Source: Chloroflexota bacterium
GTDB taxonomy: Bacteria > Chloroflexota > Limnocylindria > P2-11E
Assembly: GCA_028876375.1 (NCBI GenBank)
Contig: JAGWSB010000017.1
Span: 1-38,314, forward strand
Length of the DNA stretch: 38,314 bases
Direction: 5' to 3'
The notes under the pieces are model-generated. The model made no database searches. It worked only from the letters and a program-made list of their open reading frames with translations, and was not told where the DNA came from. Of the stretch, positions 1 to 38,314 are shown piece by piece. How positions within the stretch are numbered: position 1 is the stretch's first letter; each line of letters begins with the position of its first letter. Position numbers and translations under genes: made by a program.

Positions 1-1122
1 CTCGAGGCGCCGTCGGACGTCGGGCCACTCCCGGTCGACGATCGAGTAGTAGCAGGCGTCGCGGACCGTGCCGTCCGGCAGCACCCGCTCGTTCCGGATG
101 ACCCCGTCCAGCTTCGCGCCGATCCGTTCGATGGCGCGCCGCGACCGCTCGTTCCGCACGTTGGTCTTCAGCCAGACGCGGATCGCCCCGAGCTCGAAGG
201 CGTTGCGCAGCTGGAGGTACTTGGCCTCGGTGTTCGCGGCCGTGCGCCGGGCCGAAGCGGCGAGCATCGTCCAGCCGATCTCGACCGACCGGTTCGCGCG
301 GTCGATCGCGCCGTATCGCGTCGTGCCGATCACGACGCCGTCGCCGGCGCGCCGCGTGAGCCACGGCAGGTGCTCGCCCTGGATCTGCAGGTCCAGCGCG
401 TCGCGTACGTAGCGCTCGATGGTGGCCACGGAGGACGGCGGAGGCGATCCCAGCCACGTCCAGATGTCGGGCTCGCGGACCGCTTCGAACAGGGCGGCGG
501 CGTGCTCCGCGTGGAGCGGCTCGAGGAGGACGTGCTCGCCGCGCAGAGTGAGCGGCCGCGGGTCGAACGCCGGCCGCGCGCGCCCGACGACGTAGGCCAT
601 GCGGACGTCGTCGGCGAACTCGCCGCGGTCGGTGAGCACCCCGTCGCGCTCGATGCCCTCGACCTCGAACCCGCAGGCCTTGTACGAGGCGATGGCGCGG
701 TCGTTGAACGACAGCACGCTGAGAGAGATGCGATGCGCGCCCAGGTCGCCGGTCAGGTGACGCACCAGCGTGGCGAGCGCGTCGCGCCCGAGGCCGCGCG
801 ACCACAGCGCCGGTTCGCCGATGCCGACGCCGACCTCGGCGCTGCGGGCCTTCGGACGCCAGTCGCGATAGTTGGCGAAGCCGATCGGCCCTCCCTCGTG
901 CTCGATGACGAAGAGCCGGCCGTCCGGCTCGACGAAGCGGGCCATGAACGCGGCGGCGGCATCGGGGTCGGGGAATCGCCCCGGCGACCTCCCCCACTGC
1001 ATCCACGCGAACTCGGGCACGGCCGCCCAGCGCACGAAGTGCGTGGCGTCGGCGTCGCGCGCCGGCCGGAGCCGCACGCGCTCGCCGACCAGCACCGGGG
1101 ACGGCGCGATCCGGCTGGTCAC
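1..1122 (-). CDS. Tandem GNAT-family N-acetyltransferase (two GNAT domains in one ORF), 3' end beyond left edge
   Basis: Manual reverse-complement translation from GTG at 1122: VTSRIAPSPVLVGERVRLRPARDADATHFVRWAAVPEF...GVGIGEPALWSRGLGRDALATLVRHLTGDLGAHRISLSVLSFNDRAIASYKACGFEVEG...LTLRGEHVLLEPLHAEHAAALFEAV...EIGWTMLAASARRTAANTEAKYLQLRNAFELGAIRVWLKTNVRNERSRRAIERIGAKLDGVIRNERVLPDG. No stop before the edge, so it is absent from the ORF track. Confidence 0.85.
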   Translation of the reverse strand, partial: MTSRIAPSPVLVGERVRLRPARDADATHFVRWAAVPEFAWMQWGRSPGRFPDPDAAAAFMARFVEPDGRLFVIEHEGGPIGFANYRDWRPKARSAEVGVGIGEPALWSRGLGRDALATLVRHLTGDLGAHRISLSVLSFNDRAIASYKACGFEVEGIERDGVLTDRGEFADDVRMAYVVGRARPAFDPRPLTLRGEHVLLEPLHAEHAAALFEAVREPDIWTWLGSPPPSSVATIERYVRDALDLQIQGEHLPWLTRRAGDGVVIGTTRYGAIDRANRSVEIGWTMLAASARRTAANTEAKYLQLRNAFELGAIRVWLKTNVRNERSRRAIERIGAKLDGVIRNERVLPDGTVRDACYYSIVDREWPDVRRRLE

Positions 1123-2963
1123 GCGATGGCGTCGCCGACGCTGGGTTCGGCCGGCGCGAAGTCCGCCGGCAGGGCCTGCGTGTCGCGCTCGCGCACGACG
1201 CGCTCGACGAAGGCGTCGAGCAGGACGCCGCGCTCCTCCTGTCCCTTCCCCGCCCCGCGGGGCCGCACGGAGACCGTCCCGGTCTCCGCCTCCTTGCCCC
1301 CGACGACGACCAGGTAGCCGGCGCGCCGGTGCTGCGCCTCGCGGATCCGCTCGCGCATGTCCGCCAGCGGCGGCTCGTCCAGGTGCACGCGGATCCCGCG
1401 CTCGACGAGGCGGCCCGCCACCGAGCGCGCGTAGTCCATCGCGTCCTCGCGGATGGGGACGATCGCGACCTGCTCCCAGTTGAGCCACAGCGGGAAGTTG
1501 CCGGCGTAGTGCTCGATGAGGCCGCCGACGAAGCGCTCGAGGCTGCCGAAGAGGACGCGGTGGATCATGACCGCGCGCTCCCGCTCGCCCCTCTCGTTCA
1601 CGAAGGTGACGTCGAAGCGCTCCGGCAGGTTGAGGTCGATCTGGATCGTCGGCCCCTGCCACTCGCGACCGATGGCGTCCTTGACCTTGATGTCGATCTT
1701 CGGCGCGTAGAAGACACCGCCGCCTTGGTCGGTCTTGTAGGGGACCTCGCGCACCCCGAGGGCGTCGCGCAGCGCCTTCTCCGCCGTGTCCCACATCTCG
1801 TCGGTCCCGAGGCGGCGCTCCGGCCGCGTCGAGAGGTAGATGACCGGATCCGTGTAGCCGAAGAGGCGCATGAACTCCATCGCGAGGTCGAAGACCTTCC
1901 CGATCTCCTCCTGCGCCTGCGCGGGAGTGCAGAAGATGTGGCTGTCGTCCTGGGTGAACCCGCGCACGCGCTGCATCCCGTGGAGCGTGCCGCCGCGCTC
2001 GTAGCGGTAGACCGTGCCGAGCTCGCCGATGCGCAGCGGCAGCTCGCGGTACGAACGGACGCGCGACTGGAACACCTTGATGTGCCCCGGGCAGTTCATC
2101 GGCTTGATCCAGAAGCGCTGCGTCCCCTCGTCGAGCAGGAGCGGCCCGTACATGTTCTCGCCGTACTTCTCGAGGTGGCCGGAGCGCTGGTACGTGCGCT
2201 CGTGGGCCATGTGCGGCGTGTAGACGAGGGTGTACCCCCGGGCGTGGTGGACGCGGCGCCACCACGACTCGAGCTCCTCCCGCACGATCGATAGCCGCGG
2301 CAGCCAGAGCACGAGACCGCTCCCGAGCTCCTCGTCGATGCGGAAGAGCTCGAGCTCGCGCCCGAGCACGCGGTGGTCCCGCCGCTCGATCTCCTTGAGG
2401 CGCTCGAGGTAGGCGTCGAGCTCCTTCTGCGACGGCCATACCGTCCCGTAGATGCGCGTCAGCTGCGGCCGCGTCTCGTCGCCCCGCCAGTACGCGCCGG
2501 CGATGGACATGAGCTTGAAGGCCTTGATGCGGCCGGTACGGTCGACGTGCGGCCCCTTGCACAGATCGACGAAGTCGTCGTGGCGGTAGATGCTCACCGC
2601 AGTGGCTTCCGCGCCCTCCGCCTGGTCGAAGCTCTGGATGAGGTCGACCTTGAAGTCCTGCCCGCTGGCGCGGAACAAGCGCAGCGCCTCGTCGCGCGGC
2701 AGCTCGCTGCGCTCGAAGGGCACGTCCGCCTTCGCGACCTCGCGCATGCGCGTCTCGATGCGCGAGAGGTCCTCGGGCACGATGGGCCGCGGGGTCTCGA
2801 GGTCGTAGTAGAAGCCGTCCTTGATCGCCGGTCCGATGCCGAGCTTCGTACCCGGGAAGAGGTCGAGGACCGCGCCGGCCATGAGGTGCGCCGTCGAATG
2901 CCGGAGAGGCTGGAGCGGATCCTCCTCGCCGTGTCCGGCCCTGCGTCCGAGCTGCTTCGCCAT
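1119..2963 (-). CDS. thrS: Threonyl-tRNA synthetase (no N-terminal TGS domain)
   Basis: HSTAHLMAGAV and DLCKGPHV editing-domain motifs; catalytic core MNCPGHIKVFQ...RIGELGTVYRYERGGTLHGMQRVRGFTQDDSHIFC; C-terminal anticodon-binding region. SD-like AGGGGG before ATG. Confidence 0.97.
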   Translation of the reverse strand: MAKQLGRRAGHGEEDPLQPLRHSTAHLMAGAVLDLFPGTKLGIGPAIKDGFYYDLETPRPIVPEDLSRIETRMREVAKADVPFERSELPRDEALRLFRASGQDFKVDLIQSFDQAEGAEATAVSIYRHDDFVDLCKGPHVDRTGRIKAFKLMSIAGAYWRGDETRPQLTRIYGTVWPSQKELDAYLERLKEIERRDHRVLGRELELFRIDEELGSGLVLWLPRLSIVREELESWWRRVHHARGYTLVYTPHMAHERTYQRSGHLEKYGENMYGPLLLDEGTQRFWIKPMNCPGHIKVFQSRVRSYRELPLRIGELGTVYRYERGGTLHGMQRVRGFTQDDSHIFCTPAQAQEEIGKVFDLAMEFMRLFGYTDPVIYLSTRPERRLGTDEMWDTAEKALRDALGVREVPYKTDQGGGVFYAPKIDIKVKDAIGREWQGPTIQIDLNLPERFDVTFVNERGERERAVMIHRVLFGSLERFVGGLIEHYAGNFPLWLNWEQVAIVPIREDAMDYARSVAGRLVERGIRVHLDEPPLADMRERIREAQHRRAGYLVVVGGKEAETGTVSVRPRGAGKGQEERGVLLDAFVERVVRERDTQALPADFAPAEPSVGDAIA

Positions 2964-2975
2964 GTCGTCCCCCTA

Positions 2976-3016
2976 GAAGAACAAACGACCGCTCGTCTAC
3001 TGGGACGAGGCGGTCG
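2976..3016 (-). terminator. Rho-independent terminator of the thrS T-box (attenuator)
   Basis: CGACCGCCTCGTC / GACGAGCGGTCG stem (one bulge), loop CCAGTA, tail TTTGTTCTTC. Confidence 0.75.
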
Positions 3017-3190
3017 CTCGCGGTTCCACCCAGCTTCCGCCGGCGGACCGGCGGCGCTTTCGTTCCGGCTGTATGGGGCCGACCCTCGGCGCTCGGCGGT
3101 GGTGACCCTCGCCCGCTGCCTGCCGGCTCTCACCGTCCCGGCTCGCTGCGCGGTGCTCGGTCGGGGGCATGTCCGCGTCGTCGCGCGTGC
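2976..3190 (-). promoter_or_regulatory. T-box riboswitch leader upstream of thrS
   Basis: Minus strand carries GGGTGGAACCGCG (3019-3031), the conserved T-box motif, plus stem-I-like GCGAGCCGGGACGGTGAGAGCCGGC and a candidate Thr specifier ACC (about 3101-3103), followed by a terminator hairpin just upstream of thrS. Confidence 0.85.
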
Positions 3191-3204
3191 TGAGGATACC
3201 CCTC

Positions 3205-3843
3205 CTAGGTGAGGAGCACGCCGATGAAGATCACCAGCACGCCGATGAAGTTCGTCCACTCCACCACGCCCGTCGCTCCGGTGAACGCCGCGGTGCCGCC
3301 CACGGCGGCGATGAGGACGCCGACGGCGATGACCACGTTGGCCAGGGCGCGCCGTCCCTCGTGCCGCTTGGCCACGAAGCCCCACGCCGACCACAGCGCG
3401 CCGCCGATGAGGATGAGGCTGCCGAGGCCGCTCCCGATCCCGGCCAGGATCCGCGGGAACGGCGCGGCGTCGAAGCCGCGGCCGGTGTCGGCGGCCTTGC
3501 TGAGGTCGACCAGGCTGACGGCCACGGCGATGACGCCGAGGACGGTGAAGACGATGACGACCCACGTCGCCCACCGCGCCACCCGCGGCGGCGTGAGGAG
3601 GTGGATCGTGCCCAGCGACAGCCAGGCCACGTTGAGGACCGCGCCGAAGAGGTAGAAGACGCGGTAGTTCAGGTCGGTGACGCCGCTCAGCTGCCGCGCC
3701 AGCCCCGCCGCCGCGGCAACGGCGAACATCCCGAAGCCGATGGCCCACGCCGCCTGGTACGCGCGCCCGCGCCGCGACCACCGCTGCGCCATGACCGCGG
3801 CGAACACCGCGCTGATGACGAACGAGAGGGCGGCGGCGATCAT
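3205..3843 (-). CDS. Multi-pass membrane protein, unknown function
   Basis: 212 aa with several hydrophobic segments (MIAAALSFVISAVFAAVMAQRW..., ATWVVIVFTVLGVIAVAVSLV...); intact frame; overlapping frames lack protein-like composition. Confidence 0.8.
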   Translation of the reverse strand: MIAAALSFVISAVFAAVMAQRWSRRGRAYQAAWAIGFGMFAVAAAAGLARQLSGVTDLNYRVFYLFGAVLNVAWLSLGTIHLLTPPRVARWATWVVIVFTVLGVIAVAVSLVDLSKAADTGRGFDAAPFPRILAGIGSGLGSLILIGGALWSAWGFVAKRHEGRRALANVVIAVGVLIAAVGGTAAFTGATGVVEWTNFIGVLVIFIGVLLT

Positions 3844-3871
3844 GCCGCCGCCACCCTAATACCTTCCGGCC

Positions 3872-4936
3872 CTACTGTCCGTACAGCTTCTTGACGAATC
3901 CGCTGGCCTCGATCTCCTTGAGGATGCTCGTGTCCATGAGCTGCGCGGGCTTGAGGTCCTTCGCCTTCGCCTTCTGCGTGGCGGTCTCGTTGATCACCTG
4001 CTGGAACGCCTCCTCGGACGGATAGGGCACCTGCGGGAACACGTCCTTGTACGCCGAGTACCCGATGTCCAAGAACTGCGGGTCGGTGTTCTTCAGGTAC
4101 TTGCCGATCACGGTCTTCACGAACGCGGGGTCCTGCTTCCAGCGCGCGATGGCCTCGATCGTCGCCTTCAAGTTGGCGGTGACCGCGTCCTTGTTGTCGG
4201 TCAGGTACTTGCGCGTGACCGCGATGCCCACGTTCTGCTCGGGCTCGTTGTACGTGGACATGTCGAGGATCTCGTGGGCACCCGCTTTCTGCGCGAGGAT
4301 GTTGTTCGGCGGCGAGACGGCGATCGCCGCGCACTTCCCGCTCGTGAGCACCGCGATCTGCCCGGGCGGGTCGTTGGCCGCGACGAACTGGAAGTCCTCG
4401 AGCTTCCACCCCTGGTGCTTGGCGATGGAGCCCCAGGCGAAGTAGTCGGCCGTGCCGATGCGCGTGACCGCGATGGTCTTGCCCTTGAGCTGGTCGATCG
4501 ACGTCACGCCCGGCATGGCCATGACGCGGAAGATCATCTTGTTCACGAAGCCGGCGATCAGGACGACGTCCTCGCCGCCGGCGGCCGAGGTCACGACCGC
4601 CGACCCGGCGACGCTGGTCATGTCGATCTTCCCGCCGAGCATCGCGGCCATGGCGTTGTTGCTGCCGCTCACGTAGGAGAGGTCGAACGCCTGCCCGTAC
4701 TTCTTGAAGTAGCCGGCCTCGAGCGCGACGGGCCACAGCATCTGGTTGGAGGTGAGCGCGACCCACGCGCCGGTCGCCTTCGTCGCCTTCGGTGCCGCGC
4801 TCGCGGCGCCCGCGGATGCGGCGGCGGTCGCGGCCGGCGATGGCGCGGCCGCCGGCGCGCACGACGAGAGCACCACCAGCCCGCCCAAGGCGGCGGACGA
4901 TCGCAGGAGCGCGCGGCGCGAGAGCCTGTGTGCCAT
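3872..4936 (-). CDS. ABC transporter substrate-binding lipoprotein (NMT1/SsuA-like)
   Basis: N-terminus RRALLRSSAALGGLVVLSSCAP (Tat-like plus lipobox); SsuA/THI5-like body (YFKKYGQAFDLSYVSGSNNAMAAMLGGKIDMTSVAG). Confidence 0.88.
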   Translation of the reverse strand: MAHRLSRRALLRSSAALGGLVVLSSCAPAAAPSPAATAAASAGAASAAPKATKATGAWVALTSNQMLWPVALEAGYFKKYGQAFDLSYVSGSNNAMAAMLGGKIDMTSVAGSAVVTSAAGGEDVVLIAGFVNKMIFRVMAMPGVTSIDQLKGKTIAVTRIGTADYFAWGSIAKHQGWKLEDFQFVAANDPPGQIAVLTSGKCAAIAVSPPNNILAQKAGAHEILDMSTYNEPEQNVGIAVTRKYLTDNKDAVTANLKATIEAIARWKQDPAFVKTVIGKYLKNTDPQFLDIGYSAYKDVFPQVPYPSEEAFQQVINETATQKAKAKDLKPAQLMDTSILKEIEASGFVKKLYGQ

Positions 4937-5071
4937 GACCCCCTCCTTATCGCTGGAGGGGATGCTAGCGCGGGGTCGCCGCGGGACTGTGCGCTGCGCG
5001 AGGTGCGTCGAACATCGAGAAGGTGAGGGACATCGGAGAGGTCACCGACTTGCTGCGGATCCGATCGGCCG

Positions 5072-5145
5072 TGGGCGGTAGAGGGCTCGAACCTCTGACC
5101 TCTTGCATGTCAAGCAAGTGCTCTGACCAGCTGAGCTAACCGCCC
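5072..5145 (-). tRNA. tRNA-Val(GAC)
   Basis: Minus strand GGGCGGTTAGCTCAGCTGGTCAGAGCACTTGCTTGACATGCAAGAGGTCAGAGGTTCGAGCCCTCTACCGCCCA folds as a cloverleaf; anticodon stem CTTGC/GCAAG, loop TTGACAT. No encoded CCA. Confidence 0.96.
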
Positions 5146-5186
5146 GTGGAGGCCTCAGTTTACCGCCGCGCTCGGCCGCGGTCGAC

Positions 5187-6284
5187 CTATCGCTTCTCCC
5201 CTTCGAACGCGCGGAAGCCCGCCAGGGGAGCGTCCTTCGCGAAGAGCAGCACGCGGAACGCGCCGAGGCCGTTCGGATCGAGGAGCGTGTCCACGGCCGA
5301 GCGCCGGCTCGCCGCGCGCAGCTGCTCGAGCGGCGTGGACGGACGCGCCGCGGCCTCGCGGACGCCGAGGGCGAGGAGGACGTCGCGCTGCGTGGCGTTC
5401 CCGACGAGCCGCAGCCCCGCGCCTTCCGCGGCGCGGCGGATGGCGGTGACGTTCACCGTCGCGGTGATGTCCATCTGCCCCGGGCGCTGGAGCGTATCGG
5501 CTATGAGGTGGTGCCGACTGAATCCGCGGAGCGTCCCCTCCCCGAGCCGCGCGAGGAGCCCGGCCTCGTCGTCCGCGTAGTCGACGAGCAGCAGATACCC
5601 GCGCGTGAGCGCCGCCGCGATCTGAGCCACCCAGCTCTCCGCGGCGATCCCGACCTCCCAGCGTCCGCCGACCGGGAGCGTCTCCGGAACGCGCCAGCGC
5701 AGGTCGGACTGGCTCGCGGGCCGCAAGGTCTCGACCAGCACCGGGCCGTCCGCGTCGACGTACACCTCGCGGACGCCGTCCTGGGTCCGGACCAGGACGT
5801 GGACGGGGAAGGCGTCGAGCACCTCGTTGGCGAAGATCAGCCCGTGGATCGGCGCGAGCCCGCGCGGCGCCGTCGCCCACCGCAGCTCGCGCCCCGCGAG
5901 CGCGACCGCCTGGAGCTCGCGGAAGCGGGGCGATACCTCGACGATGGCCGGGCGCACGCCGCGCGCGGCATCGGGGCGCTCGCGCTCGAGGGCCGCCAGG
6001 AGGTCGCGCATGACGCCGCCGCGGCCGGCGCCCGCCTCGACGAGGTCCCACGTCGCCGGGCGGCCGAGCGCGACGTGCGCGTCGATGGCGATGCGCGACA
6101 GCGCGCGCCCGAACGCCGGGCCGAGCTCGCCGGAGGTGAAGTAGTCCGACGCCTCGAACCCGATCGCGGCGCGGGTCGTGTAGTAGCCGTCCTCCGGATC
6201 GAAGAGCGCGGACTCCATGAAGCTCGCGAAGGTGATGGGCCCGCTCGATCGGATGCGCGCGCTCAGGCGCTCGGCGAGCCCCAC
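5187..6284 (-). CDS. MidA/NDUFAF7-family class I SAM-dependent methyltransferase
   Basis: PITFASFMESALFDPEDGYYT...FEASDYFTSGELGPAFGRALSRI...LVEAGAGRGGVMRDLL...LIFANEVLDAFPVHV is characteristic of the family. Confidence 0.9.
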   Translation of the reverse strand: MGLAERLSARIRSSGPITFASFMESALFDPEDGYYTTRAAIGFEASDYFTSGELGPAFGRALSRIAIDAHVALGRPATWDLVEAGAGRGGVMRDLLAALERERPDAARGVRPAIVEVSPRFRELQAVALAGRELRWATAPRGLAPIHGLIFANEVLDAFPVHVLVRTQDGVREVYVDADGPVLVETLRPASQSDLRWRVPETLPVGGRWEVGIAAESWVAQIAAALTRGYLLLVDYADDEAGLLARLGEGTLRGFSRHHLIADTLQRPGQMDITATVNVTAIRRAAEGAGLRLVGNATQRDVLLALGVREAAARPSTPLEQLRAASRRSAVDTLLDPNGLGAFRVLLFAKDAPLAGFRAFEGEKR

Positions 6285-6327
6285 GTCGTCATCGAGCCTA
6301 GTCGCTCCGCCGCGGCGCGCGCCGCGG

Positions 6328-7035
6328 CTAGCGCGAGAGCGGCGTCACGGTGGGCGTCGGTGTCGCGGTCGGGACAGCGTGGAACGCGCTCTCGACGTAG
6401 CGGTCGCCGGCCCAGGTGAAGGTCCGCTGCATGCGCGGGTCGAGCTGCTGCCCGACGAGCTTGCCCGTGCCCTCGAGGGTCGTGACCCGCGACGGCCCGA
6501 GCTCGATCTCGGCGAGCGCGCCGAGAGGACGGCGGAGCAGCTCCTGCATCCGCCCGCTCACCCAGCGCGCGATGACGAGCTCGTTGCGGCCGCACGCGGT
6601 GCCGCCGCACTCGCCGACGACGTACACCAGGTGCTCGGCGTCCGCGACGGGTATGACCGCCAGGCGGATGATCCGCTGCGGCTGCTTCGTCGCGGCCGTC
6701 TGCACGCCGGCGTCCAGCGAGGGCGACGTCGCTCCGGCCGGCGTCACCACGAGGTGCTGTGACAGGACGACCGTCGGCTTCAGGCTCACCCACGTCTGAC
6801 GGAGCTCGACGAAGACCGGCGCGCCGCCCTCCTGCCGCAGCGGGAAGCCGCAGCGCGCGTCCTGCCCGGCCGGCAGGCCCTGGCGCAGCGCGCAGAGGTC
6901 GTCGTCGATCGGCCCCGCGGCGACGACGGCGGAGCGCGCCGTGATCACGCCCGACCATTCGACCACGAGCATGACGACGGTCGCCCACGCGAGCGCCGCG
7001 ACGAACACGGCCGCGAGCCGCGCACCCCTCCGCAT
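6328..7035 (-). CDS. Secreted/membrane-anchored protein, unknown function
   Basis: N-terminal hydrophobic segment AAVFVAALAWATVVMLVVEW; 235 aa; Thr/Pro-rich C-terminus PTATPTPTVTPLSR. Confidence 0.75.
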   Translation of the reverse strand: MRRGARLAAVFVAALAWATVVMLVVEWSGVITARSAVVAAGPIDDDLCALRQGLPAGQDARCGFPLRQEGGAPVFVELRQTWVSLKPTVVLSQHLVVTPAGATSPSLDAGVQTAATKQPQRIIRLAVIPVADAEHLVYVVGECGGTACGRNELVIARWVSGRMQELLRRPLGALAEIELGPSRVTTLEGTGKLVGQQLDPRMQRTFTWAGDRYVESAFHAVPTATPTPTVTPLSR

Positions 7036-7085
7036 CCGCGGACGATCTTAGAGGGGATCCGAGCGGGCGCGCTCCTCCCCGGGGC

Positions 7086-9497
7086 CTATTCCCCCCAGCG
7101 AGGCGGCGCCGGCGGGCGGACCTCCGGCGGCCGCACTCCGCGTCGGTCCTCGCCGTCGAGCGGGATGTGCTCGCTCGGCTTCCACGTCCGGGCCACGGCC
7201 AGCTCCTCCTTGGCGAGAACGGTCGTGCCGAAGCGCTGGTAGACGGAGAGCTCGAAGTTCGGCGTCTCCCCCAGCGCGGCGTGCGGGCAGACCTCGACGC
7301 AGTCGCCGCAGTAGATGCAGCGCGTGATGTCGAGCTCCCAGGTCTCGAGATCCCGCTCGCGCATCATCAGCGCGCCCGTCGGGCAGGTCTCGGCGCAGGC
7401 GCCGCACGAGACGCAGTCGGTGTACTGCAGCGACACGTTCCACGGCGTCGTCACGATCGAGTCGTAGCCCACGCCCATGAGGCCGTAGCAGTTCGCGCCG
7501 ATGACGTCGCGGCAGATGCGGACGCACTGCGTGCAGTTGATGCACTTGTTGAGGTCGCGAAGGATGAAGTCGTGGCTGAAGTCGTACTCGTAGTCGTGGT
7601 AGTCGACCGGCTCCGCGCGGTGGAAGCGGTTCTCGGTGAGGCCGTGCTCGAGCGACAGCCGCTGGAGATGACAGCGGCCGACGTCGGGGCAGACGCACTG
7701 GAGGCAGCGCCCGGCCTCCTTCTCCGCCTGCTGCTTGGCGTAGCCGCTCTCGATGAGCTGGAAGCTCTGAACGCGCTGGTCGAAGGGCAGGAACGGCATG
7801 CGCACCTGCGGCTCTTCGGGCTTGTACGGCACGATGTCGATGAGCTCGGGGACGGACTCCTCCTCCGTGATCTCCGCGGCGACCTCGGCCATGTCGGCGC
7901 CGCTCAGGTAGCGGTCGATGGCCTTCGCCGCCAGCTTCCCCTGCGCGACGGACTGGATGACCGTGACGGCGCCCATCTGGCAGTCGCCGCCGGCGAACAC
8001 GCCGGGGCGATCGGTCATGAGCGCGCCGTTGGCCACGATGGTCTCGCGGCGCGTCTTGCGCAGCCCCGGCGAAGCCCCGTACCAGTCGAGGTCCGGCACC
8101 TGGCCGATGGCCGGGATGACCGTGTCGCACTCGATGACGAAGTTCGAGCCCTCGATGGGGACCGGGCGGCGGCGGCCGGAGGCGTCCGGCTCGCCGAGCG
8201 CCATGCGCTGGAACTCGACGCCGCCCACGCGGCCGTCCTTCTCGACGATCTTCACCGGCGCGGCGAAGAACTCGAGCCGGATGCCCTCGTGCTCCGCGTC
8301 GTCGACCTCGCTGTAGTGCGCACCCATCTCTTTGCGCGACCGGCGGTAGACGACGGTGACGTCGGCGCCGAGGCGGCGCGACGTGCGCGAGCAGTCGAAC
8401 GTGGTGAACCCGCCGCCGATGACGACGACCTTGCTGCCCTTCCCCACCGGCACCGGGTCGCCGCGCGCGTTCTGGTTGAGGTAGTTGATGGCCTCGATGA
8501 CCCCCGGGAGGTCCTCGCCGGGGATGCGCAGCTCGTTGCTGCGCCACGCCCCGATCCCGAGGAAGACGGCGTCGTAGCCCTGCGCGAAGAGGTCGTCGAT
8601 GCTGAAGTCGCGGCCGAGCATCATGCCGCCCTTGAACTCGGCGCCCAGCTGCCACACGCAGTTGAGCTCCTTGTCGAGCTTCACCTTCGGCAGGCGGTAC
8701 TCGGGGATGCCGTAGCGGAGCATGCCGCCCTGCTTCGGCATCATGTCGAACACCGTCACCTGGTGCCCCTTGAGCGACGAGTAGTAGGCGCACGTCATCC
8801 CCGAAGGCCCGGCGCCGATGACCGCGACGCGCTTGCCGGTCGCCGCCGCCTGCGGGAACGGCGTCGGGGCTTTGTCCATCTCGAGCGAGAGCTCGCCGAA
8901 GTACCCGTGGCACTGGCGGATGGCGATCTCCTCCTCGACCAGCCCGCGGCGGCACACCTCCTGGCACGGCGCCGGACAGACCAGGCCGAGCGCGTACGGG
9001 AAGGGCAGCGTCTCCTTGAGGAGGCGCGCCGCCTCGAGGTGCTGGCCCTTCGCCTCGAGCTCGAGGAAGCCCGGGATGTCGATGTGCGTCGGGCAGCCGA
9101 TCTGGCACGGCGGCATGCAGTACGCGTTGTGGTCGCTGAGGATGTATTCGAGGTTCTGACGGCGCTTCGCGAAGAGGCCGTCGCCCGTGGCCTTGATCTT
9201 CATCCCCGGCGTCACCGGCAGATGGCACGACGGCATCGGACGGTCGTAGCCTTCGATCTCGACGAGGCACATGCGACACGCCGCCGCCGGCGCGAGCTTC
9301 TCGTCGTCACACAGCGTCGGGACGTCGAAGCCGGCGCGCTGCGCCGCGCGGAGGATCGACTCGCCGATCGCGGCGGTGACCTCCTGGCCGTCGATCTCGA
9401 TGCTGCAGGTCGGCATCCCCGAGGGGATCTCGCCGTGGTGCGACACGGTGGGGATCTGCGACTCGGTCGACTGGACGTAGCGCTCGAGGATGCTCAC
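7086..9497 (-). CDS. NuoG-type 2Fe-2S domain :: GltD-like FAD/NAD(P) oxidoreductase :: NuoG-like 4Fe-4S :: NuoI C-terminal half fusion
   Basis: Proposed GTG start 9497 after AGGAGA. CDDEKLAPAAACRMCLVEIEGYDRPMPSC (2Fe-2S); YILSDHNAYCMPPCQIGCPTHIDIPGFL; GKRVAVIGAGPSGMTCAYY and GKGSKVVVIGGGFTTFD (GltD-like); DLNKCINCTQCVRICRDVIGANC; TDCVSCGACAETCPTGAL; ITRCIYCGDCVEVCPHAALGETPNFELSVYQ (NuoI-like). Confidence 0.92.
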   Translation of the reverse strand: MSILERYVQSTESQIPTVSHHGEIPSGMPTCSIEIDGQEVTAAIGESILRAAQRAGFDVPTLCDDEKLAPAAACRMCLVEIEGYDRPMPSCHLPVTPGMKIKATGDGLFAKRRQNLEYILSDHNAYCMPPCQIGCPTHIDIPGFLELEAKGQHLEAARLLKETLPFPYALGLVCPAPCQEVCRRGLVEEEIAIRQCHGYFGELSLEMDKAPTPFPQAAATGKRVAVIGAGPSGMTCAYYSSLKGHQVTVFDMMPKQGGMLRYGIPEYRLPKVKLDKELNCVWQLGAEFKGGMMLGRDFSIDDLFAQGYDAVFLGIGAWRSNELRIPGEDLPGVIEAINYLNQNARGDPVPVGKGSKVVVIGGGFTTFDCSRTSRRLGADVTVVYRRSRKEMGAHYSEVDDAEHEGIRLEFFAAPVKIVEKDGRVGGVEFQRMALGEPDASGRRRPVPIEGSNFVIECDTVIPAIGQVPDLDWYGASPGLRKTRRETIVANGALMTDRPGVFAGGDCQMGAVTVIQSVAQGKLAAKAIDRYLSGADMAEVAAEITEEESVPELIDIVPYKPEEPQVRMPFLPFDQRVQSFQLIESGYAKQQAEKEAGRCLQCVCPDVGRCHLQRLSLEHGLTENRFHRAEPVDYHDYEYDFSHDFILRDLNKCINCTQCVRICRDVIGANCYGLMGVGYDSIVTTPWNVSLQYTDCVSCGACAETCPTGALMMRERDLETWELDITRCIYCGDCVEVCPHAALGETPNFELSVYQRFGTTVLAKEELAVARTWKPSEHIPLDGEDRRGVRPPEVRPPAPPRWGE

Positions 9498-9511
9498 GTC
9501 GTCACTCTCTC

Positions 9512-10750
9512 CTAGGGCTGGGCCATCGTTTCGTAGCGGCGCGAGCGGCTGGGAGCGCACGTCCCTTCCGGGCAGCGGCGCTCGACGATGTGGGCGCGGT
9601 AGTCGTCCGGGAACTCGGCGATCGTCGTACGCACGATCGACGCGCTGGTGATGCCGAAGCCGCACAGCGAGAAGTCGCTCAGATGGTCGGCGAGCTCGCC
9701 GAGCCACTTCAGGTCGTCCTCGCGGCCGAGCCCGGAGGAGATCGACTCGAGGATCCCGCGGACGCGCTTGGTCCCGACGCGGCACGGGACGCAGATCGCG
9801 CACGTCTCCTTCGAGAGGTACTCGAAGAGCCGCGCCGCCTCCGCGACGATGCACGTCCCTTCCGCGATCGCGCGCACCTGCCCCGACCCCATGTACGTCC
9901 CCGCCGCCTTCAGGTCCTCGTAGTCGTAGCGGACGCCCGTCCGCGTCGAATTCAGGATCCCGCAGGTCGGGCCTCCGACATGGATCGCCTTGAGCGCGTG
10001 GGTGACGCCGCCCGCCGTTTGGACGACCTCCCCCAGCGTCGTTCCCAGGCTCACCTCGTACACGCCCGGCTCCGCGACCGCGCCGGTCACCGACACGAGC
10101 TTCGTGCCGCGCGAGCCTCCGCTGCCGGAGAAGGAGTCGGGTCCGTCGCGCACGATGAGGGGCAGCGCCGCGAGCGTCTCGGCGGACGACACCAGCGTCG
10201 GCCGCAGTCGGACGCCCTGCTCGGCGGGCCACGGCGGACGCTGCCGGGCCATCGCGCGCTTGTTCTCGAGCACCGCGAGGAGCGCGCTCTCCTCTCCGCC
10301 CATGAACCCGCCCGGGCCGAGCGCGATCTCGACGCTGACGCCGTCGTCGTGCCGCGCGACGGCGGCGATCGCCTTCTCGGCCGCGGACCGGGCGGCGGTC
10401 GCCTCCGGATGGAGATAGAGCCACGCCTCGCGGGCGCCGACCGCGCGCGCGGCGATGACGATGCCGCCGAGCACGAGCTCCGGCGACCGCTCGAGCAGCG
10501 TTCGCGAGAGCGGGCTGGCCGGATCCGCGTCGTACGCGTTGGCCACGACGTAGGCGGGGTCGCCGGATACCTCCGCGGCGGTCCGCGTCGCGCGCATCTT
10601 CGCGCCGAGGGGGAAGCCCGCGCCGCCGCGTCCGCGCAGCTCGGACCCCTCGATCAGCGCGATCGTGTCGTCGGCCGACAGCGCGAGCGCCCGCTCGCGG
10701 CTCCCGGTCGCATCGGCGCCGAGGAGGCGGAAGGCCGCGCTAGTCGGCAT
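9512..10750 (-). CDS. nuoF: NADH-quinone oxidoreductase subunit F-like (51 kDa) flavoprotein
   Basis: ELRGRGGAGFPLGAKM, GPGGFMGGEESALLAVLENKRAMARQRPPWPAEQG, SKETCAICVPCRVGTKRV...SLCGFG. Confidence 0.9.
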   Translation of the reverse strand: MPTSAAFRLLGADATGSRERALALSADDTIALIEGSELRGRGGAGFPLGAKMRATRTAAEVSGDPAYVVANAYDADPASPLSRTLLERSPELVLGGIVIAARAVGAREAWLYLHPEATAARSAAEKAIAAVARHDDGVSVEIALGPGGFMGGEESALLAVLENKRAMARQRPPWPAEQGVRLRPTLVSSAETLAALPLIVRDGPDSFSGSGGSRGTKLVSVTGAVAEPGVYEVSLGTTLGEVVQTAGGVTHALKAIHVGGPTCGILNSTRTGVRYDYEDLKAAGTYMGSGQVRAIAEGTCIVAEAARLFEYLSKETCAICVPCRVGTKRVRGILESISSGLGREDDLKWLGELADHLSDFSLCGFGITSASIVRTTIAEFPDDYRAHIVERRCPEGTCAPSRSRRYETMAQP

Positions 10751-11462
10751 ACGCGGGCTCCAGCGGCTGCGCGACGTCCTGGTCGTGGAGCGTGTCGTGG
10801 ACCGGGGCGGGCGATACCGGCGGCCAGCTGGCCGCGATGCCGACGTTCCCGGTGTAGCGCCGGCCGCCGCGCGGGATCGCCGTCCCCTCCCCCGGGGGCG
10901 CGCCTCGGAAGTTCGGCAGCAGCGACGCGGCGGTGTAGACGCTCGTCATCGCCACGTCGAACTCCGCCGCGACGAGCTGCGCCGCGGTCCACGGCAGGTA
11001 GCCGTAGGCCCCGTGCGCCGCGTACAGGACGCGGTGCAGACGGTCGGCGGTGTGCGGCGTCTGGCTGAGGATGCGGCGCATCGGCGCGAGGTCGAGCGAC
11101 GTCTCGTCCTCGGCCGGGACGGTCGTCACCACCTGCGACATCGGCCGGCGCGCGCCGTACGGCGCGGCGGCGACCATGCGGATGCGGTAGTACGCGCTGC
11201 GCGGCGCGATCGTCGGGCGCTTGCGGAAGCCGTTGCGGAACTTGTACGAGATGGAGATCGCCCGCGGCGGGCAGGCCTTCTCGCACATGAGGCACGACTC
11301 GCACTTGAAGATGTTCGTCTCCGGCTCGAGGAGCAGCGCGATGAGGCCGCGGCTGCGCTCGGGCAGCTCGCGCTTCTCGTACGGGTACTTGCGCGTGACC
11401 GCTTGATGCCGCAGCGCGTGGCTCAGCGTCCGCCGGAGCCCGACGAAGATGCCGCTGATCAT
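10740..11462 (-). CDS. NuoI N-terminal half (single 4Fe-4S motif) fused to NuoE-like helical domain
   Basis: FVGLRRTLSHALRHQAVTRKYPYEKRELPERSRGLIALL...FKCESCLMCEKACPPRAISISYKF (NuoI-like), then RILSQTPHTADRLHRVLYAAHGAYGYLPWTAAQLVAAEFDVAMTSVYTAASLLPNF (NuoE helical bundle); no Cys after that. Confidence 0.85.
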   Translation of the reverse strand: MISGIFVGLRRTLSHALRHQAVTRKYPYEKRELPERSRGLIALLLEPETNIFKCESCLMCEKACPPRAISISYKFRNGFRKRPTIAPRSAYYRIRMVAAAPYGARRPMSQVVTTVPAEDETSLDLAPMRRILSQTPHTADRLHRVLYAAHGAYGYLPWTAAQLVAAEFDVAMTSVYTAASLLPNFRGAPPGEGTAIPRGGRRYTGNVGIAASWPPVSPAPVHDTLHDQDVAQPLEPAYAD

Positions 11463-11475
11463 CGCGCGCGGCTCG

Positions 11476-12672
11476 TCATCGATCGACGTCGCCGAGGACG
11501 ATGTCGATGGATCCGAGGATGGCCACGAGGTCGGCGATGAGGCGGCCGTTCAGCAGCCACGGCAGGATCTGCAGGTTCATGAAGGACGGGCCGCGCATCT
11601 TCGCGCGGAAGGGGTTCGGCGCCGACCCGCCGGCGCTGATCATGTAGAACCCGACCTCGCCCTTCGCGCCCTCGACCGTGTAGTAGGCCTCGCCGCGCGG
11701 GCACTTCCACACGTGCCCCTGGCGCGCGCGCACCGGTCCCGCCGGGAGCTTATCGATGCATTCGCGGATGAGGGCGATCGACAGCTTCATCTCGTTGAGG
11801 CGCACCTGATAGCGCGCGTAGGCGTCGCCCTCGGTGAAGATCACCGGCCTCAGCGTCTTCAGCTCGGGATAGATCGAGTAGGGCCGGTCGCGCCGCAGGT
11901 CCCAGTCGACGCCCGACCCGCGCGCCATCGGCCCGGTGAGGCCGTATTGCAGCGCGACCTCCTTGGGGATGACGCCGATGCCGACGGTCCGCTCGAGGAA
12001 GATCTCGTTGCCCTCGAGGATCTCGCGGTAGTCCCGGTCGATCGCCTTCTCCCAGCGGTCGAGGAACCGCTCGATCTTTCCCAGGACCCCCGGCGGGAAG
12101 TCGTACAGGAGTCCGCCGGGGCGGAAGTAGTTGTGGTTCATCCGCGATCCGCAGATCTCCTCGAGGATGTCGAGGATCTCCTCGCGGTCGCGCATGCACC
12201 ACAGGAACGGCGTCGTCGCGCCGACGTCGAGGCCGTACGACCCGAGCCAGATGCAGTGCGAGGCAGACCGCGACAGCTCGTCGACGATGACCCGCAGGAA
12301 CTCCGCGCGACGCGGCACGTCGATGCCCGCGATGGCCTCGGCGGCCCCGCAGTAAGCGTGCTCGTTGAGCATCGCCGAGACGTAGTCCGCCTGGTCCGCG
12401 TAGCGCGGCCCCTGCTGGTACGTGCGCCACTCGAAGATCTTTTCCAGGCCGCGGTGGAGGTAGCCCATCACCGGGACGCACTCGACGATCATCTCGCCGT
12501 TCAGCTTGATGACGAGGCGGAGCACGCCGTGCGTCGAGGGGTGCTGCGGTCCGAGGTTGAGGATGAGCTCCTCGGTCTCGAGCCCCTCGCCGATGGTCTC
12601 TATCTCCGGCGGTGGAGCCTCGGCGGGCACGCCGCCACGCTGCTCGCGCCGCATGTCGGTCTCGGTGGCCAT
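11476..12672 (-). CDS. nuoD: NADH-quinone oxidoreductase subunit D (49 kDa)
   Basis: LGPQHPSTHGVLRLVIKLNGE...GYLHRGLEKIFEWRTYQQGPRYADQADYVSAMLNEHAY...GSIDIVLGDVDR. ATG at 12672 overlaps the nuoB stop (ATGA). Confidence 0.97.
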   Translation of the reverse strand: MATETDMRREQRGGVPAEAPPPEIETIGEGLETEELILNLGPQHPSTHGVLRLVIKLNGEMIVECVPVMGYLHRGLEKIFEWRTYQQGPRYADQADYVSAMLNEHAYCGAAEAIAGIDVPRRAEFLRVIVDELSRSASHCIWLGSYGLDVGATTPFLWCMRDREEILDILEEICGSRMNHNYFRPGGLLYDFPPGVLGKIERFLDRWEKAIDRDYREILEGNEIFLERTVGIGVIPKEVALQYGLTGPMARGSGVDWDLRRDRPYSIYPELKTLRPVIFTEGDAYARYQVRLNEMKLSIALIRECIDKLPAGPVRARQGHVWKCPRGEAYYTVEGAKGEVGFYMISAGGSAPNPFRAKMRGPSFMNLQILPWLLNGRLIADLVAILGSIDIVLGDVDR

Positions 12673-13256
12673 CAGCCTCCTCGGAAGATCTTCTCGCGGA
12701 GACGCAGGATCCCCTCTGTCAGCGCTTCGGGGCGCGGCGGGCACCCGGGAACGTACACGTCCACGGGCACGACCGTGTCGACGCCCTGGAGCGTCGCGTA
12801 GCTGTCCCAGAACTCGCCGCCGGACGAGGCGCAGTTGCCCATCGCGATGACCCACTTCGGCTCGGGCATCTGCTCGTACAGCCGCCGCAGGCGCGGCGCC
12901 ATCTTGTGGGTGACGGTGCCCGCGACGATCATCACGTCGGCCTGCCGCGGGCTCGACCGGAACACCTCCGCGCCGAAGCGCGCGAGGTCGTGGTGCGACG
13001 CGGAGGCGGCCATCATCTCGATCGCGCAGCACGCGAGGCCGTAGCCCAAGGGCCACGGGCTGCGCGAGCGCGCCCAGCTCATGAGGTCCTTGATGGTGGC
13101 GAAGACGACGTTGTCCTCGTTGGCGAGCGCGCCGGGCGTCGGGGGAACGTAGTCGGGAGCGCCGAGGCCTGTCTGTGTGGTCGTCGGCCGCTCCTTGAGC
13201 GCGTCCGCGATCTCGAAGTGGATCGGGCGCGCCGGCGGCTTCTGATCGACAGCCAT
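12672..13256 (-). CDS. nuoB: NADH-quinone oxidoreductase subunit B
   Basis: [16 protein letters not shown]...[28 protein letters not shown]...[49 protein letters not shown]. Confidence 0.97.
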
Positions 13257-13278
13257 CTGGGATGGAGTGTAGGGATAC

Positions 13279-14100
13279 CTATGGATCTTGCACGTGGATC
13301 AACAGCGCCACGAGTGCTTCGTGGATGCCCCGCCCGCTCGCGACGAGCGTCGGTGCGTCCGGTCGCACGCCCTTCGTCTCGCTGAGCATGCCTCCGGCCT
13401 CCGATACGAGCAGACGCCCCGCGGCCCAGTCCCACTCGCGCCCGCCGGATTCGGCGTAGGCGTCGAGCCGCGCCGCGGCGACCCAGGCCAGATCGAGCGC
13501 CGCCGACCCCGCGCGGCGCACGTCGCGGACGACGGGAACGATCAGCGCTTCTCGCCGCGCCTGCTCGCGTCGGTCCTCGGCGTCATAGGAGAAGCCGTCA
13601 CCCAGCAGCGATAGGCCGAGATCGGTCACGCCGCTGACCGCGAGCCGGCGCGGCTCCGACGCGCTCGCCGACGACCGCAGCCAAGCCCCCTCGCCGCGCG
13701 CGGCGGAGAAGAGCTCGCCGCGCACGGGGTCGTGCGTCACGCCGACGAGGGGGCCGCCGGCGTCGGCGCACGCGATCGTCACGCACCAGTGCGGGATGCG
13801 GTACAGGTAGTTGACCGTGCCGTCGAGCGGATCGACCAGCCAGCGGCGGCTCGACGTCCCGGTCGCGCCGCCGCCCTCCTCCGACACGATCGCGTCGTGC
13901 GGATGCGCGCGCCGGATCGCGTCGACGATGAGCGCCTCCGACGCGCGGTCGGCGTCGCTCACCTCGTCGGTGCGCGACGACTTCGTGCTCCGTCCGCTCA
14001 CCGGTCCGTCCCACCGCTCCAGCAGGAGACGGCCCGCCGCGAGCGCCGCGCTCTCCGCGGTCGCGAGCGCGGCCTCCGTCGCCGCGCGCATCCGCGTCAC
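13279..14100 (-). CDS. Inositol monophosphatase family protein
   Basis: IVSEEGGG...[27 protein letters not shown]...[16 protein letters not shown]. Confidence 0.93.
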
Positions 14101-15743
14101 TGCGCCGTCACGCGGCCGGGGCTGATGGGCGAGACCGGCGAGTGCGCCTCGAGGTACGTCGCGACGACGTCCTCGTCGACGTCGCCGTAGATGAGGTCGG
14201 TGCCCTTGGTGAACTCGACGTGGCCGTCGCCGCCGCCCTGCAGGTAATCGATCGTCGCGACGTGATAGGTCCGCGCCGGGTCGAGCGGCTGTCCGCCGAC
14301 GGTCGCGCGCGTGACGCGGCTCCCCGGCGCCGCGGAGGATCGGTACGCGAGCGTTCCCCCGGCCATGAAGAGGCGTCCGGCGCTCCCCGCCATCCCCTCG
14401 AACACCTCGGTCAGCTGCGCACCGGTGAGGTCGAGGCTCACGACCGTGTTCCGGAAGGGCAGGACCTCGGCCAGCTCTTCGTACGTGATGTCGCCGGCGC
14501 GCAGGGACGACCGCAGGCCGGCGCCGTTGTAGAACGCGAGGTCGCTCTTCCAGCCCTGCCGTCGTCCGTAGTCCAGGAGCGCGTCGGCGACGAGGTTGCC
14601 GAGCGGGTCGTTCATCTCGCGGTCCGCCTGGAACGCGTCCGTCGCCTTGCCCACCACTCGCTTGCCGTACTTGTCGGCGTCGGCGCGGCGCTCGGCCACG
14701 AGCGCGGCGACGCTGGCCAGCGGCGGTGCCGCGCCCGACGCGACGGGCAGGATCACGCCGGCGCTTTGCACGGCGGAGACCCTGTGCGTCGCGGGATCGA
14801 TCGTGAGCTCGATGCGCCCGAGATCCTCGGCGGCCGTTCCCGCTTGGAAGATCTTCGTCGTCCCCGCGACGCGCGCGGTGCGGAAGACGAGGTGATCGTG
14901 CCCGCCGACGATCACGTCGATGCCCGGGACCGCCTCGGCGAGCGACGTGTCGCCGCCCGCGATGCGCGAGGTGCCGCCCTCGACGCCGAGGTGGCTGAGC
15001 ACGACGATCACGTCGGCCTGGCGCCGCACCTCGGGGAGGTACTTCCGCACGCTCTCGATCCCCGGAAGGAACACCAGGCCCTTCGTGCTGCTCGCCTTGA
15101 TGATCGAGGCGCTCGGATAGGTGAGGCCGATGACGCCGACGCGCGCGATCCCCAGATCCTTGACGATGTACGGCTTGACGTAGGGCGGCGGCGCGCCGGT
15201 CGCGGCCTGCACGAGGTTCGCCGCGAGGAACGGGAAGCTCGCCTCGGCCGCGCGCTTAGCGAGCTCGTCCTGGCCCCAGTCGAGGTCGTGATTCCCGACG
15301 GCCTGCGCGTCGTACCCGATGAGGCTCATCGCCTTCGTCATCGCGGCGCCGTGGTCGATCGCCGAGATCAGCGTGCCGCTGAGGGCGTCGCCCGCGTCGA
15401 GCGTCAGCGTCCGCGCGGGCGCGCGCGAGCGCTGCAGCTGGATCATCCCGCCGAGGATGGCCATGCCGCCCAGCTCGAACGACCTCCCCGACGTGGTGAT
15501 CGTCTGCGCGTCGAGGTGCCCATGGATGTCGTTGGTGTGGAGGATCTGGATGCGGTCCGCCGCGAGCGGCGCCGCCGCCGCGACCGCGGCCGCCGAGGGG
15601 GCGAGCGCGGAGGCGCTCGGCGGGCGCGAGGCGACGGGGCCGGTGGACGCCGTGCACGCTCCGAGGAGCGCGACGACGGCGAGGAGGGCGCTAAGCCGGC
15701 TGATGCGCCCTGTACTGGAGCTCGTAGAGACGATGGTAGACAC
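14097..15743 (-). CDS. 5'-nucleotidase / UshA-type metallophosphatase lipoprotein
   Basis: LLAVVALLGACTAS lipobox; IQILHTNDIHGHLDAQ, VGNHDLDWG, VVLSHLGVEGG, IVGGHDH, C-terminal YNGAGLRSSLRAGDITYEELAEVLPFRNTVV. Confidence 0.93.
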   Translation of the reverse strand: MSTIVSTSSSTGRISRLSALLAVVALLGACTASTGPVASRPPSASALAPSAAAVAAAAPLAADRIQILHTNDIHGHLDAQTITTSGRSFELGGMAILGGMIQLQRSRAPARTLTLDAGDALSGTLISAIDHGAAMTKAMSLIGYDAQAVGNHDLDWGQDELAKRAAEASFPFLAANLVQAATGAPPPYVKPYIVKDLGIARVGVIGLTYPSASIIKASSTKGLVFLPGIESVRKYLPEVRRQADVIVVLSHLGVEGGTSRIAGGDTSLAEAVPGIDVIVGGHDHLVFRTARVAGTTKIFQAGTAAEDLGRIELTIDPATHRVSAVQSAGVILPVASGAAPPLASVAALVAERRADADKYGKRVVGKATDAFQADREMNDPLGNLVADALLDYGRRQGWKSDLAFYNGAGLRSSLRAGDITYEELAEVLPFRNTVVSLDLTGAQLTEVFEGMAGSAGRLFMAGGTLAYRSSAAPGSRVTRATVGGQPLDPARTYHVATIDYLQGGGDGHVEFTKGTDLIYGDVDEDVVATYLEAHSPVSPISPGRVTAQ

Positions 15744-17580
15744 CGCGCTCGGCGAGCAGCTCGCGGTGCGTGCCCGTCTCCACGACGCGGCCCTTGTGAA
15801 GCACGATGATCCGGTCGACGTTCTGGATCGTCGACAAGCGGTGCGCGATGACGATCGAGGTCCGGCCGCGCATGAGCTTCTCCAGCGCGTCCTGGATGAG
15901 GTGCTCGGTCTCGGTGTCGACCGAGGACGTCGCCTCGTCGAGGACGAGGAGGATCTCGGGGTTGAACGCGATCGCGCGCGCGAACGCGAGCAGCTGCTTC
16001 TGCCCGACGCTCAGCATCGAGCCGCGCTCGGTGACGACCGTCTCGTAGCCCTCGGGCAGACGGTCGATGAAGCGGTCCGCGTTGACGAACCGCGCCGCCG
16101 CGCGCACGCGCTCGTCGGAGATCGTCGCGTCGTTGAGCCGGATGTTCGACGCGATCGTGCCGGCGAAGATGAACGGATCCTGGAGGACGACGCCGATGTG
16201 GCGCCGCAGGTCCTGCTGCTTCAGGGATCGGACGTCGACGCCGTCGAGGAGGATGCGGCCGCGCTGCACGTCGTAGAAGCGCGAGACGAGGCTGATGATC
16301 GAGGTCTTCCCCGCCCCGGTCGCGCCGACGATCGCGACGCTCTCACCCGCGGAGATGGTGAAGTCGACGTCCTTGAGGATCCAGTCCGCGCCCGACCCTT
16401 CCTCGCGCGGCCCGTCCGGACGCGCCTCCGGGAGCGCCGCTTCGGCGGCGAGCTGGTAGGAGAACCAGACGTGGTCGAAGCGCACTTCGCCGCGCACGTG
16501 GCGCAGCTGCGCGGCGTCGGGCGGGTCGGCGATCGCCTGCGGCGTGTCGAGGAGCCGGAACACGCGCTCCGACGAGGCCATCGCCGCCTGGAGGATGTTG
16601 TATTTGTCCGCCAGGTCGAGGACGGGCTGGAAGAACTGCGAGATGAGCTGCCAGAACGCGAGGAGCGTTCCGACGGTCATCTGTCCTTGGAGGATCCAGT
16701 AGCTGCCGGCGAGCAGGAGCACCGCGCTCGTCGTCGCGCGCGTGAAGTTGACCGACGGCTGGAAGGTGCTCATGGCGCGCACGGCGCCCTGGTTCGCGCG
16801 GTAGAGGTCGGTGTTCAGCGTGTCGAAGCGACGGAACGTCTCACCCTCGCGCGTGAACAGCTGGATGACCGACATGCCCGAGAGCGTCTCGTTGAGGTAC
16901 GCGTTCACGCGCGCGAGCCGGATGCGGATGGACCGGAAGGACTCGCGCATCATGCCGCGGAAGTACGCCGTCATCAGGACGAGGATCGGCAGGGCGACGA
17001 AGGTGACGAGCGCAAGGCGAAGGTCGAGGAGAAGCATCACGACCATCACGCCGACGATGATGAAGACGTCGCCGAAGATCGAGACGACGCCGCGGCTGAC
17101 GAGGTCGATGAGGGCATCGATGTCGTTCGTGATGCGGGTCATCAGTCGCCCGACCGGGTTGCGGTCGTAGAAGGAGAGCGGCAAGTACTGCAGGTGGCGG
17201 AACAGCTCGAGACGGAGGTCGTACATGGCCCGCTGTCCGGCGATCGCCGTCAGGAGCGCCTGCACGTAGCGGATCGCCGACGAGAGCACGAGCACGCCGA
17301 AGTAGAGGAGCCCGTAGAGGGCGAGGCGCGACAGCCCGACGTCGACCGGGACCTGACCGTCGACCACCGGCGTGATGGAGCGGTCGACGACCTCCTTCGC
17401 CAGGATCGGCGGGACCACCTGCGACGCCGAGTACAGGAGGAGCAGGGCCATCGCGACCGCGACCATCGCCGTGTACGGCCGCACGTAGTGGAGCAGCCGC
17501 CGCATGAGGCGCGAGTCGTAGGCCTTCCCGAGGATCTCGTCCTCGTGGAAGAAACCGGTGCCGCCGTGGCCGTGCGCCAT
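15691..17580 (-). CDS. ABC exporter half-transporter (TMD-NBD), catalytic-Glu-containing subunit
   Basis: Walker A GATGAGKTS; signature LSVGQKQ; Walker B ILLVLDEATSSVDTETE; His-loop IVIAHRLST. Confidence 0.95.
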   Translation of the reverse strand: MAHGHGGTGFFHEDEILGKAYDSRLMRRLLHYVRPYTAMVAVAMALLLLYSASQVVPPILAKEVVDRSITPVVDGQVPVDVGLSRLALYGLLYFGVLVLSSAIRYVQALLTAIAGQRAMYDLRLELFRHLQYLPLSFYDRNPVGRLMTRITNDIDALIDLVSRGVVSIFGDVFIIVGVMVVMLLLDLRLALVTFVALPILVLMTAYFRGMMRESFRSIRIRLARVNAYLNETLSGMSVIQLFTREGETFRRFDTLNTDLYRANQGAVRAMSTFQPSVNFTRATTSAVLLLAGSYWILQGQMTVGTLLAFWQLISQFFQPVLDLADKYNILQAAMASSERVFRLLDTPQAIADPPDAAQLRHVRGEVRFDHVWFSYQLAAEAALPEARPDGPREEGSGADWILKDVDFTISAGESVAIVGATGAGKTSIISLVSRFYDVQRGRILLDGVDVRSLKQQDLRRHIGVVLQDPFIFAGTIASNIRLNDATISDERVRAAARFVNADRFIDRLPEGYETVVTERGSMLSVGQKQLLAFARAIAFNPEILLVLDEATSSVDTETEHLIQDALEKLMRGRTSIVIAHRLSTIQNVDRIIVLHKGRVVETGTHRELLAERGVYHRLYELQYRAHQPA

Positions 17581-19427
17581 CAGGGCGTCCCCTCCCCCAG
17601 GCCCTCACCGGGGATCCGCGGCGCACGCGCGACCGAGCCGTCCTCCGGCTCGGGTCGCACGCGACGCTCGTGCTCGGCCTGTTCGACGTCGACCTCGAGC
17701 TCCTCTTCGAGGAGCTGCCGGCGATACATCTGGGCGTACAGCCCGCCGGTCGCGAGGAGCTGCGCGTGCGTTCCTCGCTCGACGATCCGTCCGTCGTCGA
17801 GGACGAGGATCTCGTCCGCGTCCTTCACGGTCGAGATGCGGTGCGCGACGACGATGCTCGTCCGCTCGCGCATGACGCCGCGGAGCCGGCGGAGGATCTC
17901 CGACTCGGTGTACGTGTCGACCGCCGACAGCGCGTCGTCGAGGATGAGCACGCGCGGGTCCTTCGCCACGGCCCGCGCGATCGCGGCGCGCTGCTTCTGG
18001 CCGCCGGAGAGCGTTACGCCCCGCTCGCCGATCATCGTGTCGTAGCGCGCGGGGAAGTCCTCGACGTCCTTGTCCAGCTGGGCCACGTCGGCGGCCCACT
18101 CGAGGCGCTCTTCGGGCAGCTCCTGCTCGCTGCCGAACCCGACGTTCTCGCGCAGCGGCAGGGAGAACAGGTACGTCTCCTGCGGCACGTAGCCGATCGC
18201 GCGCCGCAGCACGGGCAGCGGGTAGCGCCGGACGTTCACGCCGTCGACGAGCACCTCGCCCTGTTGGACGTCGAAGAGTCGCGGGATGAGGTTGACGAGG
18301 GTCGACTTCCCCGATCCGGTCGGACCGACGATCGCCAGCGACCCGCCGGCGGGCACCGTGAAGGTCACGTCCCGCAAGACGATCGTGTTGCCGTACGCGA
18401 AGGTGACGCCGCGCAGCTCGACCTCCCCGCGGATCGGCGAGGCGACGGGGTCGATCGGCTCGGCGATCGCCGCGCGGGCGTCGAACAGCTCTTGCAGCCG
18501 CACGAGCGACGCCCAACCCTGCTGGAAGATGTTCGTGATCTCTCCGAACGAGATCATCGGCCACTGCAGCAGGTAGAGGTAGGCCACGAACTGGATCAGC
18601 TCGCCGACGGTCATCTTGCGGCCGATGGCGTCGGTGCCGCCGACGTACAGCGCGGCGAGGACCGCGCAGCCCATGATGAAGTTCATCGCCGGCCACACCA
18701 GGCCGTTGAGGCGCGCGAGGTCGATGGCGCGCCGGACGTACTCCATGTTGACGTCGGCGAACGAGCGGATCTCCGGCTCCTCCTGCGAGTAGGCCTTCAC
18801 CACGCGGATGCCCGAGAAGTTCTCCTGCGCCTTGGTCGAGAGGTCGCCGAACTGCGCCTGGAGCTGCTGGAACCTCTCATTCACGCGCCGTCCGATGGCC
18901 CAGAAGCTCACCGACGCGACGGGCATGAGGACCAGGCTGAGAACGGTCAGCTTCACGTTGACCTGCAGCATCGACGCGATCGAGAGCACGAGGATCGACG
19001 TCGTCGAGACGAGCATCAGGATCCCGAAGCCGTACATCTGGCGCACGGCGGTGAGGTCGTTCGTGAGCCGCGCCATGAGGTCGCCGATCCGCTGGTGCTG
19101 GAAGTAGCCGAGCTCCATCTCCTCGAGGTGCGAGAGGAGGTCGTTGCGCATCTCGTACTCGACGAGGCGCGATGAGTCGATGATCTGATACCGCCCGAAG
19201 CCGCGGACGAGCGCCTCCATCGCCGCGACGCCGATCATCGCGAGCGCGAGGACGACGATCGCCGAGAAGGGCGCCCCGCCGTTCACGTCGTCGACGATCC
19301 CGCCGATGAAGCGCGGCGGGATCACCGCGAAGAACGAGGAGGCGACGACGGTGATCGTCCCTGCGATGAGCTTCGACCGATGGCGGCGGAGGTAGCGGAG
19401 GAAGGTCGATCTGGAGCGTGAGGCCAC
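17580..19427 (-). CDS. ABC exporter half-transporter (TMD-NBD), degenerate-site partner
   Basis: Walker A GPTGSGKST; signature LSGGQKQ; Walker B VLILDDALSAVDTYTE (Asp at the catalytic Glu position); IVVAHRIST. Confidence 0.95.
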   Translation of the reverse strand: MASRSRSTFLRYLRRHRSKLIAGTITVVASSFFAVIPPRFIGGIVDDVNGGAPFSAIVVLALAMIGVAAMEALVRGFGRYQIIDSSRLVEYEMRNDLLSHLEEMELGYFQHQRIGDLMARLTNDLTAVRQMYGFGILMLVSTTSILVLSIASMLQVNVKLTVLSLVLMPVASVSFWAIGRRVNERFQQLQAQFGDLSTKAQENFSGIRVVKAYSQEEPEIRSFADVNMEYVRRAIDLARLNGLVWPAMNFIMGCAVLAALYVGGTDAIGRKMTVGELIQFVAYLYLLQWPMISFGEITNIFQQGWASLVRLQELFDARAAIAEPIDPVASPIRGEVELRGVTFAYGNTIVLRDVTFTVPAGGSLAIVGPTGSGKSTLVNLIPRLFDVQQGEVLVDGVNVRRYPLPVLRRAIGYVPQETYLFSLPLRENVGFGSEQELPEERLEWAADVAQLDKDVEDFPARYDTMIGERGVTLSGGQKQRAAIARAVAKDPRVLILDDALSAVDTYTESEILRRLRGVMRERTSIVVAHRISTVKDADEILVLDDGRIVERGTHAQLLATGGLYAQMYRRQLLEEELEVDVEQAEHERRVRPEPEDGSVARAPRIPGEGLGEGTP

Positions 19428-19439
19428 TCGCGGATCAGT

Positions 19440-20774
19440 CTATCGGGGCGCTCCTGTGTCACGCGATACATTCGCCAGCCCTCGCCCGACCATCGCGATC
19501 CGTCGCACTCGACGACCACCCATCCACACGCCGATCACGAGGATGGCCGCTCCGACGAAGACGGGGGCGATGCCCCAGATGTCGGCGACGGGTCCGATGA
19601 CGAGGAGCGGCAGGAGGCTGAAGACCGAAACGAGCATGTTGAGCACGCCGAATACGCGGCCGCGGATCACCTCCGGGAGCTCCTCCTGGATGTACGTCAT
19701 CGACGGCACGGTGATGAACGCGTAGGAGATCCCGAACACGAACGCGGTGAGCGTCACGACCCCGATGAAGTACGGGAGACCCTCCAGCCCGCCGCCCTGC
19801 GCGGCACGCCCGGCGACGAGCGCGACGGGGCGGGCCGCGGCGAGCACGACGAGGGCGACGGCCGCGGTGCCGAGCCCGAGCCCGACGGCGCGGCTGTGGC
19901 CGATCCGCGGGCTCACCGCGTTCAACGTGCCGAGGCCCGCGATCACGCCGATCCCGGCCGGCGCGACGAGGAGCGCGAAGGAGCGCTCCGGCAGGAGCAG
20001 CACCTCGCGGACGTAGCCGGGAGCGAGCGCTCCCGCCATCGCCACGAGGGTGTACGTCACGGCGATGTAGACGAGCGACCAGGTGATGGCCGGCTGCTTC
20101 GTGAGGAACGCCAGCGCCTCGCCGACGTCGCGGCGCCCGCGGTCGATGGCCTGCCCGGCGACGTCGACACCCAGCCGCTCGGCGACCGGCGCCCCCGGGG
20201 GCAGGGTCGCGCAGAGGATCGCCGACGCGGCGAACATCGCCACGATGATCGCGAAGAGCGTCGGGTAGCCGGCGAAGGCGACGACCAGAGGCGCGACGAT
20301 GATGAACCCGAGGAGGAAGGCGCCGTTGAAGGTGAACGTGAACAGCGAGTTCGCGGTCAGGAGATCGCGCTTGCGTACGATCGCCGGCAGCGTCGCCGCC
20401 TCGGCGGGAACGAAGAAGACCGTGACCGAAGCGACGAGGAAGTTCACGGCGTAGGCGGTGACGAGGTCGCGGCCGAACAAGAGCGTCACGGTGACGGCCA
20501 GCGCCCGCAGCGCGTTCGTGACGACGAGGACGAGCCTCTTGTCGCTGCGGTCGACGAAGACGCCCGCGAGGATCCCGAACAGGACCGGGGGTACGACGGC
20601 GAACAAGATGAGGAGCGACGAGGACGTGTTCGACTTCGTCAGCTCCGCGACGAGGGCGATGAGCGCGGACGTCAACGCGTTCGCCGCCGTCATGGACAGG
20701 ATCTGCGCCGACCAGACGGCGAGGAACGCGCGGTTGCGCAGCAGGCCGTGCTGTGCCGCTTCTCCGAGCTCCAC
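19440..20774 (-). CDS. MFS transporter
   Basis: Multiple TM helices; DRSDKRLVLVVTNALRAL loop 2-3; LPEVIRGRVFGVLNM. Proposed GTG start 20774 (VELGEAAQHGLLRNRAFLAVW). Confidence 0.88.
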   Translation of the reverse strand: MELGEAAQHGLLRNRAFLAVWSAQILSMTAANALTSALIALVAELTKSNTSSSLLILFAVVPPVLFGILAGVFVDRSDKRLVLVVTNALRALAVTVTLLFGRDLVTAYAVNFLVASVTVFFVPAEAATLPAIVRKRDLLTANSLFTFTFNGAFLLGFIIVAPLVVAFAGYPTLFAIIVAMFAASAILCATLPPGAPVAERLGVDVAGQAIDRGRRDVGEALAFLTKQPAITWSLVYIAVTYTLVAMAGALAPGYVREVLLLPERSFALLVAPAGIGVIAGLGTLNAVSPRIGHSRAVGLGLGTAAVALVVLAAARPVALVAGRAAQGGGLEGLPYFIGVVTLTAFVFGISYAFITVPSMTYIQEELPEVIRGRVFGVLNMLVSVFSLLPLLVIGPVADIWGIAPVFVGAAILVIGVWMGGRRVRRIAMVGRGLANVSRDTGAPR

Positions 20775-20776
20775 GT

Positions 20777-20989
20777 TCAGTCCGAGGGTGCCAGCGGTCT
20801 CTCCACGAACCGCTTGATGTCCCTCTCCACGGCGCTCCGGCCCACGAGGACGCGGTGCCCGCAGGTCAGGCACCGCAACCCGATGTCCGCCCCGAGGCGG
20901 ACGATGCGCCAGGTGTCCCCGCCGCACGGATGTCGCTTCCGGAGCATGACGACGTCATCCATGTACAGCGGTATGGGCGGCCGAGGCAT
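20777..20989 (-). CDS. DUF951 family protein
   Basis: MDDVVMLRKRHPCGGDTWRIVRLGADIGLRCLTCGHRVLVGRSAVERDIKR matches the DUF951 pattern. Confidence 0.88.
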   Translation of the reverse strand: MPRPPIPLYMDDVVMLRKRHPCGGDTWRIVRLGADIGLRCLTCGHRVLVGRSAVERDIKRFVERPLAPSD

Positions 20990-21001
20990 GCGCGGCCGAG
21001 T

Positions 21002-21652
21002 CTATTGGGCCGCGAGCGGAGGCAGATCGAGCGCGTTCTCGCGCGTCACCGTGAAGCGCGTGCGCTGGTAGATCAGCTGGAACTGCCCGACGATCCCTCC
21101 GGTGCGCGTCATCGCGACGTACAGCACGTCGGACGCGCCGATCGACCGGACCGTCCACGGTCCGCGCACGCCCGTCCCGTCGACGACGAGATCCCCGTTC
21201 GCGCCCGCGGCGAACCAGCTGCGTGGTCCGACGCGCGCGTCGTTCACCGCGATCGCTTCCGCGCCCGCGTTGCGCAGCTCGTTCACCAGATCGGAGAGCG
21301 CGTGGTCGTCGAACGGTCCGTCGACGCGGATCGAGATCCCCGGCCCGGTGACGCGGCTCTGTGCGGAGAAGACCTCGAGCTGCTCCAGCTGACGCTGCGA
21401 CTCCTCGAGCGTTCCTTGCCCGCCCGACACCTGGCTCTGCGCGCGGTCGACGCGCAGCTGGAGGTCGAAGATCTCCTCGCGCAGCTGGCGGTTGCGATCG
21501 TTGAGATCGGCGATGAGCGTGGTGAGCGACTCCGGCGTCTCTTGCTCCAGGCTCCGTGAGTACACGTCGCGCGAGCGGAACTGCGATACGACGAGCACGC
21601 CGAGAAGAAGGGCGACAGCGGCGACGGCGGCGCCCCCGACGCGGGATCTCAC
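21002..21652 (-). CDS. DUF881 family protein
   Basis: TM segment GVLVVSQF, coiled coil, then GPGISIRVDGPFDDHALSDLVNELRNAGAEAIAVNDARV...; GTG start 21652 overlaps the upstream stop (GTGA). Confidence 0.85.
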   Translation of the reverse strand: MRSRVGGAAVAAVALLLGVLVVSQFRSRDVYSRSLEQETPESLTTLIADLNDRNRQLREEIFDLQLRVDRAQSQVSGGQGTLEESQRQLEQLEVFSAQSRVTGPGISIRVDGPFDDHALSDLVNELRNAGAEAIAVNDARVGPRSWFAAGANGDLVVDGTGVRGPWTVRSIGASDVLYVAMTRTGGIVGQFQLIYQRTRFTVTRENALDLPPLAAQ

Positions 21653-22431
21653 TGCGGCGTCGCCGATCGGACGACGACGGGACCCCCATACGCCGGGAGC
21701 GTCACCGCGGGGACGCTCGCGATGCGGAGGTCGACCACCTGCTGATCGCGTCGGCGCTTGAGGTCGCTCAGCTGCGAGGGGTCGTCGACGACGGCGAGGA
21801 TCGACGACGTCGGCCCGACGGCCGTCACGGTGAAAGGCGCGGAGACGATGCTCCCGTTGACGACGATGGTGCCGCCGACGCAGTACACGCTCGACGACGC
21901 CACGATCCGCTCGCCGTCGATCGCGACCGCGCGCGCCCCGCCTCGCCAGGCGGCGTTGACGATATCCGTGAGATCCGGAGCGAAGCACGGGAGACGGTCC
22001 TGCGTGAGATCGGCGGCGGCGCGCGTCGCGTCGAGGGTGACGACGACGCCCTCCCCCGATGCGTCGGTGAGACCGGCGCGCCGCTTGAGGTCGTCGAGCT
22101 GGGCGGATAGGTCGCGGACCGTCCCGTTCTGGGCGGCGCCCGCCCGCTGGAGCTGATCGAGCTTCGCGCGGACGTCCGCGAGCTGCGCCTTGAGCGACGT
22201 CTGCTCGTCCTGCAGCCGGCCGAGGCTCGCGGTGAGCGGGTCGATGTAGCGGATGCCGACGTCGCGCGAGCCGGGTGCCGCGAGCGTCGCCCACTGAGCC
22301 GCCACCAGGAAGCCGAAGACGAGGGCCGGAACGGCGATCGCGAGGCCCTTCTGCAGCGCGACGGAACGCATCTGAATGGAAGTGTCGGGCACGGCTGCAA
22401 CCTGCCGCCGGGGCCGTATCGCTCCGCTCAC
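21649..22431 (-). CDS. DUF881-like protein (paralogue of the downstream gene)
   Basis: TM near N-terminus, coiled-coil LKAQLADVRAKLDQLQ, EGVVVTLDATRA...LTDIVNAAWRGGARAVAIDGERIVASSSVYCVGGTIVVNG. Confidence 0.8.
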   Translation of the reverse strand: MSGAIRPRRQVAAVPDTSIQMRSVALQKGLAIAVPALVFGFLVAAQWATLAAPGSRDVGIRYIDPLTASLGRLQDEQTSLKAQLADVRAKLDQLQRAGAAQNGTVRDLSAQLDDLKRRAGLTDASGEGVVVTLDATRAAADLTQDRLPCFAPDLTDIVNAAWRGGARAVAIDGERIVASSSVYCVGGTIVVNGSIVSAPFTVTAVGPTSSILAVVDDPSQLSDLKRRRDQQVVDLRIASVPAVTLPAYGGPVVVRSATPQ

Positions 22432-22480
22432 GGCCCCGTCGTGGCTACGATGCGTCCGCAGCAGCCGCTCGCAGCTCCTA

Positions 22481-22553
22481 GGGGCTGTAGCTCAGAGGAC
22501 AGAGCAGGTCCGTCCTAAGGACTTGGTCGTGGGTTCGACTCCCACCAGCCCCT
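22481..22553 (+). tRNA. tRNA-Arg(CCT)
   Basis: GGGGCTGTAGCTCAGAGGACAGAGCAGGTCCGTCCTAAGGACTTGGTCGTGGGTTCGACTCCCACCAGCCCCT; anticodon loop GTCCTAA. Confidence 0.94.
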
Positions 22554-22604
22554 CCGCCGCCATCCACGCGCGGAGGGTCCGCGGCTTTACACTGCGAGCT
22601 CGAA

Positions 22605-22678
22605 CGGGGTGTAGCGCAGCCTGGTAGCGCGCTGCGTTCGGGACGCAGAAGTCGCGAGTTCAAATCTCGCCACCCCGA
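22605..22678 (+). tRNA. tRNA-Pro(CGG)
   Basis: CGGGGTGTAGCGCAGCCTGGTAGCGCGCTGCGTTCGGGACGCAGAAGTCGCGAGTTCAAATCTCGCCACCCCGA; anticodon loop TTCGGGA. Confidence 0.96.
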
Positions 22679-22704
22679 CAGCCGCGCGGACCCTTGACCG
22701 CCGG

Positions 22705-23865
22705 TCAGAGCGTCGCCGTGGACACCGACATCACCGGCGGGAGGAAGTCGGCGACCATGGCCCAGGTCCGCCCTTCGTCGGGGCTTGCCCAGACCTCGCC
22801 GCCCTCGGTGCCGAAGTAGATGCCGACGGGATCGAGCCGGTCGACGGCCATCCCCTCGCGCAGCACCTCCGAGCGCGCGCCTTTCGGCAGCCCGCGCGCC
22901 TGCCGCTTCCACGACCGCCCCGCGTCGGTCGTCGCGTAGACGGCGATGCCGGGGTCGGGCGCGATGCGCGTCTGCCCCTCGAGCGGGATCACGTACGCCG
23001 TCTTCGGATCGTGCGGGTGGATCGCGGACGCGAAGCCGAACGAGTACTTGTCGAACTGCAGGCTCGCCTCGGGAAGCCCCGCGCTCGTCTCGCGCCACCG
23101 CCCGTCACCGCCGTCGAGCCAGTACACCCCGAAGTGGTTCTGCTGGAAGCGGACGCCCGGAGCGGTGGGGTGGGCCACCAGGTGGTGTACGCAGAACCCG
23201 ACCTCGGGCTCCTTCTGCGGATCCATCGGGTTGACGAGGCCCTTGTTGCGCGTGCTCCAGGTCTTCCCGCCGTCCGCCGACTCGAAGACGCCCACGGCGC
23301 TGATGCCTATCTGCATCTTCTTGGCATCCGCGGCATCGATGGCGATCGAGTGGAGGATCAGGCCGCCCGCCCCCGGGTTCCACTGGTGGTGCGTCGGGTG
23401 GTCCGTGAGCGACGCGACCTCGCTCCACGTCTCGCCGCGGTCGTCGCTGCGGAAGAGCGCCGCCGGCTCGATCCCCGCCCACATCACCTTCGGCTGCGAG
23501 GCATGGCCGGGCTCGATGTGCCAGGTGCGCTCGAAGACGAGCTCGCGCGTCACCTGCTTCGGCGCCTGCTCGCCCTCGACCCAGGTGTGGTACGTCGCGA
23601 CCCTGCCCTTCGCGAAGGCCGGGTTCGAGACGACCTTCCACGTCTTGCCCTGGTCGCGGCTGACGCGGATCTTCGGACCGCCCCACGTGAGGTTGCAGGC
23701 CGCGAAGATCGAGTCGCCGTCGCGATGATCGAACGCGAGGTGGTGCACGGGCTCACCCGGGAAGAGCGGGCCTTCCGCCGTCCACCTCTTGCGTCCGGCA
23801 CCCGACCGGAAGATGTACGCGCCTTTCCTGGTGCCGACGAGCACCGCGACCTTCTTAGCCGCCAT
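22705..23865 (-). CDS. BNR/sialidase-like repeat beta-propeller protein
   Basis: Repeated Asp-box-like units: SRDQGKTWK, SDDRGETWSEV, SADGGKTWSTR, TTDAGRSWKRQ, SPDEGRTWAMV. Confidence 0.9.
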   Translation of the reverse strand: MAAKKVAVLVGTRKGAYIFRSGAGRKRWTAEGPLFPGEPVHHLAFDHRDGDSIFAACNLTWGGPKIRVSRDQGKTWKVVSNPAFAKGRVATYHTWVEGEQAPKQVTRELVFERTWHIEPGHASQPKVMWAGIEPAALFRSDDRGETWSEVASLTDHPTHHQWNPGAGGLILHSIAIDAADAKKMQIGISAVGVFESADGGKTWSTRNKGLVNPMDPQKEPEVGFCVHHLVAHPTAPGVRFQQNHFGVYWLDGGDGRWRETSAGLPEASLQFDKYSFGFASAIHPHDPKTAYVIPLEGQTRIAPDPGIAVYATTDAGRSWKRQARGLPKGARSEVLREGMAVDRLDPVGIYFGTEGGEVWASPDEGRTWAMVADFLPPVMSVSTATL

Positions 23866-24146
23866 CAGTTCCCTCCCGACATCGCCGGCACCAGGGTGAG
23901 AACGTCGCCCTCGCGGAGCGGCGTGCCTTCCCCCTGCAGCCGGTGGATCTCGTCCTCGTTCCGAAAGACGTTCAGATGCTGACGGATGCGACCTTGCTCG
24001 TCACGGATCCGCTCTCGCAAGCCAGGCAGCTCACCCGGGAGCAGGTCGAGCGCTTCCCCGACGGTCCCCGCGTCCAGCGTCACCCGGCGCGCGCCGCCGG
24101 CCATATCGCTGAAAGCGCCATGGAGCCGCACCGTCACCCGCGCCAC
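23865..24146 (-). CDS. MoaD/ThiS-family (ubiquitin-like beta-grasp) small protein
   Basis: MARVTVRLHGAFSDMAGGARRVTLDAGTVGEALDLL...PLREGDVLTLVPAMSGGN; stop/ATG overlap with the downstream BNR gene. Confidence 0.88.
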   Translation of the reverse strand: MARVTVRLHGAFSDMAGGARRVTLDAGTVGEALDLLPGELPGLRERIRDEQGRIRQHLNVFRNEDEIHRLQGEGTPLREGDVLTLVPAMSGGN

Positions 24147-24155
24147 GCGGGGACG

Positions 24156-25100
24156 CTACTCCACGCCCGGCGCCGTGTCCTCCGCCGCGCCGGCGCCGAT
24201 GTCGACGAGCGATCGCAGCAGCCGGTAGCGCTCGTCGACGGCCCCCGGCGTCGCGGCGGCCACGCCGTCGACGCTGAAGGTCTCGACGGCGAAGGATGCG
24301 CTCACCGTCCCATGCACGACGGCGCGACGAAGCTCGGCCGCGTCGGTCCGTCCGACCGACGCCAGGTGGCCGACGAACCCACCGGCGAATGAGTCGCCTG
24401 CCCCTGTCGGGTCCTGCACCTTCTCGAGCGGATACGCGGGGGACCAGAACACGCCTCCGTCGCGGAGGAAGAGCATCGCGCCGTGCTCGCCGCGCTTCAC
24501 GACGAGCGCGGTCGGACCGAGCGCGAGGATCTCGCGCGCCGCGCGGATGATGCTGAACGTCTGCGCGAACTGGCGGGCCTCGCCTTCGTTGACGCACACG
24601 ACGTCGGCGCGGGACATCACCTTCGCGACCGCGTCGCGCTTGTACTCCAGCCAGTAGTTCATCGAGTCCATGACGACCAGCTTCGGCGCCCGCACCTGGT
24701 CGAGGAGGTCGAGCTGGATGTCCGGGTCGATGTTCGCGAGGAACACGTAGGGCACCTCGCGCTTGTCGTCCGGCACGATCGGATGCCACTCCGCGAAGAC
24801 GCCGAGATCGGTGTGGAGGGTCTCGGCGGCGCTCATGTCGTAGTCGTAGCGGCCGTGCCAGCGGAACGACCGCCCCGCGCGCCGCTCGATCCCGGCGACG
24901 TCGATCCCCTCCCCGCGCAGCCGCGCGATGTCCGTGTCGCGGAAGTCCTCGCCGACGACGGCCACGACGTGAACGGGCGCGTAGCGGCTCGCGGCGAGCG
25001 CGAAGTACGACGCGGCGCCGCCGAGGACGTCGCGGCGCCGATCGAACGGCGTCTGGACGTCGTCGTACGCCACGGAGCCGACGACGAGGATCTCAGGCAC
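24156..25100 (-). CDS. PfkB-family carbohydrate/nucleoside kinase
   Basis: EILVVGSVAYDDV...VLGGAASYFALAASRYAPVHVVAVVGEDF...LEKVQDPTGAGDSFAGGFVGHLA; proposed GTG start 25100. Confidence 0.92.
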   Translation of the reverse strand: MPEILVVGSVAYDDVQTPFDRRRDVLGGAASYFALAASRYAPVHVVAVVGEDFRDTDIARLRGEGIDVAGIERRAGRSFRWHGRYDYDMSAAETLHTDLGVFAEWHPIVPDDKREVPYVFLANIDPDIQLDLLDQVRAPKLVVMDSMNYWLEYKRDAVAKVMSRADVVCVNEGEARQFAQTFSIIRAAREILALGPTALVVKRGEHGAMLFLRDGGVFWSPAYPLEKVQDPTGAGDSFAGGFVGHLASVGRTDAAELRRAVVHGTVSASFAVETFSVDGVAAATPGAVDERYRLLRSLVDIGAGAAEDTAPGVE

Positions 25101-25120
25101 GCGACCGAGGATGCTACGGG

Positions 25121-26527
25121 CTAGATCGCGCCTTCGCGCCGCAGCGCTTCGATCTCTCCGGCGCTGTACCCCAGCTCGCCGAGCACCTCGTCGGTGTGCT
25201 CGCCGAGGAGCGGCGGGTGGCGCCGCACGGACGGCGGCGTCACGTCCATGCGCACGGGGATGCCCGGCGCGCGGACGCGGCCCGCGACGGGGTGATCGGT
25301 CTCCGCGATGAGCCCCAGGTGCTTGACCACGGGATCGCTGAAGACGTCGCGCAGGTCGTTGATCGGACCGACCGGCACGTTGGCTTCGCGCAGGCGACGC
25401 ACGACCTCGGCCTTCGGGAGCTCGCCGATGCGCGCCGACATCGCCGCGACCAGCGCCTCGCGGTTGCGGAGCCGGGCACGGTTGTCGGCGAAGCGGGCGT
25501 CGCCCGGGAGGTCCTCGAGGTCGAGCGCGCGGCAGGCGCGTGAGAACAGCGCGTTGTTGCCGCAGCACACGTTCACGTAGCCGTCGGCCGCCTTGAAGGT
25601 CTGGTACGGCGCGATCGAGGCGTGAAGGTTGCCCTCGCGCGCGGGGACGGTGCCGTCGGCGAAGTAGCGGGCCGCTTGTCGCGACAGCAGCGCGACCTGC
25701 CCGCCGATCATGGTCGCGTCGATGACCTGTCCCGTGCCGGTGCGCTCGCGCGCGTGCAGCGCGGCGACGATGGCGAACGCCGCGAACATGCCGGCGACGA
25801 TGTCGCCCTGCGGGACTCCGACCATCGTCGGCATGCCGCCCGGCTGGCCGGTGAGGCTCATGACCCCGCCCATGCCTTGAACGATGAGGTCGTAAGCCGC
25901 CCAGGCGCGGCCGGGCCCGTCCTGTCCGAACCCGGAGATGCGGCACAGGATCGCGCGCGGCGCGATGGCGCGGATCCGCTCGGGCGCGAACCCGAGGCGC
26001 TCGAGCGTGCCGGGGCTGAAGTTCTCCACCACGACGTCCGCGCCTTCGATGAGGCGCTCGAGGATCTTCTTCCCCTCGGCGTTCTTGAGGTCGATCGTGA
26101 CACTCCGCTTGTTGCGGTTGATCGACAGGTAGTAGGCGGAGACGCCCTTGATGTCGGGCGGCGCCCACTCGCGCGTCTCGTCGCCCGTACCCGGCATCTC
26201 CACTTTGACCACGTCCGCGCCGTGGTCGCCGAGCATGAGCGTGCAGTACGGCCCCGCGAGCGCGCGCGTGAGGTCCACGACGCGGATCCCGTCGAGCGCC
26301 CCGCCCGCGCCGCCGCTGATCGCGGGCACCACCTCGAGCGTGTCGCCCGCGTGCAGCCTCGTCGACGCTTCGCACTGCTCGCCGTTCAGGACGAAAGCCG
26401 CCGTCGCGTCGCTCGGCACCCCGACGGCCGACAGCACCTCCGCGACCGTGAGGCCGTCGCCGTGGACCTCGAGGATCTTGCCGGGGGCGAACTGGCGCAG
26501 CGCGCCGTGCAGGATCAGGCGGACCAC
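25121..26527 (-). CDS. N-terminal MoaD/ThiS-like domain fused to CaiB/BaiF (family III) CoA-transferase
   Basis: aa 1-73 MVRLILHGALRQFAPGKILEVHGDGLTVAEVLSAVGVPSDATAAFVLNGEQCEASTRLHAGDTLEVVPAISGG continuous with AGGALDGIRVVDLTRALAGPYCTLMLGDHGADVVKVEMPGTGDETREW... One open frame. Confidence 0.9.
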   Translation of the reverse strand: MVRLILHGALRQFAPGKILEVHGDGLTVAEVLSAVGVPSDATAAFVLNGEQCEASTRLHAGDTLEVVPAISGGAGGALDGIRVVDLTRALAGPYCTLMLGDHGADVVKVEMPGTGDETREWAPPDIKGVSAYYLSINRNKRSVTIDLKNAEGKKILERLIEGADVVVENFSPGTLERLGFAPERIRAIAPRAILCRISGFGQDGPGRAWAAYDLIVQGMGGVMSLTGQPGGMPTMVGVPQGDIVAGMFAAFAIVAALHARERTGTGQVIDATMIGGQVALLSRQAARYFADGTVPAREGNLHASIAPYQTFKAADGYVNVCCGNNALFSRACRALDLEDLPGDARFADNRARLRNREALVAAMSARIGELPKAEVVRRLREANVPVGPINDLRDVFSDPVVKHLGLIAETDHPVAGRVRAPGIPVRMDVTPPSVRRHPPLLGEHTDEVLGELGYSAGEIEALRREGAI

Positions 26528-26562
26528 TTGGGCGGACTTTAGCCCTGCGGTAGCGTGGCGGC

Positions 26563-27243
26563 GTGACCGACCTCGCGAGCACGCCCACCGCCCTGCCGCT
26601 GTTCCCGCTCAACAGCGTGCTCTTTCCCGACATGCTGCTGCCGCTGCACGTCTTCGAGCCGCGCTACCGGCTGCTCGTGCAGCGCTGCCTCGACGCCGGA
26701 ACGCCCTTCGGCATCGTCCTCATCCAGGAGGGCGAGGAGGTCGGCCCGGCGGCGATCCCCCACCGCATCGGCACCCTCGCGGAGATCGTCGCGCACGCTC
26801 CGCTCGCCGACGGACGTTCGCTCATCACCGTCCGCGGCAGCCGCCGCTTCGAGATCGACTCCGTCGTGACCGACGTCGAGCCGTACCTCGTCGGGCACGT
26901 GCGCTACCTCGATGACGCTCCCGAGGAGACGGCGCGCCGCCTCGCCGACACCGTCGCCGAGGCGTACGCCGATTACGTGGTCGGCGTGGTGGCCGCGACC
27001 GCGGGGGTGCGACGCGAGGTGCCCGTCGTCGACGAGATCCAGGGCGGCTCGCCCTGCGACGTGTCCTATCGCGTCGCCGCGGGGCTCGCCGTGGAGGACG
27101 ACGAGCGCCAGATGCTCCTCGAGACGGCGACGACGCGCGAGCGCCTCGTCCGCGAGCGCGAGATCCTCTCGCGCGAGTGCGCGCTGCTCACGGAGATGCT
27201 CGTGCGGATGCGCGCGCGCGGCGAGGGCCCGACGCTCCACTAG
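26563..27243 (+). CDS. LON peptidase substrate-binding domain protein
   Basis: LPLFPLNSVLFPDMLLPLHVFEPRYRLLVQRCLDAGTPFGIVLI; no ATPase/protease domain. Confidence 0.92.
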   Translation: MTDLASTPTALPLFPLNSVLFPDMLLPLHVFEPRYRLLVQRCLDAGTPFGIVLIQEGEEVGPAAIPHRIGTLAEIVAHAPLADGRSLITVRGSRRFEIDSVVTDVEPYLVGHVRYLDDAPEETARRLADTVAEAYADYVVGVVAATAGVRREVPVVDEIQGGSPCDVSYRVAAGLAVEDDERQMLLETATTRERLVREREILSRECALLTEMLVRMRARGEGPTLH

Positions 27244-27254
27244 CCCGTCCGCCT

Positions 27255-28829
27255 CTAGCCGATCCCCTCCGCGAAGCGGATCCGGCCGTCGACGATCGTC
27301 CCGGTGACCCGCAGCTCCGGCCACTCCTTGGGCGCGACGCGCGCCAGGTCCGCGGACACGACCGTGGCGTCGCAGCGCTTCCCCACCTCGAGCGTGCCCA
27401 GCTCCGCGTCGCGTCCGAGGGCGTAGGCGACGCCGGAGCTGTAGCCGGCCAGCGCCTCGTCGAGCGTGAGGGCCTGCTCGGGGTGCCAGGGCGCCGCGTC
27501 GCTCGGGCGCATGCGCGTCACCGCGGCGTGGATCCCGAGGAGCGGGTCGATCGGCTCGACCGGCGCGTCGGAGCCGAACGCGAGCACCGCGCCGCGGTCG
27601 CGGAGCGTGCGCCAGGGGTACGCGCGCACGGTCCGCGACCCGCCCCAGTAGCGGTCCGCGAGGTCGCGGTCGCTCGTGGCGTGTATCGGCTGCATCGACG
27701 CGACGACGCCGAGCGCGCCGAAGCGCCCGAGGTCGTCGGCGCGCACGAGCTGGACGTGCTCCACCCGCTGTCGCAGATGCGGCGCCGTGCGGCGCGTCGG
27801 CTCGATCGCGTCGAGCGCGACGCCCACGGCCCGGTCGCCGATGGCGTGGATGGCGACGGAGATGTCCGCCGCCGCTGCCGTCGCGACGCGCTCCGCGAGC
27901 TCGTCGGGCTCGATGGTGAGCACGCCGCGGTCGCTCGTCCCCGCGTACGGCTCCTCGAGCGCGGCGGTCTGCGACCCGAGCGCGCCGTCGGTGAAGATCT
28001 TGAGCGGGCCGATCCGCAGGAGGTCGTCGCCGAACCCCGTACGCAGCCCGAGCGCGATGGCTTCGTCGAGCCGGGCGAACGGCAGCCCTTGGTGGACGCG
28101 CAGCCCGAGCTCGCCGCGGGCGCGCATGCGGTCGAACGCGTCGAGGGGGATCGCGCCGACGAAGCTGTCGAGGCCGCCGATGAGCGTCAGCCCGCGACGC
28201 CACGCCTCGCTCTGGCCGAGCCGCGCGAGCTCGTAGCGCTCCCGTGCGTCGGGCTGCGGGAGCACGCGGTCGACGAGGCCGATCGCGTTCTCCTGGAGGA
28301 TCCCGGTGGGGACGCCGCTCTCGTCGCGCGCGATGACGCCGCCGGGCGGCGCGGGAGTGCCGACGCCGATCTCCGCGACCTGGAGCGCTCGCGTGTTGGT
28401 CCACCGCGAGTGGCCGTCGCGGCTGCGCAGCGCCGCGGGGTGCCCGTGCGAGACGCGGTCCAGCTCCTTCGCCGTCGGCCAGCGTCCCCACGCGTTCTTG
28501 TCGAAGCGCCCGCCGAGGATCCAGCGGCCCTGCGCAAGCCCGCTCGCGTAGGCGTCGATCCGCGACAGCGCCTCGTCGATGGTCGCCGCGTCGCTGAGGT
28601 CGATGCGGCGCATCTGCTGCGCCCACCACACGAAGTGGCAGTGCGCGTCGCCCCATCCCGGGACCATGAGGCCGCCGCGCAGGTCGATACGTTCGGCGTC
28701 CGCGGCGTCCCGCGCGAGGTCCGCGCCGCGTCCGACGGCCGCCACGCGTCCGTCGCGAGCGAGCAGCGCCTCCGCGCTCACGCCCGCCCGGACGTGGACG
28801 CGCCCGCCGTGGAAGAGGACCCCGCTCAC
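27255..28829 (-). CDS. Amidohydrolase family 3 (YtcJ-like) metal-dependent hydrolase
   Basis: GLMVPGWGDAHCHFVWWAQ, HAIGDRAVGVALDAIE, RVEHVQLV, LAFGSDAPVEPIDPL; proposed GTG start 28829. Confidence 0.92.
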   Translation of the reverse strand: MSGVLFHGGRVHVRAGVSAEALLARDGRVAAVGRGADLARDAADAERIDLRGGLMVPGWGDAHCHFVWWAQQMRRIDLSDAATIDEALSRIDAYASGLAQGRWILGGRFDKNAWGRWPTAKELDRVSHGHPAALRSRDGHSRWTNTRALQVAEIGVGTPAPPGGVIARDESGVPTGILQENAIGLVDRVLPQPDARERYELARLGQSEAWRRGLTLIGGLDSFVGAIPLDAFDRMRARGELGLRVHQGLPFARLDEAIALGLRTGFGDDLLRIGPLKIFTDGALGSQTAALEEPYAGTSDRGVLTIEPDELAERVATAAAADISVAIHAIGDRAVGVALDAIEPTRRTAPHLRQRVEHVQLVRADDLGRFGALGVVASMQPIHATSDRDLADRYWGGSRTVRAYPWRTLRDRGAVLAFGSDAPVEPIDPLLGIHAAVTRMRPSDAAPWHPEQALTLDEALAGYSSGVAYALGRDAELGTLEVGKRCDATVVSADLARVAPKEWPELRVTGTIVDGRIRFAEGIG

Positions 28830-29719
28830 AGGCCGCGCTCGACCAGCGACGGGATCTCGCTGAGGTCGCGAACGATCGCGTCCGGCCGGACGTCGATGCC
28901 CGCGGGCGCCCCGCACGCGCCGCACATGACCGTCCCCTCCCGGAGCCAGAGGTCTTCGGCGGGGTGCTCGCAGCTCGCGGGATCGCGGCGGCGGCGCTCG
29001 ACCCAGGGGCTCGACGGCACCTCGCCGTCGCCGGCGAGCGCCTCGGCGTAGTCGGAGCGGCGCCAGACGGCGCGCAGGCCGACCCGCTGCGCCCCCCAGA
29101 CGTCGGCGATCAGGCTGTCGCCGACGTGGAAGGCCTCCTCCGGCCGGGCGCCCGCGATCTCCAGCGCGCGCTCGAATATCGCCGGGTGCGGCTTCCGCCA
29201 GCGAGCGCTGTGTGAGCTCACCACGCCGTGCACCGCGGCGTCGAGGCCGAACTGCCGCCAGTCCTCGAGCACCTCCGCGTCCCCGCGCGAGACCGTGTTC
29301 GTGACGAGCACCACGCGAAGTCCTCGGTCGCTGCACCATCGCAGCGCCTCGAGGGCGCCGCGCACCGGCGTCGACACCTCGCGCAGCGGGACGCACATGA
29401 GCGCGCGCAGCCGATCGAGGTCGAGGCCGCCGACGTCGACGCCCCGCCCGGCGAACCAGGCGCGGATCCACTCCAGCGTGTCCTGGCGCGCGCCATCCGG
29501 CGCGAAGCGGCCTTCGCCGCCGTCGCGCGCCGCCAGCGCGCGCGCGAGCGACACGTTCCAGGTGGGCTCGAGGTGCGCGTCCATGAGGTCGTCGAGCCAC
29601 TCCGGCTCGCCGAAACCGGCGCACACCTGCTCCCGCATCTTCCCGCGCAGCACGTCGCGGGACGCCCAGTGCTCGACCAGCGTGTCCCCGACGTCGAAGA
29701 AAGCCGCGCGCAGCGTCAC
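28826..29719 (-). CDS. HAD-superfamily hydrolase with C-terminal Cys/His cluster
   Basis: AAFFDVGDTLVEHW, VVLVTNTVSRGD, WRKPHPAIFERAL, FHVGDSLIADVWGAQRVGLRAVW; C-terminal CEHPAEDLWLREGTVMCGACG. Proposed GTG start 29719. Confidence 0.88.
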   Translation of the reverse strand: MTLRAAFFDVGDTLVEHWASRDVLRGKMREQVCAGFGEPEWLDDLMDAHLEPTWNVSLARALAARDGGEGRFAPDGARQDTLEWIRAWFAGRGVDVGGLDLDRLRALMCVPLREVSTPVRGALEALRWCSDRGLRVVLVTNTVSRGDAEVLEDWRQFGLDAAVHGVVSSHSARWRKPHPAIFERALEIAGARPEEAFHVGDSLIADVWGAQRVGLRAVWRRSDYAEALAGDGEVPSSPWVERRRRDPASCEHPAEDLWLREGTVMCGACGAPAGIDVRPDAIVRDLSEIPSLVERGL

Positions 29720-29743
29720 CTGGCTATCGTACGGATCGCCGCG

Positions 29744-30193
29744 ATGATGGACTTCGAGCAGCTCGCCTTCATCGAGAAGTGGCGGCAGCGCGCGTCGCGC
29801 GGGATCGTCGTCGCTCTCGACGGGCGCCACGGCGACATCCTGATCACCGTACGCGTGGGCGAGCTCGGCGAGCGGCTCGACCTCCGGGGCCGCGACGCGA
29901 CGGGCGCGATCCGCAAGTCGCGCCTCACCATCGGCGACCGCGTCTTCATCGCCGTGGAGTACGCGGCGAAGGACGCCGTCCGCGGCAGCGGCGCGGGGCG
30001 CGTCAGCGGCGAGGTCGTCCAGCCCGGCGCGACGGTCGACGGGACGATCGCCTCGGTGGGAGAGATCAGCGTCGTGCAGTGCGGCGCGGACGTGCTCGTG
30101 CGCGGGGACACGCTGCCGGGCTTCGCGGCCGGCGACCCGGTGCGCTTCAGCGTCGCCGAGGAGGGCAAGGCCTACATCATCCCGACGCGCTAG
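29744..30193 (+). CDS. Conserved-looking small protein, unknown function
   Basis: ATG at 29744/29747; MMDFEQLAFIEKWRQRASRGIVVALDGRHGDILITVRVGELGERLDLRGRDATGAIRKSRLTIGDRVFIAVEYAAKD..., beta-rich. Confidence 0.7.
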   Translation: MMDFEQLAFIEKWRQRASRGIVVALDGRHGDILITVRVGELGERLDLRGRDATGAIRKSRLTIGDRVFIAVEYAAKDAVRGSGAGRVSGEVVQPGATVDGTIASVGEISVVQCGADVLVRGDTLPGFAAGDPVRFSVAEEGKAYIIPTR

Positions 30194-30693
30194 TCGAGCT
30201 TCTTCAGCTCCTCCTCGATCTCGGCGGGATCGGGTACCTCGCGCAGCGTGTGGACGTCGATGTAGCGGACGACCCCCTGCCGATCGATCACGAAGATCGC
30301 GCGCTCCGGCCGTCCGGCGGCCTCGTCGAAGACGCCGTAGGCGCGCGCGAACGCCCCGTGTGGCCAGAAGTCGGAGCACAGCGGGATGTCGATCCCCTTG
30401 AGATCGTCCGCCCACGCCTTCAGCGCGTACACCGTGTCGCACGAGATGCCCACGACCTGGGCATCCTCCGCGCCGAGCTTCTTCTGCAGCTCGCTCAGCG
30501 CGGGAAGCTCGCTGTTTCAGGTGTTGGTGAACGCGAAGGCGAAGAACGCCAGGACGACCTTCTTCCCGAGGAGCGCTCCGAGCACGATCTCGCGACCATC
30601 GTGGGAGCGCATGGTGAACGCCGGAGCCGGATCCCCGACCTTCAGCGTCGGCGTCTCTCCGGCGAGCTTGGTGCGTCCGACGGGTGCGGCCAT
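30190..30693 (-). CDS. Peroxiredoxin (AhpC/TSA family) with in-frame TGA at the peroxidatic Cys; candidate selenoprotein
   Basis: MAAPVGRTKLAGETPTLKVGDPAPAFTMRSHDGREIVLGALLGKKVVLAFFAFAFTNT[TGA 30517-30519]NSELPALSELQKKLGAEDAQVVGISCDTVYALKAWADDL...; both halves in the same frame; no other stop. Confidence 0.8.
30474..30511 (-). promoter_or_regulatory. Candidate bacterial SECIS-like hairpin downstream of the TGA codon
   Basis: CGAGCTTC (30504-30511) pairs perfectly with GAAGCTCG (30474-30481); the inner sequence can form GCGCT-GAGCG-AGC(U)GC, with the G-initial loop starting about 21 nt after TGA. Confidence 0.35.
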
Positions 30694-30711
30694 CGCCGCT
30701 AGAGTACCGGC

Positions 30712-30915
30712 GTGCCGACCGAGGTGAAGCCCGCCCGCATCGAGGCCGACCGCGCGCGCTTCTTCGCCTACCAGGTCGCGTGCCCGTTCGACGGAACGCT
30801 CGTGGGACCCCGCTTCGTCACGCGCGAGCATCTGGACGTTCCGCCGAACCCGCCGTATGCGGCGACGGTGCGCTGCCCGAACGACAAGCAGCTCTTCGAG
30901 GTGATCTTCCGCTAG
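30712..30915 (+). CDS. Small protein of unknown function
   Basis: 67 aa MPTEVKPARIEADRARFFAYQVACPFDGTLVGPRFVTREHLDVPPNPPYAATVRCPNDKQLFEVIFR; intergenic slot between convergent/divergent genes. Confidence 0.55.
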   Translation: MPTEVKPARIEADRARFFAYQVACPFDGTLVGPRFVTREHLDVPPNPPYAATVRCPNDKQLFEVIFR

Positions 30916-30975
30916 GTGCCGGACCGGCGATGCCGGCGCCGCCCGCCCGCGGCGCCCCATCGCATCAGAGCGAAG

Positions 30976-31035
30976 TTACTTCTTCTTCGAGCTCTTCTTC
31001 GCTGACTTCTTGGCCGCCTTCTTCTTTGCGGGCAT
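30976..31035 (-). CDS. 19-aa Lys/Ala/Ser microprotein MPAKKKAAKKSAKKSSKKK
   Basis: Manual translation; preceded by AGGAGGGAGGTGATCTGGG, which contains GGAGGTGATC (full anti-SD complement), 5 nt before ATG. Confidence 0.7.
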   Translation of the reverse strand: MPAKKKAAKKSAKKSSKKK

Positions 31036-31078
31036 CCCAGATCACCTCCCTCCTTACAAGCTGACCTGAGGGACCCCT

Positions 31079-31356
31079 CTAGAACAGACGGCGCTGCCGT
31101 CCGGAGGCCGACGAGGCAGCTCCGGATCGCGCCAGCCATTCCTCGAACTCTCGTCGAGGGATCCGCCAGATCCGACCGACCCTGACCGCGGGGATGCGGG
31201 CGGGGTCCGCGTCGTCCATCGCGCCCAGTCGGCGCAGGATGGTCGTGGGGTGGACACGCAGGCGGCGCGCGACCTCCTCGGTCGTGAAGTACTCGTCGTC
31301 CGCGCCTCCGACTGCGCTGGCTGCGTTCGCTGCGTCTCCCAGCGCTGACTGCTTCA
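31079..31356 (-). CDS. Helix-turn-helix (excisionase/MerR-like, HTH_17) protein
   Basis: DEYFTTEEVARRLRVHPTTILRRLGAMDDADPARIPAVRVGRIWRIPRREFEEWLARSG. Start ambiguous: GTG 31356 preferred, track start 31426. Confidence 0.8.
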
Positions 31357-31434
31357 CCTGCGTACGTACAGTCTGCCAGCACGTGTCAAGCAGGGCTCCG
31401 GCGGCAGGCTGCCTGCAGGCACACACTCTTCGAG

Positions 31435-32346
31435 ATGCCCGAGACCATCGGTGACCGGCTCGTGCGCGGCGACAAGGGGAGCTTCCTCGACGGTCTGGGG
31501 AACGCGGTCGGCGCCGTCGTCGGTGGCTTCTACCGCATCCCCGGCACGCGCCCGCTCAAAGACGTCCTCCATGGGACGTGGGCGCTGCGCCACCCGCTCC
31601 ATCCCGCCCTCACCGATGCCGTCGTCGGAGGGCTCACCGTCGTCGCGGTGCTCGACGTCATCTACCTGTTCCAGCGCGACCCCTCGCTCCTGCGCGCGAC
31701 GGACATCGCGCTCGTCGTCTCGCTCATCGCCGCCGTCGGAGCCCTCGCCAGCGGCTACACCGACTGGAACGAGACGTTCGGCAACGAGCGCAGGCTCGGG
31801 GTCCTGCACGGCCTGCTCATGTCGCTCATCAGCGTCGGCTACCTCGTCTCGCTGTGGCTCCGCGTCGGCGGCGGCTCGCGCGACGCCGCCATCGCGCTCG
31901 GCCTCATCTGCTGGGTGCTCCTCGCCGCCACGGCGCACCTCGGCGGCGAGATGGCTTTCGGCTTCGGGACGGGCGTCGATCGCCAGGCCTGGGCCGAGGT
32001 CCCCGGCGACTGGGAGACGCTGGCCCTGCGCGCGGACGCGCTCGAGGAGCGCAAGGTCGTCCGCGCGCAGATGAGCAACGGCTTCGCGCTCGCCGTCGCC
32101 AAGCTCGACGGCGCCCTCTACGCCATCGGCGCCGTGTGCACGCACGCGAGCGGCCCGCTCGACGAGGGCGAGCTCGTCGGCGACGACAAGTGCGACGTCA
32201 AGTGTCCGTGGCACGGGTCCGTCTTCTCGTTCCGGAGCGGCACCGCGCTGCACGGTCCGGCGACGATGGACGAGCCGACGTTCGAGACGCGCATCGCGGC
32301 CGACGGACGCGTCGAGGTGAAGCTACGCGGCGCGGGTGGCCACTAG
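31435..32346 (+). CDS. DUF2231-type membrane domain fused to Rieske [2Fe-2S] domain
   Basis: N-terminal TM region with HPLHPALTDAVVGGLTVVAVLDV and GYTDWNET; C-terminal CTHASGPLDEG...CDVKCPWHGSVFSFRSG. Confidence 0.9.
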   Translation: MPETIGDRLVRGDKGSFLDGLGNAVGAVVGGFYRIPGTRPLKDVLHGTWALRHPLHPALTDAVVGGLTVVAVLDVIYLFQRDPSLLRATDIALVVSLIAAVGALASGYTDWNETFGNERRLGVLHGLLMSLISVGYLVSLWLRVGGGSRDAAIALGLICWVLLAATAHLGGEMAFGFGTGVDRQAWAEVPGDWETLALRADALEERKVVRAQMSNGFALAVAKLDGALYAIGAVCTHASGPLDEGELVGDDKCDVKCPWHGSVFSFRSGTALHGPATMDEPTFETRIAADGRVEVKLRGAGGH

Positions 32347-32370
32347 CCCGTCTCGCCTACTCGTAAGCGA

Positions 32371-32862
32371 TCACGTCGTCGAACAACGCCCGCTCCGATG
32401 CCGTAGGCCCGCCACGGACCACTGCAGTCCCCTGTCGAGCTGAACCTCGTCGATGCGGAACGTCCCTGTCGGCAGATCCGCGTTACGCGCAGCGAGCCGA
32501 CGGAGGAGCTCGTCTCGTGAGGCCATCGACACGCACAGCACGACCCTGATGCCGAGCGCCTGCGCCTCGGTGCGGTAACGGTCGCGCTCTTCCCGGGTCC
32601 AAAGGCCCCAGTCGAGGACGACGTTCACTCCGAGTTCTAGCGCTCGCAGTGCGAGCGCCCACTGGATCCGCTCCACCTGTGGACGATGCGGAGCGCGAAG
32701 GGCTCCGTTCTCGTCGAGCCCGACGAGCTCCTCGTCGGCGTAGAGCTCGTGGAGCCACTCATCCGCAGTGAGCCGCAACGCCCCGTGCTCGACCTCGATG
32801 CGCTTGGCAACGGTCGTCTTGCCTGACCCTGGGACGCCGCAGGTGATGAAGAGGGTCGCCAC
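32371..32862 (-). CDS. P-loop AAA/zeta-toxin-like kinase
   Basis: LFITCGVPGSGKTTVAKRIEVEHGALRLTADEWLHELY...NVVLDWGLWTREERDRYRTEA; proposed GTG start 32862. Confidence 0.85.
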   Translation of the reverse strand: MATLFITCGVPGSGKTTVAKRIEVEHGALRLTADEWLHELYADEELVGLDENGALRAPHRPQVERIQWALALRALELGVNVVLDWGLWTREERDRYRTEAQALGIRVVLCVSMASRDELLRRLAARNADLPTGTFRIDEVQLDRGLQWSVAGLRHRSGRCSTT

Positions 32863-33001
32863 AGCGCAAGAGCCTACCGACGACCCTGCGTGTACGACGA
32901 CCACCTGCGCGTCCGCGCCGCACGCAGCTCCGAAGGACCCTACGCCGCGCCGGACAACCCTCCTATCGTCTCCGTGACGGCAGCGCGGGAAGGGAAGATC
33001 G

Positions 33002-33967
33002 ATGGTCGACGACCGGTGCGTCGTCGCTCGCCTCCATCCGGTCGCGCTCGCCTGGGCGGCCGGCTTCTTCGACGGCGAGGGCAGCACTTTCGTGCACCGC
33101 TCGCGGCCCAGCTACAGGAGGCTCGAGCTCAGCATCGGGCAATCGGGGCCCGACGGCGTACCGGAGGTGCTGCTTCGGTTTCAAGCCGTCGTTCTTGGCA
33201 TGGGAACGATCGATGGACCCGAGGCCGAGCGCATGTACTTCTGGAGAGCGCGCACCTTCGTCGAGGCGCAAGCCACCATCGCCCTGCTGTGGAAGGAGCT
33301 CGGGCCGGTGAAGAGACAGCAGGCGGGTATCGCATTTCGTACTGTCGGCTCGCAGTACGAGCAAGGTCGGTTGCGAGCTCGCCGCCCACGGCTCCGTCAC
33401 CGCCCGCATGAGCTGCACGCGGCTGCGGCTTTGTCTCAGGCCGCGCGGCAGGAGATCGACCGCGCGTGGGCCGCGGGCTTTCTCGATGGTGAAGGCCACT
33501 TCGGGCTGCCACGTTCCCGCTCCCGTGTCGATCTGCCGGCTTGGCGGCGCATCCGCGTCTCGGCGACGCAGAACGGCTCACCCGGACAGCCGGCCGTCGT
33601 CCTCAGCAAGCTCGTGCGGATCCTCGGTGGAAAGATCGAGCGGCACGGCGAGCCGGACGACCATCGCTGGGTCTTGGAGGGGCTCCGCGGGGTCGAGCGG
33701 GTGCTCGCCCTCGTACGTCCATGGCTCGGCACGGTGAAGCAGCTGCAGGCCCGCGGCGCGATCGATGGGTTCGCGGCCCAACAGCGCATTCGTGGCGACG
33801 CGACGAAGTGCGCCCGCGGACATAGCTATAGCCACGTCTACATGAGCAAGAGCGGGCCGAAGCGTCGCTGTAAGGCATGCGCACGGCTCCTGGGGCGGAG
33901 CAGCCGGGCGCGCCAGGGGGTCAAGCCTCGGAAGTTCACGAACGTCGCTCGCAGGTACACTTTCTAG
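33002..33967 (+). CDS. Double-motif LAGLIDADG endonuclease with C-terminal zinc-finger-like motif
   Basis: LAWAAGFFDGEGS (motif 1) and RAWAAGFLDGEGHF (motif 2), both with the acidic residue; C-terminal KCARGHSYSHVYMSKSGPKRRCKACARLLGR. Confidence 0.9.
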   Translation: MVDDRCVVARLHPVALAWAAGFFDGEGSTFVHRSRPSYRRLELSIGQSGPDGVPEVLLRFQAVVLGMGTIDGPEAERMYFWRARTFVEAQATIALLWKELGPVKRQQAGIAFRTVGSQYEQGRLRARRPRLRHRPHELHAAAALSQAARQEIDRAWAAGFLDGEGHFGLPRSRSRVDLPAWRRIRVSATQNGSPGQPAVVLSKLVRILGGKIERHGEPDDHRWVLEGLRGVERVLALVRPWLGTVKQLQARGAIDGFAAQQRIRGDATKCARGHSYSHVYMSKSGPKRRCKACARLLGRSSRARQGVKPRKFTNVARRYTF

Positions 33968-33976
33968 TCGTACGCG

Positions 33977-34050
33977 CGGGGTGTAGCTCAGCTTGGCAGA
34001 GTGCGTGAATGGGGTTCACGAGGCCCCGGGTTCGAATCCCGGCACCCCGA
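33977..34050 (+). tRNA. tRNA-Pro(GGG)
   Basis: CGGGGTGTAGCTCAGCTTGGCAGAGTGCGTGAATGGGGTTCACGAGGCCCCGGGTTCGAATCCCGGCACCCCGA; stem CGTGA/TCACG, loop ATGGGGT. Confidence 0.94.
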
Positions 34051-34060
34051 CAGTAAATAT

Positions 34061-34633
34061 CTAGGTTACGGCCTTCAACGCCACCTCCACGAAAGCGAGC
34101 TGCGTCGGCGGCACGTGCATCGCCATCACCTCCGCGGGCTCGGCGAAGCGCGGGCGGCGCACCGCCGGATCCGTCCCCGCCGCCGCTTCGGACGACGTCG
34201 TCGCGCCGTAGATGAGCTGCAGGAAGTCGGGATACGGATAGTGCGCCGGCAGGTCGGGCAGGCGCGGGCCGAGGTTGTGGAAGAGCGACAGTCCGAGGAG
34301 ACGCGGCTCGCCGTCCATGACGCAGCGGACCTCCTCCCAGACCTCGCGGCGCAGCGCTTCGAGGATCGTCTCGCCCGCCTCGATGCCTCCTCCCGGGACG
34401 ATGTGCGACCACCCGTCGGTCCCGTCGAAGACGAGGATCCGCCCCGCCTTCACGAGGATCGCGCGCACGCGGGTGACGAGATCGAGCGGGGGCAGCCGCT
34501 CGCTGTAGAAGTTGGTCACCTCGAGGTCGATGCCGCGCGGCCAGCGCACGCGCTCGACCTCCGCCGCCGTCAAGCCCGCCAGCGCGGCCGCGACCCGCGG
34601 GTCGTAGGGGACCGCGGCCGGCGGCTCGGTCAT
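34061..34633 (-). CDS. Nudix hydrolase
   Basis: Nudix box GGIEAGETILEALRREVWEEV. Confidence 0.88.
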   Translation of the reverse strand: MTEPPAAVPYDPRVAAALAGLTAAEVERVRWPRGIDLEVTNFYSERLPPLDLVTRVRAILVKAGRILVFDGTDGWSHIVPGGGIEAGETILEALRREVWEEVRCVMDGEPRLLGLSLFHNLGPRLPDLPAHYPYPDFLQLIYGATTSSEAAAGTDPAVRRPRFAEPAEVMAMHVPPTQLAFVEVALKAVT

Positions 34634-35457
34634 CGCCGGAAGGCGTAGCGGAGCAGCAGGTAGTCCTCCGAGCGCTTCACGCTGAGGAGATCCGCCCATG
34701 GCGCGCGCTCGGGATGGAACGCCGTCGGCTCGACGAGGCTCGTCCCGCGGCGCTCCTCGGAGCGGCCCGCGACGTGCGGCGACACGGTGAGGAACAGCTC
34801 GTCCACCACGCGCTCCTCGAGCATCCGCCCGAACAGTGTCGGTCCGGCCTCCGAGAGGATCAGCCGCGCCCCGGTCTCGTGGACGACGGCGTCGATCACG
34901 TCGCGCATCGACGGCTCGCGCTCCCCCACCGCCCGCAGCGGGACCTCGCCGGTGCGGCCGGCGAGGCGCTCGGCCCCCGCGACCGACGTGACGATGAGCG
35001 GCTCCACGTCCGGCGAGCGGAAGACGGCGAGCGAGAGGTCGATCTCGCCGCTCGCTGAGACGATCGCGACGCGCGTCCGCTCGGGGAGCCCTCGCGCTCG
35101 CCGCATCTCGCGGAAGAGCTCCGCGGCCTGCGGATAGACCTGCTGGGGCGTCCACGTCACCTTCGGCTCCGCCCGCAGCGTGCCGGCGCCGGACACGACC
35201 ACGTCCGCGGCGGCGCGGAGGATGCCCATCACGGCGCGGTCCCCCGCGTTGCCCTTGCTGATGACCGCCGCCCCGGCCAGGCCGGGGAGCCCGAAGGACA
35301 CGAGGCCGTCGATCGTCGAGACGAAGTTGGCGAAGACGAGGCGGCCCTCGGGGAAGGAAAGGTCGCCGCCGTAGCAGTCGCGCAGCGGTCCGGGCAGCGG
35401 GACGGGCGATCCGTGCGGCCGCTCGAACAGCGTCTCGAGCTGGGGCAGCGGCGCCAT
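34630..35457 (-). CDS. RibD C-terminal/dihydrofolate-reductase-like protein
   Basis: VFANFVSTIDGLVSFG...GDRAVMGILRAAADVVVSGAGTLRAE...GARLILSEAGPTLFGRMLEERVVDELFLTVSP. Confidence 0.9.
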   Translation of the reverse strand: MAPLPQLETLFERPHGSPVPLPGPLRDCYGGDLSFPEGRLVFANFVSTIDGLVSFGLPGLAGAAVISKGNAGDRAVMGILRAAADVVVSGAGTLRAEPKVTWTPQQVYPQAAELFREMRRARGLPERTRVAIVSASGEIDLSLAVFRSPDVEPLIVTSVAGAERLAGRTGEVPLRAVGEREPSMRDVIDAVVHETGARLILSEAGPTLFGRMLEERVVDELFLTVSPHVAGRSEERRGTSLVEPTAFHPERAPWADLLSVKRSEDYLLLRYAFRR

Positions 35458-35462
35458 CGCGC

Positions 35463-36176
35463 TCAGTCCGAACGCGAGCCCGTCAGGTGGAAGAACTCCT
35501 TCCGCAGCTCGGCGTCCTCCGCGTAGAAGCCCCGCCACGTCAGCGTGCGCGTCTTCGGGTTCACCGCTCGCACGCCGCGCATCTGCGTGCAGAGGTGGTG
35601 CGCCTCCATGTGCACGGCTACGCCGTGCGCGTTCACGAGGCGGCTCAGCGCGTCGGCGACCTCCTCGCCGAGCCGCTCCTGCACGGTGAAGCGCCGCGAG
35701 AACACGCGGACGAGCCGCGTGAGCTTCGAGATCCCGATGATCTGGTCGTGCGCGATGTACCCCACGTACGCCTGGCCGTAGAACGGCAGGGCGTGATGCT
35801 CGCAGAGGGCGAAGAAGTGGATGGGGCCTTCCACGATCTGGTCGACGTGGCACGAAGGCCCGCCCTTGCACTCGGTCGGGAAGGCGGTGAGCAGCTTCGG
35901 GTCGCCCTCGTACCCGTCGGTCGCGTCGAAGATGGCGCGGACGAAGCGCTTCGGCGTGTCGCGCGTGCCGGGCGTGTCGAGATCGAGGCCGAACGCGCCG
36001 AACATCTCGGCGATGTAGCCCTCGAAGCGCTTCCACTGCTCCTCCGGGAGCTCGCGCTTCCGGACGAGCAGCGGCGACCGCAGCTCCTCGTCGTCGGCGG
36101 GAAGGTGCGCGTGCGCGATCGCGCCCTCGCGGATGGGGACGGGTGCGTTCTTCGCGCGCCGCTGCTGCGCCGTCAT
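35463..36176 (-). CDS. folE: GTP cyclohydrolase I
   Basis: TPKRFVRAIFDAT, FFALCEHHALPFYGQAYVGYIAHDQIIGISKLTRLVRVFSRRFTVQERL, VHMEAHHLCTQMRGV. Confidence 0.96.
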   Translation of the reverse strand: MTAQQRRAKNAPVPIREGAIAHAHLPADDEELRSPLLVRKRELPEEQWKRFEGYIAEMFGAFGLDLDTPGTRDTPKRFVRAIFDATDGYEGDPKLLTAFPTECKGGPSCHVDQIVEGPIHFFALCEHHALPFYGQAYVGYIAHDQIIGISKLTRLVRVFSRRFTVQERLGEEVADALSRLVNAHGVAVHMEAHHLCTQMRGVRAVNPKTRTLTWRGFYAEDAELRKEFFHLTGSRSD

Positions 36177-36207
36177 GTCGTCCTCCTGGGCCTTCGCGTC
36201 ACCTCGC

Positions 36208-36459
36208 TCACGTCCGGTCCCCCGCGGGCTGCCCCGGAAGGCCGAGGTACTGGCGCGTGAACTCGTACAGCTTCTCGCGGTCCTCGCGGAGCGCGGGTCG
36301 CAGACCATAGTGATTGATCACGCGGATCTGCGCTTGGAGCCACTCCTTCCAGCATTCGGCGCAGATCCCGCGCTCGATCTCGTCGCCCAGGGCGCCCGGC
36401 AGGACGCGGCCGGCCGCTTCGCGCGTCTCGCCGCACCGCACGCACGCCACCCGGGCCAC
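36208..36459 (-). CDS. YggX/Fe(2+)-trafficking-like small protein with two CxxC motifs
   Basis: GTG start 36459: VARVACVRCGETREAAGRVLPGALGDEIERGICAECWKEWLQAQIRVINHYGLRPALREDREKLYEFTRQYLGLP; resembles YggX in LPGxLGxxI...W..W...I.....L.....R......Y. Confidence 0.75.
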   Translation of the reverse strand: MARVACVRCGETREAAGRVLPGALGDEIERGICAECWKEWLQAQIRVINHYGLRPALREDREKLYEFTRQYLGLPGQPAGDRT

Positions 36460-36537
36460 GTGGCCATGGTACGAGCGATGCGGCCGCGAGCGGCATGGAC
36501 GCAGCGCAGGCCCGGCCGTCGTGGGATGCTCCGGCCG

Positions 36538-36954
36538 ATGAGGACCTTCCTCACCGCCGCGCTCGTGACGGTCGCCCTGTCCGCGTGCGGCGCGCCGGCC
36601 GCACCCGCGGTCGACGTCTCTAAGGGCGAGATCCGCGCCGACCTGAAGGAGTACCAGGTCGCGCTCACCTCGAACACCGTGCGGGCGGGGCAGGTGACGT
36701 TCCTGGTGCGCAACGTCGGTGGGATGGCGCACAACTTCGTGGTCGTCAAGACGGACGCCGCGCCCGACAAGATCCCCCTGGACACCGAGAAGCAGATCGC
36801 GAAGGAGGACGGCAAGGTCGGCGGGATCGACGGCGTCGCCCCCGGGAAGAGCGCGAACCTGCGGCTCGACCTCGCGCCCGGGCACTACGTCGTCATGTGC
36901 AACATCCCGACGCACTACCAGCTCGGAATGCGCGCCGAGCTCACCGTCCAGTAG
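36538..36954 (+). CDS. Cupredoxin-domain (type I copper) lipoprotein
   Basis: Lipobox VALSACGAP; Cu-ligand-like GMAHNF and VVMCNIPTHYQLGM. Confidence 0.88.
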   Translation: MRTFLTAALVTVALSACGAPAAPAVDVSKGEIRADLKEYQVALTSNTVRAGQVTFLVRNVGGMAHNFVVVKTDAAPDKIPLDTEKQIAKEDGKVGGIDGVAPGKSANLRLDLAPGHYVVMCNIPTHYQLGMRAELTVQ

Positions 36955-36957
36955 GGA

Positions 36958-38314
36958 TCAGGGGAGTCCGGTCCGCGGCAGCACGACGTCGTAGCCCACG
37001 TCGCCGCTCACGCTGAGACGCTGGCCGACCACCGACACCGCGTCGATCCGCGGCGGGAACACGTCGACGGCGTACTCCCCGGGCGGCACGGCGATCGAGT
37101 AGTGCCCGTGGATGTCGGTCGCTCCGAAGTAGCGCGGCCCTGACGCGTCGTTCACGTTGACCGTCGCCGCCTCGACGGGTGCCCCGCTCGCGTCGCGGAT
37201 CGTCCCGCTCACCCGGACGCCGCGGGGCAGCGTGATGTCGAGACGGGCGTCGCCCGGACCGACGCGGATGGACTGCGCCTTCGTCCAGTCCGGTACGGCG
37301 TTCGGCCAGTATCCCGCGATGACGTCGCTGTCGGCCGGCGGCACGACGTTCACCACGTACGTCTCGGAGCGCGTAGCGACCTCGTAGCTGCCGTCGTCGG
37401 CCGTCGTGCGGCAGATCTTGCCGGTCGGGAACGGCGTGTCGACGCACACGAAGGCGAGCGCGACCGGCGCTCCGTCGGTCGTCGTGACGCGGCCGCGCAG
37501 GACGGGGCCCGCCGGCAGCGCGATGTCGAGCGCGCGGTCGCGATGGAGGTCGAAGGGCGTGGCGTCGACCCCCTGCAGCGCGCCGCTGTAGAGCTCGTAT
37601 ATGAGGCGCGATCCGCGGTCACCGGGCGGGATGGCCCACACCCAGTACGTGTCCGGCTCGCGTACGAGCGCGTAGCGGCCGTTCTTGTCCGTGCGGTCGC
37701 AGTCCCAGCCGAGCGGCGTCGTGAACGCGTAGGTGCAGACCTGCGCCTCCTTCTGCGGCGTCCCATCCAGCCCCGACAGCACGGTCCCCGAGAGCACGAC
37801 GCCCGGCCGCAGCACGACGTCGACGCCGCCGGCGTCGGCCGTGCGCGTGTCGATGACGTCCGCCTCGTCGGACGACGCCCGCCCCCGCGCCCACTGGGCG
37901 ATGAAGCGGGACCCGTTCGGCGGTCCGGTGATCTCGAGCTTGTGGAACCCGGGCTTCACCGCGACCGTGTACGCGCCGCCATCGCGCGTCTCGGCGCAGG
38001 GCACGTCGTCGGTCTCCAGCGCCTGCGCGCACACCTGCGCGCCGACGAGCCCGTGTCCGGCCTCGTCCTTGACCGTCCCTGCGATCGTCGCCCGGCCCTC
38101 GAGGGTGACGACGGCGCTCGTGCTCTCGTCCAGGTCCACGACCGCGACCCCGTCGGCCAGCCGCGCGCCTTTCGGCGGCGTGGCTCGGATGGAGTAGGTG
38201 CCGCGCGGCAGCTCGATGACCGCGCGGCCGTCGCCGCCGGTCGTCCCGCACGCCGTGGCGCCGCCGGTCCGGGTCGCGCACACCGAGGCGTTCGCGACGC
38301 GGCCGGTCGGCCCG
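36958..38314 (-). CDS. Carboxypeptidase-regulatory-like repeat protein, partial (5' end beyond right edge)
   Basis: Tandem beta-sandwich units: AQVCAQALETDDVPCAETRDGGAYTVAVKPG, AQVCTYAFTTPLGWDCDRTDKNGRYALVREPD, AFVCVDTPFPTGKICRTTADDGSYEVATRSE, ATVNVNDASGPRYFGATDIHGHYSIAVPPGE. No stop up to the edge. Confidence 0.88.
   Translation of the reverse strand, partial: GPTGRVANASVCATRTGGATACGTTGGDGRAVIELPRGTYSIRATPPKGARLADGVAVVDLDESTSAVVTLEGRATIAGTVKDEAGHGLVGAQVCAQALETDDVPCAETRDGGAYTVAVKPGFHKLEITGPPNGSRFIAQWARGRASSDEADVIDTRTADAGGVDVVLRPGVVLSGTVLSGLDGTPQKEAQVCTYAFTTPLGWDCDRTDKNGRYALVREPDTYWVWAIPPGDRGSRLIYELYSGALQGVDATPFDLHRDRALDIALPAGPVLRGRVTTTDGAPVALAFVCVDTPFPTGKICRTTADDGSYEVATRSETYVVNVVPPADSDVIAGYWPNAVPDWTKAQSIRVGPGDARLDITLPRGVRVSGTIRDASGAPVEAATVNVNDASGPRYFGATDIHGHYSIAVPPGEYAVDVFPPRIDAVSVVGQRLSVSGDVGYDVVLPRTGLP

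Follow-up and report, generated by a model that had tools for sequence, protein, structure and literature searches.

The window, which is the whole 38,314-nucleotide stretch of Chloroflexota DNA analysed here, very likely encodes part of an NAD(P)H-oxidising complex I whose nuoI gene is interrupted by an inserted gene cassette and whose two NuoI halves, each fused to a different partner, refold as a two-cluster NuoI. The operon in the window has the order B-D-[I_N·E]-F-[G·I_C], where I_N·E encodes the N-terminal half of NuoI fused to a NuoE-type protein and G·I_C encodes a NuoG-type protein fused to the C-terminal half. The split itself is confirmed as real and beyond chance, and the interpretation proposed in an earlier, sequence-only reading of the same DNA is supported overall.

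Two fusion proteins that share NuoI

The I_N·E protein (240 aa; 10740..11462, minus strand) matches the NuoI profile TIGR01971 (121 positions) with its residues 9-80, covering profile positions 2-70 at 38.9 bits, and a PF01257/HoxE/FdhG-type profile with its residues 122-194, in agreement with the sequence-only reading that the protein begins with the NuoI N-terminal region and first cluster motif and then becomes a NuoE-like bundle. The NuoI half (11241..11462, minus strand) was delimited by profile, flank HMM and alignment, and consists of an N-terminal helix, the YPYEKRELPERSRG flank and motif I (C54-x2-C57-x2-C60-x3-C64-P). The NuoI-specific parts of this half, namely the N-terminal helix and the YP...RG flank, are both present. 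An HMM made from the pre-motif region only of canonical Chloroflexota NuoI scores the window at 27 bits and the split-type sequences at 24.8-54 bits, whereas the controls, other Fer4 proteins of the window genome and of locus L218, score 0.1 or less. The NuoE/HydC-type helical bundle (10905..11108, minus strand) is identified by profile matches to the small subunits of NfnABC, StnABC and HydABC, by an AF2 model and by Foldseek, in which the bundle was matched alone (probability 1.0, E 2e-3 to 3e-2). The AF2 model is confident for the N-terminal helix and for the bundle (pLDDT mostly >90); the half-ferredoxin has pLDDT <50, which is compatible with an orphan half and is no proof of one.

About 45 residues link the N-terminal half to the NuoE helices (11109-11240), and this linker keeps the motif YYRIRM...APYGARRP, with GFYTPRISEYA found in other families. 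The thioredoxin-like [2Fe-2S] domain of NuoE, which carries N1a, is lost in the window lineage (10740-10904), and some or all of its cysteines are gone in families f3-f5 (alignment A1).

The G·I_C protein (803 aa; 7086..9497, minus strand) is a Fer2-GltD-NuoG fusion that runs into the second NuoI half. From its N-terminus it contains, all on the minus strand, an N1b-like [2Fe-2S] Fer2 domain (9189..9404; PF13510), a GltD-like FAD/NAD(P)H domain with a DPD-type 4Fe-4S entry (7878..9119; PF14691, PF07992, TIGR01316 and matches to NfnL/GltD structures), a NuoG/HydA-type pair of 4Fe-4S motifs (7362..7568; CINCTQC... and CVSCGACAETCP; PF12838, PF22117) and the NuoI C-terminal half, WELDITRCIYCGDCVEVCPHAALGETPNFELSVYQR...KEEL, with motif II (C727-x2-C730-x2-C733-x3-C737-P). 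The half is supported by TIGR01971, by NuoI chains and by alignment, and lies at about 7200..7367; the claim that a NuoI second half ends this fusion thus stands, with its position corrected from 7086-7328. Residues 713-755 match profile positions 69-111 at about 44.5 bits. The closest solved relatives of the whole protein are the Stn/Nfn-ABC enzymes (PDB 8oh5, 9bov, 9n5u), whose NfnA/StnC chains match residues 30-733 at 499-567 bits and end before the NuoI half.

A family profile of the C-terminal half, built from 33 sequences, retrieved the NuoI chains of solved complexes I at about 57-65 bits (columns 110-156), mostly over the third motif and the FELxxYxR-like extension, and the best single stretch among the polyferredoxins shown reached about 32 bits, so that the half does not align better to generic ferredoxins. 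An HMM of the 32-residue C-terminal extension gives 4.5 bits for the window and at most -1.4 for controls, which is weakly NuoI-like for a very short model. An AF2 model of the G tail (33 sequences; pLDDT 32.5) was meaningless and was discarded. The extreme C-terminus (7086-7199) is Pro-rich and conserved, reading VRPPEVRPPAPPRW in the window's family and VRPLPPRSIRE in family f21. Two f21 genomes (G170, G080) carry two tandem G·I_C copies behind a single I_N·E and F (loci L224, 4830-9820, and L225, 3446-8443).

When scanned against TIGR01971, the two halves are complementary (profile positions 2-70 and 69-111 of 121) and are the two best NuoI matches in the whole genome, although neither alone reaches the curated cut-off of 113.05 bits. 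No complete NuoI above this cut-off was found by a profile search of the whole window genome. The break lies in the loop between the two motifs, whose length varies in alignments of canonical NuoI, and leaves one CxxCxxCxxxCP motif of the N6a/N6b type on each chain. The cysteines of motif I are intact in 83/83 and those of motif II in 62/62 split-type sequences, some loci being counted under two ids; in two sequences flagged by the script, an adjacent residue is changed and the cysteines are kept. Both halves are under purifying selection, with dN/dS of 0.16-0.33 for the N-terminal half and 0.04-0.24 for the C-terminal half.

The halves joined in silico cover profile positions 2-111 of 121 and score 85.9 bits for the window, 113.7 bits for L063, a relative in the class whose join thereby passes the NuoI cut-off, and 88.3 bits for L181. 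The score of the window's join is not decisive, because a control chimera of the N-terminal half with the last two NuoG-side motifs scores 90 bits. The control result would also suit an arrangement in which the third motif of the G protein pairs inside that protein with the preceding NuoG motif, the N-terminal half binds a cluster alone or none, and no NuoI is formed. PF12838 spans both of these G motifs (45.5 bits), and their spacing is fixed at 20 residues in 62/62 sequences, as would also be expected of a normal two-cluster ferredoxin. However, in NuoG-type domains the two 4Fe-4S motifs pair with each other, also in the relatives without a third motif, as represented by the HydA, StnC and NfnA matches. 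Moreover, both halves have NuoI-specific parts outside the motif and all four cysteines each, and internal pairing would leave the class without NuoI, in spite of a complex I gene set that is otherwise complete and conserved. Such pairing is accordingly considered unlikely, and reassembly of the two halves into one NuoI is the preferred reading.

Neighbouring subunits, distribution and gene order

The flanking genes of the window, all on the minus strand, encode further complex I subunits. NuoB (194 aa; 12672..13256), the carrier of cluster N2, matches NF005012 at 241.9 bits (cut-off 116) and PF01058. NuoD (11476..12672; TIGR01962, NF004739, PRK12322) is of the short type: it is matched end to end by full-length FpoD and PRK12322 models, and its PF00346 match falls into two pieces, positions of about 170-196 (about 28 residues) being absent. 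NuoF (412 aa; 9512..10750; TIGR01959 at 273.5 bits, PF01512, SLBB, PF10589) has the FMN/NADH site and the N3 cluster, its 5' end overlaps the 3' end of the I_N·E gene, and no extra Fer4 or Trx domain was found in it with Pfam.

The window holds only B, D, I_N·E, F and G, and its E-F-G proteins are most like Nfn/Stn-ABC, as might be expected if the product were a soluble enzyme, either an NAD(P)H dehydrogenase or a transhydrogenase, that works with partners resembling NuoB and NuoD. This is very unlikely, given that A, C, H, J, K, L and M of the window genome (completeness 89.8%) are encoded on contig C56, that families f3-f5 have the same genes in one operon, and that families with large genomes have separate A-C-D-H and J-K-L-M loci. 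Among the core subunits of a membrane complex I, A, B, C, D, H, J, K, L and M are thus all supplied by the window and contig C56 together. Contig C56 has no nuoI between H and J, and the halves in the window do not occupy an H/J position.

The I_N·E query matches 53 of the 61 nearest genomes, and the fusion occurs throughout the class, which is probably Limnocylindria. NuoI above the cut-off is present in 165 of 251 genomes of the phylum, and in none of 31 genomes of the class (the window genome and 30 sampled ones, including one that is 99% complete), so that the search for a complete NuoI elsewhere agrees with the proposed split. One genome without a convincing I_N·E match (G041) was considered as a counterexample and rejected: its NuoB-NuoD contig has no adjoining H, E, F or G, and canonical NuoI is missing from this genome as well. 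At its locus L254 (contig C90), nuoB and nuoD stand without nuoH, I_N·E, F or G beside them; genome G053 likewise lacks I_N·E.

The same fusion pair is found in five further Chloroflexota families (f13, f21, f33, f35, f38), which also retain canonical NuoI; in the genomes examined from f21, f35 and f38, it belongs to a canonical nuo cluster that is complete. Genomes of f21 reach 13.7 Mb. Outside the class, the split set is distributed over several loci, B-[I_N·E]-F-[G·I_C] and A-C-D-H, with J-K-L-M as a further separate locus in the f21 genomes examined; f33 has A-B-C-D-H-[I_N·E]-F-[G·I_C], with J-L-M elsewhere. The source assembly of the window is fragmented (134 contigs), which might raise the thought of an assembly or frameshift artefact. 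That explanation is extremely improbable, because the same fusion pair occurs in dozens of independently assembled genomes, including multi-megabase single-contig ones.

In families f3, f4 and f5, all genes form a single operon, A-B-C-D-H-[I_N·E]-F-[G·I_C]-J-K-L-M, where M is an L-like match after L that was taken as M. The halves here flank E-F-G exactly at the nuoI position, between H and J, a synteny that lends further weight to the split. In other Chloroflexota families, uninterrupted 11-gene operons run A-B-C-D-H-I-J-K-L with an unsplit I and without E-F-G, and in canonical 14-gene operons E-F-G follows D and precedes H. Locus L218 (4363-10293) has a free-standing cassette, E-F-[Fer2-GltD-NuoG-FdhA], in which the G protein has no NuoI half; a second E-F pair lies about 900 bases downstream of it, in a genome of about 0.9 Mb.

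From these comparisons of sequence and gene order, we infer an insertion event. The ancestor would have had an 11-gene complex I operon, A-B-C-D-H-I-J-K-L-M-N, without an NADH module. An Nfn/Stn-ABC-type three-gene cassette (NuoE-like, NuoF-like and Fer2-GltD-NuoG-like) may then have been inserted inside nuoI, in the variable loop between its two 4Fe-4S motifs, such that the 5' half of nuoI would read into the E gene and the G gene would read into the 3' half. In the window lineage, the operon would later have broken up into B-D-[I_N·E]-F-[G·I_C] and, on another contig, A-C-H-J-K-L-M.

A history in which NuoI is likewise reconstituted, having been split by separate gene-fission and fusion events rather than by one insertion, is rather unlikely. 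In the window and in the families with large genomes, the split-type genes are scattered over two or three loci, so that gene order by itself cannot settle their history. Against separate events stand the order and orientation expected of one insertion, which three class families show in full and f33 shows as far as G, and the fact that a single insertion of the cassette into nuoI explains both fusions. In addition, the NuoD tree (midpoint root) places all split-type sequences in one clade, separate from those of the 11-gene and 14-gene types, with support of 97/94. In the G tree, the split type falls into two groups, one of f3-f5 and one of f1 with the other families.

Proposed working and relation to known enzymes

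In a two-cluster ferredoxin fold, each CxxCxxCxxxCP motif ligates one cluster with three of its cysteines and the second cluster with the remaining one. The two halves are predicted to fold together on NuoB/NuoD as the usual two-cluster NuoI, in which N6a and N6b would each be ligated by both chains; because the ligands are crossed between the motifs in this fold, each cluster would require both chains. We infer that N6a and N6b are ligated in trans, which would tie the modules of the complex together. A natural two-chain ferredoxin of this kind, in which N6a and N6b each take three cysteines from one polypeptide and one from another, and which arose by cassette insertion into the nuoI of an 11-subunit enzyme, is probable. 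It would represent a second, independent route by which complex I gained a pyridine-nucleotide input module.

NADH would enter at the FMN of NuoF, and NADPH probably at the FAD of the GltD domain. Electrons would pass from the NuoG clusters through N6a, N6b and N2 to quinone, and the tether via both E and G would lock the input module to the quinone module. NADPH use and proton pumping are likewise predicted. An added ferredoxin domain in NuoF marks the bifurcating relatives (PMC9304861), and electron bifurcation is unlikely here because NuoF is without such a domain.

The enzyme resembles the 14-subunit respiratory complex I (Nuo/Nqo) in its homologous subunits, its NuoF-/NuoG-type input and its NuoA/B/C/D/H/J-M core. 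It differs from it in that NuoI consists of two half-proteins, one fused to E and the other to G, a GltD NAD(P)H domain is present in NuoG, which lacks a molybdopterin-like domain, NuoE is without its [2Fe-2S] domain (in the window lineage) and NuoD is short. The 11-subunit complex I-like enzymes, exemplified by that of Desulfitobacterium hafniense (PMC11238625), share the short NuoD, and the A-B-C-D-H-I-J-K-L order of the Chloroflexota relatives equals the split operon minus E-F-G; however, their NuoI is encoded by one gene and they have no NAD(P)H module.

The Stn/Nfn-ABC (Nfn-Bfu) transhydrogenases, which are soluble and bifurcating (PMC10482914, PMC7483475, PMC9304861), share the NuoE-like, NuoF-like and Fer2-GltD-NuoG fusion subunits. 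In contrast to these enzymes, in which StnC ends in an inactive FdhF domain, the G protein here ends in half a NuoI and the F protein has no extra ferredoxin domain. The nearest described idea, as far as the available text of its description extends, is Nuo-Bfu of Geobacter and others, a 14-subunit (A-N) complex I in which the NADH module is replaced mid-operon by a bifurcating-type ABC module (PMC9304861); that text mentions neither a split NuoI nor a GltD domain (PMC9304861). No description of a split NuoI was found in the literature searched, which excluded subscription journals and preprints.

The subunits of complex I are commonly seen as a fixed set of modules, and to our knowledge NuoI is universally conserved. 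In this class, NuoI is broken within its cluster-bearing fold, yet it is under purifying selection across genomes in which no other NuoI was found. The arrangement also suggests a complex I that accepts electrons from NADPH as well as NADH. An origin of two-cluster ferredoxins from two half-units has long been proposed; if the halves do reassemble, they would provide a natural test of that origin, together with a gene-order record of an 11-subunit complex I acquiring an NAD(P)H module.
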